DNA of 64,000 nucleotides from Gracilibacillus salinarum (lineage in GTDB: Bacteria > Bacillota > Bacilli > Bacillales > Amphibacillaceae): positions 1,054,001 to 1,118,000 of the forward strand of contig NZ_CP095071.1 in the NCBI RefSeq assembly GCF_022919575.1. Reading direction: 5' to 3'. The translations under genes were made by a program, and so were the position numbers. This document shows, piece by piece, positions 1 to 64,000 of this stretch (positions within the stretch are counted from its first letter, which is position 1; every line of letters starts with the position of its first letter). A model generated the notes under the pieces. It was given only the letters and a program-made list of their open reading frames with translations. It was not told the DNA's origin and ran no database searches.

Positions 1-254
1 GGAGAGGAAATGTCGTTGGAAGCAGATTGGTTAGCTTCCACACTTTTAACAGAGGTCTCCTTATTAAGTTCCGGGTGCTGTGATTTCGAAAGCTGAAAAA
101 CAAAATTTGTATATTTGGTTTGATCCTGATGCTCAAAAGCTACATGATCTGATGCCGCAACATAGTTCGTTTCTTTATGATCAAAATAAATGAACAATAC
201 CATTGACCATACACTAAGTGTAACGACAGCTAATGCCGAAAGCAGCCACTTCAT
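1..254 (-). CDS. membrane-anchored hypothetical protein, C-terminus off window
   Basis: Reading frame open from an ATG at 254 to the left edge, so only the first ~84 residues are visible. It begins MKWLLSALAVVTLSVWSMVL, a single hydrophobic segment (about residues 3-23), followed by a polar, Ser/Asn/Glu-rich stretch with no cysteine lipobox; it looks like a bitopic membrane protein facing outward. A good ribosome site (AAAGGTGG) lies 7 bases before the ATG. It starts 20 bp after the ezrA stop on the same strand, so it is probably cotranscribed with ezrA. I do not recognise the family. In B. subtilis the gene on this side of ezrA is the transporter braB, which this is not. Confidence 0.6.
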   Translation of the reverse strand, partial: MKWLLSALAVVTLSVWSMVLFIYFDHKETNYVAASDHVAFEHQDQTKYTNFVFQLSKSQHPELNKETSVKSVEANQSASNDISS

Positions 255-274
255 CCAATCTCCACCTTTATGCG

Positions 275-1984
275 CTAGTTAGCCATCTGTTGAAATGCCT
301 GATCCATTTTCTCGATTTTCTCCATCGCATTCGGATCCACTTCTTCTAATGCTTTGACCGCGGTTTCCAACGCATTTTCGTATTTGTAATCCCTAAACAG
401 TTGCTCCGCTTCTGATAGCTGTGCAGAAAGAATAGGGTGAGAACTGCGATATCGATTGCCAAATTGAATGGCAAGTTCTACAAGTCTCGCCTGGTCCAAC
501 AGTAGATTAGTTTGATTGACAAAATGATCCACTGATTTATTCGCCTCTGTAATACTATGCTGAACTTTGCCCATATCTAATGGGTGCTTCTGGAGGTGCT
601 GCAATACCATTTCACACTTATCTGTCGATTCGTCTAATGCATTGACGATGAAAGAAGGCACACCAGGAATATTGCTTTTTTGCAATTGCTTACTCGTGTA
701 AATAAGCTGTTTCTTTAATTCAGTGATTTTTTCTTTCGCTTCCATCTCATCTTTACGTAAATCAGAAATTTGTGATTGAAAGTCTTGCTGTGCTTGATTA
801 AGCTTTTCCAATTCCTCGGATAAAGTATCCAACTTATCCTTAATTTCTAAATGGTTTGCTTTTTTGTCGATATAATCCTGTTCAATTTGATCAAATTGAT
901 TTTCGACTTTTTCCAGCCATTTCTCTACACTTAAGAACATTTCTAATTCGGACTCTTCAAGAAAATAGGTTTGTTGAAGCTCTTGAATCTGCTCTTTTGT
1001 AGTAGCGACTTCTTCTTGGATATCAGCTAGCTGCTGTTTCACATTAGGGAGATGACTCTCCACGATCGATTTAGACTTCGCTTCTTTTTCTAACAGCTGG
1101 AACATTTCATTGATGCGATCTTCCATCTGTTCTAATGATTCTTCGATTGTGTCTATCTCACCATTTTCCAACTGCTTAATTGCGTTTTTCAACATCGTTT
1201 CATATTGTTTCAATTCCTTCTCGAAACCGAATTGCTGAACACGATAGCCCTCTTTTTCCATTTCTGCCATTCCACGCAATAAATCTTTCATTAATTCAGG
1301 GATGAGCTGTTTACTTTGACGGTAAATTGTCGGGAAGGACGTAATCTTTTCTTCTATTGTTTCGAGTTCTTCTTTTAACGACTGAATCAGACCTTGTGCT
1401 TCAATATAGTTACCTTCACTTGTTAATACAGCATACTCTGTCAGTCTTTTTTCCATCTTCGTTAATTCTGATTCGAAGACAATTTCAGCTCTTCCGTATT
1501 GCGTCCGGTTATGTAAAAGGTGTTTCTTCAATTCTTTGATCTGTGGTTCCAATTCTTCTAATTCTTGACGGGTATATTTCTCTGAATCAAGTAAATAATC
1601 CAGTTCCTTATACATTTCTTCAATATTCTTCTCGATTGCCTGCAATGCATCTGTTACATGCTGAAGGTTCTTTCTGGATGCTTTGATTCGAAACTTATCT
1701 GCTGCTTCCTCTGCATCTAACAAATATTCCTCCATATCTGGCAGATCGCGAGTAAGTATCATATCCCAGTTATCCTTCCATCGCTCAAAATTGACCTGGG
1801 TCTCACCCGACAGATTTAACTTCTTTACTTTAGCCAGTTCTTCTGTCACATTCCGGTGCATGATTTCCATTTTCCATGCTTCCAGTCGGTCAACTTGATC
1901 ATAGACCTTTTTCCTAAAGATCAGTCCGATAATCAATAATGCGATAATAACAAGAATTCCGCCGATCACGAATTCCAACAACAT
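275..1984 (-). CDS. ezrA: septation ring formation regulator EzrA
   Basis: 569 residues against about 562 for B. subtilis EzrA. One N-terminal transmembrane helix (residues ~4-23) is followed directly by a charged RKK stop-transfer and then a cytoplasmic domain of almost continuous coiled coil, rich in Glu, Lys, Leu and Gln. EzrA sits at the membrane, binds FtsZ, limits Z-ring assembly away from mid-cell and helps recruit PBP1 to the septum (family knowledge). The start at 1984 has an AAGGAGG ribosome site about 7 bases upstream. The gene runs divergently from the GAF reductase gene at 2229 and is followed after 20 bp by a small membrane protein gene. Confidence 0.95.
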   Translation of the reverse strand: MLLEFVIGGILVIIALLIIGLIFRKKVYDQVDRLEAWKMEIMHRNVTEELAKVKKLNLSGETQVNFERWKDNWDMILTRDLPDMEEYLLDAEEAADKFRIKASRKNLQHVTDALQAIEKNIEEMYKELDYLLDSEKYTRQELEELEPQIKELKKHLLHNRTQYGRAEIVFESELTKMEKRLTEYAVLTSEGNYIEAQGLIQSLKEELETIEEKITSFPTIYRQSKQLIPELMKDLLRGMAEMEKEGYRVQQFGFEKELKQYETMLKNAIKQLENGEIDTIEESLEQMEDRINEMFQLLEKEAKSKSIVESHLPNVKQQLADIQEEVATTKEQIQELQQTYFLEESELEMFLSVEKWLEKVENQFDQIEQDYIDKKANHLEIKDKLDTLSEELEKLNQAQQDFQSQISDLRKDEMEAKEKITELKKQLIYTSKQLQKSNIPGVPSFIVNALDESTDKCEMVLQHLQKHPLDMGKVQHSITEANKSVDHFVNQTNLLLDQARLVELAIQFGNRYRSSHPILSAQLSEAEQLFRDYKYENALETAVKALEEVDPNAMEKIEKMDQAFQQMAN

Positions 1985-2155
1985 AAGTAATCCTCCTTCA
2001 AAAACACCCGATAACTTTCCATTTATCTAGTAAGATAAACACGTCTATATGATTACTTGTTATGATACCATGTTTCTATGGCTTTTTGCTAAGAATTTTA
2101 CTATTTTTTGAATATTTTTATCGAATAAAGCATATTTTTAGCAAAGCTTGAACAT

Positions 2156-2184
2156 TTGTCACACTAATCAATCTATTGTATGAT
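2156..2184 (+). promoter_or_regulatory. SigA promoter of the GAF reductase gene
   Basis: TTGTCA (2156-2161), 17 bp spacer, TATGAT (2179-2184), 45 bp before the start codon at 2229. Confidence 0.75.
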
Positions 2185-2228
2185 TAAAAAAATTCATAAA
2201 AAACTATCCATCAAGGGAGTGGGAGTAC

Positions 2229-2708
2229 ATGTTTGAAACCAAAAATTATCAAGGCAACAAAGAACAAAACTACCCGATTGTGATTAAACAATTAGACGCA
2301 TTACTACAGGATGAGCCGGATGTTATCGCTAATCTATCTAATGCATCGGCATTATTGAATCAATTCTTAAATGATGTGAACTGGGTAGGCTTTTATTTAT
2401 GGAAAGAAGACGAACTTGTATTAGGACCATTCCAAGGCTTACCGGCCTGTGTTCGTATTAAGAGCGGAAAAGGTGTCTGCGGAACCGCTGTATCTGACAG
2501 ACAAACACAATTGGTTGCGGATGTACATCAGTTCCCTGGTCACATTGCATGTGATGCAGCCAGTCAGTCTGAGATTGTCGTTCCAATTTTGAAGGATGGC
2601 GAAATCTTCGGTGTATTAGATATCGATAGTCCTAGTAAAAACCGCTTTGATGAAACAGATAAGCAATATTTAGAGCAATTCGTTCAAACATTAGAGAAAT
2701 ATATCTAA
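2229..2708 (+). CDS. msrC: free methionine-(R)-sulfoxide reductase (GAF domain)
   Basis: 159-residue single GAF-domain protein of the fRMsr family (YtsP in B. subtilis). It reduces free L-methionine-(R)-sulfoxide to methionine in the cytoplasm using thioredoxin-type electrons. The three family cysteines are all present: Cys74 (LPACVRI), Cys84 (GKGVCGTA) and Cys108 (GHIACDA), matching the 84/94/118 trio of the E. coli enzyme. The NWVGFYL segment near residue 51 is also typical. The ATG at 2229 is preceded by GGGAGTGG. It is monocistronic and lies directly upstream of rpsD, as ytsP does in B. subtilis with one gene between. Confidence 0.93.
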   Translation: MFETKNYQGNKEQNYPIVIKQLDALLQDEPDVIANLSNASALLNQFLNDVNWVGFYLWKEDELVLGPFQGLPACVRIKSGKGVCGTAVSDRQTQLVADVHQFPGHIACDAASQSEIVVPILKDGEIFGVLDIDSPSKNRFDETDKQYLEQFVQTLEKYI

Positions 2709-2725
2709 AGTAAAGGAAGTTGCTG

Positions 2726-2754
2726 TTGACATTCAACTCCTAACATCATATAAT
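2726..2754 (+). promoter_or_regulatory. SigA promoter of rpsD
   Basis: Perfect TTGACA (2726-2731) and TATAAT (2749-2754) with 17 bp between; it precedes a ~185 nt leader. Confidence 0.9.
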
Positions 2755-2761
2755 GAACTTT

Positions 2762-2935
2762 GTGTAAAAAAGGTAGCCTATGTGAACCGCTAGCTGACTA
2801 TTTTGTTCCTTACCTGTTTAAACAGTAAGGTGTATCCTGTAACTCTCTGCTACTAGGGCGAAGATGCATGAATACAAAATAGCTGTTATGTGAGGGACAC
2901 ACTGTCTTATTTTATGCAAATTTCATATATAAAGG
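2762..2935 (+). ncRNA. ribosomal protein S4 autoregulatory mRNA leader
   Basis: Long untranslated leader between the rpsD promoter and its ribosome site. It contains a strong hairpin around 2811-2832 (CCTTAC...GTAAGG enclosing CTGTT/AACAG) and a long-range complement CTATTTTGT (about 2797-2805) with ACAAAATAG (about 2874-2882) closing a multi-branched fold. In Bacilli S4 represses its own synthesis by binding such a leader. Position and pairing fit; the pseudoknot was not modelled. Confidence 0.7.
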
Positions 2936-2947
2936 AGAAGATGCACT

Positions 2948-3550
2948 ATGGCTCGCTATACAGGTTCTGTATGGAAAAAGTCTCGTCGTCTTGGTATCTC
3001 GTTAACAGGTACTGGTAAGGAGTTAGACAAACGTCCTTACGCACCAGGTCAACACGGACCTAATCAACGTCGTAAACTATCAGAATATGGTTTACAATTA
3101 CAAGAAAAACAAAAATTACGTTTCATGTACGGAGTGACTGAACGTCAATTCCGTAACCTATTTGATCGTGCTGCTAAGATCAAAGGTATTCACGGTGAAA
3201 ACTTCATGGTTCTTCTTGAAACTCGTTTAGATAACCTTGTTTACCGTTCAGGTCTTGCTCGTACTCGTCGTCAAGCACGTCAATTAGTAAACCATGGTCA
3301 CATTACAGTAGATGGCGGACGCGTTGATATCCCATCTTACCAAATCAAACCTGGTCAAGTAATCGGTGTTCGTGAAAAATCTCAAAGCCTTGACATCATC
3401 AAGGAAGCTATTGAGGCTAACACATTCACACCTGAATACGTAACTTTTGACGAAGACAAACTAGAAGGTACTTTCACTCGCTTACCAGAGCGTTCTGAAT
3501 TACCAGCTGAAATCAACGAAGCTCTTATTGTTGAATTCTACTCTCGTTAA
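2948..3550 (+). CDS. rpsD: 30S ribosomal protein S4
   Basis: 200 residues, the exact B. subtilis length. It begins [19 protein letters not shown] and carries the S4 RNA-binding domain around residues 92-150 ([20 protein letters not shown]). S4 is a primary 16S rRNA-binding protein that nucleates 30S assembly. The ribosome site AAAGGAGA lies 8 bases upstream. Codon use is strongly biased, as expected for a highly expressed gene. It is transcribed alone, from its own leader-regulated promoter to a strong terminator. Confidence 0.98.
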
Positions 3551-3580
3551 TTTCAGAGCATATTCGTTAAAAATGTTAAA

Positions 3581-3624
3581 AAACCTGGAATCCTTGATTT
3601 TTCAAGAATTCCAGGTTTTTTTGT
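3581..3624 (+). terminator. rpsD terminator
   Basis: Long hairpin AACCTGGAAT...ATTCCAGGTT with a short TTTTTC loop, then TTTTTTTG. Confidence 0.9.
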
Positions 3625-3636
3625 TAGAACTAATAT

Positions 3637-3815
3637 ATCTCTATGAATGAAATGATTTACTAGTTCACCCGATCCTAACTGACAACATATTAATGTTAGT
3701 AGATACTAACCAAGCATCCGCCTTGAGAGATCTATTGTGCTAGGATACCTCTGTCCAACCACTTCACGTCCCGTGGAAGTCTTACAGACGGTTAGCACCG
3801 TGATAAACTTCGGCT
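3637..3815. repeat. decayed copy of dispersed repeat A joined to a half copy of repeat C
   Basis: The 250 bp between the rpsD terminator and the next gene has no coding signal. About 3738-3771 (GCTAGGATACC...GTCCAACCACTT) is the reverse complement of the right inner arm of repeat A at 14163-14194. 3773-3808 (GGAAGTCTTACAGACGGTTA and on) matches the right half of the hairpin at 32058-32127. Confidence 0.6.
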
Positions 3816-3867
3816 TTTTTGATCGAAATTACCTTACTTTTTCAACATACATAAACCCACTGTACTG

Positions 3868-4308
3868 TCACCTGATTTTATTCCATCTGCTCACTAAATA
3901 AACAACTACCACGAAAGAAAGAACCATACAGTACGTATAAACATTCAAATAAATCGTATTCGTGTACTGATTCAGCCAACTGTAACGATAAATGCGTGAA
4001 TTTTCCGCATCTGGCGGCCCACCCAATTGTCCTACCAGATCCATGACGAACAGGTATTCAAAATATGAAGAAATCATTATGACAACTATTGCTATCGCAA
4101 ATAACAGTCGTTTATTTTTGCCAATCCATCTTTTTTCTTTCATGAATTTTATTAGTTCCAAAATAAACAAAACCAATAATAAAATACCAGTGAAGACAAA
4201 AATAATCCCTAAATTCCCATTACCAGAAATGACTTCTGGTTCGATCGTAAATAATTTGACAAGGAAAAGGTTAACCATATTACAGCAAAAATACAGAAAC
4301 AACCGCAT
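3868..4308 (-). CDS. hypothetical four-helix membrane protein
   Basis: 146 residues with four predicted transmembrane helices at about residues 2-22, 35-55, 68-90 and 117-138, and almost no extramembrane domain. The family is unrecognised. The start is ATG 4308: an AGGAGGG ribosome site sits 6 bases before it, better than an in-frame TTG at 4326. It lies downstream of the GH3 gene on the same strand, with a weak hairpin between, so cotranscription with the glycan locus is possible but unproven. A reading frame on the opposite strand here (3992-4399) has no ribosome site and is not believed. Confidence 0.55.
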   Translation of the reverse strand: MRLFLYFCCNMVNLFLVKLFTIEPEVISGNGNLGIIFVFTGILLLVLFILELIKFMKEKRWIGKNKRLLFAIAIVVIMISSYFEYLFVMDLVGQLGGPPDAENSRIYRYSWLNQYTNTIYLNVYTYCMVLSFVVVVYLVSRWNKIR

Positions 4309-4457
4309 AAGCTGCCCTCCTATCAAAATCTTAATATCATCCAGTACATTATTAACATTTTTTTCTAGTCTCTTTAAACTTAACGAAAGTTACGCATGAA
4401 AGCAATATATTTTTTTCTTCAATCAACTCTTGAAGTAGCTAGGATTACGAACGATAA

Positions 4458-4497
4458 AAGGAGCCACCCAGGCAACTATACCGGCAGCTCCTTATAT
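4458..4497 (-). terminator. probable terminator of the GH3 gene
   Basis: On the minus strand AAGGAGC ... GCTCCTT followed by TTATCG; short stem and weak T-run. Confidence 0.5.
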
Positions 4498-4502
4498 TTG
4501 TG

Positions 4503-6656
4503 TTATTTTAACGTGAAAGATTCTCCGCTATCCACCAAACTATTACTTCCTACATATACAATAAACTCTCCAGGATCACTCTTGTATGTCATATCGGAAT
4601 GATAATAACGAAGGTCTTTTTCTGTCAGAACAAAGGTAACTTCTTTTTCCTCACCGGAATGAAACTCCACCTTTTGGAATTCCTTTAGTTCTTTCACCGG
4701 ACGAACGACCTCACCAAAGACATCCTGTACATATAACTGTACCACTTCTTTCCCCGCAATTGCTCCAGTATTTTTAACGGGAACAGTGATTTTTAATTCA
4801 GCATCCTGGGTCAAAACATTTGTTGAGAGCTGCACGTCGCCATATTGAAAGCTCGTATAGCTTAGACCGTATCCAAATGGGAACAGCGGTCCATTTGGGC
4901 TGTCCAAATATTGTGACACGTACCTCTCCTGTGCATCCGGCGCTCCTTTCGGCCTTCCTGTTGAATAATGGTTGTAATAGACCGGTATTTGACCTGCTGA
5001 GTGCGGAATCGACATCGATAATTTTCCGGAAAAGTTCTCATCACCAAAGATCAAATCCGCAATCGCCTGTCCTCCTTCTGTTCCAGGGAACCAGGCTTCC
5101 ACGACAGCATCTGAATTTTCGATAACTCCACGTAAGTCCAGAGGTCGACCATTAAATAAAACGGTGACAATTGGTTTGCCTATTTTTTTTAGTTCTTTGA
5201 TCAAACTTAATTGTGGTTCTGGCAATTTAATGTTGGTTCGCGAGCCTGCTTCACCGCTCATAAGCGGGTCTTCTCCTACTGCTACAATAACTACATCCGC
5301 CTGAGTCGCTGCTTGTTGCGCATCCTCAAAACCATTTTCTATTTTTTCCTGAATACTACAGCCCTCTATGCACGATACTTCATTTTCAGATTTACTTCGA
5401 ATCGCTTGTAACATTGTTACGGAATCGTCTTTCGATCCTAACCAAGACCATTGTCCCAGGATATTTCCGTTGTCAGCATAAGGACCGATAAGCGCTACTT
5501 TTTGGGTGCAGTCCAATGGGAGGATCTGTTCATTTTTTAGTAAAACGGTTGATTCAACTGCTAGTTCCCTCGCAGATGCACGGTGCTGACCTGATAGGAT
5601 TATTTCTTTTTCTAATTGTTCATCAGCTCCTCTGTAAGGATTTTCGAATAAGCCTAACTCCTCTTTTAACTTTAAAATCCGAAACACCGCTTCATCAATG
5701 ACCGTTTCCGACAGCATGCCATTTTCGACATATTCTTTTAAATAACTAGAATAACAGTCTGTCATCATTTCTATATCCGTTCCAGCGAGAACCGCCTTGA
5801 GACCGGCATCTCCTTTATCTACTGCAACACCATGTGCGATTAATTCTTTGACAGCACCCCAATCAGAAATGACTACTCCATCAAATTGCCATTGATCACG
5901 CAACACCCCTCTCATTAAAGGATGATTCGCTGTTGCTGGAATACCATCAATAATATTAAAAGAAGACATCACCATTTTACAACCTTGATCCAATGCTGCT
6001 TTATAAGCCGGCAAATAGAACTCGTGCAACTGTCGATCAGACATATTAACTGTATTGTAATCACGTCCTCCCTCAGCTGCGCCATAACCGGCAAAATGTT
6101 TCACACATGCTGCCACTCGTTTCACGTCATTCGTTACATCCTCTCCTTGAAAACCGCGGACTTGTGCTTTGGCAAACAAACTGTTCAACAAAGGATCCTC
6201 TCCTGTTGTTTCTGTTACACGCCCCCACCTTGGATCCCTTACTAAATCTACCATCGGGGCAAAAGTAACGTGAATACCTGATACAGCTGATTCCAAAGCT
6301 GCAATTCGTGCACTGTCTTCCGCAAGCTCAAGATTCCAAGAGCAACCAATCGCTAACGGAATAGGAAAGATGGTTTTATAACCATGGACCACATCAGACA
6401 TAAACAAAAGTGGTATGCCGAGACGATTTTCCGCTAAGTGTTTCTTTTGAATAGACTTTATATTTCTCGCTCCAGATGCACCGAGTACGGAACCTGCATT
6501 CCGTATATTATCATCTTCTATTTCCATATTCATCATCGGTCCCGTAATAGCTCCCGCATCCTCCGCCCCTTTAAAAAAAGGAGCGGCTAATTGAGTTAAT
6601 TGATCAATTTTCTCTTGTAAGGTCATTTCTCCTATTAGATGTTGGATGTTTTTCAT
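4503..6656 (-). CDS. glycoside hydrolase family 3 beta-glycosidase (BglX type)
   Basis: 717 residues with complete GH3 architecture: N-terminal (beta/alpha)8 domain to about residue 330, alpha/beta sandwich to about 590, C-terminal fibronectin III-like domain to the end. The family motif KHFAGYG is at 186-192 and the catalytic nucleophile is Asp265 in VISDWGA. VGEDPLMSGEAGSR in the second domain supplies the likely acid/base Glu. There is no signal peptide, so it acts in the cytoplasm on imported oligosaccharides, releasing terminal beta-linked sugars; exact sugar specificity cannot be read. A GGAGGAGG ribosome site precedes ATG 6656. It is divergent from the sugar importer and shares its operator type. 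Confidence 0.93.
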   Translation of the reverse strand: MKNIQHLIGEMTLQEKIDQLTQLAAPFFKGAEDAGAITGPMMNMEIEDDNIRNAGSVLGASGARNIKSIQKKHLAENRLGIPLLFMSDVVHGYKTIFPIPLAIGCSWNLELAEDSARIAALESAVSGIHVTFAPMVDLVRDPRWGRVTETTGEDPLLNSLFAKAQVRGFQGEDVTNDVKRVAACVKHFAGYGAAEGGRDYNTVNMSDRQLHEFYLPAYKAALDQGCKMVMSSFNIIDGIPATANHPLMRGVLRDQWQFDGVVISDWGAVKELIAHGVAVDKGDAGLKAVLAGTDIEMMTDCYSSYLKEYVENGMLSETVIDEAVFRILKLKEELGLFENPYRGADEQLEKEIILSGQHRASARELAVESTVLLKNEQILPLDCTQKVALIGPYADNGNILGQWSWLGSKDDSVTMLQAIRSKSENEVSCIEGCSIQEKIENGFEDAQQAATQADVVIVAVGEDPLMSGEAGSRTNIKLPEPQLSLIKELKKIGKPIVTVLFNGRPLDLRGVIENSDAVVEAWFPGTEGGQAIADLIFGDENFSGKLSMSIPHSAGQIPVYYNHYSTGRPKGAPDAQERYVSQYLDSPNGPLFPFGYGLSYTSFQYGDVQLSTNVLTQDAELKITVPVKNTGAIAGKEVVQLYVQDVFGEVVRPVKELKEFQKVEFHSGEEKEVTFVLTEKDLRYYHSDMTYKSDPGEFIVYVGSNSLVDSGESFTLK

Positions 6657-6707
6657 CCTGGTACCTCCTCCAAAAAATCAATAAGTAATCCCTTTCATTC
6701 TATTACC

Positions 6708-6736
6708 ACTATAAAACATAAATTGAAACGTTTCAA
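6708..6736 (-). promoter_or_regulatory. SigA promoter of the GH3 gene
   Basis: Minus strand TTGAAA (6736-6731), 17 bp, TATAGT (6713-6708). The -35 box is one arm of the operator palindrome at 6723-6736. Confidence 0.75.
6723..6736. promoter_or_regulatory. LacI-family operator 1
   Basis: Perfect 14 bp palindrome TTGAAACGTTTCAA with central CG, typical of LacI-family sites. It overlaps the -35 box of the GH3 promoter, so binding would block transcription. Confidence 0.75.
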
Positions 6737-6819
6737 CATATGTTTGTAAAATTAATTAAATAATGAATAACAGTTAATACTTAATGTAATTCCCTTATAT
6801 TAATTTTTCCACAAAATAC

Positions 6820-6848
6820 TTGAAACCGATTACACCTTGTTTTATAAT
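6820..6848 (+). promoter_or_regulatory. SigA promoter of the sugar importer operon
   Basis: TTGAAA (6820-6825), 17 bp, TATAAT (6843-6848). The -35 box lies inside a cre site and an operator follows the -10. Confidence 0.85.
6821..6834. promoter_or_regulatory. cre site (CcpA catabolite repression)
   Basis: TGAAACCGATTACA matches the cre consensus TGWAANCGNTNWCA at every position. It overlaps the -35 box, predicting repression by CcpA, whose gene is at 26311-27312. Confidence 0.8.
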
Positions 6849-6855
6849 GAAGTCG

Positions 6856-6869
6856 TCGAAACGTTTCAA
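6856..6869. promoter_or_regulatory. LacI-family operator 2
   Basis: TCGAAACGTTTCAA shares its 10 bp GAAACGTTTC core and right flank with operator 1. It starts 8 bp after the -10 box, over the expected transcription start. Confidence 0.75.
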
Positions 6870-6948
6870 CAATCTGTTTGATGTTGAGGTGATAGTTCAA
6901 AGAGTAACTTGCATTATGTTCGAAAATATTTCAAGAGGAGTGATCAAA

Positions 6949-8181
6949 TTGTTAAGCACGACAAAGATGATGTTAATGTTGATGTTTGGTTCGCTTTTAC
7001 TGATTGTTGCATGTTCTAATGATACGGCATCTGAAGCAGGATCATCTGATGAAAATACGATTACTGTCTGGACAATGTCGAAAGCGTTAAAAGATTTTGT
7101 TCCACAATATGAGGAAGAATCTGGGGTCAACGTCGATGTCCAGGTCATTCCTTGGGATAATGCGCATGATAAGTTATTAACTGCTGTTGCTTCCGGTGAA
7201 GGTCCAGATGTCCTACAAATTGGGACCACATGGGTAGCAGAATTTGCGGAAGCTGGTACATTTCTTGATCTGACAGAATATCTTGATGATTATGATAACC
7301 TTGCTGATGACAATTTTTATGAAAGCGCTATTGGTACAACAAAATATAAAGAACAAACGATTGGGATCCCATGGTATGTCGATACAAGGGCATTATTCTA
7401 CCGTACAGATATTTTAGCAGATGTTGGTTATCCAGAAGGCCCTTCTACTTGGGAAGAAATGATTGATGCTTCAAAGCAGCTGGCAGCTCGCGGAGATGGC
7501 CAGTACGCCATTGATTTACCAACAACGGATCCACAGTTCCCCTTTATTTTGGCATGGGAACAAGGGTGGAATTATAAAATCGGAAACGGTGCAGACAACT
7601 TCCAATCACAAGGTTTTAAAGAAGCAATTGAATTACACCATTTATTCTATGAAGAAGAATTTTCCCAAACAGGCGAAGGTAAAGAATTCTTTCAAGCATT
7701 CTCTGATGGTTCTAAACCAATGTTTATTAGTGGTCCATGGGATATTGGCACGATCAAGGATCGCGCACCGGATATTGAAGGAAACTGGGATGTGCGTCTG
7801 ATGCCATCTGCAGAAAATAACAAATCAATGATGGGCGGAGCACACCTTTCTATTTTTCATAATTCTGAAAAGGTGGACAAGTCTCTTGATTTCATCAATT
7901 GGATGGCAGATCCAGATACTCAGGTGAAATGGTATAAAGCAAATAGTGAATTGCCTGCAAATTTAACTGCATGGGAAGATCCGGCACTATCTGATGATGA
8001 AATGGTTAGTACATTCGGTGAGCAATTAAAATCGACACAACCCTTACCATTAATTCCAGAATATGAACGTCTTGGCCAGGAAATTTTGACTTCATTAGAA
8101 GAAATTAATCGTGGTGGAGCGGATATTGATCAGACACTAGAGGAATTTCAGACAAAAGCTGCAGATATTTTAGACAGATAG
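6949..8181 (+). CDS. sugar ABC transporter substrate-binding lipoprotein
   Basis: Family 1 extracellular solute-binding protein, 410 residues from a TTG start at 6949 that has an AGAGGAG ribosome site 8 bases upstream. A longer open frame from 6820 starts inside the promoter and is not used. The N-terminus is a lipoprotein signal ending in the lipobox LIVAC, so the mature protein is lipid-anchored outside the membrane. Typical segments include NTITVWTMSKA and the WNYKIGNG/ISGPWDIG region. It should capture oligosaccharides and hand them to the two permeases downstream. First gene of the importer operon, 61 bp before the next gene. Confidence 0.92.
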   Translation: MLSTTKMMLMLMFGSLLLIVACSNDTASEAGSSDENTITVWTMSKALKDFVPQYEEESGVNVDVQVIPWDNAHDKLLTAVASGEGPDVLQIGTTWVAEFAEAGTFLDLTEYLDDYDNLADDNFYESAIGTTKYKEQTIGIPWYVDTRALFYRTDILADVGYPEGPSTWEEMIDASKQLAARGDGQYAIDLPTTDPQFPFILAWEQGWNYKIGNGADNFQSQGFKEAIELHHLFYEEEFSQTGEGKEFFQAFSDGSKPMFISGPWDIGTIKDRAPDIEGNWDVRLMPSAENNKSMMGGAHLSIFHNSEKVDKSLDFINWMADPDTQVKWYKANSELPANLTAWEDPALSDDEMVSTFGEQLKSTQPLPLIPEYERLGQEILTSLEEINRGGADIDQTLEEFQTKAADILDR

Positions 8182-8242
8182 CCCGGAAGATGCAAAGTGC
8201 CCCTTAGTACTTTCTGACAGTTCCACGAGAGGAGGATATCAA

Positions 8243-9121
8243 ATGAAGTCCAAATGGACACCATTTTTATTTATTGGTCCAGCAGTTGTGCTGTTAATCA
8301 TTTTTTCATTTATACCTATACTAATTGCATTCGGTATCAGTTTTACAGATACCAATTTAATTGGTTTGGCAAACTGGTCCAAAATAAATTTGATCGGATT
8401 TGATAACTATGCAGACCTGTTTAGTGATGAAAAATTCCTTGAATCAATCGGAAATACGATTTTTTATGTCATTATCGGAGTTCCATTAGCAGTAGGAAGC
8501 TCTTTTATGATTGCCTTTTTGCTTAACTTAGTAGGCAGCTGGCTGGCTTCGACTTTTCGTGTCATTTATTACGTGCCATCTGTCACTAACATTGTGGCTA
8601 TCGCCGTAGTATGGGGGTTTCTTTATAATCAGGAATACGGCTTATTTAATTACCTTTTATCGTTAGTTGATATTGACAATGTTCCCTGGTTAGAAGATCC
8701 GCTTGTAGCTAAATTGTCATTGATTCTTCTTGCCGTTTGGAAAAGCAATGGCGTGAGTATGCTTATTTTCCTGGCAGCATTGCAGGCAATACCACGGGTA
8801 TATTATGAAGCAGCTGATATTGATGGTGCAAACAGATGGCAGAAATTAATCAAGATCACCATTCCATCTATGAGTTTTGCTACGTTTTTTGTAACAGTGA
8901 CGACATTAATTGGCTGGCTGCAATTTTTCGAGGAACCGTTTGTCATGACAGAAGGCGGACCTTTAAATGGTACCAATTCGATTGCATTGTTTATTTATCA
9001 GGAAGGTTTCCAATATAACGAATTCGGCTACGGTGCCGCCGCTTCATTTATCCTGTTTGCGATCATTATTGTCGCAACCCTTATACAATTTAAATTCAGA
9101 AAATCAGACCAAACACTGTGA
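8243..9121 (+). CDS. sugar ABC transporter permease, MalF/UgpA type
   Basis: 292 residues with six predicted transmembrane helices, the first at residues 7-30. The cytoplasmic EAA loop (YEAADIDGANRWQKLIKITI) near residue 195 docks the ATPase. It forms the membrane channel with the permease encoded 11 bp downstream. No ATP-binding subunit gene is present in this locus, so a shared MsmX-type ATPase encoded elsewhere probably energises it, as in many Bacillus sugar importers (inference). GAGAGGAGG precedes the ATG. Confidence 0.93.
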   Translation: MKSKWTPFLFIGPAVVLLIIFSFIPILIAFGISFTDTNLIGLANWSKINLIGFDNYADLFSDEKFLESIGNTIFYVIIGVPLAVGSSFMIAFLLNLVGSWLASTFRVIYYVPSVTNIVAIAVVWGFLYNQEYGLFNYLLSLVDIDNVPWLEDPLVAKLSLILLAVWKSNGVSMLIFLAALQAIPRVYYEAADIDGANRWQKLIKITIPSMSFATFFVTVTTLIGWLQFFEEPFVMTEGGPLNGTNSIALFIYQEGFQYNEFGYGAAASFILFAIIIVATLIQFKFRKSDQTL

Positions 9122-9132
9122 GGTGAACCATT

Positions 9133-9954
9133 GTGTATTTACGAAATAAAATGGAAAAAACAATTGTAATTACCATTATGACAGTTGGCGGGTTACTCGT
9201 ATCGCTTCCTTTTATATGGATGGTTTTAAGTTCTTTTAAAACAGAACAAGAAGTACTAAGCATTCCGCCAACCCTTTTTCCACAGGACCCAACAATGGAG
9301 CATTTCGTCAATTTATTTCAAAACTTAAATTTTGATGTCTATTTACTTAACACGTTGATTATCGTTGCTTGCTCGATGATTGGTTTATTTTTAAACACAA
9401 TGGCAGGTTACGGATTTGGTAAATTTCAGTTCAAAGGTAAAGAGACGTGGTTTGTTGTCGTGTTAATTACCATGATGCTGCCTGGACAGGTTACGATGAT
9501 ACCTACGTATTTACTACTAAATGAAATGGGATTAACAAATACAATGACCGGGATAGTTCTGCCAGGTTTAATTGCCGCTTTTAACATTTTCTTAATCCGA
9601 CAGTTTATGGTAACCATTCCAGATGATTTAATAGAGGCAGCACGCTTAGATGGTGCTGGTGAGTTCTATATTTTCACCAGGATAATCATTCCTTTGTCGA
9701 TGCCCATACTAGCGGTTCAGGTAATCTTAACCTTTATCGGTGCCTGGAATAGTTTCCTATGGCCACTGATTGTCGCTAACGACGAAGCATTGTACACGTT
9801 ATCTGTAGGACTTGCACTGTTAAAAGATCAGAACGTGACCAATTATGGATTGCAAATGGCCGGTTCCACCTTTATGGTACTACCTATTCTCATTATTTTT
9901 ATTATTTTCCAGAAATACATTATCGAAGGCTTTAATGTATCCGGAATTAAATAA
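9133..9954 (+). CDS. sugar ABC transporter permease, MalG/UgpE type
   Basis: 273 residues, six predicted membrane helices, with the EAA loop IEAARLDGAGEFYIFTRIII around residue 170. It starts at GTG 9133 with AGGTG 7 bases upstream. It partners the preceding permease and ends 70 bp before the regulator gene, so all three transport genes and the regulator can lie on one transcript. Confidence 0.93.
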   Translation: MYLRNKMEKTIVITIMTVGGLLVSLPFIWMVLSSFKTEQEVLSIPPTLFPQDPTMEHFVNLFQNLNFDVYLLNTLIIVACSMIGLFLNTMAGYGFGKFQFKGKETWFVVVLITMMLPGQVTMIPTYLLLNEMGLTNTMTGIVLPGLIAAFNIFLIRQFMVTIPDDLIEAARLDGAGEFYIFTRIIIPLSMPILAVQVILTFIGAWNSFLWPLIVANDEALYTLSVGLALLKDQNVTNYGLQMAGSTFMVLPILIIFIIFQKYIIEGFNVSGIK

Positions 9955-10024
9955 TGCCCTTAAAAATCTGCGACAAATAACGTAATATAGATAATATATT
10001 TGTGTAGTGATGGAGGAAAGACAC

Positions 10025-11019
10025 ATGGCAACGATAAAAGATGTAGCAAAATTAGCTGGAGTAGCAGTATCCACTGCCTCCTATGCACTTAATAACAGTA
10101 AACGTATTAGTGCTGCGACGAAGGAACGAGTTTCAGAGGCAGCAAGACAACTTAACTATAAGAAAAACGGCATCGCTTCTGATTTGAAAAGAACCAAAAC
10201 AAATACGATTGCATTGATACTCAGTGATTTATCAGGACCCTATTATTCAGAATTGATTAAAGGTGTACAGGACGTTACTACTGCCAATGGCTTTGATTTG
10301 ATAGCGTGCAGTTCCATTGGTGGCCACCAGTCGACAGCAGTAAAATTCCTAAAGGAAAAAAGAGTGGATGGCGCAATCATACTCGCCCATAACATTAGTG
10401 ACGAAATCACGATCGAATCAGCACAAGCAGGTTTTCCTGTCATTGTTCTCGATAGGGACTTAATGGACAAGAATGTCTACCATGTGGAAGTAGATAATGC
10501 AGAGGGGGATTCATCGCAACCGAAAGTCTCATTAACCATGGTCACCGAAATATTGCATATATCGGCGGACCAAGTGCCTCACTTGATAATCAGAGACGAT
10601 TTGAAGGCTACAAACAGGCATTGGAACACTACCAGTTACCCACTCATTCAAAATGGAATTCAATTGGTTATTTCACCAAAGAAGGCGGGTATAAAGCAAC
10701 AAAGCTATTAATTGCCCAAGGTGAACTTCCAGATGCAATTTTCTATGGAAATGATGAAATGGCGATAGGTGGTTTGCAAGCTTTCCATGAGAAAAATATC
10801 AGGGTACCAGAGGATATATCAATTATCGGGTTTGATGATATTCAATTGGCTGAATATGTACACCCGCCATTAACCACGATTAAACAACCAAAATATGAAG
10901 TCGGCGCACTGGCTGTGCACCTTATTTTTCAACTATTAGAAGGAAAAAATATAAATAGCCATTACAAGTTATCAACCGAATTAATTGACCGAAAATCCGT
11001 CATATCAAAAAAACAATAA
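10025..11019 (+). pseudogene. LacI-family transcriptional regulator, frameshifted
   Basis: The first part, from ATG 10025 with a GGAGGAAAG ribosome site, encodes the HTH (IKDVAKLAGVAVSTASYALN, residues 4-23), the hinge helix and the first half of the sugar-binding domain to about VEVDNAEG. The rest of the domain continues in another frame to 11019 (IGYFTKEGGYKATKLL ... ISIIGFDDIQLAEYVHPPLTTI). The join is a run of five G at 10504-10508; one extra G would restore an uninterrupted ~331-residue protein. This is either a real null mutation or a homopolymer sequencing error. It is the natural candidate to bind the GAAACGTTTC operators; loss would leave the locus under CcpA alone. Confidence 0.85.
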
Positions 11020-11028
11020 AAAGGGTGT

Positions 11029-11730
11029 ATGCTCTTGCAAAAAGAATGTATATTTACCGGTGGTTCCACATCTTTACCCTACCTCATCCATGTACCAGAT
11101 CGTTATGTATTAGAAGGACCGTGTCAATATCCGTTACTGCTTTTCTTACATGGTGCGGGCGAACGTGGTAATGATTTAGCGTTATTGAAAAATCATGGTC
11201 TGCCAAAACTTTTAGAACAAAAGGAATATCATGACTTTCCTTTTGTTACAGTGTCACCCCAATGCCCTGAGGATTCTTACTGGACAGAGCATTTAACAGA
11301 TTTGAAGTTGTTCTTAGATTACCTTATAGATGAATATGAGATTGATGTGAACAGCATCTGCTTAACCGGCATGAGTATGGGTGGGATCGGAGCTTGGAAT
11401 TTGGCTCTGCAATACCCTGACTTTTTTCACGCTTTGGCACCTGTTTGTGGTTCGATCACCCTTCCCACTCACCGAAAAAAGGCATTTCATGAACTTTATA
11501 CAAAACAACAGGTATTGGAAGCAATCACAAGGATTAAGCATTTGCCTATTTGGGCATTTCACGGCGCACTGGATGAAGTGGTTCCAATTGATGAAACAAA
11601 ACAGATTGTAGCACATCTTCAAGAGCTCGGAGCGCATGTTCAACTCACCGTTTATCCCGACATTGGGCATGACTCCTGGGTTCCGGCATATGAAACGGAA
11701 GAACTCTACTGGTGGCTGTATAATGCATAG
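11029..11730 (+). CDS. alpha/beta-hydrolase esterase
   Basis: 233 residues, no signal peptide. Catalytic triad visible: nucleophile Ser116 in GMSMGG, Asp182 in GALDEVVP and His214 in GHDSW; the oxyanion-hole motif FLHGAGERG is at 39-47. This is the pattern of predicted esterases related to acetyl-xylan or feruloyl esterases and small polyester depolymerases. In this operon it probably removes acyl groups from imported glycans (inference). It lies 9 bp after the regulator gene with only a modest ribosome site (AAAGGGTG). Confidence 0.8.
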   Translation: MLLQKECIFTGGSTSLPYLIHVPDRYVLEGPCQYPLLLFLHGAGERGNDLALLKNHGLPKLLEQKEYHDFPFVTVSPQCPEDSYWTEHLTDLKLFLDYLIDEYEIDVNSICLTGMSMGGIGAWNLALQYPDFFHALAPVCGSITLPTHRKKAFHELYTKQQVLEAITRIKHLPIWAFHGALDEVVPIDETKQIVAHLQELGAHVQLTVYPDIGHDSWVPAYETEELYWWLYNA

Positions 11731-11774
11731 ACCAAAAATGTGTACGAATACATGTATTGAAATGGAGGCTAACC

Positions 11775-13265
11775 ATGCGTGTTTTATTGTTAGATTTGGA
11801 TTCTACGAGAGCTGATCATTTAGGATGCTACGGGTATCATCGTGATACAACTCCTAATATCGATCGAATTGCAAAAGAAGGTGTACGCTTTACAAATTAT
11901 TACACAACAGATGCGCCTTGTGCACCATCTCGAAATGCACTTATGACTGGTCGTTTCGGTATACACACCGGCAATATCGGTCATGGTGGCACTGCCGGTG
12001 ATATGAGAACGGAAGGAATAGAGCGAGAGTTTCACGATCGATTAAAATCTGATAGTTTCCCTGCTATTTTCAGGCGCAACGGTATGAAAACAGCACTTAT
12101 CAGTCCTTTTGCAGAAAGACATTCATCCTGGCAATTTTATGCCGGCTTTACGGAAATGTATAATACCGGCAAAACCGGGGACGAGTCAGCTGAAGAAGTC
12201 ACTCCTACTGTGTTAGATTGGCTCGAACGTAATGGTGATAAGGACGATTGGTTTTTGTATGTGAATTACTGGGACCCTCATACCCCATACCGTGCGCCGA
12301 AAGATTACGGTAATCCCTTTGAAAATGAGCCACTTCCAGCTTGGCTAACAGAGGATGTGTTAAAGGAGCATTTACAAAGTATTGGACCACATTCTGCTAG
12401 AGAGATAAATATGTATGATAACTTTGAAAATCCATCCTTCCCTCGTCATCCTGGTGAGATAACTGATATGGCAGGTCTAAGACGAGTAATCGATGGATAT
12501 GATACTGGTTTACACTATATGGATGAGCATATTGGAGAGATTTTCAAGCAAATGGATAATGCAAATATTCTGGAAGATACAGTGGTCATCATAACCGCGG
12601 ATCATGGAGAGAACCTCGGCGAACTCGGTATTTATGCGGAACATGGTACAGCTGATCAAATGACTTGTCGATTACCAATGATTATTCGTTGGCCAGGTTT
12701 ACAAGCAAATCATGTTGACAATGGGCTTCATTATCATCTTGACCTGTTACCTACCATTGCAGATCTATTGGAACAGGAACACCGACCAACTTGGGATGGA
12801 CAAAGCTATGCTTCTATACTGAGAAATGGAAAATCTGCAGATCGAACGTTTCTAGTATTCTCTCAAAATGCCCATGTCTGTCAGCGAGCGGTGCGCTTCG
12901 ACAAATGGCTCTATATTCGCACGTACCACGATGGCTTTCACTTATTTGATAAGGAGATGCTGTTTGATATCGTTAATGATCCACACGAACAACACAACTT
13001 ATCTGAAAAGCGCCGAGATTTATGTAAGGAAGCGGTCTACATTTTGAATCAATGGCATGACGACATGATGTTTTCAATGAATTACGATACAGATCCAATG
13101 TGGACAGTAATAAAAGAAGGAGGCCCCTATCACGCTAAAACCGAAGACTTAATCCGATATCTTAGCCATTTAAGGAGAACCGGAAGATCTGATGGAGCTG
13201 AACAGTTGGAACAAAAGTATCAAAAGGACCTTGCTTCAAAAGGTTTCCTGTTTCGTAACAGCTAA
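11775..13265 (+). CDS. type I sulfatase
   Basis: 496 residues from ATG 11775, chosen over an in-frame ATG at 11757 because TGGAGG sits 6 bases before it. Alkaline-phosphatase-fold sulfatase: metal ligands Asp8/Asp10 in LLLDLDSTRADH, the formylglycine motif CAPSR with Cys49, and the second metal site in ITADHGENLGELG. No signal peptide, so it would desulfate sugars after uptake. Cys-type sulfatases need conversion of the Cys to formylglycine by FGE or anSME; neither is encoded in this window. Exact substrate unknown. Last gene of the catabolic operon, followed by a terminator. Confidence 0.9.
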   Translation: MRVLLLDLDSTRADHLGCYGYHRDTTPNIDRIAKEGVRFTNYYTTDAPCAPSRNALMTGRFGIHTGNIGHGGTAGDMRTEGIEREFHDRLKSDSFPAIFRRNGMKTALISPFAERHSSWQFYAGFTEMYNTGKTGDESAEEVTPTVLDWLERNGDKDDWFLYVNYWDPHTPYRAPKDYGNPFENEPLPAWLTEDVLKEHLQSIGPHSAREINMYDNFENPSFPRHPGEITDMAGLRRVIDGYDTGLHYMDEHIGEIFKQMDNANILEDTVVIITADHGENLGELGIYAEHGTADQMTCRLPMIIRWPGLQANHVDNGLHYHLDLLPTIADLLEQEHRPTWDGQSYASILRNGKSADRTFLVFSQNAHVCQRAVRFDKWLYIRTYHDGFHLFDKEMLFDIVNDPHEQHNLSEKRRDLCKEAVYILNQWHDDMMFSMNYDTDPMWTVIKEGGPYHAKTEDLIRYLSHLRRTGRSDGAEQLEQKYQKDLASKGFLFRNS

Positions 13266-13275
13266 ATCAAGAAAT

Positions 13276-13312
13276 AATAAGGGTATTCTCATTGCGGGAA
13301 TGCCTTTTTCCA
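13276..13312 (+). terminator. terminator of the catabolic operon
   Basis: GGTATTC ... GAATGCC stem (one G-T pair) followed by TTTTTCC, directly after the sulfatase gene. Confidence 0.7.
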
Positions 13313-13349
13313 GTTAGTCTATAATGACACAGTAGAAGGAGGTGCAGGA

Positions 13350-13574
13350 ATGTATACCTTTATATTATTCTTGTTTATTTTAATCATAGGTTACTTATTA
13401 AGCTTTTTAGGAGTCAGCTCCTATCTCCCATTTATTACAGTTAGTTTATTGCTGGCATTAATGATTAGAGCCGTCTATTTATTACACCAACTACATAAAC
13501 AATTTGTGTATGAAAATAAATCAATCAGCAGCCGGTTATTGGAGAAAAGGTTAAATGACAGGCATGATTCATAA
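13350..13574 (+). CDS. small two-helix membrane protein
   Basis: 74 residues with two hydrophobic helices (about 2-22 and 24-46) and a basic C-terminal tail. An AGAAGGAGGTG ribosome site stands before ATG 13350, strong support for a real gene despite its size. It is separated from the sulfatase gene by a terminator, so it is not part of that operon. Family not recognised. Confidence 0.6.
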   Translation: MYTFILFLFILIIGYLLSFLGVSSYLPFITVSLLLALMIRAVYLLHQLHKQFVYENKSISSRLLEKRLNDRHDS

Positions 13575-13656
13575 TGACGCACTTTTACTCAATCCCACAT
13601 TAGAAAACCAAACATAACTCGCCGGTCCTAATTGTTGTAAATAATTTACAACTTCC

Positions 13657-14256
13657 TATAATATGGATTATGTAAACTAGAGTGTATATCAATGTGGTAA
13701 TTTTGATATACACTATGTGCTTAGCAAAGCTCCGGAAATAGGCTCCGCGTCCTGTGGGCACGGCCTCAGCTAATTTATGAAAGAAAATTCTTTTCTTTCA
13801 TAAATGGATCTTCAGCTCGCGCTGATTCCACGGGAGTCTCCGCCTATTTCCTACGCTTTAGGGAAGTGCTACAACGTATGGAACAGCTAAAAGCAGTGGT
13901 TCTAGGCATTATGTTATTATTCACTCAATTCCTGTTATATATAGTGATGAGTGATCAATATGCTATCTCTTACAAACATTGTGGAGTACCAATCCTAGCG
14001 TAGGCCAACCACGTAGACTCCCGCGGGATTGTGCAGGTGCTGAAGATCCACAACGTCTGCACCTGCGTCTTCTAGTAATGCTTCGAAGTAGGCTTCCTCG
14101 GTGCAAGGCAGCAAAGAAGTAACTCAAGTAGTAGCCTAGCTTCAGCCGTGCCCCGCAGGACGCGGAGTGGTTGGACGAAGCGGTATTCTAGCACATTAAA
14201 TAGCTCAATATGGATGCTTGGCTAGCGATGGCTAGTTTACATAATCCCTATTATAA
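13657..14256. repeat. dispersed repeat A, copy 1 (longest)
   Basis: Non-coding ~600 bp element with inverted ends: TATAATATGGATTATGTAAAC at the left and GTTTACATAATCCCTATTATA at the right. Inside are two large hairpins. One has arms GGAAATAGGC/GCCTATTTCC (about 13734-13852); the other has arms CCAACCAC/GTGGTTGG (about 14004-14194). It lies between two convergent genes. Copies at 16.5, 28.3 and 39.6 kb share ends and inner arms. Confidence 0.85.
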
Positions 14257-14325
14257 GAACTCTACTTCATGTCTGAAATGATTTACTGCTGTTACTCCAC
14301 TTTTATACTTGCCTAGAACATATAA

Positions 14326-14362
14326 AAACCGCAAGGACTCTCGTGTTGTCCTTGCGGTTAAT
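14326..14362 (-). terminator. terminator of the AGCS symporter gene
   Basis: Perfect 12 bp stem AACCGCAAGGAC/GTCCTTGCGGTT followed on the minus strand by TTTTATA. Confidence 0.88.
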
Positions 14363-14378
14363 TGAAATCATTCTTATT

Positions 14379-15809
14379 TTATTTTTGCTTGTTCTCATCC
14401 TGTGCTCCCCACCAGGAAATATTTTTCAATCCCTCTACATTCTTATAGTGGAACACTGGGTCTTTGCCTTGTTTTTTCTGTTGTGTGTAATCACGTAATA
14501 CATCGAAGGCGACTTTACTCAATAACAGAATGGCAATCAAGTTAACCACTGCCATCATAGCCATGAATAAGTCTGCCATATTCCATACCAACTGAATCGA
14601 AGCGAGTGATCCAAACATAACCATTGCCAGAACTACGACACGGTAAACATTCAGCCATATTCCCTTCGGATTCATAAAGCTCACATTTGTTTCACCATAA
14701 TAATAGTTCCCGATCACGGAACTGAATGCAAAGAAGAAAATGACAAACGCCAGGAAGATGGATGCCCATTCCCCTACTTGCGCACTGAGAGCAACTTGTG
14801 TTAACTGGATACCATCAGCTGACGATTGACCAACATTATCGTACAAAATAATAATAAACGCAGTTAAACTACAAATGACAATCGTATCAAAAAATACAGC
14901 CAAAGATTGGACTAAACCTTGCTTAACCGGGTGATTGACACCTGCTGTAGCCGCTGCGTTAGGCGCACTACCCATACCTGCTTCATTGGAGAATAATCCT
15001 CGACGAATACCATACATCATTGCGGCACCCGCTCCTCCACCAAACACTTCTTCTATTCCGAAAGCGTTTTTGATGATGAGCATAAAAACCTCTGGTAATG
15101 CCGTAATATTGGAGAATACGACGTAAAAACCAACGGCCATATAAATAACAGCCATAATTGGCACAATTACACCTGAAACAGTTGCAATACGTTTAATTCC
15201 ACCGAAGATAATAATCCCTGCTAAAATCACTAATACAATGCCTGTCCACACTTTATCGATGTTAAATGCTTCTTCTACAGCGGCAGAAATTGTGTTGGCC
15301 TGCACTGCATTAAATATAAATCCGAATGTAAAGGTGATTAGAATGGAAAAAAGAATACCCATCCATTTTTGCCCCAAGGCTTTCTCCATATAATAAGCTG
15401 GTCCGCCTCGGAAACCATCTTTGTCCGGCACCTTATATACCTGTGCAAGCGTGCTTTCAATAAAAGCTGTCGCCATACCGACTAATGCAATTACCCACAT
15501 CCAAAAGACAGCGCCCGGACCACCAAGCGCAACCGCTAATGCGACACCTGCCAGGTTACCGGTTCCAACTCTTGATGCAATCGAAATACTAAATGCCTGG
15601 AATGCATTGGTACCTTTTTTACCACTTTGCTCGACTGCTTCTTCTGAAAGAACACGAAACATGTCTCCAAATAATCGGAATTGAACAAATTTAGATCGTA
15701 ACGTAAAAAATAATCCTGCTCCAATTAATAAATAAATCAGAACGTAATCCCATAAAACCAAATTTCCCCATTCTACAATTTTGGAGGCAATTTGTTCAAT
15801 AGTACTCAT
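14379..15809 (-). CDS. sodium:alanine/glycine symporter (AGCS family)
   Basis: 476 residues, about ten membrane helices, with family signatures in order: ISIASRVGTGNLAGVALA (~75), GGPAYYMEKALG (~135) and RRGLFSNEAGMGSAPNAAA (~268), the last near the substrate site. It takes up alanine or glycine with Na+ (AlsT/DagA relatives). A GAAAGGGG ribosome site precedes ATG 15809. It is a single-gene unit between two terminators, flanked by repeat A copies on both sides of the two-gene block it forms with the SRPBCC gene. Confidence 0.92.
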   Translation of the reverse strand: MSTIEQIASKIVEWGNLVLWDYVLIYLLIGAGLFFTLRSKFVQFRLFGDMFRVLSEEAVEQSGKKGTNAFQAFSISIASRVGTGNLAGVALAVALGGPGAVFWMWVIALVGMATAFIESTLAQVYKVPDKDGFRGGPAYYMEKALGQKWMGILFSILITFTFGFIFNAVQANTISAAVEEAFNIDKVWTGIVLVILAGIIIFGGIKRIATVSGVIVPIMAVIYMAVGFYVVFSNITALPEVFMLIIKNAFGIEEVFGGGAGAAMMYGIRRGLFSNEAGMGSAPNAAATAGVNHPVKQGLVQSLAVFFDTIVICSLTAFIIILYDNVGQSSADGIQLTQVALSAQVGEWASIFLAFVIFFFAFSSVIGNYYYGETNVSFMNPKGIWLNVYRVVVLAMVMFGSLASIQLVWNMADLFMAMMAVVNLIAILLLSKVAFDVLRDYTQQKKQGKDPVFHYKNVEGLKNISWWGAQDENKQK

Positions 15810-15887
15810 GTTGATAAACCCCTTTCTTCGTTTTGCAAAACATATACCCCAAAAGACTCAATATATTACATTTTTCATAAAAAAACA

Positions 15888-15922
15888 AGTAAATCCCTTA
15901 TCCATTTCTGGATAAGGGATAT
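15888..15922 (-). terminator. terminator of the SRPBCC gene
   Basis: ATCCCTTATCC/GGATAAGGGAT stem followed on the minus strand by TTACTTGTTTTTTT. Confidence 0.85.
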
Positions 15923-15926
15923 GTAG

Positions 15927-16382
15927 CTACTTCGACACAGCTGATTCTTCCACCATTCGATTCGCCACTGCTTCTGTAAATTCAATGGTTGTTTTAGGAA
16001 TGAATGTTTTCAGGACACCATTTACCATTGGCCCAAGAATACCGTTAGCTGTGATTGTTAAACTGCCTGTCACATCTGTATGTTCTGCGTCTTCGGCAGT
16101 TGCTTTAAAACAACCTTCACCGACAATATTTTTACTTTTATCCTGTAATGAAAAGCTGACACAGTTTGGCTTTTCCCATTTATTAATATTAATATAGAGC
16201 GTAATGGTTTTGTGAATTTTTGCTACCTCACCTTTGAATTTCCAGACAGAGCGATAATCATCTTCCACACGATGCTCGATATAACCCGGCACTAAATCGG
16301 CCCATTTTTCAAAATCACTGACAAAATCCCACACTTTTCCGATCGGTAAGTCTAGCTGTACAAAATGTGTTCCACTCGGCAT
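15927..16382 (-). CDS. SRPBCC (CoxG-like) lipid-binding-fold protein
   Basis: 151 residues of the START/Bet v1-like fold. The pattern IGKVWDFVSDFEKWADLVPGY at the N-terminus, mid-domain GEGCFKATAED and C-terminal helix GVLKTFIPKTTIEFTEAVANR match CoxG-type proteins (carbon monoxide dehydrogenase subunit G family). No CO dehydrogenase genes lie nearby, so that enzymatic role is not implied; these proteins bind hydrophobic ligands in a deep cavity. GGAGGG precedes the ATG by about 11 bases. Function otherwise unknown. Confidence 0.75.
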   Translation of the reverse strand: MPSGTHFVQLDLPIGKVWDFVSDFEKWADLVPGYIEHRVEDDYRSVWKFKGEVAKIHKTITLYININKWEKPNCVSFSLQDKSKNIVGEGCFKATAEDAEHTDVTGSLTITANGILGPMVNGVLKTFIPKTTIEFTEAVANRMVEESAVSK

Positions 16383-16535
16383 AAAATAAATCCCTCCTCA
16401 TCATTTCATATGATCAAAGAACAAAAATCATGCCTATTACCTTAATAGCAGTAGCAGGTTTTGCAACTGTGCGATAAGGGGGAATCCTTACATGATTTGT
16501 CGTGCAGACATCCTCCTACGAATAATATACAACCC

Positions 16536-17036
16536 TATAATATGGATTATGTAAACAAAGGCTGTATTACAAAATGGTCATTTTGATATCGTTTATCTGC
16601 TTAGCAAAGCTCTGGAAATAGGCTCCGCGTCCTGTGGGCACGGGAGTCTCCGCCTATTTCCTACGCTTACGGGAAGTGCTACAACGTATGGAACAGCAAA
16701 TAGCAGTGGTACTTGTTTTTTTTCAATAGCTATTATATAGGCATGAAATCAATATGCTAGCTCTGACAAAAATTGTAGAGTATCAATTCTAGCGTAGGCC
16801 AACCACGGAGACTCCCGCGGAACAGGCAGGCGCTGAAGATCCACAACGTCTGCACCTGTATCTACTCGTAATGCTTCGAAGTAGGGTTCCTCTGTGCAAG
16901 GCAGCAGAGAAGTGATTCGTGTAGCAGCCTAGCTTCAGCCGTACCCCGCAGAACGTGAAGTGGTTGGTAGAAGGTATCATACTACACATAATATTTCAAA
17001 ATCACCACTAAGCCGCTAACATAATCCATATTATAA
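16536..17036. repeat. dispersed repeat A, copy 2
   Basis: ~500 bp copy with the same inverted ends (left TATAATATGGATTATGTAAAC, right CATAATCCATATTATA) and both inner hairpins. It lacks the ~65 bp insert of copy 1: GGGCACGG runs straight into GAGTCTCC. A 66-codon frame inside it (16789-16989) is not believed to be a gene. The remaining ~150 bp between the SRPBCC gene and this copy shows nothing recognisable. Confidence 0.85.
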
Positions 17037-17095
17037 GAATCTATCTTCTTGTTCAGCATTGATTACTCCATGTCAGCACTTTTCTTTCTTATTCG

Positions 17096-17136
17096 TCAAA
17101 AAAGGTTCTGATCTTTGGAGATCAGAACCTTTTTAA
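17096..17136 (-). terminator. tyrS terminator
   Basis: Perfect stem AAAAAGGTTCTGATCT/AGATCAGAACCTTTTT between repeat A copy 2 and the tyrS stop. Confidence 0.9.
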
Positions 17137-17142
17137 ATTACT

Positions 17143-18414
17143 CTAAAAGCGAATTAAGAAATATTTCTTTTTACCTCGTCTGATAATCGTAAATTTATCT
17201 TCAATACGATCTTGCTCTGTTAATTGGTGCGTCAATTCCTGATTACGGATACCATTGATGTAGATCGCTCCATTGTTTATATCTTCACGAGCCTGACGCT
17301 TGGATGAAGATATACCTGCTTCTACTAAGAGCTCGATTAGAGCAATCTCTTTATTTTCAATCGCAACGGATGGCACATCTTTAAAGCCTTGTTCAATTTC
17401 AGCTGCATTTAAACTGCTTAGTTCTCCACTGAATAGTGCTTCTGTAATTTTTTGTGCTTGCTTCAAGGCATCTTCACCGTGAATCAATTTAGTCATTTCT
17501 TCTGCTAAACGTTTATGCGGAATACGCTTTTCAGGTGCATTTGCTAATTCTTTCTCTAATGCTTCTATCTCGTCAAAGTCAATAAATGTGAAGTATTTGA
17601 TAAATCGAAGAACGTCACGATCATCGGTATTAATCCAAAACTGGTAGAATTCGTACGGTGTTGTTTTCTCAGGATCTAGCCAAACTGCTCCACCTGCTGT
17701 CTTACCAAATTTCGTCCCATCACTTTTCGTAATTAACGGCACTGTCAGTCCGTATACTTCCGCCTCTTCCTCACTTTGCTCAAATCGTTTACGACGAATT
17801 AATTCCATTCCCGCAGTAATATTACCCCATTGATCACTGCCACCAAGTTGTAATGTACAATTTTCTTTTTCGTATAAATTCAAGAAGTCAATCGATTGCA
17901 GCATCATGTAACTGAACTCTGTAAAAGAAATACCGTTCTCCAAACGGGACTCAACGGAATCTTTTGCCAGCATGTAATTAATGCTGAAATGCTTCCCGAT
18001 ATCTCTCAAGAATTCAATGATCGTCATCGTCGACAGCCATTCATGATTATTACGGGCAACCGCACTGTTTTCACCCTGATCGAAATTCAATATGCCTGCT
18101 AGTTGGTCTTTGATTTTATCACTAAAGCCTTTCACCACTTCAGGACTGTTTAACGAACGTTCTGTTGAACGACCACTTGGATCACCGATAAGACCTGTAC
18201 CTCCACCAATTAAAGCAATAGGTCTGTGACCTGCTTTTTGAAATCTTTTTAACATTAATACCGGTACTAGATGACCAATATGCAAGCTGTCAGCTGTCGG
18301 ATCAAAGCCTGCGTACAGCGTTACAATATTATTCTCTAAATGCTTGCGCAATCCTTCGTCATCAGTTGTTTGCTGAATTAAATCCCGTTTAGCCAATTCG
18401 TCTAAAATATGCAT
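17143..18414 (-). CDS. tyrS: tyrosyl-tRNA synthetase
   Basis: 423 residues from ATG 18414, selected because AAGGAGTGG lies 6 bases upstream; an in-frame codon at 18438 is too far upstream. Class I aminoacyl-tRNA synthetase: HIGH motif (LHIGHLVPVL, ~45), tyrosine-site YMMLQS and GGSDQWGN (~175-195), KMSKS-type KFGKT (~230), and a C-terminal S4 RNA-binding domain (~355-420). It attaches Tyr to tRNA-Tyr in the cytoplasm. Expression is governed by the T-box leader immediately upstream. Confidence 0.97.
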   Translation of the reverse strand: MHILDELAKRDLIQQTTDDEGLRKHLENNIVTLYAGFDPTADSLHIGHLVPVLMLKRFQKAGHRPIALIGGGTGLIGDPSGRSTERSLNSPEVVKGFSDKIKDQLAGILNFDQGENSAVARNNHEWLSTMTIIEFLRDIGKHFSINYMLAKDSVESRLENGISFTEFSYMMLQSIDFLNLYEKENCTLQLGGSDQWGNITAGMELIRRKRFEQSEEEAEVYGLTVPLITKSDGTKFGKTAGGAVWLDPEKTTPYEFYQFWINTDDRDVLRFIKYFTFIDFDEIEALEKELANAPEKRIPHKRLAEEMTKLIHGEDALKQAQKITEALFSGELSSLNAAEIEQGFKDVPSVAIENKEIALIELLVEAGISSSKRQAREDINNGAIYINGIRNQELTHQLTEQDRIEDKFTIIRRGKKKYFLIRF

Positions 18415-18429
18415 GCTTTCCACTCCTTT

Positions 18430-18660
18430 TCTACACAATAAAAAAACTCCTCCCTAAATAAGGGACGAGTTAAATCGCGGTACCACCCTCGTTACAGCTC
18501 GATTAGAACTGTCACTCAAGGAATTAACGACATAGACCTGCCGTCTTCATTCAACATGAAGAAACTCCGGAACGTAATTCGCCAGACAGATTATTTACTG
18601 ACTCGCACCAACCGTCAGCTCGCTGATAAAGGGAATCTTCTGCTACTTCAAACCATCATC
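18430..18660 (-). promoter_or_regulatory. tyrosine T-box riboswitch of tyrS
   Basis: The minus strand carries the T-box core GGGTGGTACCGCG (about 18490-18478), then a terminator hairpin (AACTCGTCCCTTA / TAGGGAGGAGTT) ending in TTTTTTTATT. Stem I lies upstream with a GGTTGGTGCGAG element. A Tyr codon UAC (18576-18574, in GAATTACGTTCC) sits where the specifier is expected. Uncharged tRNA-Tyr should stabilise the antiterminator and allow tyrS transcription. Confidence 0.92.
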
Positions 18661-18755
18661 ATTTTTGTTATGTTTCATTGTTATTACATTAATAGCATAA
18701 ACAATTGAAAAATGCAATATTTTTTCAACTTTTAAGTAAATTGGATTGACGGCTG

Positions 18756-18764
18756 TGCTATAAT
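18756..18764 (+). promoter_or_regulatory. extended -10 promoter of the PBP gene
   Basis: TGCTATAAT, an extended -10 (TGN then TATAAT), 31 bp before ATG 18795. No good -35 is seen at the right distance. Confidence 0.6.
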
Positions 18765-18794
18765 ATATAGTGGAATATTTAGGGGGATATACGA

Positions 18795-21770
18795 ATGAAT
18801 GCAAAGAATGCAAAAGAATTTTTTCAAAAAACATGGCAGTCGTTTAAAGAATTATGGAATAAACAAGTAATTCAACGTACATCTAGAATCAGTTACCATA
18901 TTATATGGAATATCATATTATTTTTTATCGCAATTGCGCTGGTTGGCGGCTTTTTTGTCGCGGGGCTTGGTGCAGGATATTTCGCTTCCCTGGTGGATGA
19001 TGAAAAGATCCAAAGTGAGGAAGAAATGGCAAGCGCTATCTATAATTATGCAGAAACATCTGAATTATACTTTGCCAATGATGTGTTTCTGTCTGAAGTC
19101 AGTGCAGACCTGCTCCGTGATGAAACTACATTGGACCATGTAAGTACATACGTGCAAAATGCGGTAATCGCAACAGAAGATGAATATTTTAACACGCATA
19201 ACGGCATCGTTCCAAAAGCAGTGTTACGGGCAGTTTTTCAGGAAGTGACAAATGCTTCCGTACAATCAGGTGGTAGTACCTTGACACAACAAATTATCAA
19301 AAATCAAATTCTTACAAATGAAGTATCCTTTGAACGTAAAGCTAAAGAAATGCTACTAGCGATGCGCTTGGAATTATTCTTTGAAAAGGATGAAATATTG
19401 GAAGCATATTTAAATATCGTACCATTTGGACGTAATGCTTCCGGTCAAAATATTGCAGGTATTCAGACTGCTGCAGATGGTATTTTTGGCGTTAATGCTG
19501 ATGAATTAAACTTGCCGCAAGCTGCATTTATCGCTGGGTTACCTCAAAGTCCATCCTACTACACCCCCTTCATTAATGGTGGTGGTCTCAAAAATGAAGA
19601 AGGATTAGAACCAGGTCTAACTCGTATGAAATCCGTACTTAGCAGAATGTTAGAAGCAGGTTACATTAATCAGGATGAGTACCAGAAAGCATTGGAATAT
19701 GACATTGTTGCAGATTTCAAACAGCCGGAAGAGTCACAGTCTGAGAAATACCCTTATTTAATGCAAGAGATCCAAAAGCGGGCAATTGATAAATTAGTAT
19801 ATGTACTCGCTGAGCAAGACGGCTATACAAAAGAAGAAATAGATACAAGTGAAACATTGAAAGAAGAATACGAGATAAAAGCATCGAGAGAAATCAGCAG
19901 CAACGGCTATAAAATTCATTCCACAATTGATAAGGATATCTATGATGCCTTTCAGAAGGTTGCAGCAGAATATAACAACTACGGACAGGATAAGCTGGCA
20001 CGTAATGAGAAAACAAACAAGGCAATTATGGTAGAAGACCCGGAAACTGGAGAGATGGTACAGCTAGGTAAACAACCAGTTCAGGTTGGTAGTGTATTAA
20101 TTGAAAACAGCACAGGTAAAATTATCAGTTTCGTTGGTGGTCGTGATTTTGATACTTCTCAAAAAAACCATGCCACAAGTGTTAACAGACAAAATGGTAG
20201 TACCATGAAACCGTTAGTGGCTTATGCACCGGCAATGGAATGGGGAGTTGTACAGCCTGGATCGATTATTGCGGATGCAGCATGGGCTTATCCTGGAGGG
20301 TACTCTCCAGGAAACTATTCAGGTCGCTTTTATGGACTGACTTCAGTAAGAGAAGCTTTATACCGCTCACACAATGCAACTGCGGTAAAAGTTTACAGTC
20401 AAATCCTAAATCAGAATCCTGTCGAGCAATTTCTATCGAAAATGGGCTTCTCATCTCTCGTAGAAGGAGATGAAGAATATAGATCCATAGTACTCGGCGG
20501 AATCACAAATGGTGTAACCGTCGAGGAAAATACAAATGCTTATGCTACATTTGGTAACATGGGCTCTTTCGTAGAAGATTATATGATTGAAAAAATCGAA
20601 ACAAAAGAAGGCGAAGTGGTTTATCAGCATGAGAGTGAAAAAACAGAAGTATTCAGCCCGCAAACAAGCTATTTAATGCTTGATATGATGCGCGATGTAC
20701 TAACACGTGGTACCGGTACTGCCGGAAGAGCTAATCTTACGAATAAGAGCGTAGACTGGGCAGGCAAAACAGGTACAACCAACAGCTTCAAGGACACTTG
20801 GTTTATTGCAACCAATCCGAATGTTACGTTAGGAAGCTGGATGGGCTATGACTATAATCAACAATTAGACAAAGGATACAGTAGTCGAAACAATACATTC
20901 TGGGCAAAATTAGTAAATGCAGCAACAGAAATCCGTCCTGAACTGATGGCACCATCAAATAAATTTGAAAGTCCCGGGGGTATAGTAACACGTTCGTATT
21001 GTGCTGTATCAGGGTTACTGCCTTCTGAAGAATGCGGTAAGCTTGGCTTAGTCAACACAGATATTTATAATGCGAATTTCGTTCCTACTAAGAAAGACTA
21101 TAGTCTGATTCAGGATTCTTACGCAACGATCGATGACGAAGTTGTGTTAGCAGGTGAAAAAACACCAGATGAATTTTCTGATGGAAATGGCTTTAGTTTC
21201 AATCCTGATTGGCTAAAGGATATGGGCTATACCAAACTAAGCAATATCAAACAATTAACGGCTGGAAAAGGCGGCGCTTGGGAAAAAATTAAATATCCTA
21301 ATGAACAAGAAGTGTCAAATGACGGAAAAGCACCAAGTGCACCTGGTGGATTGAAATTAAATAAGCAGAAATTGTCATGGAGCAAATCGAACAGTTCTGA
21401 TGTAGTTGGTTACCGAATTTACCAGGCAAGTAATCCAGATGACAAAAATTTCAAACGAATCGGTTCCACTACAGAAACTTCATTCACTATTCCAAGCAGT
21501 AAAGCTGTTTATCAGATTCGCGCTGTCGATTATTACGGTCAGGAATCCTCAGGAAGTAATGTAGTCGTACAAGGTGATTTCTCTGAACCTGAACCAGAGC
21601 AAAAAGAAGACAATAAAGAGCAGCCAAACAATAACAATAATGGCAATAAAGAGCAGGAATCGGAGCAAAATAATCAAAACCAGGAACAAAACGATAATGA
21701 GCAAACGGAAGAACAACAACCAAATGAGCAAACTCCAGACACGCAACAAGACAATCAAGATAGCCAATAA
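18795..21770 (+). CDS. class A penicillin-binding protein (PBP1A type) with FN3 domain
   Basis: 991 residues. Short cytoplasmic tail, one membrane helix (~36-63), GT51 transglycosylase with catalytic Glu128 in ATEDEYFNTHNG and GGSTLTQQ (159-166). Penicillin-binding transpeptidase: SxxK Ser469-Lys472 (STMK), SxN 525-527 (SHN), KTG 658-660. A fibronectin III domain follows at ~838-925, then a ~65-residue tail almost purely Glu, Gln, Asn and Asp. It polymerises and cross-links peptidoglycan at the outer face of the membrane. GGGGGATA precedes the ATG. Single-gene unit, divergent from tyrS, with its own strong terminator. Confidence 0.95.
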   Translation: MNAKNAKEFFQKTWQSFKELWNKQVIQRTSRISYHIIWNIILFFIAIALVGGFFVAGLGAGYFASLVDDEKIQSEEEMASAIYNYAETSELYFANDVFLSEVSADLLRDETTLDHVSTYVQNAVIATEDEYFNTHNGIVPKAVLRAVFQEVTNASVQSGGSTLTQQIIKNQILTNEVSFERKAKEMLLAMRLELFFEKDEILEAYLNIVPFGRNASGQNIAGIQTAADGIFGVNADELNLPQAAFIAGLPQSPSYYTPFINGGGLKNEEGLEPGLTRMKSVLSRMLEAGYINQDEYQKALEYDIVADFKQPEESQSEKYPYLMQEIQKRAIDKLVYVLAEQDGYTKEEIDTSETLKEEYEIKASREISSNGYKIHSTIDKDIYDAFQKVAAEYNNYGQDKLARNEKTNKAIMVEDPETGEMVQLGKQPVQVGSVLIENSTGKIISFVGGRDFDTSQKNHATSVNRQNGSTMKPLVAYAPAMEWGVVQPGSIIADAAWAYPGGYSPGNYSGRFYGLTSVREALYRSHNATAVKVYSQILNQNPVEQFLSKMGFSSLVEGDEEYRSIVLGGITNGVTVEENTNAYATFGNMGSFVEDYMIEKIETKEGEVVYQHESEKTEVFSPQTSYLMLDMMRDVLTRGTGTAGRANLTNKSVDWAGKTGTTNSFKDTWFIATNPNVTLGSWMGYDYNQQLDKGYSSRNNTFWAKLVNAATEIRPELMAPSNKFESPGGIVTRSYCAVSGLLPSEECGKLGLVNTDIYNANFVPTKKDYSLIQDSYATIDDEVVLAGEKTPDEFSDGNGFSFNPDWLKDMGYTKLSNIKQLTAGKGGAWEKIKYPNEQEVSNDGKAPSAPGGLKLNKQKLSWSKSNSSDVVGYRIYQASNPDDKNFKRIGSTTETSFTIPSSKAVYQIRAVDYYGQESSGSNVVVQGDFSEPEPEQKEDNKEQPNNNNNGNKEQESEQNNQNQEQNDNEQTEEQQPNEQTPDTQQDNQDSQ

Positions 21771-21773
21771 ACG

Positions 21774-21815
21774 GAAAAACTCTTATCATCTCAATGAGAT
21801 GATAAGAGTTTTTTA
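21774..21815 (+). terminator. terminator of the PBP gene
   Basis: AAAACTCTTATCATCT/AGATGATAAGAGTTTT stem with a short CAATG loop, then TTATTT. Confidence 0.92.
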
Positions 21816-21886
21816 TTTATCAGTACAGAAAATATATAAGTACAGCAATAGAAGTAATCATGCTGAACATGAAAATGGGTTCTTAT

Positions 21887-21924
21887 CAATATGGACGCTT
21901 AGCTAACATAATTCATATTATAAA
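21887..21924. repeat. remnant end of dispersed repeat A
   Basis: The segment CAATATGGACGCTTAGCTAACATAATTCATATTATA, given here only by its span, closely matches the right end of copy 3 (28511-28557). Nothing of the rest of the element is visible. Confidence 0.6.
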
Positions 21925-21951
21925 TAGTTGTATTTCATTTATTTCAATGAG

Positions 21952-21980
21952 GACCGGGCGGGTTATGCCCGTTTTTTTCT
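21952..21980 (+). terminator. orphan terminator-like hairpin
   Basis: CGGGC-GGGTTAT-GCCCG followed by seven T. The PBP gene already has a terminator 140 bp upstream and no gene lies between. Confidence 0.7.
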
Positions 21981-22071
21981 AACATCATACTATCCCCTTC
22001 TTCTCACTATTCATAAATAGAATATTACGTTATAATGGTAAAAATAGGCTCTTGAAAGGATGATCGAATTT

Positions 22072-22692
22072 GTGAAACATACGAAAAACTATCAATCCAT
22101 CAAGAAACATAGTCGCCATACTCCTATTCACATAGAAGGTCCTGTTTCAAAAAATAAGATAGCTGCCTTACAATTTCACCACGAACTTACTTCTTTCAGG
22201 CCACCTTCAGAGCAATGGAGAGCATTACAGGAAATTGCAGAGCTGCCTGAAGCAAGAATTATCATTGCTACCGTACAAGATCAAATTATCGGGTATGTCA
22301 CCTTCTTGCATCCTGATCCAATAGAAAGATGGGCTAAATATCCATACCCAGATATGTTAGAGCTTGGAGCAATAGAAATTGCGCCTGCATACAGAGGAAA
22401 TAAGTTAGGTTCTCTTTTGATTGAAACATCAATGAAAGACGAACATATGGAGAATTACATTATTCTATCTACTGAGTATTACTGGCATTGGGATTTAAAT
22501 GAAACCACATTAAGTGTTTGGGATTACCGCAAAATTATGGAAAAAATGATGAAAGCCGGTGATTTGTATCCGGCACCTACCAATGAACCAGAAATCATGG
22601 CACATCCAGCCAATTGCTTAATGGTGCGGATCGGAAAGAATGTACCAAAAGAACATATAGAGCTTTTCGATAAATTAAGATTCCTTCAATAG
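22072..22692 (+). CDS. acuA: protein acetyltransferase AcuA (GNAT)
   Basis: 206 residues from GTG 22072. This start aligns the N-terminus (VKHTKNYQS) with B. subtilis AcuA and leaves an AAAGGATG ribosome site upstream; the ATG at 22060 has no room for one. GNAT fold with acetyl-CoA motif APAYRGNKLGSLL and the family-specific MENYIILSTEYYWHWDL block. In B. subtilis AcuA acetylates and inactivates acetyl-CoA synthetase AcsA. First gene of acuABC. The acsA gene, divergent from acuA in B. subtilis, is absent here; the upstream gene is the PBP. Confidence 0.95.
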   Translation: MKHTKNYQSIKKHSRHTPIHIEGPVSKNKIAALQFHHELTSFRPPSEQWRALQEIAELPEARIIIATVQDQIIGYVTFLHPDPIERWAKYPYPDMLELGAIEIAPAYRGNKLGSLLIETSMKDEHMENYIILSTEYYWHWDLNETTLSVWDYRKIMEKMMKAGDLYPAPTNEPEIMAHPANCLMVRIGKNVPKEHIELFDKLRFLQ

Positions 22693-22703
22693 GGAGTGAG
22701 TAC

Positions 22704-23354
22704 ATGCTTGTCAAAGATATTATGAAAGAAGACGTTATTACCTTAACTTCATCAGCTACAGTGCTGCATGCTTTGCAACTAATGAAAGAGCATAATATTC
22801 GCCACATCCCAGTAATAAACAATGAACGACATGTGATCGGAATCGTATCAGACCGGGATATTCGAGATGCCAGTCCATCAATACTCGAACCATCATTTGA
22901 AAAAGAATTACTAAAAAAACCGATTGCAGCAATTATGATAAATCCGGTCGTCACGATTCATCCTTATGAATTCTTTGAAGAAGTAGCAACCATCTTCTAT
23001 CAAAAAGAGTTTGCCTGTTTGCCTGTTGTTCAGAATAAGCAATTGGTAGGGATGGTCACAGAAAAGGATTTACTTTATGCATATATACAACTAACAGGTA
23101 CACATGCACCAAGCACTCAGTTAGAAATAAAAGTACCTGATCGTATTGGTGTCCTATCCGATGTGTGTCAATTTTTTTCAAGACGACAAATTAAAATTGT
23201 ATCCGTTTACAGCTATCCGGATCCAAAGCAGCAAAGCTATAAAGTATTAGTATTCCGTATTCAAACGATGAATCCCATTGTGGTTGTACGAGATTTTGAA
23301 TCGAGTGAATATGAAGTACTGTACCCGTACTGGGAGGATCAACATGAGCACTGA
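22704..23354 (+). CDS. acuB: AcuB, tandem CBS plus ACT domain protein
   Basis: 216 residues. Two CBS domains (residues ~1-60 with VKDIMKEDVITLTSSATV and IVSDRDIRD, and ~73-130 with IAAIMINPVVTIHPYEFFEEVA and MVTEKDLLYA) form a nucleotide-binding Bateman module. An ACT domain follows at ~139-212 (LEIKVPDRIGVLSDVCQFFS). AcuB belongs to the acetoin/acetate-utilisation operon and is thought to sense a small ligand; its exact role is unsettled. It follows acuA by 11 bp and overlaps acuC by 11 bp. Confidence 0.95.
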   Translation: MLVKDIMKEDVITLTSSATVLHALQLMKEHNIRHIPVINNERHVIGIVSDRDIRDASPSILEPSFEKELLKKPIAAIMINPVVTIHPYEFFEEVATIFYQKEFACLPVVQNKQLVGMVTEKDLLYAYIQLTGTHAPSTQLEIKVPDRIGVLSDVCQFFSRRQIKIVSVYSYPDPKQQSYKVLVFRIQTMNPIVVVRDFESSEYEVLYPYWEDQHEH

Positions 23355-24504
23355 TCGAACCGTTTTTATTTACACTGAAGACTTTCAACACTATTCATTT
23401 CATGAAGAGCATCCATTTAATCAAAAAAGATTACTGCTAACAATCGATTTATTAGAAATGATGCAAGCTCTGTCTGATGATCAAATAGTAACACCGTCAC
23501 GTGTGTCTGAATCGATTTTATCCACGATACATACAGATGATTACATTCAAGCTGTAAAACAGGCTAGCGGGTCTGAGATAGTTAACTTGGAGAAGTATGG
23601 TATCGGTACTAATGACACGCCATGTTTTTCAGGGATGTATGAGGCTGCATTAATGACGGTTTCCGGCTCAGTAGCAGCATGTCAACAAGTAGCTGATGGA
23701 GAAGCTTCCCATGCTCTTAATTTAGGAGGTGGACTTCATCATGGCTTCCCTTCTCGTGCTTCGGGCTTTTGTATCTTTAATGATATTGCCATAGCAATAA
23801 AATTTTTACGAGATCAATATGGATTGAAAGTATTGTATATTGATACCGATGCCCATCACGGAGATGGTGTACAGCATTGCTTTTACGATGACCCCAATGT
23901 CTGTACCGTCTCTTTTCATGAAACTGGTCGCTATTTGTATCCTGGTACAGGGAAAACAAGTGAAAGAGGAATTAAGCAAGGATTTGGATTCTGCTACAAT
24001 TTCCCACTGGATGCTTTTACTGAGGATGATTCTTTTCTCGAAGTATTTCGGACATCCATTGAAGTCATTACAGAAGATTTTCAGCCAGATATTATCGTGA
24101 GTCAGCATGGCGTTGATGCTCATTATTTAGACCCTTTAACACATCTTCACTGCACCGTGCATATCTTTGAGGAGATACCGCAGATTATTCATTCCCTTGC
24201 TCATCGGTTTACAGACGGAAAATGGGTGGCACTTGGTGGTGGCGGCTACGATATTTGGAGAGTTGTACCGCGAGCATGGGCTCAATTATGGCAGATTATG
24301 AATACAGATCATATTTTTCATGGATCTATTCCACAACAATGGCTTGATAATTGGCAACCGTCATCACCTGTTCCTTTGCCGCATTTCTGGCATGATACAA
24401 CTGAGCAGTACAAAGAAATCCCGAGACGCCTCGAGATTACCGAACAAAATCAAATCATGTATCAACAAGTTCTAAAATTTATCACAAATAAAAAGAAAGG
24501 ATGA
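23344..24504 (+). CDS. acuC: AcuC, class I/II histone-deacetylase-family deacetylase
   Basis: 386 residues from ATG 23344, close to the 387 of B. subtilis. GGGAGGATC precedes the ATG, which overlaps the acuB stop region. Zn-dependent deacetylase fold: DTDAHHGDGVQHCFYDD supplies the metal Asp and His; SQHGVDAHYLDPL and LGGGGYD are the other active-site loops. In B. subtilis AcuC removes the acetyl group put on AcsA by AcuA, reactivating acetate use. Last gene of the operon, followed by a terminator. Confidence 0.95.
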   Translation: MSTDRTVFIYTEDFQHYSFHEEHPFNQKRLLLTIDLLEMMQALSDDQIVTPSRVSESILSTIHTDDYIQAVKQASGSEIVNLEKYGIGTNDTPCFSGMYEAALMTVSGSVAACQQVADGEASHALNLGGGLHHGFPSRASGFCIFNDIAIAIKFLRDQYGLKVLYIDTDAHHGDGVQHCFYDDPNVCTVSFHETGRYLYPGTGKTSERGIKQGFGFCYNFPLDAFTEDDSFLEVFRTSIEVITEDFQPDIIVSQHGVDAHYLDPLTHLHCTVHIFEEIPQIIHSLAHRFTDGKWVALGGGGYDIWRVVPRAWAQLWQIMNTDHIFHGSIPQQWLDNWQPSSPVPLPHFWHDTTEQYKEIPRRLEITEQNQIMYQQVLKFITNKKKG

Positions 24505-24524
24505 GGCTTCATCCTTTCTTTCAC
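24494..24524 (+). terminator. acuABC terminator
   Basis: AAAGAAAGGATGA/TCATCCTTTCTTT stem overlapping the acuC stop region; serves the + strand. Confidence 0.85.
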
Positions 24525-24640
24525 TAGCTAACTTGTGAAATTTAGAACAACAAGATTACATTTCCATCCAGGTAACTTTCCACATTGTATGTATAAAGAT
24601 ACTAAATATTAGAGCGTTATCCCATAATGGCAGACTGCCG

Positions 24641-25414
24641 TTAATTCGCTTGTTCCGAATCCAATATGACGATCTCAACCCGGCGATTAATGCTCCACCC
24701 TTCCGGACTATCATTAGCTGCCACCGGTCTGGTATCTCCAAACCCAGCTGCAATGAAACGTGATTCATTAAAATCTCCAGTTTGCAGGATATACCGGATA
24801 ACACTGCTTGCTCTCGCACCTGACAATTCCCAATTTGAAGGATAACGATAACTCGAAATTGGTCGATCGTCGGTATGTCCCTCGACTCTTACTTCGTTCG
24901 GAATATTAGAAAGCAATTTACTAACTTTATTTAAAAAAGGTTTGGCAGGATCTAGTATATCTGCTTCACCGGACAAAAACAGCACACTTTCTTGTAAAAC
25001 TAATACGACGCCTTGATCCGTTCTAGTTGCTGAAATAACGTTATTCAAGTCATTCTTGTTTAGATAGTTTTCAACTTCGGCAAGTAATTCATCCAATTCA
25101 TCCGTATCTGGTACTTCTTCTGTGTTGGTAACGGCATCGCTTGCTTCTGAATCGAACGCTTCTGTTTTCATAAACTCTTCACTGTTTACTTTTGTGTTTT
25201 CAGAGGGAAATTGTTCCTCCATTACAGAAGGCATCGCTTCAAAGATTGTTTCACTTCGAAATGCCTCGGCAATTGCCTTGAACTTCTCTACATCTATTTG
25301 GGACATCGAGAATAACAAAACAAAGAAAACTAATATCAATGTCACCATATCAGAATATGTGACCATCCATTTCGGTGCACCCTTTTTCTCACGACGATTC
25401 ATTCTACGCTTCAT
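24641..25414 (-). CDS. motS: flagellar stator protein MotS (Na+-driven, MotB family)
   Basis: 257 residues. An N-terminal plug and single membrane helix (GAPKWMVTYSDMVTLILVFF) hold the ion-binding Asp22. After a flexible acidic linker (~60-115) comes the OmpA-like peptidoglycan-binding domain (~120-255), with VEGHTDDRPI and NWELSGARASSV. MotS with MotP forms a stator; in B. subtilis and alkaliphiles MotPS is Na+-coupled. Its start overlaps the motP stop by 11 bp, so the two are cotranslated. Location next to ccpA supports MotPS rather than MotAB. Confidence 0.93.
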   Translation of the reverse strand: MKRRMNRREKKGAPKWMVTYSDMVTLILVFFVLLFSMSQIDVEKFKAIAEAFRSETIFEAMPSVMEEQFPSENTKVNSEEFMKTEAFDSEASDAVTNTEEVPDTDELDELLAEVENYLNKNDLNNVISATRTDQGVVLVLQESVLFLSGEADILDPAKPFLNKVSKLLSNIPNEVRVEGHTDDRPISSYRYPSNWELSGARASSVIRYILQTGDFNESRFIAAGFGDTRPVAANDSPEGWSINRRVEIVILDSEQAN

Positions 25415-26228
25415 TAAAAGACTCCTCCGTAAAGGTCTCTTCTACTTCGGCGATTTTTTTATTCTTTTCTTTCTCAGATAAGAATGCACTTAATTTTTCT
25501 TTTAATATCCGAGGGTTCTGGCCCGATTGAACGCCAATTACCCCTTCGATAATGACTTGCTTCATAAAAATTTCTTCACTTGTTTTTGTTTCTAACTTAC
25601 CTGCCATTGGCATAAAAACCAAATTGGCCAATACAGAGCCATAGAAAGTAGTTAATAAAGCAACAGCCATGCTAGGTCCTAAAGTAGTCGGATCTTCTAA
25701 ATTCTGCAACATTAGAATCAAACCAATTAATGTCCCTACCATCCCCCATGCAGGTGCATATTCACCCGCTTTCTCAATGATTAATCGACCTCGGTAATGG
25801 CGATCCTCCATTGCATCTATCTCTGCGTTCATAATATCCGTAATAACCTCTGGTTCGATACCATCAATTGCAAGCAATACCCCTTTTCGAATGTAAGGGT
25901 CTTCTACTTCTTCTAATTCATTCTCTAACGCTAATAAACCTTCACGACGTGCTCTTTCCGATAATCGTTCGAATAATTCTATTAAATCAGTTAACTGATG
26001 TTGATTTCGTTTAAATACTTCTTGTATCACATGCTTAGTAGTTTTAATTTGATCAATATTGAAATTGACCAGTAAGGCAGCTACTAGCCCACCTATGACA
26101 ATTAATACTGATGAACCTTGGATAAAACCCGCAAATCCACCAACACCACCACTGCTTACTATTCCAAACATAATCATAATAAAACCTATCGTAATGCCGA
26201 TTGGAGTTAAAATATCTTTTTTACTCAT
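25404..26228 (-). CDS. motP: flagellar stator protein MotP (Na+-driven, MotA family)
   Basis: 274 residues with four membrane helices (~9-27, 33-55, ~155-180, ~188-210). The MotA/TolQ signature EKAGEYAPAWGMVGTLIGLILML is around 152-174 and the charged cytoplasmic loop (RNQHQLTDLIELFERLSERARREG) contacts the rotor. Its membrane partner is MotS. GGGAGAG precedes the ATG. Same order as in B. subtilis (ccpA, motP, motS), with a terminator between ccpA and motP. Confidence 0.93.
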   Translation of the reverse strand: MSKKDILTPIGITIGFIMIMFGIVSSGGVGGFAGFIQGSSVLIVIGGLVAALLVNFNIDQIKTTKHVIQEVFKRNQHQLTDLIELFERLSERARREGLLALENELEEVEDPYIRKGVLLAIDGIEPEVITDIMNAEIDAMEDRHYRGRLIIEKAGEYAPAWGMVGTLIGLILMLQNLEDPTTLGPSMAVALLTTFYGSVLANLVFMPMAGKLETKTSEEIFMKQVIIEGVIGVQSGQNPRILKEKLSAFLSEKEKNKKIAEVEETFTEESFNEA

Positions 26229-26267
26229 TTGATTTCTCTCCCTAGTGAAAAAGCTCTAATAAATTAA

Positions 26268-26303
26268 TAAAAACTAGGGTGTAACATGCACCCTAGTTTT
26301 TAT
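26268..26303 (-). terminator. ccpA terminator
   Basis: AAAAACTAGGGTG/CACCCTAGTTTTT perfect stem with TAACATG loop between ccpA and motP. Confidence 0.92.
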
Positions 26304-26310
26304 ATCGACA

Positions 26311-27312
26311 TTATGATTGTTTTGTTGAGTTTCTTTTTACAATTTGATGTGGTAATACGACATTTTGATCTTCAACTGTCTCTTTATTCATGAATTTCGT
26401 TAACAGTCGCATCGCTACTGCACCAATATCATACATTGGCTGAACTACGGTAGAAAGTGTTGGACGGACCATTGTCGCTAATCTGGTATTATCGAAACCA
26501 AACACTTCCATATCTTCCGGAACGTTGATTCCATTATCTTGTAAACCATGAATAACACCTAATGCGATCTCATCCGTTGCAGCAAAAACAGCTTTTGGAT
26601 GGTCTGTAATATTCAGAATTTTAGAAGCTGCATCTACTCCGGATTCATAAGAGAATTCTGTTTTAATTACATATTCTTCATTCACTTCTTTATTCGCTTC
26701 CTTAATTGCCTTTACGTAACCTGCATATTTTCTTTCATTCACTACTGAGTCCTCGGCACCTGTTACGTAAATAGGGTGTTTTGTACCATTTTCAATTAAG
26801 AGAGATGTTGCTTCATATGCTGCTTGTTCGTAATCAATGTTAACAGAAGGAATCGTTTCTGTAGCATCAATCGTTGCAGCAAGTGCAACAGGTACAGGTG
26901 ATGTTTTTAATTGCTGTACATGATCTTCTCCAATGGTTGCACCCATATAAATTAAGCCGTCTACTTGTTTTTCAAACATTGTATTGATCAGTCTTAGTTC
27001 TTTTTCCTTGTTTTGATCCGAGTTGCTTAAGATGATATTGTATTTATACATCGTAGCAATGTCATCAATACCTCTTGCTAACTCTGAAAAGAAGATACTT
27101 GAGATATCCGGAATGATAACCCCAACAGTAGTTGTTTTTTTACTAGCTAGTCCACGCGCGACAGCATTCGGTCTGTATCCTAATCTTTCAATTGTATTAA
27201 GTACCTTTTTTCTTGTTGCTGGTTTCACGTTTGGATTACCATTTACTACTCGTGAAACAGTAGCCATTGAGACATTCGCTTCTCTAGCTACATCATAAAT
27301 TGTTACATTCAT
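26311..27312 (-). CDS. ccpA: catabolite control protein A
   Basis: 333 residues from ATG 27312 (GGAGG 8 bases upstream; an earlier in-frame codon at 27327 lacks one), matching 334 in B. subtilis. N-terminal LacI-type HTH ([22 protein letters not shown]) and hinge ([12 protein letters not shown]), then a periplasmic-binding-like core that docks HPr-Ser46-P. It is the global carbon regulator and binds cre sites such as the consensus one at 6821-6834. A GC-centred near-palindrome (CTAAAACGTTTTCC) sits at 27481-27494 upstream, but it is a poor cre match. Single-gene unit. Confidence 0.96.
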
Positions 27313-27790
27313 TGTCCTAACCTCCAATATTGTATTAACGATATAGTTACTCTATAACAAACACATCTGCATAAATGTTTGGATATCTACATTATTTATG
27401 TATATCACTGATATTATAACAAATTTCGTGCAAAAATTAACAATATTTAATGTCATTTATGAAAATTTTTCATAAATGAACTAAAACGTTTTCCAAAAAA
27501 TGCTAGCAAATGATGCTTGTCACTCTCTTTTTGACTCATTCCTAGCTTTAAGAGCATAACCATTTCCTCTACTATACAAGAAATGAAGCCGTTGTAGCAA
27601 GCATTTTGGTGTATATCATGAAACTTGATGATATCATAGATTGTAGCTTTCTTTCACTTCCCTCCCTCACCACATTTAAAACAACCATTTTTTTCTATTT
27701 ATTAGTATAAACAATTCTATGAAATTTATGATACGATACATATTTCATTTGTTGATTCATAGGATGAAAAAGAAGAAAGGAGTGGACAAG
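27313..27790. other. divergent ccpA-mscL intergenic region, 478 bp
   Basis: Holds the ccpA leader and promoter area (a minus-strand TATAAT around 27413-27418 with a weak TTGTTA at 19 bp) and the mscL upstream region. No other gene or repeat is seen; the mid part (27530-27700) is AT-rich with no clear structure. Confidence 0.5.
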
Positions 27791-28282
27791 ATGGGGTTAT
27801 TTCAAGAATTTCGACAGTTCGCTATTCGCGGAAGCGCAGTCGACATGGGTGTAGGGATGGTTCTTGGAGCTGCTTTTAGTGGCTTTATTGACTCATTGGT
27901 TACAGACATTTTGCTTCCGCCAATTGGTCTATTCTATTCTAAAATGAATGTTGAAGATTTATATATCACTTTAAATGGCGGAGTGTATTCCTCTCTTGCT
28001 GCTGCTAGAGAAGCAGGTGCTGTTACGATTAATTATGGATTGTTTCTCACCGCAGTGGTTCGCTTTATCATTATCCTTTTTGCTGTATTTATCGTAGTAA
28101 GACAAATCAATCGCTGGAAGAAACCGCATCAGCACCCTATGGAATCGATGACAAAAAAAGAATGTCCGTACTGCTGTCTGCCCATCCCCTCCCGCGCGGT
28201 CATCTGTCCCAATTGCTCCTCCGATCAAAAAGAATCACGGTTTAAATGGGAAAAACGCAAGCCGAAATTACGAATAAAGTGA
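27791..28282 (+). CDS. mscL: large-conductance mechanosensitive channel with C-terminal zinc ribbon
   Basis: 163 residues from ATG 27791 (GAAAGGAGTGG upstream; earlier in-frame ATGs lack a ribosome site). Typical MscL: amphipathic N-helix GLFQEFRQFAIRGSAVDM, pore helix TM1 (VGMVLGAAFSGFIDSLV, ~18-40) and TM2 (LFLTAVVRFIIILFAVFIVV, ~76-98). It opens under membrane tension and releases solutes on osmotic downshock. Unusually it extends beyond the ~130 residues of B. subtilis MscL with a four-cysteine zinc-ribbon-like tail (CPYC ... CPNC) and a basic end. Confidence 0.93.
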   Translation: MGLFQEFRQFAIRGSAVDMGVGMVLGAAFSGFIDSLVTDILLPPIGLFYSKMNVEDLYITLNGGVYSSLAAAREAGAVTINYGLFLTAVVRFIIILFAVFIVVRQINRWKKPHQHPMESMTKKECPYCCLPIPSRAVICPNCSSDQKESRFKWEKRKPKLRIK

Positions 28283-28283
28283 A

Positions 28284-28308
28284 ACCGTCTGTAAGACTCC
28301 CACTTCAA
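28284..28308. repeat. half copy of hairpin repeat C
   Basis: ACCGTCTGTAAGACTCCCAC matches the reverse complement of the right arm of the hairpin at 32058-32127; it begins right after the mscL stop. Confidence 0.6.
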
Positions 28309-28325
28309 GTATCACAAAGAAGCTC

Positions 28326-28558
28326 TATAATACAGATTATGTATGCTAACTAAGATTGTATAGCCAAATGGTAATTTAGATAGATTTGATATGCTTTGCA
28401 TATGGATTATGTTAACAAAGGCTGTATATTATTTTGATATGGATTGTCTGCTTAGCAAAGCTCCGGAAATAGGCGTTGTTGCCGATGCGGTATCCCAGCA
28501 CAGTAAATATCTCAATATGGATGCTCGGCTAGCAATGGCTAACATAATTCATATTATA
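28326..28558. repeat. dispersed repeat A, copy 3 (internally deleted)
   Basis: Ends like the other copies (TATAATACAGATTATGTA left, CATAATTCATATTATA right), but only ~230 bp long. It jumps from CTTAGCAAAGCTCCGGAAATAGG at 28440-28463 to the right-hand segment GGTATCCCAGCACAGTAAAT. A second left-end-like sequence (CATATGGATTATGTTAACAA) lies at 28399-28418, suggesting a partial duplication of the left end. Confidence 0.75.
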
Positions 28559-28625
28559 GAACCTACTTTCCTATTTAGCATGATTACTTCTAAGACTGTA
28601 CGTATATAATTTCTTTGTTTAGCAC

Positions 28626-28657
28626 AAAAAAACTCCTGAAGATCAGGAGTTTTTTAG
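28626..28657 (-). terminator. aroA terminator
   Basis: AAAAAACTCCTGA/TCAGGAGTTTTTT with a short AGA loop next to the aroA stop. Confidence 0.92.
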
Positions 28658-28658
28658 A

Positions 28659-29723
28659 TTATTTGTTTAATAGCTCGTTCATAAAGTTATGGAATGTCGG
28701 GATATCCATTTGTTGTGCTGAATCAGAAAGTGCTACTGCTGGATCTGGGTGTACTTCAGCCATGACACCATCTGCACCAATAGCTAATGCTGCTTTTGCT
28801 GCCGGCAGTAACAGATCTCTACGTCCAGTAGAATGCGTTACGTCGACCATTACAGGTAAGTGTGTCTCTTGTTTTAGAATTGGCACTGCCGTAATATCCA
28901 ATGTATTTCGTGTTGCTTTCTCATACGTACGGATACCACGTTCACAAAGAATAATTTGTCCATTTCCTTTTGAATTGATGTATTCAGCTGCATTAATGAA
29001 ATCAGAAATAGTCGCAGACATACCGCGTTTTAACAATACTGGTTTATTTGTTTCACCAGCAGCTTTTAACAATTCAAAGTTCTGCATGTTTCGTGCACCG
29101 ATTTGAATAACATCAATGTAATTAACCGCTTCTTCAATATGTGCAGGGTTAACAATTTCACTTACAACTGCTAAACCATATTCGTCCGAAACTTTTTTCA
29201 AGATTTCCAATCCTTCAAATCCTAAACCTTGGAAATCATAAGGAGACGTTCTCGGTTTAAACGCTCCACCACGGATTAATTTAAGCCCTTCTTGTTTAAT
29301 CGCAGAGGCAACTTCTGCCACCTGTTCATAACTCTCCACCGCACATGGGCCAAAAATAAAGTGTTGGTTACCGTCACCAAATGTATCACCATTTATATCA
29401 ATTACAGTATCTTCTGGTTTTTTCTTACGAGATACTAGTAAAGCTTTACTATGATCATCTTCTTGTAATTCAAGACCTGCTTTAAAGATCTCTTTAAATA
29501 AGTGAACGATAGTCGAATTTTCGAACGGGCCATTGTTATGCTTTGTGATTAGATTTAACATATCACGTTCACGCACAGGATCATAGCTTCGGTTCGCACC
29601 TTGTTTCTCTTTTACTTGGCCAGTTTCTTTTACTAGCTCAGCACGTTTGTTAATTAACTCAAGAATTTCTAAGTTAACCTGGTCAAGCTTTCCGCGAAGC
29701 TGATCCAATTGCTCATTACTCAT
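28659..29723 (-). CDS. aroA: chorismate mutase / 3-deoxy-7-phosphoheptulonate synthase
   Basis: 354 residues from ATG 29723 (GGGGGAT upstream; the 33-residue longer frame has no ribosome site). Residues ~1-85 are an AroQ-type chorismate mutase ([23 protein letters not shown]), which in B. subtilis gives feedback sensitivity to chorismate and prephenate. Residues ~95-350 are the DAHP synthase barrel ([39 protein letters not shown]). It makes DAHP from PEP and erythrose-4-phosphate, the first step of the aromatic pathway. Single-gene unit downstream of ccpA as in Bacillus. Confidence 0.96.
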
Positions 29724-29790
29724 TATAAATCCCCCTAGTCCTATTTTAAATTCCAGAAAAAATGTTATACTTTCTATAGAATTACGGATA

Positions 29791-29819
29791 ATTATAGCTA
29801 AAAAAAGTCGAATTGTCAC
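29791..29819 (-). promoter_or_regulatory. SigA promoter of aroA
   Basis: Minus strand GTGACA (29819-29814), 17 bp, TATAAT (29796-29791). A plus-strand TTGTCA (29813-29818) with TATAAT at 29838-29843 (19 bp spacer) may serve the divergent FtsA-like gene. Confidence 0.65.
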
Positions 29820-29873
29820 CATTTAGAAACGAATATTTATAATTTTTTCACAATAGAAAGGAATAACAGAATA

Positions 29874-31997
29874 ATGAATGAGCAACTCTTTGCACTTGAT
29901 ATCGGTACCAGATCAGTTGTTGGTCTATTAATGGAAAGGGATAAAAACCAATACAAATTAGTTGATTATTATATGATCGAACATCAAGAACGTTCGATGT
30001 TAGATGGACAAATACATAACATTGTTTCTGTTTCAAAAGTGATTCAGCAGGTCAAATTACAGTTAGAAAACAAACATAATACGGTATTACATAGTGTTTG
30101 TGTTGCTGCCGCGGGCCGAGCATTAAAAACAAAACGCATTATTTCTGCTAAAGATATCACGCAACAGCCTTTAATGAATCAGGAAGATATCCTTTTTTTA
30201 GAATTGGAGGCCGTTCAAAAGGCGCAATATCAACTTGCCACCACAGAAGAAGAGGCAAGCCTGGATTATTATTGTGTCGGTTATTCTGTCATTCAGTACA
30301 GCCTAGATGGCGAAACAATCGGTTCATTGATTGATCAGCAGGGTGTAGAAGCCGAAGTTGAAATCATTGCAACATTTCTACCAAAAGTGGTAGTAGAATC
30401 TCTCCTTTCTGCTTTACAACGTGCAGATTTAGAATTAGAAGCGTTAACTCTGGAACCGATTGCTGCCATCCACGTCTTAATGCCTCCATCTATGAGAAGA
30501 TTAAACGTTGCACTGGTTGATATCGGTGCAGGCACAAGTGATATTGCACTGACATCGGAAGGCACCGTTACGGCTTACGGTATGGTTCCAAAGGCTGGTG
30601 ATGAGATCACCGAGGCTATTAGTGATCAGTATTTATTAGATTTTAATCAAGCCGAGGATTTCAAGAAAGAAATCACACTGAACAAGCAAGCTACTGTTTC
30701 AGATATTCTAGGCTTTGAACAAACGATAGAGTTTCCGGATTTTATAGAACAAGTGGCTCCGGCCGTCGAATCACTCGCTGGTTCGATAGCTGAAGAGATC
30801 ATTCAGTTAAACGGGACACCACCCAAAGCGGTCATGCTAGTTGGAGGTGGAAGCCAAACGCCAGAGTTAGCAAAGCGAATTGCCATTAAATTAAATCTTC
30901 CAACTAACAGAGTAGCTATCAGAGGTGTGGATGCCATTCCATTCCTTTCCAAACAAGATAATTTACCAGTCGGTCCCGAATTTATAACACCGATAGGGAT
31001 CGCTATTGCCGCTAAACAAAATCCCGTCCACTATATAAGTGTGACGGTTAATCATCGAATGATCCGGTTATTTGAAATGAAAGCTTTAACGGTTGCAGAT
31101 TGTTTGCTTGCTGCGGGAATTAATGTTAAGAAATTATACGGAAAACCCGGAATGGCTGCTATGGTGGAATACAACGATAAAGTCGTTACACTGCCAGGAA
31201 CGTTTGGGTTAGCCCCGACTATTCAATTAAATGGAATGAATGCGAACGTTGATGATACAATCCACAATGGTGATACATTGTTAATTGAAAAGGGGAAAGA
31301 TGGAGAACCAGCTCAAATGACAGCAGGGGAATTCATTGGTGAGCTACATACGATTACAATATTCTATAATCAATCTGCCTATCAGGTACATGCATCTTTG
31401 ACAATTAACGGTCAGGCTGCAGGGATGGACACTTATCTGCATGATGGAGATAAAATTGCCTACCGTTCGCAAATTTCCGTAGCTGATTTCTTACATCAAT
31501 TTCAAATAGATAATAATATTCAACAAGACTTTTCCGTATGGGTTGACGATCAGAAATTAGTATTAGAGGATTTTAGTAAGTCATTGCAGCTTAATAAAGA
31601 ACAAGCACAGCTGAAGCAATCTTTAAAGAACGGTGATCAATTAGTCGACTATATGTATATAGAACCGACTGTGAATGATCTTATCTCGAAATTAGGGGTG
31701 CAAGCTTATCGCGAGCTAATGATAACCTATAATCACAAACCGCTAACACTGCGAAAAGAATTGGTAACCGTATATCGACACGGAGAGGTACTTGCCTTTG
31801 ATGATGTTATTTCCGATCAGGATAAACTGCAAATAAAGCACTCATCTACTGATCCATTTATTTTTCAGGATATTTTCCGCTTTATTTCCTTAGATCTATC
31901 TCAAGCAAAAGGAAGAGTTGAACTAATTCGCAACGGAAACCCTGCCACTTTTTTCGAAGAATTACAACCAAATGATCAAATAGAAATCATACTGTAA
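29874..31997 (+). CDS. FtsA-like actin-fold ATPase with long C-terminal extension
   Basis: 707 residues. The first ~385 form an actin/Hsp70-type fold as in FtsA and PilM: phosphate-1 FALDIGTRSVVG (6-17), phosphate-2 VALVDIGAGTSDIAL (~211-225) and adenosine loop MLVGGGSQTPELA (~320). It is much longer than FtsA (~420) and does not end in a recognisable FtsA membrane-targeting helix. Residues ~390-707 look like repeats of a small beta-rich unit with recurrent NG ... hnGD.l signatures, reminiscent of beta-grasp domains. Role unknown; a cytoskeletal or envelope-linked function is inference. AAAGGAA precedes the ATG. Single gene, divergent from aroA. Confidence 0.75.
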   Translation: MNEQLFALDIGTRSVVGLLMERDKNQYKLVDYYMIEHQERSMLDGQIHNIVSVSKVIQQVKLQLENKHNTVLHSVCVAAAGRALKTKRIISAKDITQQPLMNQEDILFLELEAVQKAQYQLATTEEEASLDYYCVGYSVIQYSLDGETIGSLIDQQGVEAEVEIIATFLPKVVVESLLSALQRADLELEALTLEPIAAIHVLMPPSMRRLNVALVDIGAGTSDIALTSEGTVTAYGMVPKAGDEITEAISDQYLLDFNQAEDFKKEITLNKQATVSDILGFEQTIEFPDFIEQVAPAVESLAGSIAEEIIQLNGTPPKAVMLVGGGSQTPELAKRIAIKLNLPTNRVAIRGVDAIPFLSKQDNLPVGPEFITPIGIAIAAKQNPVHYISVTVNHRMIRLFEMKALTVADCLLAAGINVKKLYGKPGMAAMVEYNDKVVTLPGTFGLAPTIQLNGMNANVDDTIHNGDTLLIEKGKDGEPAQMTAGEFIGELHTITIFYNQSAYQVHASLTINGQAAGMDTYLHDGDKIAYRSQISVADFLHQFQIDNNIQQDFSVWVDDQKLVLEDFSKSLQLNKEQAQLKQSLKNGDQLVDYMYIEPTVNDLISKLGVQAYRELMITYNHKPLTLRKELVTVYRHGEVLAFDDVISDQDKLQIKHSSTDPFIFQDIFRFISLDLSQAKGRVELIRNGNPATFFEELQPNDQIEIIL

Positions 31998-32010
31998 TAT
32001 AGCGGGACTT

Positions 32011-32127
32011 TGATCAGTTGGGGGTGACCCCCACTGATCATTAGCGAAACTTACCAGGGTGTTAGCGTCTGTTTACTCCCACTTATCTACTTTGTGATAA
32101 GTGGGAGTCTTACAGACGGTTAACACC
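32011..32127. repeat. hairpin repeat C, full copy, with an adjoining hairpin
   Basis: 32011-32040 is a hairpin (TGATCAGT ... ACTGATCA with GGGG/CCCC inside). 32058-32127 is a 70 nt hairpin whose arms pair in three blocks: GGTGTTA/TTAACACC, GTCTGT/ACAGAC and ACTCCCACTTATC/GATAAGTGGGAGT. Half copies occur at 3773-3808 and 28284-28308. Either hairpin could also end the upstream gene's transcript, though T-runs are poor. Confidence 0.7.
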
Positions 32128-32182
32128 GTGATTAATATGAAGTTAAGCATGCAGCACTTCACTGATGTGTAGAATATTTGCA

Positions 32183-32241
32183 TAGAAAAGCCGAACATAA
32201 CAAGAATGTTGATTACTGACATGTCGTTGTTATGTTCGGCT
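32183..32241 (-). terminator. ytxGHJ operon terminator
   Basis: 14 bp perfect stem AGCCGAACATAACA/TGTTATGTTCGGCT; on the minus strand it is followed by TTTTCTATG. Confidence 0.85.
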
Positions 32242-32264
32242 ATAGTTGAGTAAATTAAGCTTGC

Positions 32265-32585
32265 TTAGATATTTGCTTTTAAGTTACTAACGGTGATGGC
32301 AGAGTGACTATTGTTCCAAGTTGGTTCTTGGTCCGTAAAAGAAATCACTTGTGGTGATTCATGCTTGATCTGATAGCTATCCGCTATATAATTGGAAAGT
32401 TCTCGGGCCTTTTGTACATCTAAGCGAAAAAGCGGCTTATTAGAATGTTGACTGTACTGCTCAAATTCTCGATTTGCAGCGTCACTGATCGGACAAGTTA
32501 TGCTATGCTTAAAGACAACAAAGTCATCATTGCTTTCTGTCACTCTTTTAAAATCCTCCACCGAAGTAATAGTTGTGATCTCCAT
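32265..32585 (-). CDS. brxC: monothiol bacilliredoxin BrxC (YtxJ)
   Basis: 106-residue thioredoxin-fold protein. The active site is TCPIS with a single Cys31, as in YtxJ/BrxC, which takes bacillithiol off S-bacillithiolated proteins. The later segment ESPQVISF supplies the cis-proline of the fold. It is the last gene of the ytxG-ytxH-ytxJ unit, 69 bp after ytxH, and should follow the general stress promoter of that unit. AAAAGGAGC stands before the ATG. Confidence 0.9.
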   Translation of the reverse strand: MEITTITSVEDFKRVTESNDDFVVFKHSITCPISDAANREFEQYSQHSNKPLFRLDVQKARELSNYIADSYQIKHESPQVISFTDQEPTWNNSHSAITVSNLKANI

Positions 32586-32654
32586 TGATTATGCTCCTTT
32601 TAATGTGATGTAAACAGTAAAATGGACTGCATCAGCTACAGCCCATTTTATATC

Positions 32655-33095
32655 TTATACGTTCGTTTCTTTATTTTCTGCTTCTACAGCCTGTGCAGCT
32701 TCTTCAATCGCTTGTGCTACTTCTTCTGCTGCTTTCTCTGGATCTTCGTCTTTCGTCATTTTTTCCTGAATGGTTTCTTTTGTTTCTTTCAATTTAGTCG
32801 ATAAATCCTGGGATTTATCAGAAAGAGTCTGTCCCCAAGTTTGGGATTGTTCTTTGGCATAGTGTCCCCATTCATTTCCTTTCTCGTATGCAACGTCTTT
32901 CCATTCATTTGCACGATCTTTTACATATGTTGCACCTTGATTAAGATCACTTCTCAATTCTTTCCCAGATTTAGGAGCAAAAATTAAAGCTAAAGACGCT
33001 CCGACAATTCCACCGATTAAAGAACCTATTAAAAAATCCTTACTGTTAATGTTTTGAGCGTTGTCATTTTGAGTTTGTGTTTGTTGATTTGTCAT
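32655..33095 (-). CDS. ytxH: general stress protein YtxH
   Basis: 146 residues. One hydrophobic glycine-rich segment (FLIGSLIGGIVGASLALIFAP, ~22-42) followed by SGKELR, the YtxH-family hallmark, then a long helical, Glu/Lys/Ala-rich tail likely to form coiled coil. Probably membrane-anchored; molecular role unknown. It lies 3 bp after ytxG and has an AGGAATG ribosome site. Confidence 0.9.
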   Translation of the reverse strand: MTNQQTQTQNDNAQNINSKDFLIGSLIGGIVGASLALIFAPKSGKELRSDLNQGATYVKDRANEWKDVAYEKGNEWGHYAKEQSQTWGQTLSDKSQDLSTKLKETKETIQEKMTKDEDPEKAAEEVAQAIEEAAQAVEAENKETNV

Positions 33096-33098
33096 TTC

Positions 33099-33530
33099 TC
33101 ATTCCTCCATTGTGTTTTTTTTATTTCTATTTTTATTAAATAACTCCATTACAACAGTACTCCACTTTATTGCTTGAGCTGTTGTTTCTTTATTTTCATC
33201 TGCAATTCGATTTACAGATTGTGACACGGTTTTAATGGAATTCGTAAAATCATTTACGCTATCTCCAATATTTTTGACACCGTCTACCAACGTATTCAAT
33301 CGAGTTGTTTTATCATTTATATCCTCCGCTAATTTATTAGTTTTATTTAATAATGCGGTGGTCTCGACTGTGATACCTTCCATTTGTTTCTCCAAACCTT
33401 CTAAAGTATCTGCCACATGTGACATCGTACGCTTTACTTCCTTTAGAACCTTCGCTAAATAGATAACTAAAACAGCGAAAGCAATTGCTGCTATAATGGC
33501 TGCTAAGTATAAGAGTATTTCCATGCGCAC
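33099..33530 (-). CDS. ytxG: general stress protein YtxG (DUF948)
   Basis: 143 residues: an N-terminal membrane helix (EILLYLAAIIAAIAFAVLVIYLA) followed by a long amphipathic helix array with regularly spaced Leu/Val (KVLKEVKRTMSHVADTLEGLEKQM), typical of DUF948. Function unknown. AAGGAGTG precedes the ATG. First gene of the stress operon, directly behind a SigB-type promoter. Confidence 0.9.
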   Translation of the reverse strand: MRMEILLYLAAIIAAIAFAVLVIYLAKVLKEVKRTMSHVADTLEGLEKQMEGITVETTALLNKTNKLAEDINDKTTRLNTLVDGVKNIGDSVNDFTNSIKTVSQSVNRIADENKETTAQAIKWSTVVMELFNKNRNKKNTMEE

Positions 33531-33572
33531 TTCACTCCTTTATATGTATTGCAAAAAACTGATAGTTTTGTT

Positions 33573-33597
33573 ATACCCTTAATTCCATATTCTAAAC
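33573..33597 (-). promoter_or_regulatory. SigB promoter of ytxGHJ
   Basis: Minus strand GTTTAG (33597-33592), 13 bp spacer, GGGTAT (33578-33573), against the SigB consensus GTTTAA-N12-14-GGGTAT; 42 bp before the ytxG start. Confidence 0.8.
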
Positions 33598-33713
33598 AAG
33601 ATTTCCAAGAAATTCACGCGAAAAGTATCCAATATTGTCAAATATTTTACTTCATTTTTATCATAAACTCAGTTTGTACGCAAACAAAGTTCGCTACGCC
33701 TAACCATTTAAAA

Positions 33714-33779
33714 AGAAAAAAAGAAGGATTCAAACCTCCTTTATAATACATTCTACAAAGTTCGGTTGAATCCTTCTTA
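33714..33779 (-). terminator. murC terminator
   Basis: AAGAAGGATTCAA/TTGAATCCTTCTT stem around a ~36 nt loop, followed on the minus strand by TTTTTTC; it overlaps the murC stop codon. Confidence 0.8.
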
Positions 33780-35075
33780 ATTTTCAAAAGTTTTTTCATA
33801 AGCCGCTTGGTATTTCTGAATATCTCCAGCACCCATGAATACGAGCACACTGTCTTTATGCTCCTTCAATACATTAATCTTATCGATATCAAGCAGTTTG
33901 CTATTAGCGATGATCGCTTGCAAATCCTGAATGGTCAGGTTAGCCTGAGACTCTCTTGCCGATCCAAAAATATCGCATAAATAAACGGTATCTGCCTTCA
34001 ACAATGCTTCACTAAATTCATGCAGGAACGTTTTCGTTCGTGAATAAGTGTGAGGCTGAAATATCGCAACAATTTCTTTATTTGGATATTTCTTTTGTGC
34101 TGCTTCGATTGTAGCATCCACTTCAACTGGGTGGTGCGCATAATCATCAATAAGAATCTGGTCATGTAATGGTTTTTCAGAAAACCTTCTTTTTACTCCT
34201 TGAAACGACACAATCTCTTTTATTTGTTCTGCTGTGAAATCTTCATAATGACAAATTGTAATAACCGCTAACGCATTCAGAATATTATGATTTCCATATG
34301 CGTTTATTTCAAACGTATCATAGAAATTGTTTCGTACAAAAACATCAAAGCAGGTACCTTTTTCCGATACCTTCACATTTTTGGCATGGAAGTCATTACT
34401 ATCATTTAATCCATAATAAAGCACAGGTACCTTAGCTTGGATGGCTTGCAAATACTCATCATCACCACAAGCTACTATACCCTTCTTTACCTTGTCTGCC
34501 ATTTCCTGAAAAGAATCAAAAACGTCATCAATACTATGAAAATAATCCGGATGATCAAAATCAATATTGGTCATAATAGCATAGTCAGGTTGATAGGCTA
34601 GAAAATGCCTGCGGTATTCACAAGCCTCGAATACAAAATACTGACTATCCTCCGATCCTTTGCCAGTACCATCACCAATCAAATAGGAGATTGGATTATT
34701 TCTATCCAGCACATGCGCCAGCAATCCTGTTGTTGAAGTCTTCCCGTGAGCTCCTGTTACCGCAATACTTGTATAGCGATTAATCCATTCTCCTAGAAAT
34801 TCATGGTATCGGTAAAATGGCAGGCCTAGTTCTTTTGCTTTCTGAATCTCCTCATGATCATCTTTAAAAGCATTACCTGCTATAATCGTTAAACCTTCTT
34901 GTATATTTTCTCTCGAAAAAGGCAAAATATTTATGTTTTTACGTTCTAATGCATCCTGAGTAAAAATATATTTCTCAATATCTGAACCTTGCACTTTCAT
35001 TCCAGAATCAACTAGAATTTGTGCGAGAGCACTCATTCCAGTTCCTTTGATTCCGATAAAATGGTAAGTTTCCAT
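33777..35075 (-). CDS. murC: UDP-N-acetylmuramate--L-alanine ligase
   Basis: 432 residues, the same length as B. subtilis MurC. N-terminal UDP-binding domain ([18 protein letters not shown]), central ATPase with P-loop GAHGKTST (~109-116), the family blocks [11 protein letters not shown] and [10 protein letters not shown], and C-terminal domain ([25 protein letters not shown]). It adds L-Ala to UDP-MurNAc, the first peptide step of peptidoglycan precursor synthesis in the cytoplasm. GGAGG lies 10 bases before the ATG. It sits between ytxG and sftA as in B. subtilis. Confidence 0.97.
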
Positions 35076-35396
35076 AAAAAAGAACCTCCAAAATCAAAGA
35101 TAAAGTAAGACCTTCACTATACTTACGCTTAAATAATAGCTACTGAAGTGTCTGACTTCCTGCAGTACACTAACCCTGGAACATGATGTTCAACTTACGG
35201 ATATCATGCACCACATCATTACTTTTCCATTATCAGTATGTTGTGTTTGCTTGTTTTTAATATGATCACACAAGGATTTATCTTCTTATAAATCTATTCA
35301 TGTGTCAAGTCTTTTGTTAAAATCCCTTTCACAGCCATCTATTTACCTATAGTATATACAAGGCATGCGCGGAATGTTCATCCATTGTGAAATGCT
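35076..35396. other. 321 bp murC-sftA intergenic region
   Basis: No open frame, repeat copy or clear hairpin seen. It would hold the murC promoter and the sftA transcript end. Confidence 0.4.
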
Positions 35397-37610
35397 TCAA
35401 TTATTCTGTCGTATATCTTGGCTTGACACAAGGATTTCTCTTTGTTTACTTCCATTTTGTCCAGAAATAATACCGTTATCCTCCATCATGTCAATTAATC
35501 TTGCTGCTCGATTATAACCAATCTTGAAACGACGTTGTAATAAGGAAGCACTTGCACCATTATAATCCATCACGAACTGGATTGCTTCAGTATATAATTC
35601 ATCGGTTTCTTCACTTTCCGTAGAACGTTGAATTAATTGCTCCTGTTCAAATAAATAATTTGGACTAGCCATTTGTTTTACATAATTAGTAATTCTTTCT
35701 ATTTCATCATCTGATACAAAAGCACCTTGAATCCGTTTTGTATCAGATGAGCCACTTTCAACAAACAGCATGTCACCTTTACCTAGTAATTTCTCTGCTC
35801 CACTAGTATCTAAGATCGTTCGTGAATCTACTTGAGATGAAACACTAAACGCAATTCTAGTTGGAATATTTGCTTTGATCAATCCTGTAATAACATCTAC
35901 TGATGGTCTTTGCGTCGCGATTAGTAAGTGAATTCCACACGCTCTAGCTTTTTGAGCAATTCGGCAGATAGCATCTTCAACATCCTGAGGGGATGTCATC
36001 ATTAAATCAGCCAGCTCATCAATGACAATAACCATATACGGAAGATAATCCTCTGGTCGATTTTGCTGTTTCATTTTTTCATTGAAACGGTTAATGTCAC
36101 GTGCTCCTTCTGTTACAAACTTCTCATATCTGTCTTCCATTTCTGCTACTGCCCACTTTAGTGCAGCCGTTGCAGCCTTTACATCTGTTATGACAGGAGA
36201 TACAAGGTGAGGAATGTCGTTATATGGAGTTAATTCCACCATTTTGGGATCAATCAGCAGAAATTTCACTTCCTGATGATTTGCTTTATACAATAAGCTA
36301 ATCAAGATAGTGTTGATACATACACTTTTCCCCGACCCAGTTGCCCCTGCGATCAATCCATGAGGCATTTTCTTCAAATCTGTTACGACAGATTGTCCTT
36401 CAATATCCGCACCAAGGGCAACGGTTAATGGAGACGAATGATCCTGAAATGCATCACTTTCCAGCATTTTTTGTAAAAAGACTGGTTCAGATTGCTCGTT
36501 CGGCACTTCAATACCTATTGTGTTTTTTCCTGGTATCGGCGCTTCCATCCTTATATCCTTTGCTGCTAAATTCAGCTTTATATCATCCGTTAAATTCTTT
36601 ATTTTACTAACCTTGACACCTGGTTCTGGCTGTATTTCAAATCGGGTGACAGACGGACCTTGTGTAGCATCGACAACATTGGCTTTTATATTAAAATAAC
36701 GTAATGTTGTCTGTAATTTCTGCGACTGTTCTTCTACCCAGGATTCATGATTATGCGTTACTTCCTCGACATCATTGAGTAAATGAAATGGCACAGACCT
36801 TCTAATATCACTATGGGACTGTTCCACATGATTAGACGCTTCTTGGACAGGTTGTTCAGGTTGTACTGGCGTTGCAGGTTGTACTGGCTGCTTTTGCCGT
36901 GTCTCTTCCTTTCTTTCCTGTTGATGTTCCGTTTGTCTTTTTTGGTCATGATGCCATTTATCCCGAGGCGTCATCATTACATTTAACGGTCGAACTTTAC
37001 GATCAGATCTTGTTTCATGCCTCTTTTCAATTACTTTTGATAGTTGTACTGATTTAGTATCATTTGGCTGCTCAGTTTCCTTTGGAGACTGTGTTTTATC
37101 CAGAGCACGCTCTTCATGTACTCCTTTATTCACTTCTCCAGCCCCTGTTTCATCAGCAATCTCTTCTGTAATTGCGGTTGGTGTCAGCTCTTCGTTTTCT
37201 GTTCGTTCTTCGTATGGCTCCTCGATATCTTGACTGTTCGCCATTACCGTATTCTTTGGTTCCAGCTTTATTTCATCTTGCGTCACTCGTTCCGCTGTAC
37301 GGTTAATCCGAGGGCGAAATCCATGTATAGGTGAAGGAATTTCCTGTACTTTAAATGGTTCATGCTTAACTTCTGATTGCGTTTCTCTATGATCGTACTG
37401 TTCTTCCCTTCTCTGTTGCTTTTTACTATGTACAGATTGGCGTCTTTTTCTTATTTCCATATTGTTACTTTTCGGATATTGATAAGCCATTTTCGTTTCG
37501 ATTGACTTTCGCTGAACGATAGCATCATCCTGCTGTTTCACTTCTCTTTTTACCTCGGGCTCTTCTTCATCAAATAGATGTTCCCATTTCTTTTTAATAT
37601 TTTTCCACAT
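35397..37610 (-). CDS. sftA: DNA translocase SftA (FtsK/SpoIIIE family)
   Basis: 737 residues, shorter than B. subtilis SftA (~950). There are no membrane helices: residues 1-270 are a low-complexity, Gln/Glu/Arg-rich linker. The FtsK beta domain begins ~290 (SHNESWVEEQ ... VVDATQGPSVTRFEIQPEPGVKVSKI). Motor with Walker A GATGSGKSVC (~430) and Walker B IVIDELADLMM; C-terminal gamma winged helix (SASLLQRRFKIGYNRAARLIDMME). SftA is the soluble paralogue of SpoIIIE that moves chromosome DNA away from the closing septum. The ribosome site is weak (AAGGAAG, ~16 bases before ATG 37610), so the exact start is uncertain. Confidence 0.93.
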   Translation of the reverse strand: MWKNIKKKWEHLFDEEEPEVKREVKQQDDAIVQRKSIETKMAYQYPKSNNMEIRKRRQSVHSKKQQRREEQYDHRETQSEVKHEPFKVQEIPSPIHGFRPRINRTAERVTQDEIKLEPKNTVMANSQDIEEPYEERTENEELTPTAITEEIADETGAGEVNKGVHEERALDKTQSPKETEQPNDTKSVQLSKVIEKRHETRSDRKVRPLNVMMTPRDKWHHDQKRQTEHQQERKEETRQKQPVQPATPVQPEQPVQEASNHVEQSHSDIRRSVPFHLLNDVEEVTHNHESWVEEQSQKLQTTLRYFNIKANVVDATQGPSVTRFEIQPEPGVKVSKIKNLTDDIKLNLAAKDIRMEAPIPGKNTIGIEVPNEQSEPVFLQKMLESDAFQDHSSPLTVALGADIEGQSVVTDLKKMPHGLIAGATGSGKSVCINTILISLLYKANHQEVKFLLIDPKMVELTPYNDIPHLVSPVITDVKAATAALKWAVAEMEDRYEKFVTEGARDINRFNEKMKQQNRPEDYLPYMVIVIDELADLMMTSPQDVEDAICRIAQKARACGIHLLIATQRPSVDVITGLIKANIPTRIAFSVSSQVDSRTILDTSGAEKLLGKGDMLFVESGSSDTKRIQGAFVSDDEIERITNYVKQMASPNYLFEQEQLIQRSTESEETDELYTEAIQFVMDYNGASASLLQRRFKIGYNRAARLIDMMEDNGIISGQNGSKQREILVSSQDIRQNN

Positions 37611-37737
37611 CGTACGTTCACGCTCGCTTCCTTAAAAATGTACGATTTTGCAATCGAGAACCTTCTTCTTATTTTATCATGAAAAGACTGGTTGTAATAG
37701 CTTATTTTTTATCACCAAAAAAGTCATGTAAACGTGT

Positions 37738-37768
37738 AAAGAACCTCTGTCATAAGACAAAGGTTCTA
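37738..37768 (-). terminator. ytpQR terminator
   Basis: AGAACCTCTGTC/GACAAAGGTTCT stem just after the ytpR stop; modest T-run. Confidence 0.75.
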
Positions 37769-38365
37769 AAATTGAAATTCACTGCCAATTTCGTGATCTG
37801 CTGGCAATACATAAATTCCTTTTTCCTGTGGAGCGTTAGGCAGTCCTAATTCTTTCTGTGAACAAATCATCCCCGCTGAATCAACGCCTCTTAGTTTAGT
37901 TGGTTTGATTTCCATTCCACTCGGCATAATTGCTCCGACCTTGGCAACAACCACTTTCTGCCCTTTATCAATATTAGGAGCTCCACAAACAATTTGTAAT
38001 TGTCCTGAACCAACATCAACCTGACATACCTTAAGTTTATCTGCGTTGTCATGTTGTGCAATATCATGGACATACCCAACCACGAATTTAGGAGAAAGGT
38101 CGATATCAAGCTTCTCAGGGACATTGTTTTGTTCAAAAGCCTTCGCAATTTCACTTACCATGTCGTCCGTCAGTTTAATTTTGCCGTTTGTTAAAGATGA
38201 GAAGTAATTGGATGCATGAAAAATATTATAGCCTACTATTTCATTGCTTTGGTCATCGACAATTTGGACGACATCCTGATAAGTCTGATAGCTTACTTTC
38301 TCACTATTTTTTAGCGGAAATAATAAAACATCTCCAACACCTTGCTGATTATAATATACAAACAT
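37766..38365 (-). CDS. ytpR: YtpR-like tRNA-binding domain protein
   Basis: 199 residues. The N-terminal ~85 residues match the small DUF4479-type domain of YtpR; residues ~90-195 form an EMAP-II/OB-fold tRNA-binding domain of the PheT N-terminus type (VGYVHDIAQHDNADKLKVCQVDVG, IVCGAPNID, KLRGVDSAGMICSQKELGLPNA). It probably binds RNA; no enzymatic activity is known to me. It follows ytpQ by 17 bp. Confidence 0.9.
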   Translation of the reverse strand: MFVYYNQQGVGDVLLFPLKNSEKVSYQTYQDVVQIVDDQSNEIVGYNIFHASNYFSSLTNGKIKLTDDMVSEIAKAFEQNNVPEKLDIDLSPKFVVGYVHDIAQHDNADKLKVCQVDVGSGQLQIVCGAPNIDKGQKVVVAKVGAIMPSGMEIKPTKLRGVDSAGMICSQKELGLPNAPQEKGIYVLPADHEIGSEFQF

Positions 38366-38382
38366 TTGCTTGTTCCTCTCTC

Positions 38383-39186
38383 TTAATTTTTTGGTTTGTT
38401 TTTCGCTAGAATGAAAATAGGTTCCAAATGCTTATCCTCATAAACGAACGGTAAAGAAGTGATTGGTACCCGACCTTCTGCAAAAAACTTCATATTCATT
38501 TGCGCCATGATATCATAGCCTGTTTCGTTTTTGATGTCTGCTACAATCAGCACATCCTGATGCGGTACGGCAACTACAACTTCACCTAAGGCATTAGCGG
38601 CCATTTCTTCTAGAAAAACTTCATTTAGAATTCTGCTGGCATCATAACCATCCTGAGAAGCGATGAAATAAAAATCATTCTCTGCTACCGTATCTTTTTT
38701 ATAATCAACAGACAGTGACCGGATATTAAAGAGGGAGATTTCTTTTAGTCTGTCAAGTGTCCATCCCTGCTCCTCCAGCATTTTTTGATCAATCAATTGA
38801 TAGGTAGTGCCTAAGTCTAACGCATAATATACATTTGTTTCAGCGGTATGTTCTGTGTAGACAAGTTTTACACCAGATTTAGTTTTCTTAGGGAATGATG
38901 TTGCACGGATTACTGGATAAATGTGACTTTCCTTTCCTTCTAATTCATGCTCTTCGTTCATCATTTTTAATGATTCACTAACATGAAATTCCAGTTCCTT
39001 CAGTGCAATATCTCCTCTTCGTTCAAATTTTGCAATGACGTTAGGTATATTGATCGAAACACCTTGCTTTGATTCCTTCCATTCTACACGGTAGATATTT
39101 TTATCTCTATTATAAGAAACGTTCCATTCCTCACGTTCAAATAATTCGTCGAGTTTTCTTTTCATTTGTAATGCATTTATTTTCAT
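38383..39186 (-). CDS. ytpQ: YtpQ, DUF1444 family protein
   Basis: 267 residues from ATG 39186, which has AAGGAGG at optimal distance; the ATG at 39195 abuts that site. Matches the conserved Bacillus YtpQ (DUF1444) by length and by segments such as YPVIRATSFPKKT and LNEVFLEEMAANALGEVVVAVPHQDVL. Cytoplasmic, function unknown. First gene of the ytpQR pair, whose order is kept from Bacillus. The upstream 1 kb holds repeats B and A. Confidence 0.88.
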   Translation of the reverse strand: MKINALQMKRKLDELFEREEWNVSYNRDKNIYRVEWKESKQGVSINIPNVIAKFERRGDIALKELEFHVSESLKMMNEEHELEGKESHIYPVIRATSFPKKTKSGVKLVYTEHTAETNVYYALDLGTTYQLIDQKMLEEQGWTLDRLKEISLFNIRSLSVDYKKDTVAENDFYFIASQDGYDASRILNEVFLEEMAANALGEVVVAVPHQDVLIVADIKNETGYDIMAQMNMKFFAEGRVPITSLPFVYEDKHLEPIFILAKNKPKN

Positions 39187-39311
39187 ATCCTTCATCCTCC
39201 TTCTCGGAAGAAAACACTAAAATGTATTGTAACACTTTTTGTCGCAAATGAAAAATAGCATGCTGTGCAGAAGGAATATTTTTTTGATGGGCTTTGTTTT
39301 GTTACTTAGAA

Positions 39312-39472
39312 TAACGCAAGCGCCATTTAGAAACGCATCAACCGGACAGCATCAACAGAGATAATGGAATCACGGTGAGCATACGCACCGATGATCATTT
39401 TCGCCCAAGGGCATAAGTCGCCTAGTTTCCAGGCGCCGAGTGGACATGGCTGTACTGTTAGAAAACGGAACG
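39312..39472. repeat. dispersed repeat B, copy 1
   Basis: ~160 bp unit sharing GCAAGCGCC, GAATCACGGTGAGC, CGATGAT, AAGTCGCCTAG, GGCGC and GTGGACATGG-type blocks, in the same order, with 43335-43495. Its ends pair (GCGCCATTTAGAAAC with GTTTCCAGGCGC), so a transcript would fold on itself. No coding capacity. Confidence 0.75.
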
Positions 39473-39558
39473 ACAACTTAAAATTTTCTTTCTTACCATA
39501 TAAGAAGATCAGGGCATAACTCGTCGGACCTAATTGATGTAAATAATATGCAGCTCCC

Positions 39559-39986
39559 TATAATATGGATTATGTCAACTAGCTGCTTAGTGGTGATTTT
39601 GAAAGGATTCATGTGCTAGGATGTTTGCTCTACAACTTTTGGAATTGCTAGCATATTGATTGCATCCATAAATATCAGATTTTGAATAACATTATGCCTA
39701 GAACCACTGCTTTTTGCTGTTACATAAGTTGTTACACTTCCCTCAAGTGTAGGAAATAGGCGGAGACTCTCGTGGAATCAGCGCGAGCTGAAGATCCACT
39801 TCATTTGTGCCTGTGTCTTCAAGTATCGCTTCGAAGTGGGCTTCCTCGGCACATGGCAGCACAGATGTATTTCAAGTAGTAGCCGTGCCCAAAGGACGCG
39901 GAGCCTATCTCCAGAGCTTTGCTAAGCAGATAAAATATTTCAAAATGACCACTTTGCAATACAGTCCTGACATTATCCATATTATA
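39559..39986. repeat. dispersed repeat A, copy 4 (inverted orientation)
   Basis: ~430 bp copy running opposite to copies 1-3. Its right part (CCGTGCCC ... GGACGCGGAGCCTAT ... GAGCTTTGCTAAGCAG) is the reverse complement of the left arm of copy 1. Ends TATAATATGGATTATGTCAAC and CATTATCCATATTATAAG. The 50 bp outside its left end (CATAACTCGTCGGACCTAAT and on) also matches the sequence outside copy 1 (13614-13656). Confidence 0.85.
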
Positions 39987-40125
39987 AGAACCCATCTTCC
40001 TATTAAGCATGCTTACAGCCATGATTGTGCTTTCTTTGTAAAAAATGCCTTATACTTGGTACATACTAAATTTTCACTTCGTCGTGCTTCATCATTGCTA
40101 AAATTTCACTTCCCACCATATAAAG

Positions 40126-40184
40126 AAAACCGAACAGAACGATATGTCAACGGATGACATTTTTTCGTTCTGTTCGGTTTGTTG
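40126..40184 (-). terminator. terminator of the ytoP-ytpP unit
   Basis: AAACCGAACAGAACGA/TCGTTCTGTTCGGTTT perfect 16 bp stem; the minus strand continues TTCTTTAT. Confidence 0.88.
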
Positions 40185-40232
40185 GACTAGTACGCTATGC
40201 TTAGTTCCAGTCTTTTTCTTTGTTTCATAACA

Positions 40233-40547
40233 TCATGACAGCTCTTGAATAAACTGCTCGATTTGTTCTTGCGTTTTTCTGTCCTTACTGACGAACCGGC
40301 CTAATTCTTCTCCTTGGTCGTAAGCCACAAAGCTTGGTATGCCAAATATATCGTTGGCAACACAAACATCAATAAATTGATCTCTATCCACGTATACGAA
40401 TAGATAGTCGGAGAATTTTTCCTCTACTTCTGGTATGAAAGGTTCAATTACACGACAGTCTGGACACCAATCTGCTGAAAATAAAAAAATAACTTTTTCT
40501 TCGCCCTTTAATTGATGATATTCTTGTTCTGTCTTTAATGTTCTCAT
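40233..40547 (-). CDS. ytpP: thioredoxin-like protein YtpP
   Basis: 104-residue thioredoxin fold with redox motif WCPDC (Cys29/Cys32 region) and cis-Pro loop GIPSF near residue 71. The CPDC dipeptide differs from the CGPC of housekeeping thioredoxin, so its partner set probably differs; cytoplasmic, no signal peptide. It follows the preceding gene by 5 bp and ends the unit. Confidence 0.9.
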   Translation of the reverse strand: MRTLKTEQEYHQLKGEEKVIFLFSADWCPDCRVIEPFIPEVEEKFSDYLFVYVDRDQFIDVCVANDIFGIPSFVAYDQGEELGRFVSKDRKTQEQIEQFIQELS

Positions 40548-40552
40548 TATTT

Positions 40553-41086
40553 TTATGATGCTCCCATCTCTTCTACATATGCAAGTGAATTAGCCATATT
40601 CATCATGGATTTCACATCTTCTGTTAATTCTTGTTTGGAGCTGATGGTAGTCACTTTCACTCCACCGACACCAAGTTGCACCTCAAATTGATCATCACGT
40701 TCTGCAATATTAATATAACCAAATCGGTCCTGATCTTCAAATGAAACAAGCTTATCATGATCTTCCATTTCCATTGCTGCTTCATAATTTAATTTGCTCG
40801 TATCCGATTCCAATTTATTATAAAATAAAATGTACGTTTGATTATCTTTTGTTAATATCACATTATTCTGTGATTGTTCTTCCACTTCAAATCCTTCTGG
40901 TACAAATAAAGAGAAATGATCTAACTCTTCATTAGGGTCTTTTATTTCTTGTTCAAATTGATTCTCTGCTACATCCGTTGCTTCTGTTAAGACTTCTTCT
41001 GTTGGTTCAATGGACCATATACTCATAGCTATGACGAAAATGAGCAATATCGAAACAGTCAGAAATCCAAATTTCTCCATTCTCAT
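40553..41086 (-). CDS. membrane-anchored hypothetical protein
   Basis: 177 residues. One N-terminal helix (FGFLTVSILLIFVIAMSIWSI, ~6-26), then an acidic linker and a compact extracellular domain (~55-170) with repeated beta-type segments (FSLFVPEGFEVEEQ, NVILTKDNQTYILFYN). No lipobox. GGAGGATTTATT precedes the start region. It stands between the DUF84 gene and ytpP, where I know of no B. subtilis counterpart, so it is a lineage-specific addition. Function unknown. Confidence 0.7.
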   Translation of the reverse strand: MRMEKFGFLTVSILLIFVIAMSIWSIEPTEEVLTEATDVAENQFEQEIKDPNEELDHFSLFVPEGFEVEEQSQNNVILTKDNQTYILFYNKLESDTSKLNYEAAMEMEDHDKLVSFEDQDRFGYINIAERDDQFEVQLGVGGVKVTTISSKQELTEDVKSMMNMANSLAYVEEMGAS

Positions 41087-41173
41087 AATAAATCCTCCTG
41101 AAATTTAGTCCTATTTACCCCCTTTACTATCATACTATGTTTTGAAAATTTCACAAGAGAAAAATTATGCCAT

Positions 41174-41686
41174 TTATTCAGACTTTGCATAATAGGCTAA
41201 TTGGCCAGCTAACAACTTTACAACGTGGATAAACATTTCCTTTCTGGATACCCACTCATTGGTAAAAATGCCAATAGCACCTTGATGATGTCTGATATCT
41301 TTCAGCTTCGTCCATTCTTTCATGACATCTCCAAGTTCTCGTCCGTTCATGACAAGCTCCGCAATAGAATCTGGGAGCGGTATTCTTGCACCACTAGCTA
41401 CAAATAATTGATGATCAGGTGTGACAAGTGCTCCCCAATTACAAAGGTGCAATTGGTCGCCAATCAGCATTACGCCGCCCTCCAGACCAATCCCATAACC
41501 ATCTTCGATTTGCATCCTGCTTGCCTTTGCACGATTGATAGCTCCAGCAAGTGTTTCTTCATCCGTTCTGGGCTGGGAGTCCACCTTGGAATCTACGTCC
41601 GCTCCGATTACTTCTGCTTCTGAAAAAACATCTTTAACGGCATTCATTTTAGCTTGATTATATGTTCCAATTATGATCTTCATCAT
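41174..41686 (-). CDS. DUF84 family (inosine/xanthosine triphosphatase-like) protein
   Basis: 170 residues of the YjjX/ITPase-like fold. N-terminal KIIIGTYNQAKMNAVKDVF is the nucleotide-binding loop; central GYGIGLEGGVMLIGD and C-terminal HHQGAIGIFTNEWVSRKEMF are family blocks. Relatives hydrolyse non-canonical ITP/XTP, protecting nucleic acids. It begins 2 bp after ytoP (translationally coupled). Two adjacent ATG codons (41686 and 41683) are possible starts. Confidence 0.85.
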   Translation of the reverse strand: MMKIIIGTYNQAKMNAVKDVFSEAEVIGADVDSKVDSQPRTDEETLAGAINRAKASRMQIEDGYGIGLEGGVMLIGDQLHLCNWGALVTPDHQLFVASGARIPLPDSIAELVMNGRELGDVMKEWTKLKDIRHHQGAIGIFTNEWVSRKEMFIHVVKLLAGQLAYYAKSE

Positions 41687-41688
41687 TC

Positions 41689-42756
41689 TTACCCCTGTTT
41701 GATTGAATCAACAGTGGCTTGATCTGTTGTTTTAATTAACTTCACGAGCAGTTCTTTCGCAGCCTGATAATCATCGACATGTATGATCGATGCGTGTGTA
41801 TGGATATAGCGGGAACAAATGCCGACTACGGCCGATGGTACACCGTAATTAGATAAATGAACACTACCTGCATCTGTACCACCTTGTGAAATAAAATACT
41901 GGTACGGAATTTTATTTGATTCTGCTGTATCTAATACAAAATCTCGTATACCGTGATGAGTAATCATTGAACGGTCAAAGATACGAAGCAGTGCTCCTTT
42001 TCCTAATTGACCAAATTCTTTTTCATCGCCAGACATGTCATTCGCTGGTGAGGCATCCAATGCATAAAAAATATCAGGCTGAATCATATTAGCGGCTACC
42101 TTGGCACCACGCAACCCTACTTCTTCTTGAACAGTAGCACCACTATATAAATCATTAGGCACGGTTTGTCCCTGTAATTCTTGTAATAATTCAATAGCTA
42201 AACCACAACCATAACGATTATCCCATGCTTTGGCCAAAATCTTCTTCTCATTTGCCATCGGAGTAAATGCAGAAACCGGAATAATTGATTGGCCTGGTTT
42301 GATACCCATTCTAATAGCATCTTCTTTGTCGTCAGCGCCTATATCGATCAACATATTCTCTTGCTTCATCGGCTTTGATCGTTCTGCAGCCGTTAAATTA
42401 TGTGGTGGTATCGATCCAACTACTCCGATGACTGCTTTTTCTTCCGTATGTATTTCCACTCGTTGTGATAACAACACCTGAGACCACCAGCCTCCTAAAG
42501 GCTGAAAACGGATCATGCCATTCGCGGTAATTTGTGTCACCATAAATGCTACTTCATCCATATGACCAGCTACTAACACTTTTGGTCCATTTCCTTTCTT
42601 ATGACCAAAAACACCACCTAGACGGTCTTGTACCAGTTCATCGGCATATTTCGTTAATTCTTGTTTCATGAATGCTCGGACCTGATGTTCATTACCAGGA
42701 GCGCCTGGTAATTCTGTTAATGTTCGAAATAATTGTAATGTTTCCTTATTCATCAT
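41689..42756 (-). CDS. ytoP: M42 family metallopeptidase (glutamyl aminopeptidase-like)
   Basis: 355 residues. Co-catalytic two-metal centre as in M42 enzymes: [11 protein letters not shown] (His/Asp), [28 protein letters not shown] (catalytic Glu pair), [10 protein letters not shown] and a final His in YIHTHASI. Cytoplasmic tetrahedral aminopeptidase of the YtoP group that trims peptides. AAAGGGTGACG precedes ATG 42756. First gene of a four-gene unit (ytoP, DUF84, hypothetical, ytpP). Confidence 0.93.
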
Positions 42757-42923
42757 ACGTCACCCTTTCTACTAATCACTATACCATGATTCATCTTTAA
42801 TCGAAAAGCAAATACACTAAGTAATTAGAATGAGGTTTGGCATATTACTTGCATTTTCGAACATATTATTCTTATGATGAATATACATAATTTTTCATTT
42901 TATAAATGGATGGAGTGAAAAAA

Positions 42924-43238
42924 ATGAATAGAAAAAACATATTTATAGTGGTTTTTGCTTTTATTGTTGGTTACATACTGGGAAAACAATTAGACCAAAA
43001 ACAGCGGTTGAAACCAGAGAATGTCTTAAAGATGGTGAAGGCAATTTATCAGAGACAATTTGAAGTCAGTGGATCATGGATCTATATGAAACCTGAATTG
43101 CATCAAAAAAATAATATCCAATATGATGTCTACCATGGTGGTATAACCAAGCAAATAGACGGCAAAGACGTACCATATGAATTTTTTGTAGATGCCTATA
43201 CAGGTACATTGATCGAGATCTTTCCCCAACATGGGTAA
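42924..43238 (+). CDS. ytzB: PepSY-domain protein YtzB
   Basis: 104 residues from ATG 42924 (GGAGTG 7 bases upstream; the ATG at 42906 lies ahead of that site). N-terminal membrane anchor (IFIVVFAFIVGYILG), then a PepSY domain (YDVYHGGITKQIDGKDVPYEFFVDAYTGTLIEI). PepSY proteins sit outside the membrane and are thought to restrain proteases or act as small regulatory domains. Single gene, divergent from ytoP, followed by a hairpin. Confidence 0.85.
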   Translation: MNRKNIFIVVFAFIVGYILGKQLDQKQRLKPENVLKMVKAIYQRQFEVSGSWIYMKPELHQKNNIQYDVYHGGITKQIDGKDVPYEFFVDAYTGTLIEIFPQHG

Positions 43239-43277
43239 ACTTACTTATGTAATTAAAGTAGTCAATATTTCATTCTT

Positions 43278-43322
43278 AGCGGAAAACAGCGACGCCAAAG
43301 TGACGCCTTTCCGCTATTTTAT
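43278..43322 (+). terminator. ytzB terminator
   Basis: TAGCGGAAA ... TTTCCGCTA outer stem with an inner GCGACGCC/GTGACGC pairing, then TTTTATT. Confidence 0.75.
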
Positions 43323-43334
43323 TATCGAGAGCAA

Positions 43335-43495
43335 AGGCGCAAGCGCCCGTTTAGAGACGTAGCGAGTGGAGCGAATCAACTGAGATAAAGGAATCACGGT
43401 GAGCTTGCGAATCGATGATGATTTATCGTAGGGCGATTTCGCGAAGTCGCCTAGTCTCTGGGCGCTGGAGCCGGACGTGGCCGTTTCTGTCAGCG
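43335..43495. repeat. dispersed repeat B, copy 2
   Basis: Better preserved ~160 bp copy of the unit at 39312. The ends pair as AGCGCCC...AGAGAC with GTCTCTGGGCGCT, and an inner hairpin AGGGCGA/TCGCCT closes over TTTCGCGAAG. The arm changes relative to copy 1 (AGAGAC for AGAAAC, GTCTCT for GTTTCC) largely keep the pairing. Confidence 0.78.
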
Positions 43496-43590
43496 AACAT
43501 CATATAGCCCAAAATTTATACTTTCTTGACTTATAAAAAAAGCGGAAATACAGTTGTTTCACACCTCACTGCATTTCAGCCTTCTACTAT

Positions 43591-44232
43591 TTATTTTGGG
43601 AATGACACGCAACAGCGATATATTGGCTGTCCTTTTGCCGAGAATTTCTCCTCGTATTCCGTCATCACATTCATCGGGTCCTCCAATTGATGCAAGTCAA
43701 AAGTTACTTCCTCCAATGTACAGCCAAATTGGGATAAACTAACTAGTGAATATTCAAAAAGACCACGGTTATCTGTTTTCATCACCAATTGTCCGCCCGG
43801 TTTTAAAATTTGCTGATATTGTGACAAAAAGGTATGAAAGGTTAACCTTCTTTTTTCATGACGATTTTTTGGCCATGGATCAGAGAAATTCAAGTATAGT
43901 TGATCCACTTCATTTTCAGCAAATATTTCCGTCAATTTCTCTGCATTATCATTGATAAACGTTACATTGGAACGCTCTGTATTTTTCACCTTTTCCACAG
44001 CAGAAACGATAATACTTTTCACTAATTCCATACCTACAAAATGTACAGAAGGATGATTGGCGGCCATGCCATCGATAAAACTTCCCTTACCTGTTCCGAT
44101 TTCAAGATGGATCGGTCTGCCCTGGCTTATTTCTTGTTTCCAATTCCCCTTGCATGCTGCTGGGTTTAATTCGATTATTTCTGTGTTATCCTTTAAAAAA
44201 TCATCTGCCCATGGTTTATGTCTCGCTCTCAT
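43591..44232 (-). CDS. trmB: tRNA (guanine-N7-)-methyltransferase
   Basis: 213 residues. Rossmann methyltransferase: SAM loop LEIGTGKGSFIDGMA (~41-55), FVGMELVKSIIV, and the TrmB signature LNFSDPWPKNRHEKRRLTF (~112-130) followed by GGQLVMKTDN. It methylates G46 of tRNA. AAAGGAGCGG precedes the ATG. Neighbourhood ytzB-trmB-ytzH-ytmP is the Bacillus order. Confidence 0.96.
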   Translation of the reverse strand: MRARHKPWADDFLKDNTEIIELNPAACKGNWKQEISQGRPIHLEIGTGKGSFIDGMAANHPSVHFVGMELVKSIIVSAVEKVKNTERSNVTFINDNAEKLTEIFAENEVDQLYLNFSDPWPKNRHEKRRLTFHTFLSQYQQILKPGGQLVMKTDNRGLFEYSLVSLSQFGCTLEEVTFDLHQLEDPMNVMTEYEEKFSAKGQPIYRCCVSFPK

Positions 44233-44396
44233 GTTTCCGCTCCTTTTAAGAAGTGTCTAATTTAGTTTGTCTATCGTTATTTGTGGTCATACATGAAATT
44301 GGCTTTTGCCAGTTTATAAGCAAAAGCCAAGTTAATTGTTCATCGTATAAAATTAACCCATCTCGTTATACTAACGGTAAAGGTGGGGTTGATAAT

Positions 44397-44681
44397 ATGT
44401 CGTTAACTATCAATAATCAATTAGATTTATTACATGATATTTTAAGCCTTCATGCGGAAGAATGCTGTGGCAGTACTTCCGAATGTGAACAAATATCGAG
44501 AATAATTAACTCTCTTCAACAGAATCCATCGCTTCCCAAAAATGATTTGAGTCAAATATTAGACGGTATTAATCAATATGGCTCACAGGGAGCAAATTCA
44601 GCTAACTTAGATGATCATATAACAAGCTACCAGTCCGATATTAAACAATGGTTACAGGTAATTAAAGATTCCAATTATTAA
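44397..44681 (+). CDS. ytzH: YtzH-like protein
   Basis: 94 residues from ATG 44397 (GGTGGGG upstream; a longer frame back to 44253 has no start signal). Acidic, helical, no membrane segment; contains ECCGSTSECEQISRII typical of the YtzH family. Function unknown. Its last 20 bases overlap the 3' end of ytmP on the other strand. Confidence 0.85.
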   Translation: MSLTINNQLDLLHDILSLHAEECCGSTSECEQISRIINSLQQNPSLPKNDLSQILDGINQYGSQGANSANLDDHITSYQSDIKQWLQVIKDSNY

Positions 44682-45480
44682 TCTGCTCAAGAAGCTGATT
44701 CAATTCATGAAGATGCGAATTAGCTTCTTCACTATGATATCCATTTTCGGCCCAAACATAGCCAATAATTTCTTCAATAATTAAATACCAGTGCATCCGT
44801 TGCATAAGATGACGATTGTTTTCAATTCCGTAATGATCAAGCCATTGTTTCCAATCCTCTTGTGGAATATAGGATTGTAAGATACGGCCGATATCCATTG
44901 CAGGATCTCCAACACGTGCATTATCCCAATCAATTAAATAGAGCTCTCCATTATCAGAAAGCATCCAATTATGGTGGTTTAAATCACAATGACAAACGAC
45001 CTGTTGATCACAATAAACATCAAATAAGCGTTTCTCTAAATATTTTATCGATTTATAAATGGTTAGTGAACGACGCGCCTGTTTACTTCCTTGCACAAAC
45101 TGTTTTACTCTCACTAACATTTGATCCGGAATGATCGTTGATTTCTCAATACGCAATAACATGTCTAACAATTCAGAGGAATGATGGATCTTACTTAACA
45201 ATTTAGCGACTTTAGGGTGCTGCATTTCTTCAATATTTAAAGCTTTTCCGTCTAGCCATTGTTGAGCTGTAACGACATCACCATTCTCTAAACGTTTTGT
45301 CCAAACTAATTTAGGAACAATTCCCTGAGCCGATAAAACAGCTAAAAATGGAGATGAATTGCGTTTTAAGAATAATTTCTTCTGATCCGATTGGGCATAA
45401 TAAGCCGCGCCAGTTGAACCGCCCGCAGGTATAATTGTCCAATCTTCACCTAGAATGTGTTCCAAAGCTGTCACCCTCAA
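44662..45480 (-). CDS. ytmP: aminoglycoside/choline-kinase-fold phosphotransferase YtmP
   Basis: 272 residues of the protein-kinase-like APH fold: the catalytic loop VCHCDLNHHNWMLSDNGELYLIDWDNARVGDPAMDIG (given as HxDxxxxN then IDWD) is at ~163-199, and the N-lobe lysine is probably in KKLFLKRNS. Relatives phosphorylate small hydroxyl compounds; the true substrate is unknown. It converges on ytzH with a 20 bp overlap. Confidence 0.87.
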   Translation of the reverse strand: MRVTALEHILGEDWTIIPAGGSTGAAYYAQSDQKKLFLKRNSSPFLAVLSAQGIVPKLVWTKRLENGDVVTAQQWLDGKALNIEEMQHPKVAKLLSKIHHSSELLDMLLRIEKSTIIPDQMLVRVKQFVQGSKQARRSLTIYKSIKYLEKRLFDVYCDQQVVCHCDLNHHNWMLSDNGELYLIDWDNARVGDPAMDIGRILQSYIPQEDWKQWLDHYGIENNRHLMQRMHWYLIIEEIIGYVWAENGYHSEEANSHLHELNQLLEQINNWNL

Positions 45481-45612
45481 TTCCTCTTGATAATCTGGTA
45501 ATCTCTTTCTCTCTCTAAAAAGGGACTAGTAATAATAGATTAACGCAAAATAAGGTATAATTTCAAGAGAAAATTTAATTTTCGACAAAAAATATTAATA
45601 TTATTGTCTATT

Positions 45613-46524
45613 TCATAGAATTTGTGTCGATTCCTGCTGTTGCCACTCCGGTCTCGGAACAGCTATTGAATCACCATGCTTTAATAAAGCTTCCGCTACT
45701 TTTAATTGTTGATGCTTTAATGGTGTGTATAATGTTTGCTTTTGCTTAAGCCAATTTTCATGCTGATTGGCATCTACAAATTTCGTTCGATATGGCTCTG
45801 TTTGAAAATCCATTATATTAGTACGTGACAGGATCACTTTCTTCACCGGAAAATCCAGCTGATATTTTTTTAATATACTATGAATAATCGTTTCTGTTCT
45901 TTTCGCTGCAATCATTGGACTAAGAGCTTTACTCTGAATATGGAACTCCTCCAGATACCATGTTCGTGAATCACCAGTGATTATACGTTGCGTACTCGGT
46001 TTTTCAATTAAAGTGATGATTTCTATTTCTAATGGACTAATCAGTATAATTTCGCCTTCTATCGGACCATTTTTCAAGCGGAAGACAGGCCTATATAACA
46101 ATAAATGTGTGTCCGGTATCCGTTGCAGAAAATATTTCAGCAGAAAATCCTGCTTATACGTATTGTCGATGAATGACATTTGATCAATTGTTGTTGAAGC
46201 CCATTTTAATTGAAAAGGAAATAACGCATCAAGGAAGTATTGCTTTAATGCCTCTTCTGTCTCTGGAAGTACCTCAATCTCATCTGACTCTTCTTCCATA
46301 TCGGACCGGCTGTTAAAAAACGAGCGCCACTTCGTAAAATAACTGGCTTGAGACGCTTCTTGTTCCATTTCTGTTGTTGTTACATTGTGTAGTACCTGGT
46401 CTTGCCATAATTGTTTAAGCCGTTGCCAGTTCTCTGTTTTTAGTCGAGAAAACTGGCTTGGATAATGAAAGATATCTCGTTCATATCGTGAAATATAGTT
46501 GTCAAGTTTTATCAATTGTGACAT
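45613..46524 (-). CDS. YtlQ-like uncharacterised protein
   Basis: 303 residues from ATG 46524, which has GGAGGTGAAG upstream; the longer frame to 46590 runs into the preceding gene. Soluble, no clear motif; contains YEQ/FSRLKTENWQRLKQLWQDQ early and a beta-rich middle (PVFRLKNGPIEGEIILISPLEIEIITL). By position next to the 2'-5' RNA ligase-like gene it corresponds to B. subtilis YtlQ (inference from synteny). Its start overlaps the end of thpR's gene by 4 bp or less spacing, so translation is coupled. Confidence 0.65.
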   Translation of the reverse strand: MSQLIKLDNYISRYERDIFHYPSQFSRLKTENWQRLKQLWQDQVLHNVTTTEMEQEASQASYFTKWRSFFNSRSDMEEESDEIEVLPETEEALKQYFLDALFPFQLKWASTTIDQMSFIDNTYKQDFLLKYFLQRIPDTHLLLYRPVFRLKNGPIEGEIILISPLEIEIITLIEKPSTQRIITGDSRTWYLEEFHIQSKALSPMIAAKRTETIIHSILKKYQLDFPVKKVILSRTNIMDFQTEPYRTKFVDANQHENWLKQKQTLYTPLKHQQLKVAEALLKHGDSIAVPRPEWQQQESTQIL

Positions 46525-46528
46525 AGCT

Positions 46529-47083
46529 TCACCTCCATTCAAACTGTCGCCACACATGATATTTCGGTTTTTTTTCAGGATTGATTTCATAAATAACTAC
46601 CTTGGTGATCGAAACTTTTCTAGATCCGGTTGGTTCATGTAAAACGTGCTTATCTGCAATTGGTGTAGCTGCAGCCCACTTTTTTGCTAAGGTTATATGT
46701 GGCGTGTATGCTCGCTCGTCTATTTTGACATACGGAGAAATAGCTGTAGTTACATGTTGATGCACTTGCAATATGCTTTCGGATTTCTCTACCCCCACCC
46801 ACAAAACTCGCGGCATATCTTCTTTACCAAACGTAGCTATGCCTCCGATTTCTAGCGTGAATGGGGCTGGATTGATTTTTTCTAATTGTAAGCATACGGA
46901 TTCTAAAGTCTCTTCCGTTACACTACCCAAAAATTGCAATGTGATATGAAAATCATCTGAATGCACCCATTGTTTATAGGAAAGATGTGGTACCAACCGT
47001 TGTTGAATTAGATGCAGCCAGTCTTTTGCAGACTGATCCAATTCAAATGCAATGAAATAATGTTTCTCTTGATAGGAAGACAT
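46529..47083 (-). CDS. thpR: RNA 2',3'-cyclic phosphodiesterase (2H family)
   Basis: 184 residues with the two HxTx motifs of the 2H phosphoesterase fold: HITLQFLG (~45) and HITLAKKW (~128). Enzymes of this LigT/ThpR group open 2',3'-cyclic phosphates and were first named 2'-5' RNA ligases. It corresponds to B. subtilis YtlP. It begins 4 bp after the ion channel gene, inside a three-gene unit. Confidence 0.92.
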   Translation of the reverse strand: MSSYQEKHYFIAFELDQSAKDWLHLIQQRLVPHLSYKQWVHSDDFHITLQFLGSVTEETLESVCLQLEKINPAPFTLEIGGIATFGKEDMPRVLWVGVEKSESILQVHQHVTTAISPYVKIDERAYTPHITLAKKWAAATPIADKHVLHEPTGSRKVSITKVVIYEINPEKKPKYHVWRQFEWR

Positions 47084-47087
47084 GAAG

Positions 47088-48101
47088 TCAACTCCTTATA
47101 ATTTGCTCAAACGTCACTTGATCACAAATGACGTATAATTCTGCATCATCAGGAAGAGGCTGATCTAACATGCGATTAATATTTAATTGATGACGATCAG
47201 ACACTAGAGTGGCCCCTTGGCTTAACAAAGCTTCGAAAGCATCTCGATACGTTTTCCACTCAGGTGCTTTCGGAACATGAAAAAGATCGTCCCCTTCTGA
47301 ACGTCGCAGCAATTGTCCAAAGATATTAGAAATTCCCTTTTGGAAAGCGGATCGAACGAATAATGATGAAATCGTTTCATTTGAAATAATAAACTCATCA
47401 ATTTTCATGTATTGGAAATTTTTAATATGACTTTCCTCCATTATTTCCACAATTGTATGAACTTCAGGTGCCATCTCTTCAATAGTAGAGGCAATCAACA
47501 ATGATTTTCCATCTGCCAGCTGCCCATCATGTATCGTATCATCAGCAAAGACAAGTACAGATTTAGCCTCTTTAATATTTGCTTTTTCGAGTGGTGCCTT
47601 TTCTGAAGCATTTCCTTTTATGTAAAATATATTCGAATCAAGTAGCGGTGCTTTCTCTAACTGATCAATAATGATTATTTCGATATGTTCATTTGTTGCC
47701 AGCATCTCCTTAATAGCAAATTTTGCTTTTTGTGACCATCCGATAATAATATAGTGACCTTTTCCTTTATACACGATATCACCCTCTTGTCGTTTTTTTC
47801 GGTAGATCGCTAAACCATCAATAATTTTACCGATCACAACTCCAATAAGTCCTATTCCAATAATATACAAAAACAATGCAAGCCATCTTCCTGCTACTGT
47901 TACCGGATACAAGTCACCATATCCTACCGTTGTTACAGTTGTCATGACCCACCAGAAACCATCGAAAAAAGTGTGGAACGTCTCCTCTTCAATCAGAACA
48001 ATCAGCCAGGAAGCGCCGACAACTAAAAAAACACTGGAAAAAAATAATAAATAATTCGGAATTTTTATCACTTTTTTAAGTACCTGCCTCAAAATAAACA
48101 A
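47088..48101 (-). CDS. potassium channel with RCK (TrkA-N) domain
   Basis: 337 residues from TTG 48101, placed 8 bases after GGAGG; the GTG at 48110 abuts that site. Two membrane helices (~17-37 and ~74-96) flank the pore with selectivity filter TTVGYGD. A TrkA-N/RCK Rossmann domain follows (GHYIIIGWSQKAKFAIKEML, ~115-135) and regulates gating. It resembles B. subtilis YugO, the channel of electrical signalling in biofilms, but paralogy is not resolved here. First gene of the channel-thpR-ytlQ unit. Confidence 0.88.
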   Translation of the reverse strand: MFILRQVLKKVIKIPNYLLFFSSVFLVVGASWLIVLIEEETFHTFFDGFWWVMTTVTTVGYGDLYPVTVAGRWLALFLYIIGIGLIGVVIGKIIDGLAIYRKKRQEGDIVYKGKGHYIIIGWSQKAKFAIKEMLATNEHIEIIIIDQLEKAPLLDSNIFYIKGNASEKAPLEKANIKEAKSVLVFADDTIHDGQLADGKSLLIASTIEEMAPEVHTIVEIMEESHIKNFQYMKIDEFIISNETISSLFVRSAFQKGISNIFGQLLRRSEGDDLFHVPKAPEWKTYRDAFEALLSQGATLVSDRHQLNINRMLDQPLPDDAELYVICDQVTFEQIIRS

Positions 48102-48242
48102 CCTGATCACCTCCGGAATTTTAAATTATCTGTAAATTCGCAACTTATCTGTAGAAAATTTATTCATTCAAGTGTAAAATAATAAGTACATCATGAATAT
48201 ACTTTAACAAAGTTTCACTGAATACTTTGAAGGAGTGATTTT

Positions 48243-48461
48243 TTGAGTCAATCAACCACCCGCATGCTAACTCGTGTGAAGGCCGTATATTTGTTCATTA
48301 GAGAGAATGGACCTGTCACGACGAGTCGAATTGCAGAAGAGTTTGGTATTACAGATCGTACCGTGCAGCGAGATTTACATTTGCTAGCATACAACGGGCT
48401 TGTAAACAGTCCAAATCGGGGAAGTTGGAAAATCACAAATAAAAAAGTAAAAATATCTTAA
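48243..48461 (+). CDS. ytzE: DeoR-type HTH protein YtzE
   Basis: 72 residues consisting of little more than a winged helix of the DeoR type (RVKAVYLFIRENGPVTTSRI, then AEEFGITDRTVQRDLHLLAYNG). TTG start at 48243 with AAGGAGTG upstream. No effector domain, so it is either a minimal DNA-binding regulator or an accessory. Matches YtzE by size and place. Confidence 0.88.
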   Translation: MSQSTTRMLTRVKAVYLFIRENGPVTTSRIAEEFGITDRTVQRDLHLLAYNGLVNSPNRGSWKITNKKVKIS

Positions 48462-48484
48462 AAATTAATGACTATATATCCTTT

Positions 48485-48513
48485 GCCAGTATAATTCATA
48501 TACTGGTATTTTA
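48485..48513 (+). terminator. ytzE terminator
   Basis: CCAGTATA/TATACTGG stem with ATTCA loop, followed by TATTTTATTT. Confidence 0.75.
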
Positions 48514-49221
48514 TTTCTGTTGTAATTGCTGCCATTCCTCTTCCGTCAATTCCCGATATTCTCCTAGCTTTAAGCTTTCATCCAGCTGAACATTCCCCAT
48601 TGCCACTCGTTTTAAATATAACACTTTATTATCTAGAGCTTCGAACATTCGTTTAATCTGGTGAAACTTGCCTTCTGTTATCTTAATTTCTACTTCTTTA
48701 TCCTCTATCCTTCGAAGTACCGCCGGCTTCGTGATATACCCATCGTCTAACGTAATACCTTTCTCAAACAACTGTACATCATGGTCTGATATATCTCTAT
48801 CCAGTTTAGCGATATATGTTTTCGTAATGTGTTTGTTTGGTGATAATAAATCATGTGCCAGCTGACCGTCATTAGTTAATAACAGTAAGCCTTCTGTATC
48901 CTTGTCTAAGCGGCCGACAGGAAAAGGTTCTAACACCTTATCCCGTTCCGCAATCAGATCAAGCACCGTCTTTTGCTTACTGTCCTCTGTTGCTGATAAA
49001 TAGCCTCCTGGTTTATTTAACATAATGTAAATATTGGCCTTATATTCGATGATTGTACCGTTGAAGGCGACCTCATCTTTATCAGGATCAATATGAATGT
49101 CCGCTTTTCGGACAACCTCGTTATTGACCGTAATCTTTTTCTTTTTAACAGATATTTTTACTTCTTTGCGGCTTCCATACCCCATATTGGCTAAAAACTT
49201 ATCCAGTCGGATGGTCAGCAC
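48511..49221 (-). CDS. ytzG: pseudouridine synthase, RsuA/RluB family (YtzG)
   Basis: 236 residues. N-terminal S4 RNA-binding domain (RLDKFLANMGYGSRKEVKISVKK) and catalytic domain with FPVGRLDKDTEGLLLLTNDG holding the active-site Asp. It converts a uridine of 16S rRNA to pseudouridine. It follows ytgP by 9 bp with an AGGAGGTG ribosome site. Confidence 0.94.
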   Translation of the reverse strand: MLTIRLDKFLANMGYGSRKEVKISVKKKKITVNNEVVRKADIHIDPDKDEVAFNGTIIEYKANIYIMLNKPGGYLSATEDSKQKTVLDLIAERDKVLEPFPVGRLDKDTEGLLLLTNDGQLAHDLLSPNKHITKTYIAKLDRDISDHDVQLFEKGITLDDGYITKPAVLRRIEDKEVEIKITEGKFHQIKRMFEALDNKVLYLKRVAMGNVQLDESLKLGEYRELTEEEWQQLQQK

Positions 49222-49230
49222 CTCCTCTTT

Positions 49231-50856
49231 TTATCTGCCAAGCAATCGGTCTATGATTGCAATTCTTCTTCCGGTAATGCGCTCGAACAATGTAGAGGCA
49301 TAACCTAAATATAAGTATATCCCTCCTCCAATACTGACGCCAAGAATCATCACGATGACGGCATGACTGCGGACAGTTTGATAATCGAGGAATAAACCTA
49401 ATATAAACTTGATAATCATAATGACAATAATCATAATCGTTGTGAATATCAACATTAAAAACGATAATTTGTAAAATTTCCGATAATTAATTTCAATAGA
49501 TCGCTTAATTTGCCATAAGTTCAGCAATACCGCAATACTGGTCGCAAGCATGGTCGCAATAATCGCACCTTTTGCATCAAAAATCTGTATGAATAATGAA
49601 GTAAATAAGATTTTTGTTAATAGACCCGCAGACAAACTGATTAATGTGAAATTCTGTCTTTCGATCCCTTGTAAAATCGATGACGTTATCGTAAATAAAC
49701 CAAAAGTTATCGCTAATGGCGTGTACCAGGCAAACAAGGGACCAGTAATATCCAGTTGATCCACCCCAAACAAAGAACCATAAATTGGATCAGCAAGAAT
49801 TGCAAGACCGGCTACTGCTGGTAAGACAAAAAACATAATAATTTGTAAGGCTTGATTGATTTGCCCTTTTAATTTATCGATTTGATTAGTATTATACGCC
49901 TTAGATATCTCAGGGATGAGCGCTAAGGACATCCCTGTTGCAATAGTAACAGGGATGATCACTAATTTATGGCCTTGACTGGCAAATGCAGAAAAGGCTA
50001 TATCAGCAATGTCTCCCCGCCCGATTTTCTCCATCGCATGGTAAAATGTAAATTGATCGATTTGTTGATATAACGGGATGGAAATTCCGACCAACACAAA
50101 AGGACCTGAGTATCGGAATAATTCCTTAAACATTTCCTTAATGGGAATATCATTAATATGCCGTTGCTGTTCGACAGCCATATCTAACGATGGCTTACGT
50201 TTTTTCCAATAAATGAGTAAGACCACCCATGCTGCGATTGCACCGATAAAAGCGGAAAAGGTTGCAAAATTAATAGCAGTTGGTATTTCTTTATCAAAAA
50301 TAATTAATATAATAAACACCGAACAAATGAGAAAGATAACTCTGGCTAATTGTTCGATGACCTGTGATACAGAGGTTGGTCCCATCGAGTTATTCCCTTG
50401 AAAGAACCCTCTCATAATGGACATTCCAGGGATAATGATGAGAGCAAAACTAACCATTTTGATTGCTGATGTTGCATCCTCAACCGTTATATTTTCAGAA
50501 CCCTCTGAACCTAATGTCCATTTTGCAAATAGTTCTGCACCAAAAAACATAATCAGAAAAGCAATAAAGCCGGTGATAAACATTAACAGCGTACCAGCCC
50601 GTAACATTTTCATACTTGTATAATAATCGTCAATTGCGTTGTACTTGGCTACATATTTAGAAACAGCCATCGGTACGCCGACAGTTGCAACACTTAGCAT
50701 AATCGTATATGGGGTATAAGCGATATGATACAGAGACATTCCCGTTTCGCCCACCATATTAGTTAAAGGAATAACAACAATCATTCCCAGGAATTTCGAC
50801 AAAAAACTTGCTACTGTCAGCAAGAGTGTTCCACGTAGGAAGTTAGAGCTTGACAT
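49231..50856 (-). CDS. ytgP: lipid II flippase-type MOP exporter (MurJ/YtgP)
   Basis: 541 residues, about 14 membrane helices, MVF/Wzx-type MOP superfamily. Characteristic N-terminus FLRGTLLLTVASFLSKFLGMIVVIPL and the GEx region. YtgP was identified as a MurJ orthologue in B. subtilis, moving lipid II outward for cell-wall synthesis (established knowledge). AAGGTG precedes ATG 50856. Cotranscribed with ytzG. Confidence 0.93.
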   Translation of the reverse strand: MSSSNFLRGTLLLTVASFLSKFLGMIVVIPLTNMVGETGMSLYHIAYTPYTIMLSVATVGVPMAVSKYVAKYNAIDDYYTSMKMLRAGTLLMFITGFIAFLIMFFGAELFAKWTLGSEGSENITVEDATSAIKMVSFALIIIPGMSIMRGFFQGNNSMGPTSVSQVIEQLARVIFLICSVFIILIIFDKEIPTAINFATFSAFIGAIAAWVVLLIYWKKRKPSLDMAVEQQRHINDIPIKEMFKELFRYSGPFVLVGISIPLYQQIDQFTFYHAMEKIGRGDIADIAFSAFASQGHKLVIIPVTIATGMSLALIPEISKAYNTNQIDKLKGQINQALQIIMFFVLPAVAGLAILADPIYGSLFGVDQLDITGPLFAWYTPLAITFGLFTITSSILQGIERQNFTLISLSAGLLTKILFTSLFIQIFDAKGAIIATMLATSIAVLLNLWQIKRSIEINYRKFYKLSFLMLIFTTIMIIVIMIIKFILGLFLDYQTVRSHAVIVMILGVSIGGGIYLYLGYASTLFERITGRRIAIIDRLLGR

Positions 50857-51004
50857 ACATTCACCTTAATTCTTTTAGATAGATAACGTTACTATTTTAA
50901 CATAGCAATGGTCTGAATGTATAAATATTCGACAGATAATTTGTGAATCTGACCCATTTAAGATAAACTTTGAATACAGTAATTTTTCGGAAGGAAGTAT
51001 CAGA

Positions 51005-52264
51005 ATGACAGTAGATGTTACCGTAATTGGTGGAGGTCCATCGGGTTTAATGGCGGCAATAGCTGCCGCTGAACAGGGTGCCAACACCGTATTAATAGAT
51101 AAAGGAAATAAATTAGGCAAGAAATTAGCGATATCGGGAGGCGGCAGATGCAATGTCACCAATCGATTGCCCGCAGATGAAGTAATCAAGCACATACCTG
51201 GAAATGGTCGTTTCTTATATAGCGCATTCTCTATTTTCGATAATTATGACATCATCGACTATTTTGAAGGATTAGGGGTAGGATTAAAGGAAGAAGACCA
51301 TGGTCGAATGTTTCCGGTAAGTGATAAGGCTAGTGATGTAGTTAATGCTCTTCTTAATCAGCTTGATAAGCTGCATGTGACCGTAAGAAAAAACACGACG
51401 GTCAAAGCTATTGATTATGGAGATAAAGAGCATCAAATTATATTACAAGACAAAGAAAAAATAACGACGAAAGCTGTAATCATTGCTGCCGGGGGTAAAG
51501 CCGTTCCCCACACTGGTTCAACCGGGGATGCTTATCCATGGGCAAAAAAAGCGGGACATACCATCACTGAATTATATCCAACGGAGGTACCGATTACGTC
51601 TAATGAATCTTTTATCCAAAAGCGCCTATTACAAGGTACCTCTTTAAGAAATATTGGTCTGTCTGTTTATAACCATAAAGGTAAACAAATTATTGAACAC
51701 AAAATGGATATGTTATTTACGCATTTCGGCATTTCAGGTCCGGCTGTTTTACGTTGTTCGCAATACATTGTAAAACAATTCATGAGTGGTGATAAAGCAG
51801 TTAATGTAACTATTGATGCGCTCCCAGATCAAACAAAGCATAGTCTAACTGAACAATTAACAAAAATAATGAAGGAAAGTCCGAAGAAAACATTTAAAAA
51901 TACAGTAAAAGGGCTGGTACCCGAGCGATATCTGGACTTTCTATTAGATAGAGGTGATATATCGCTCACTTTAAAAAATGCCAATATTTCCCGTGAGAAA
52001 TTTGAAGGTTTTATAGATGATCTAAAGGGATTTTCATTTTATGTACACAGTAGTCTGCCATTGAAGAAAGCATTTGTTACGGGTGGTGGTGTTTCTATTA
52101 AAGAAGTTGTTCCAAATACTATGCAATCAAAATTAATGAACGGGCTATATTTTTGTGGTGAAGTGCTTGATATCCATGGATATACTGGAGGCTACAATAT
52201 TACATCTGCTATGGTAACGGGACGTGTAGCAGGGATGCACGCTGCCTGGGAATCATTGAATTAA
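51005..52264 (+). CDS. ytfP: NAD(P)/FAD-dependent oxidoreductase YtfP (BaiN family)
   Basis: 419 residues. FAD Rossmann motif [22 protein letters not shown] (~4-25, GxGxxG), the HI0933-family block [18 protein letters not shown], and a C-terminal FAD contact ([19 protein letters not shown]). Relatives include flavoenzymes of unknown physiological substrate. GGAAGGAAG precedes the ATG. Divergent from ytgP, followed by a strong terminator. Confidence 0.92.
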
Positions 52265-52304
52265 AAGAAAGGTGTAGACGTATTTCGTCTACACCTTTCT
52301 TTTA
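52265..52304 (+). terminator. ytfP terminator
   Basis: AAAGAAAGGTGTAGACG/CGTCTACACCTTTCTTT perfect stem with TATTT loop, then TAACTTTATTT. Confidence 0.95.
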
Positions 52305-52474
52305 ACTTTATTTATATAATGATACTATTTACTAGAATTTTTATGTCTATTTCATAATAGATTCCTGAATCAACATACGTAAGATCCCCTGCGTTATGGA
52401 CATTTATCTAATACACTCTTTTCTCCATTGGCGTTTTTTAACAACTCCATTCATCAGTAATTGTTAAATCTTAA

Positions 52475-52504
52475 AAACCCCTTAGTCAATTGACTAAGGG
52501 GTTT
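52475..52504 (-). terminator. rRNA operon terminator
   Basis: Perfect 15 bp arms AAACCCCTTAGTCAA/TTGACTAAGGGGTTT, followed on the minus strand by TTAAG; just beyond the 5S gene. Confidence 0.9.
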
Positions 52505-52507
52505 AGT

Positions 52508-52625
52508 TGCCTGGCAACGTCCTACTCTTGCAGGGGCGCGAGCCCCAACTACCATGGGCGCTGAAGAGCTTAACTGCTGTGTTCGGTATGGGAACAGGTG
52601 TGACCTCTTCGCTATCGCTACCAGA
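52508..52625 (-). rRNA. rrf: 5S ribosomal RNA
   Basis: Minus-strand 5S sequence with GCGATAGCGAAGAGGTCACAC near its 5' end (shown as landmark only) and the final stem pairing TCTGGT with the 3' end. Ends placed to within a few bases. Confidence 0.95.
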
Positions 52626-52701
52626 CTATTGTATTTTAGGGTTGCACCCTAAAAACTAGATAAGAATTTTTGACATCAACAACACCGTTGAAACATGTTA
52701 T

Positions 52702-57393
<4,692 letters not shown>

Positions 57394-57504
57394 GTTGACT
57401 TGCGCTCGCTTCTATAAGCTAGCTTGTTTATTAATTCATACTGGTTGTTTTGTTCAGTTTTCAAAGATCAAAATGTTTAAATCGCCTATTGAAGCGACAA
57501 ATAA

Positions 57505-57533
57505 ATTATAGCAAAAAGCTTAATTTATGTCAA
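57505..57533 (-). promoter_or_regulatory. rRNA promoter P2
   Basis: Minus strand TTGACA (57533-57528), 17 bp, TATAAT (57510-57505); perfect SigA consensus ~110 bp upstream of 16S. Confidence 0.9.
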
Positions 57534-57570
57534 TACGTTTTAAATCATCTTTTATGAGGCGACCTAAACT

Positions 57571-57599
57571 ATATTACAGACATTCTATTTAAAAGTCAA
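57571..57599 (-). promoter_or_regulatory. rRNA promoter P1
   Basis: Minus strand TTGACT (57599-57594), 17 bp, TAATAT (57576-57571), 66 bp upstream of P2, the usual tandem arrangement of Bacillus rRNA operons. Confidence 0.8.
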
Positions 57600-57707
57600 T
57601 AACTTTTATCAAAAAATAAACTTAAAAATTCATCCTACCCGACCAACTATTAATGCGCCGTCTCACGAACATCTAAGAAAAACCGGGAAAGCCCACCCGG
57701 TCCTTTG

Positions 57708-57893
57708 TCAAGATGAGAGGACATCCGAAAGTCTGTATTCCTGGCCTCGAAAGCCTTTGTAATACTCCGGATACATTTCTCCTCCGCACTTTTCACAACT
57801 AAACTGTGGGGGAACATTTGGATCTCCTCCATCCATGATATCGAAATCTCGTACCACACTGTACGGGATTTTTTCTTCTTCATGACAAGCCAA
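57708..57893 (-). CDS. small zinc-ribbon-like protein overlapping the IS91 transposase end
   Basis: 61 residues from TTG 57893, in the +1 frame relative to the transposase and overlapping its last 14 bases. It carries CEKCGG (CxxC) and, just before the nominal start in the same frame, CLAC, giving two CxxC pairs as in a zinc ribbon. The frame stays open upstream into the transposase gene's Lys-rich end, so it may instead be the transposase C-terminus separated by a frameshift. No ribosome site of its own is convincing. Function unknown. Confidence 0.45.
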   Translation of the reverse strand: MACHEEEKIPYSVVRDFDIMDGGDPNVPPQFSCEKCGGEMYPEYYKGFRGQEYRLSDVLSS

Positions 57894-59193
57894 ACAATGA
57901 TAGTTGACGGCTTGTTGGCTTTTGGATGGCTGTAAATGATCTCTTCCTTTTTGTTTCTTCTGTTTTTTCTTTTTTTGGTTTTTCGGTACTCGTGAGATAA
58001 CGTATCATCCTTTCTAAATAGGCTTGGGCTTCTTGATTGATAGCTACTTTTATGTCTAACTGCTCGTTATCGAGACACACTTCTCCCATATATTCATAAT
58101 AATTATCACAATGACGACAAACCATAGGGTCTTTCCCACCACTAGCGATTACGCGCTCTCTCCATGTTTGACGACGAAGTGTCTTTTTTACTTTCAAGAG
58201 GATGCGATCTACTCTCTCCTGCCACTTTTCGATCAGCTTTCTACAGATAGATTTACTTCTGCGTGAATAGATGCCATAATGACGAATGACTTTAAATTGT
58301 TCATCCGGAATATGCCGAATGAGACACTTGATGAACTCTTCTACCATCATGGTTTCGGTTTCTTCTTCCCCTGTTTTCTTATCCATATATGTAAACGTCA
58401 CAAAATCACCATCATATGCCACAATCCGGTTCAGACCAATCGCAGGTCGTCGCATATAACGCCCGATATAGCGTAATTGTTCGGTTACATTTCCTCGATT
58501 TTTCGGTGCGTACACATAAAAACCATCTCCATTAGCACTAAACGCCTTCTGTAATCGTCCTTGGACTTTCTTCTTTTCTTTTGGAGACAAATAAGCACGA
58601 ATCATTTTTAACACAACAGTTTGCCATTGCTTTCGTAACCTTGTATAAGGAATATAGTCATACACTTTCCACGCTCCCCGTTTCGTTATCCCGCCCATGG
58701 TTACTAACATATGTACATGTGGATTGAAATTCAATGTGGAACCAAACGTATGGAGTCCAGCGATAATGCCGGGAGTTACCTTGCTTTTTTCTTCAAAGAA
58801 TTCACGAATCAATCGTACCCCTTCGTCCATCAATGGTTTTAACAACTCTCGGTGCAACAGGAATATATCTCGTAAATCTTCATCAATAGTGAGAATCACA
58901 TGGCGATGGTTCACTTGGTACACACCTTCGCTTAATAAACGACTCCACTCTTCACTTTCCCCCACAGCACAAGTCGTACAGAAGCGTCCTTTACATCGAT
59001 AGGGAACGTGCTTTGTCTCATGGCAACCTTCACAAACAAAGAGCTTAAATCCTTTTTTCATATCCCCACAGTCTCTAAATTTTTCTACCTCCTTGATCAC
59101 GACAGGGCGGATTCTATCTCCATACGTTTCCTTGAAGGTTTCCCAATGTTGATGATCATCAAATAGCATTTCTTTTAGTATATTTGTCTCCAT
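57880..59193 (-). CDS. IS91-family transposase (HUH/Y-type)
   Basis: 437 residues. N-terminal cysteine-rich zinc-binding domain (FVCEGCHETKHVPY, then RCKGRFCTTCAVGE, ~52-78) as in IS91/IS801. HUH metal motif in NFNPHVHMLVTMGG (~155-168), the tyrosine region YIGRYMRRPAIGLNRIV (~240-257) and a basic C-terminus. Such enzymes move by single-strand rolling-circle transposition. AAGGTG lies 6 bases before the ATG. Insertion is just upstream of the rRNA promoters, in the same direction. The element ends are not defined from this sequence. Confidence 0.9.
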   Translation of the reverse strand: METNILKEMLFDDHQHWETFKETYGDRIRPVVIKEVEKFRDCGDMKKGFKLFVCEGCHETKHVPYRCKGRFCTTCAVGESEEWSRLLSEGVYQVNHRHVILTIDEDLRDIFLLHRELLKPLMDEGVRLIREFFEEKSKVTPGIIAGLHTFGSTLNFNPHVHMLVTMGGITKRGAWKVYDYIPYTRLRKQWQTVVLKMIRAYLSPKEKKKVQGRLQKAFSANGDGFYVYAPKNRGNVTEQLRYIGRYMRRPAIGLNRIVAYDGDFVTFTYMDKKTGEEETETMMVEEFIKCLIRHIPDEQFKVIRHYGIYSRRSKSICRKLIEKWQERVDRILLKVKKTLRRQTWRERVIASGGKDPMVCRHCDNYYEYMGEVCLDNEQLDIKVAINQEAQAYLERMIRYLTSTEKPKKEKTEETKRKRSFTAIQKPTSRQLSLFGLS

Positions 59194-59654
59194 ACAAACA
59201 CCTTATCACAGTTCAAAATCCTTTGATACCGCGGATTATATACTCCCTCTTTATTCTAACGAAATCTCTTGTTTCCTCTGTTTAGCTTAGGATTTCAGTT
59301 TATTCAAGAAGAATCTTTTCCCTTTTTATGGATATAGAGAACGTTTTTTGTGTAGAAGGGTGCAGTTAATAAGCCATACTTCTCTTTTGAGAAATAATGG
59401 TAATTATTGATATGATCGCACCTATATTCCCACACTACTCATGGCGACAAACCCTCCCACATCTCACAGCGTCATTGCGCATACATTCCTTCGTTCGGTC
59501 TATCCATGAAGTGGGCTCGGCGATGCTTTCTTGCAGGGTCATAGCCCGTTTGTATAAAAACTTGCCGGTTGCTCCGTGCTTCTTTTTTGGGAAATTTCAT
59601 TCAACATAAACGTCTAATTAAGCTTCACTTCGTACAGGTGACATCGTTATATCT
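59194..59654. other. 461 bp between the two transposase genes
   Basis: Contains the upstream end of the IS91-type element and the downstream end of the IS110-type element, whose non-coding tail (about 59400-59654) is long and structured, with GC-rich blocks such as GGGCTATGACCCTGCAAG and GCATCGCCGAGCCCAC on the minus strand. No plausible gene: the 70-codon plus-strand frame lacks a ribosome site. Confidence 0.55.
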
Positions 59655-60938
59655 TTAGGCTACTTGCTGTAAGCGAAAATGCGGAATATCATGCAACATC
59701 TTTTCGGGACTAAATGGCACTTTTTTCGTTCCAACTGTAAATAATATGCGAATCAACTTACAACATAGTGCTATCATGGATTGCTTTTTCTTCAACGAAT
59801 TTTCTTTCCTGGTCGTAAAATAACCATATAATGCTTTAAATGCAGGGTTATGATTAATTAAAGGCAACACGACTTTAAACAATAGGGATCGTAATTTAGG
59901 ACATCCCCTCTTCGTAATCACGGTTTGGCCTTTATATTTACCTGACGTAGCTAACTTTAAGTTTAACCCCGCTAACTTAATGATCTGTTCAGGATGAGTA
60001 TACTTGTTTAGATCCCCGGTTTCTGCTAGGAATGAGGCAACGGTTACCTCGCCTATTCCGTTTATATCGGTCATTTCTTTCACACCAGGAATCGGTCTAA
60101 TTAATTCTTTTACCATGTCCAACACTTCATTTATTTTTTGATGGAGGAGGGCATATTGATCCATCAAGGTGTGGATTTTCACCCTCGCCCTCTTTCTTCC
60201 TTCTTTAATCCCAACGGATTCACTTGATACTTCTTTTAGATGGCGGATCTTTTTCAATCCAATTCCGCGTTTCACTTCTTTGCGTATTTCTAGTAGAAGG
60301 TGTTCTTCATCCATTTTGGCTACCTCTTCAGGGAATAAACCTAGTTTTAATAGTTGAATCGATGCTTTCCCTTCCCAATTCGCAAAGACTTTCGTATATT
60401 CTGGATAAAACCGATCCAACCATTGATGAACACGCCCTTGAACAGCTTGAAGATCTTTCATTAACTGCTCATACATATTCATCCCTTCCCGAAGATCTGC
60501 ATAAATGGCTTCCGGTAAGTGAGGATCAGCGTATCGTCCATCTTGAATCAAGCGCGAAATCACTCGAGCGTCTTTTACATCATTCTTCGTTGGCGAATTA
60601 TCATCCAGCTCTTTTGACTTCTTCACGTGTGCCGGATTAACCACCACTACTTTATATTGTTTTTCCACTAACCAATAGGCGAGTGGCAGCCAATAGTGGC
60701 CGGTAGGTTCCATACCGATGATCCAATCACTTTTATTGTGCTGTCCCGCTAACTCATTTCTCCAACACTCGAATCGTTGAAAGCCTTCCAAACTATTGTC
60801 AAAGTACAGCACTTTTCCAAATTGTATGCCTCGGTAATCTTGAGCGCGAGCAACATGCCTTTCTTTGGCTATATCCACTCCAATAATTAGAGTTTGTTCA
60901 GACAGTTGTAATATCTTTTCATTTTGTTTATAATGCAT
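59655..60938 (-). CDS. IS110-family transposase (DEDD + Tnp20)
   Basis: 427 residues from ATG 60938, preceded by AAGGAGG; the frame to 60992 lacks a signal. N-terminal RuvC-like DEDD domain (LIIGVDIAKERHVAR, Asp22; GMEPTGHYWLPLAYWL; DARVISRLI), helical middle, and C-terminal Transposase_20 domain (INGIGEVTVASFLAETGD ... LAGLNLKLATSGKYKGQ) with the candidate nucleophile Ser in ATSGK. This family is guided by a bridge RNA made from its own non-coding end. Apparently intact. Confidence 0.93.
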   Translation of the reverse strand: MHYKQNEKILQLSEQTLIIGVDIAKERHVARAQDYRGIQFGKVLYFDNSLEGFQRFECWRNELAGQHNKSDWIIGMEPTGHYWLPLAYWLVEKQYKVVVVNPAHVKKSKELDDNSPTKNDVKDARVISRLIQDGRYADPHLPEAIYADLREGMNMYEQLMKDLQAVQGRVHQWLDRFYPEYTKVFANWEGKASIQLLKLGLFPEEVAKMDEEHLLLEIRKEVKRGIGLKKIRHLKEVSSESVGIKEGRKRARVKIHTLMDQYALLHQKINEVLDMVKELIRPIPGVKEMTDINGIGEVTVASFLAETGDLNKYTHPEQIIKLAGLNLKLATSGKYKGQTVITKRGCPKLRSLLFKVVLPLINHNPAFKALYGYFTTRKENSLKKKQSMIALCCKLIRILFTVGTKKVPFSPEKMLHDIPHFRLQQVA

Positions 60939-61097
60939 GATAGTCCTCCTTGGTTTATTTAAGGGTCCTTTTTGCTGATCAGCTCTGGACACCTCGTATC
61001 ATACCAAGAGGGCTTTTTTTATTCAATCCTCATTTTGCTTTATTACAGGAATGCTTTCTTTACTCATAAAAAAGTTGCGCAGAAGTACTTGATCAGA

Positions 61098-61143
61098 TAT
61101 TAAAAAGAACGACTGCTTCTAGTTTCAGCAGTCGTTCTTTTTG
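61098..61143 (-). terminator. leuS terminator
   Basis: AAAAAGAACGACTGCT/AGCAGTCGTTCTTTTT perfect 16 bp stem at the leuS stop. Confidence 0.93.
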
Positions 61144-61145
61144 TG

Positions 61146-63563
61146 TTAATTTGCAACAATATTAACTAATTTGCCAGGTACAACAATTACCTTTCTTACA
61201 GTCTTACCTTCAATTCGTTCCTTAATTGCTACGTCTTCCAATGCTTTCTGTTCAATTTCATCTTTTGATGCGTTCTTATCCACCATTATTTTCGCTCTTA
61301 CTTTCCCCATGATCTGAATGACAATTTCGACTTCGTTTTCAACTAATTTAGCTTCGTCATATGTTGGCCATTGCGCATAAGCCAACGTCTCTTGATGTCC
61401 TAACAACTGCCATAATTCTTCTGATAAATGAGGAGCAACAGGAGATAACAGTTTCACTAATCCTTCCACATAGCTACGTGGAATCTCATCAACCTTATAT
61501 GCTTCGTTGACTAAAACCATCATTTGAGAAATACCTGTATTAAAACGTAAATCCTCAAAGTTTTGTGTCACAGTTTTTACCGTTTCATGATAGAACTTTT
61601 CTAAAGCATCCGTTCTATCCACCTCTGTTATTTTATCAGAAAGCGTGTTATTGTCTGTAACAAACAAACGCCATACGCGATCTAAAAAGCGTCGGGCACC
61701 ATCTAACCCGTTTGTACTCCAGGCCACAGATGCGTCTAGTGGTCCCATAAACATTTCGTACAGTCTAAGTGTATCTGCTCCATGTGATTGGACGATTTCA
61801 TCAGGGTTTACAACATTACCTTTTGATTTACTCATCTTCTCATTGTTTTCCCCTAAAATCATACCTTGGTTATACAGCTTATGAAACGGCTCTTTCGTAG
61901 GTACTACTCCGATATCATAAAGGAATTTATGCCAGAAACGAGCATACAGCAAGTGTAATACCGCATGTTCTGCTCCACCGATGTAAACATCAACAGGCAA
62001 CCATTCTTTGAGCGTTTCATAATCTGCAAGCTGTTCAGTATTATGAGGATCGACATAACGCAAGAAATACCAGCAGCTACCAGCCCATTGCGGCATTGTA
62101 TTTGTCTCACGACGACCTTTCATCCCTGTTTCAGTATCAACCACATTAACCCACTCATCAATGTTAGCTAATGGTGATTCACCAGTTCCAGACGGTTTTA
62201 TTTCACTAGTTTTTGGTAATACAATTGGTAATTCATCTTCAGAAACTGCCGACATAGAACCATCTTCCCAATGGATAATCGGAATTGGTTCTCCCCAGTA
62301 ACGTTGACGACTAAACAACCAATCACGAAGACGGTAGGTTACTTTACGATTACCTACATTCTTATCTTCCAACCAGTCGATTGCTCTGCTAATAGCATCT
62401 TCTTTATTCAATCCATCTAAAAACCCGGAATTAATATGTTTACCATCCCCTGTGAAGGCTTCTGTTTCTACATTTCCTCCTTCTAAAACAGGAATAATAT
62501 CTAAATCAAATTTCTTAGCAAACTCAAAATCACGTTCATCGTGAGCAGGAACCGCCATAATCGCACCCGACCCATATGTCATAAGTACATAATCTGCTAC
62601 CCAAATCGGTAATTTATTGCCGTTTATTGGATTGATCGCATATGCACCCGTAAATACACCTGACTTATCCTTGGCAAGGTCCGTTCTTTCTAAATCACTC
62701 TTTGTTTTCACCTTATCGATATATCCCGTTACTTCTTGTTGTTGCTCAGCGGAGACAATTTTATCTACTAATGGGTGTTCAGGAGCGAGAACTGCATAAG
62801 TAGCACCGAATAGTGTATCAGGTCTCGTAGTAAAAACGGTAAAATCTCCTGGATAATCCGCAATTTCAAAGGTAACTTCTGCCCCTTCTGAACGGCCAAT
62901 CCAATTTCTTTGCATATCTTTAATGCTTTCCGGCCAGTCCAAGTCATCTAGGTCTTCTAAAAGACGATCTGCATAAGCGGTGATTTTCAACATCCATTGT
63001 TTCATCGGTTTTCGTTCGACAGGATGACCACCACGTTCACTTTTACCATCAATAACCTCTTCGTTAGCTAGTACAGTCCCTAGTGCCGGGCACCAGTTTA
63101 CCGGAACTTCGTCCACATAAGCTAAACCTTTTTCATACAGTTTTAAGAATATCCATTGCGTCCATTTATAGTATCCAGGATCTGTCGTATTCACTTCACG
63201 ATCCCAATCGTAGGAAAAGCCTAACTCTTGAATTTGACGGCGAAACGTTTGAATATTTTGCTCCGTAAAAACTGCCGGGTCATTCCCCGTATCCAACGCA
63301 TACTGTTCAGCAGGTAAGCCAAATGCATCCCAACCAATTGGATGCAGCACTTCAAAACCTTGCATACGTTTCATTCTTGATAAAATATCAGTCGCTGTGT
63401 AGCCTTCAGGGTGCCCAACATGTAATCCCGCCCCTGACGGATACGGAAACATATCCAGCGCATAAAACTTATCTTTATTTGATTGCGTGTTGGTCGCAAA
63501 AGTTTTATTGTTAATCCAATAATTGCGCCATTTCTCTTCTATTTTGTTATGGTCAAATGACAT
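61146..63563 (-). CDS. leuS: leucyl-tRNA synthetase
   Basis: 805 residues, as B. subtilis LeuS (804). Class I signatures: HIGH-type [12 protein letters not shown] (~48-59, after FPYPSGAGL), CP1 editing domain (~225-410, with [12 protein letters not shown]), KMSKS at [14 protein letters not shown] (~575), C-terminal anticodon and tail domains. It charges tRNA-Leu and edits norvaline and isoleucine errors. AAGGAGG precedes the ATG. Controlled by the T-box upstream. In B. subtilis leuS lies not far beyond ytfP; here the rRNA operon and transposases fill the gap. Confidence 0.97.
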
Positions 63564-63604
63564 TTCCTACTTCCTCCTTAAACAGTTAACTAAAACGCGA
63601 TCAT

Positions 63605-63893
63605 ATGTTCTAAAACGCAAAAAAATCTCCCTTATCCCAAAATGGGACGAGAGAGATTCCCGCGGTACCACCCAACATTAGTGTTGTTAAACACTCACTT
63701 AACATCCTTAACGCGGATTACGACAAAAGCTACTATGCCTTCACTTTTGTAACATCTGAGGCGAGTTCACAAAAGAACAGGAATGGCTCGCACCTACCGC
63801 CATCTCTCTTAACCTGTTTCTTCTATTACTATTCCTCTTCATCGTTCATTCATATATATGAGTACGTTTGTTTTGTCTACTATACTTTCTGAT
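63605..63893 (-). promoter_or_regulatory. leucine T-box riboswitch of leuS
   Basis: Minus strand: stem I with AGGTGCGAGCC element, a specifier loop GAACTCGCC containing the Leu codon CUC (63765-63763), the T-box GGGTGGTACCGCG (about 63676-63664), and terminator CTCTCGTCCCATTTTGGGATAAGGGAG before a T-run (described here by ends only). Uncharged tRNA-Leu should promote leuS read-through. Confidence 0.93.
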
Positions 63894-63922
63894 AGTTTAA
63901 AGAAATGTCTGAAATTTGTCAA
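63894..63922 (-). promoter_or_regulatory. SigA promoter of leuS
   Basis: Minus strand TTGACA (63922-63917), 17 bp, TAAACT (63899-63894), just upstream of the T-box leader. Confidence 0.8.
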
Positions 63923-64000
63923 GAAAGTCTCGCTCACACATCTTTATCATCATAATATTGAATGTCTAATCAGATCAAAAAACTTCTACTGTGTCTGCAC

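Follow-up and report, generated by a model that had tools for sequence, protein, structure and literature searches.

The window analysed here comprises 64,000 nucleotides (positions 1054001-1118000 of the single 4,801,263-bp contig of G000, Gracilibacillus salinarum) and contains several copies of a repeat, family A, between its genes. Copy 1 lies on the minus strand at 13602-14320, with its 5' end near 14320 beside a host terminator and its 3' end, which has a degenerate terminator hairpin, near 13602. Its inner inverted-repeat core (13657-14255, minus strand) is bounded by TATAATATGGATTATG and CATAATCCCTATTATA and holds two hairpin modules, listed on the plus strand at 13734-13851 (GGAAATAGGC ... 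GCCTATTTCC) and 13997-14183 (AGCGTAGGCCAACCACG ... GTGGTTGGACGAAGCGG); their bounds were set by eye, and the second is opposite in orientation to the first. The host intrinsic terminator (14324-14359, minus strand) serves the minus-strand gene at 14379-15809 and is also present in a relative of the same genus, G011. The product of this gene is 83% identical to a Saliterribacillus persicus protein and 77% identical to one of Gracilibacillus oryzae. Copy 2 (16519-17092, minus strand; core 16536-17035) lacks the 3' terminator part, and copy 3 (28326-28621, minus strand) is a deletion derivative with a large internal loss; the corresponding host terminators start at about 17097 and 28625, respectively. 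Copy 4 occupies 39501-40036 on the minus strand, its core (39559-39986) being flipped relative to copies 1 and 2. Another deletion derivative (21812-21977, plus strand) keeps both outer ends and almost no core, and lies directly 3' of the terminator behind the gene at 18795-21770. A fragment with no strand assigned is located at 3723-3776.

Two other repeat families accompany family A. Family B repeats, of type GCGCAAGCGCC..., are found on the minus strand at 39315-39501, adjoining copy 4 and starting with the 5' end motif common to family A, and at 43336-43534, directly after a T-run. The latter is 98.5% identical to the probe copy and thus was perhaps active recently. A family C remnant (40049-40124, minus strand) lies on the 5' side of copy 4, giving the array C-A-B. 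The window also contains two T-box leaders on the minus strand (18458-18668 and 63640-63851).

A sequence-only reading of this DNA had listed four copies of family A and two remnants, and all six are present in the window sequence. It had described them as intergenic, non-coding and differing by clean internal deletions. Such deletions were observed, the placement is intergenic with sites that differ between the two relatives, and no convincing protein was found among the open reading frames of at least 90 aa in or touching the copies. Two of these frames overlap a copy (39807-40157, 116 aa, GTG; 21574-21906, 110 aa, GTG) and one meets copy 3 by a few bases (28615-29106, 163 aa, TTG); we judged all three spurious. 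Two points of that reading had to be corrected. The TATAATATGGATTATG ends are not the termini of the element, since conserved sequence runs on beyond both of them, and copy 4, called inverted, is inverted in its core, while its outer ends are oriented as in copies 1 and 2.

The earlier count of at least four copies in 64 kb is real, and the element is far commoner genome-wide. The terminal motif, allowing up to 2 mismatches, occurred 264 times forward and 275 times in reverse (539 in total) in the 4.8-Mb chromosome of G000, as compared to 1 + 1 = 2 matches for the same pattern read backwards. With two end motifs per full element, this corresponds to about 270 elements. With copy 2 as the query, at least 40 separate long matches and many partial ones were obtained when 40 of 441 first-look candidates were scored. 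A 384-kb piece of G000 (8% of the genome) contained 41 hit clusters covering 16.5 kb, or 4.3%; in a 400-kb piece of G011 there were 37 clusters (3.0%), with 379 first-look candidates in the whole genome.

The anatomy of the full element is well supported. We compared the 27 loci, among 30 fetched, that have both inverted ends (window copy 2 included). Many of these and of the window copies are conserved outside the inverted repeats, so that the full element measures about 0.6-0.75 kb and the unit reported before is its inverted-repeat core only. On the A side, about 60 nt (ATAAGAAAAACCGGGCATAACCCGCCCGGTCCTAATTGAC...; 27 ends) read on the reverse strand as a terminator-like hairpin followed by a T-run. 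The B side reads ...CATGATTACTGCTGTGACTGTACTTATATACTTTCTTGACTGATA (40 ends), and in many cases it is followed by an A-run and a GC hairpin whose sequence varies, which together are the host terminator. In the sense strand the order is thus gene, host terminator, element 5' end (about ATnAGTCAAGAAAGTATA), core, and a 3' end (about ...GGTTTTTCTTA, also given as TTTTCTTA) with a terminator-like hairpin of its own. The inverted ends of the core (about 20 bp, TATAATATGG type) are internal, and the two outer ends are unlike each other.

The position of the element relative to genes was examined at 24 B (5') ends found by similarity in the 384-kb piece of G000. The upstream gene ran in the same sense at all 24, as compared to 1031 of 2000 random intergenic points on random strands. 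Because only 81 of the 310 called genes of this piece are on the plus strand, a strand-matched control was added; here 6389 of 9600 points (67%) were co-oriented, and none of 400 sets of 24 was fully so. A strict finder detected an intrinsic terminator at 12 of the 24 ends, against 94 of 1500 (6%) random intergenic points and 283 of 1492 (19%) distance-matched points behind random gene ends. This finder had been revised once, to longer loops and another tail rule, from a first version, which had flagged 4 of the 24 ends and 75 among 2000 random points. By eye, several ends that failed it showed a terminator with an out-of-range loop, an intron or another repeat's end, and at least one (segment 371801) had none of these. 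The 5' end of the element thus follows a co-oriented gene and often the intrinsic terminator of that gene.

G011 is collinear with G000 over the compared pieces. Blocks longer than 1500 bp are 83-93% identical, and about five blocks, one of them the rRNA operon region, reach 96-98%. Where a host terminator could be matched in both genomes, the sequences usually diverge at the T-run (among the matches listed), so these terminators are older than the elements behind them. We found 19 insertion differences of all kinds with nearly closed flanks. Two empty sites could be read closely, one for a 201-bp family B unit (segment 98362) and one for a family A unit (segment 149454). No target-site duplication is apparent at either site, where about 3 nt could hide in A/T runs. 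An unrelated MITE-like repeat in the same list served as an internal control, and three copies of it do have a 5-bp TTTAT (ATAAA) duplication. In G000 this repeat is located at about 1234294-1234434, 1307059-1307348 and 1324673-1324811 (segment coordinates 200294, 273059 and 290673) and is absent there in G011; its duplications presumably resemble those of bcr1. True empty sites are few, since elsewhere the shared sites of G011 hold another family or a remnant, and at several orthologous sites the difference may stem from recombinational replacement instead of fresh insertion. At about 1297270-1297927 of G000 (segment 263269), tandem repeats of about 36 bp (CGCCTGAAGTTACCCTATCTTCATGCGTTGGGCGTT) lie beside a terminator; the G011 version is shorter and degenerate.

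Families A, B and C have a common 5' end, and their units abut. Five tandem junctions in G000 (C-B, A-B twice, C-A and B-A) are joined within -3 to +3 nt. The 5' motif GTCAAGAAAGTATAWA, allowing up to 1 mismatch, was found 95 times in G000 as compared to 2 in the control. It is also enriched in genomes of other genera, namely G033 (81 vs. 6), G080 (26 vs. 3) and G029 (24 vs. 1), mostly as GTTAAGAAAGTATAAA. The bodies behind it differ there and include A-like hairpins (G033) and C-like units (G080). Among 25 distinct motif contexts printed, 13 have five T within the preceding 14 nt and 12 do not; several of these 12 T-poor contexts follow a family B- or C-like end. In G029 the motif is not clearly behind terminators. 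With 5 candidates scored in each genome, at least 51 of 101 genomes (G000 included) matched the full query at E <= 0.001. Apart from those of G000 and G011, the matches listed cover parts of the element, mostly hairpin parts, and a module-like hairpin is found in Gracilibacillus oryzae, Sutcliffiella horikoshii, Bacillus horikoshii, Planococcus glaciei and P. chinensis, among others. Carriage by phages or plasmids was considered and rejected: phages gave no match and viral contigs 11 exact motif matches, and the plasmid matches were a single one of 55 bases to family A in a Radiobacillus plasmid and none to family B. It is conceivable, if somewhat doubtful, that these families are "terminator cassettes" of the Bacillales, with a common 5' end of about 16 nt, interchangeable bodies and a 3' terminator, which a putative enzyme would add behind intrinsic terminators in the sense of the gene, so that head-to-tail arrays form, comparable to integron cassettes behind attC hairpins.

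Full cores contain two hairpin modules in opposite orientation, and hairpins of REP/BIME elements are often paired in this way. One element (L013, core and flanks) was predicted to fold mainly into one long hairpin of -380 kcal/mol (z = -30.8, 20 shuffles). By eye, the copies are mosaics that variously combine long or short hairpin loops with one of two types of initial 60 nt. Among 50 distinct cores (at least 330 nt long), 23 run one way with respect to the outer ends, 24 the other way, and 3 are unclear; on a tree of 39 cores, orientation changed 14 times as compared to a mean of 13.3 with shuffled labels. At two sites common to G000 and G011, the A flank and the site agree and the core is reversed. 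The cores there, and at one site also the B flank, are too divergent for a simple flip, so we favour recombination at the inverted repeats, which would exchange or invert the core, over a regulated switch. A phase-variation switch with the core as an invertible promoter segment is not favoured; the candidate promoter, TTGACT-TATAAT with a 19-nt gap in the A flank, was seen by eye only, and this gap is long for a sigma-A promoter. Both genomes have core pieces at 20 shared sites; similarity there was stronger on the plus strand at 11, on the minus strand at 8 and on neither at 1. These counts alone do not prove on-site inversion, because by eye at least one of the 8 minus-strand sites (segment 245426) is not the same insertion and because the arms are alike when inverted.

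The heart of the module is fixed (AGACTCC...CGGAAAGCG), and its arms vary between loci yet pair within each locus. In 55 distinct arm pairs of G000, 8.93 of 10 positions match, as compared to 7.09 after shuffling (highest of 200 shuffles, 7.64). The values are 7.38 vs. 6.25 (highest 7.31) for 13 pairs of G011 and 8.45 vs. 6.72 (highest 7.26) for 31 pairs of other loci, among which a few with poor pairing (e.g. L079, L107, L121) may have matched by chance. The covariance check proposed with the earlier reading was run on 13 modules of similar length (14 were found, and the shorter L036 was left out), 5 of them near relatives from one genome, G033. The differences between arms keep the pairing: 22 of 41 pairs have changed on both sides, and 95.5% of cells pair as compared to 84.7% after shuffling. 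The covariation score of 0.364 exceeded that of shuffles (0.156) and of slid versions (0.102 or less); the 39 further pair types say little because 61 of 500 shuffles reached this number. Near-palindromes can be corrected by template switching, and the covariation may come partly from this process instead of selection.

Other mobile elements also use family A as a target. When 150 of the 268 RF00029 candidates of G000 were scored, eight group II introns came out, one of them slightly below the cut-off. Seven have a reverse transcriptase, and all eight sit inside family A at fixed points. The four D1D4-4 introns lie 4-8 nt behind a terminator T-run and are directly followed by the element 5' end, and the four D1D4-6 introns lie in the hairpin module at (G/A)CTTCAG^CTA. 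An IS110-type gene (PF02371) gave eight hits in G000. One of them, the window frame at 59655-60992 (minus strand, 445 aa), scores unlike the other seven. In all six copies examined of those seven, the left end is in the module at TAGACT^GATATG; the right end is AATAACT^CCCGCGGG in five and TATACT^CCCGCGGG in the shorter copy L237. At locus L179 (about 4213 kb), an IS200-like transposase gene, a group II intron without a reading frame and a family A element lie back to back. Insertion sequences with one invariant target base in a REP (PMC1525189) and group II introns behind terminator stem-loops (PMC7923331) have been described.

We conclude that the element is real, abundant, mobile in the past and not a classical MITE; the mechanism of its movement is a proposal. 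The repeat first noticed in the window is probably the core of a non-autonomous mobile element that inserts 3' of a terminator T-run, in the sense of the gene, with no visible target duplication. This proposal is based on position, orientation, shared 5' ends, tandem junctions, site differences, the occurrence of both core orientations and arm covariation, all of which were observed. The insertion point would lie right at the 3' edge of the T-run of an intrinsic terminator, and the element would read in the same direction as the gene that this terminator serves. The element's own 3' terminator would leave transcription undisturbed and rebuild the target, and head-to-tail pile-up of units would follow from such a rebuilt end. 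We infer that movement occurs in trans, by an enzyme which reads terminator hairpins as that of group IIC introns does, and that recombination at the inverted ends of the core, about 20 bp long, flips or exchanges it.

RVT_1 and Y1 searches identified no mobilising enzyme, and no autonomous copy was seen in the stretches read. RVT_1 had a match in 3 of 7 genomes tested and Y1_Tnp in 4 of 7, several of them interrupted; G011 had neither, and G015 and G029 also lacked Y1_Tnp. Because both are without a match in the element-rich G011, a group II reverse transcriptase and a Y1 transposase are weakened as movers, and loss of either after amplification is possible. IS110 was rejected as the mover, its ends being unlike those of the element, into which it inserts. 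One could suppose a SINE-like retroelement that is moved in trans by the reverse transcriptase of a terminator-targeting group II intron. The four D1D4-4 introns, located behind a T-run and followed by an AAGAAAG-type 5' end (AGAAAGGACG in L179), agree with this, as does the lack of an apparent target duplication. For group IIC introns, the terminator stem-loop used lies upstream of IBS1 (PMC7923331). The D1D4-4 introns are putative members of this class. Given that G011 has 37 clusters in 400 kb and no RVT_1 match, that no Rfam group II match was obtained in the element stretches scanned, and that the intron may merely use the element as a target, we consider this explanation unlikely. In a REP/RAYT- or IS200-like mechanism, single-stranded DNA would be moved by a Y1 (HUH) transposase binding the end hairpins. 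A hairpin near the 3' end, a hairpin-rich body, the same lack of duplication, the one Y1 gene of G000 and Y1 frames of 254-269 aa in G013 and G014 would suit it. The G000 gene (a 150-aa frame) lies between hairpins unlike the element ends and in our reading looks like a plain IS200, and no RAYT partner was found; together with the genomes that have no Y1 match, this makes the mechanism quite improbable.

The sequence-only reading had proposed a MITE, a large REP-like element or a mobile structured RNA; the last is a possible reading. The first two are right in kind, the element being non-coding, high-copy, intergenic and hairpin-rich. The classical form of a MITE is not borne out, since the inverted repeats are internal, the outer ends are dissimilar and no target duplication is apparent at the two readable empty sites. 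One might rescue it by letting a DDE transposase act on the TATAATATGGATTATG inverted repeats, the outer sequence being an older element into which the core had jumped. Inverted core ends of about 20 bp, both core orientations within the same outer ends and internal deletions speak for this. No core-less outer element was seen in the segment read, the deletion derivative keeping core sequence, and no target duplication is apparent by eye between the core and the outer ends. The autonomous partner suggested earlier did not turn up either: no gene-bearing unit with these ends was found at gap sites with a side longer than 850 bp (384 kb and 400 kb compared), and the transposase families searched over whole genomes were Y1 and IS110. 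The rescue has only a small chance of being right. The other view is that nothing moves today, and that an old 3'-UTR or terminator RNA family was kept by selection on structure and spread by gene conversion. Covariation, co-orientation with genes, mosaic copies and replaced cores at shared sites would fit such a family, but the site differences between two collinear genomes and the tandem arrays with other families speak against it, and we hold it to be rather improbable. Insertion behind terminators accordingly remains our preferred reading.

If so, a single non-coding element that settles at a low-harm site and restores it for the next would account for about 4% of the sampled chromosome. 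One repeat also harbours three unrelated targeted elements (two group II introns and one IS110), so that the idea of repeats as "safe havens" can be tested directly. Should the common 5' end reflect one machinery, there is a new way of moving DNA or RNA in Bacillales to find. A search of the open literature, with subscription papers outside its scope, gave no prior description of the element, of its hairpin core or of three such guests in one repeat family, and the window stretch 39250-40120 had no Rfam covariance-model match up to E = 1.

Family A resembles several known repeats in part. With REP/BIME elements it shares intergenic hairpins, and in REPs, too, IS110 and other IS families insert at one fixed base (PMC1525189). 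Unlike them, its hairpins lie within a 0.6-0.75-kb element that has defined outer ends, a terminator-like end of its own and group II introns as guests. Bacterial MITEs such as Correia, ERIC, Chunjie and QMITE, as described in PMC10969869, are likewise non-coding, high in copy number and present as size variants with inverted repeats. Family A differs from them in its internal inverted repeats, dissimilar outer ends, terminator-linked insertion and lack of an apparent target duplication. The same source describes the SPRITE, BOX and RUP repeats of S. pneumoniae, which are clustered and inserted into one another and of which SPRITE is terminator-like; by description, they differ from units that lie behind host terminators and have a long inverted-repeat core. 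Group IIC introns also lie behind a terminator stem-loop (PMC7923331), whereas the element has no ribozyme match, no reading frame and different ends. Stem-loop repeats are also known in Bacillaceae, namely bcr1 of the Bacillus cereus group and Bhal-1, to which family A is possibly related. Bhal-1 of B. halodurans is 74 bp long and has 36 copies (PMC2267715), and it could be the hairpin module of family A.
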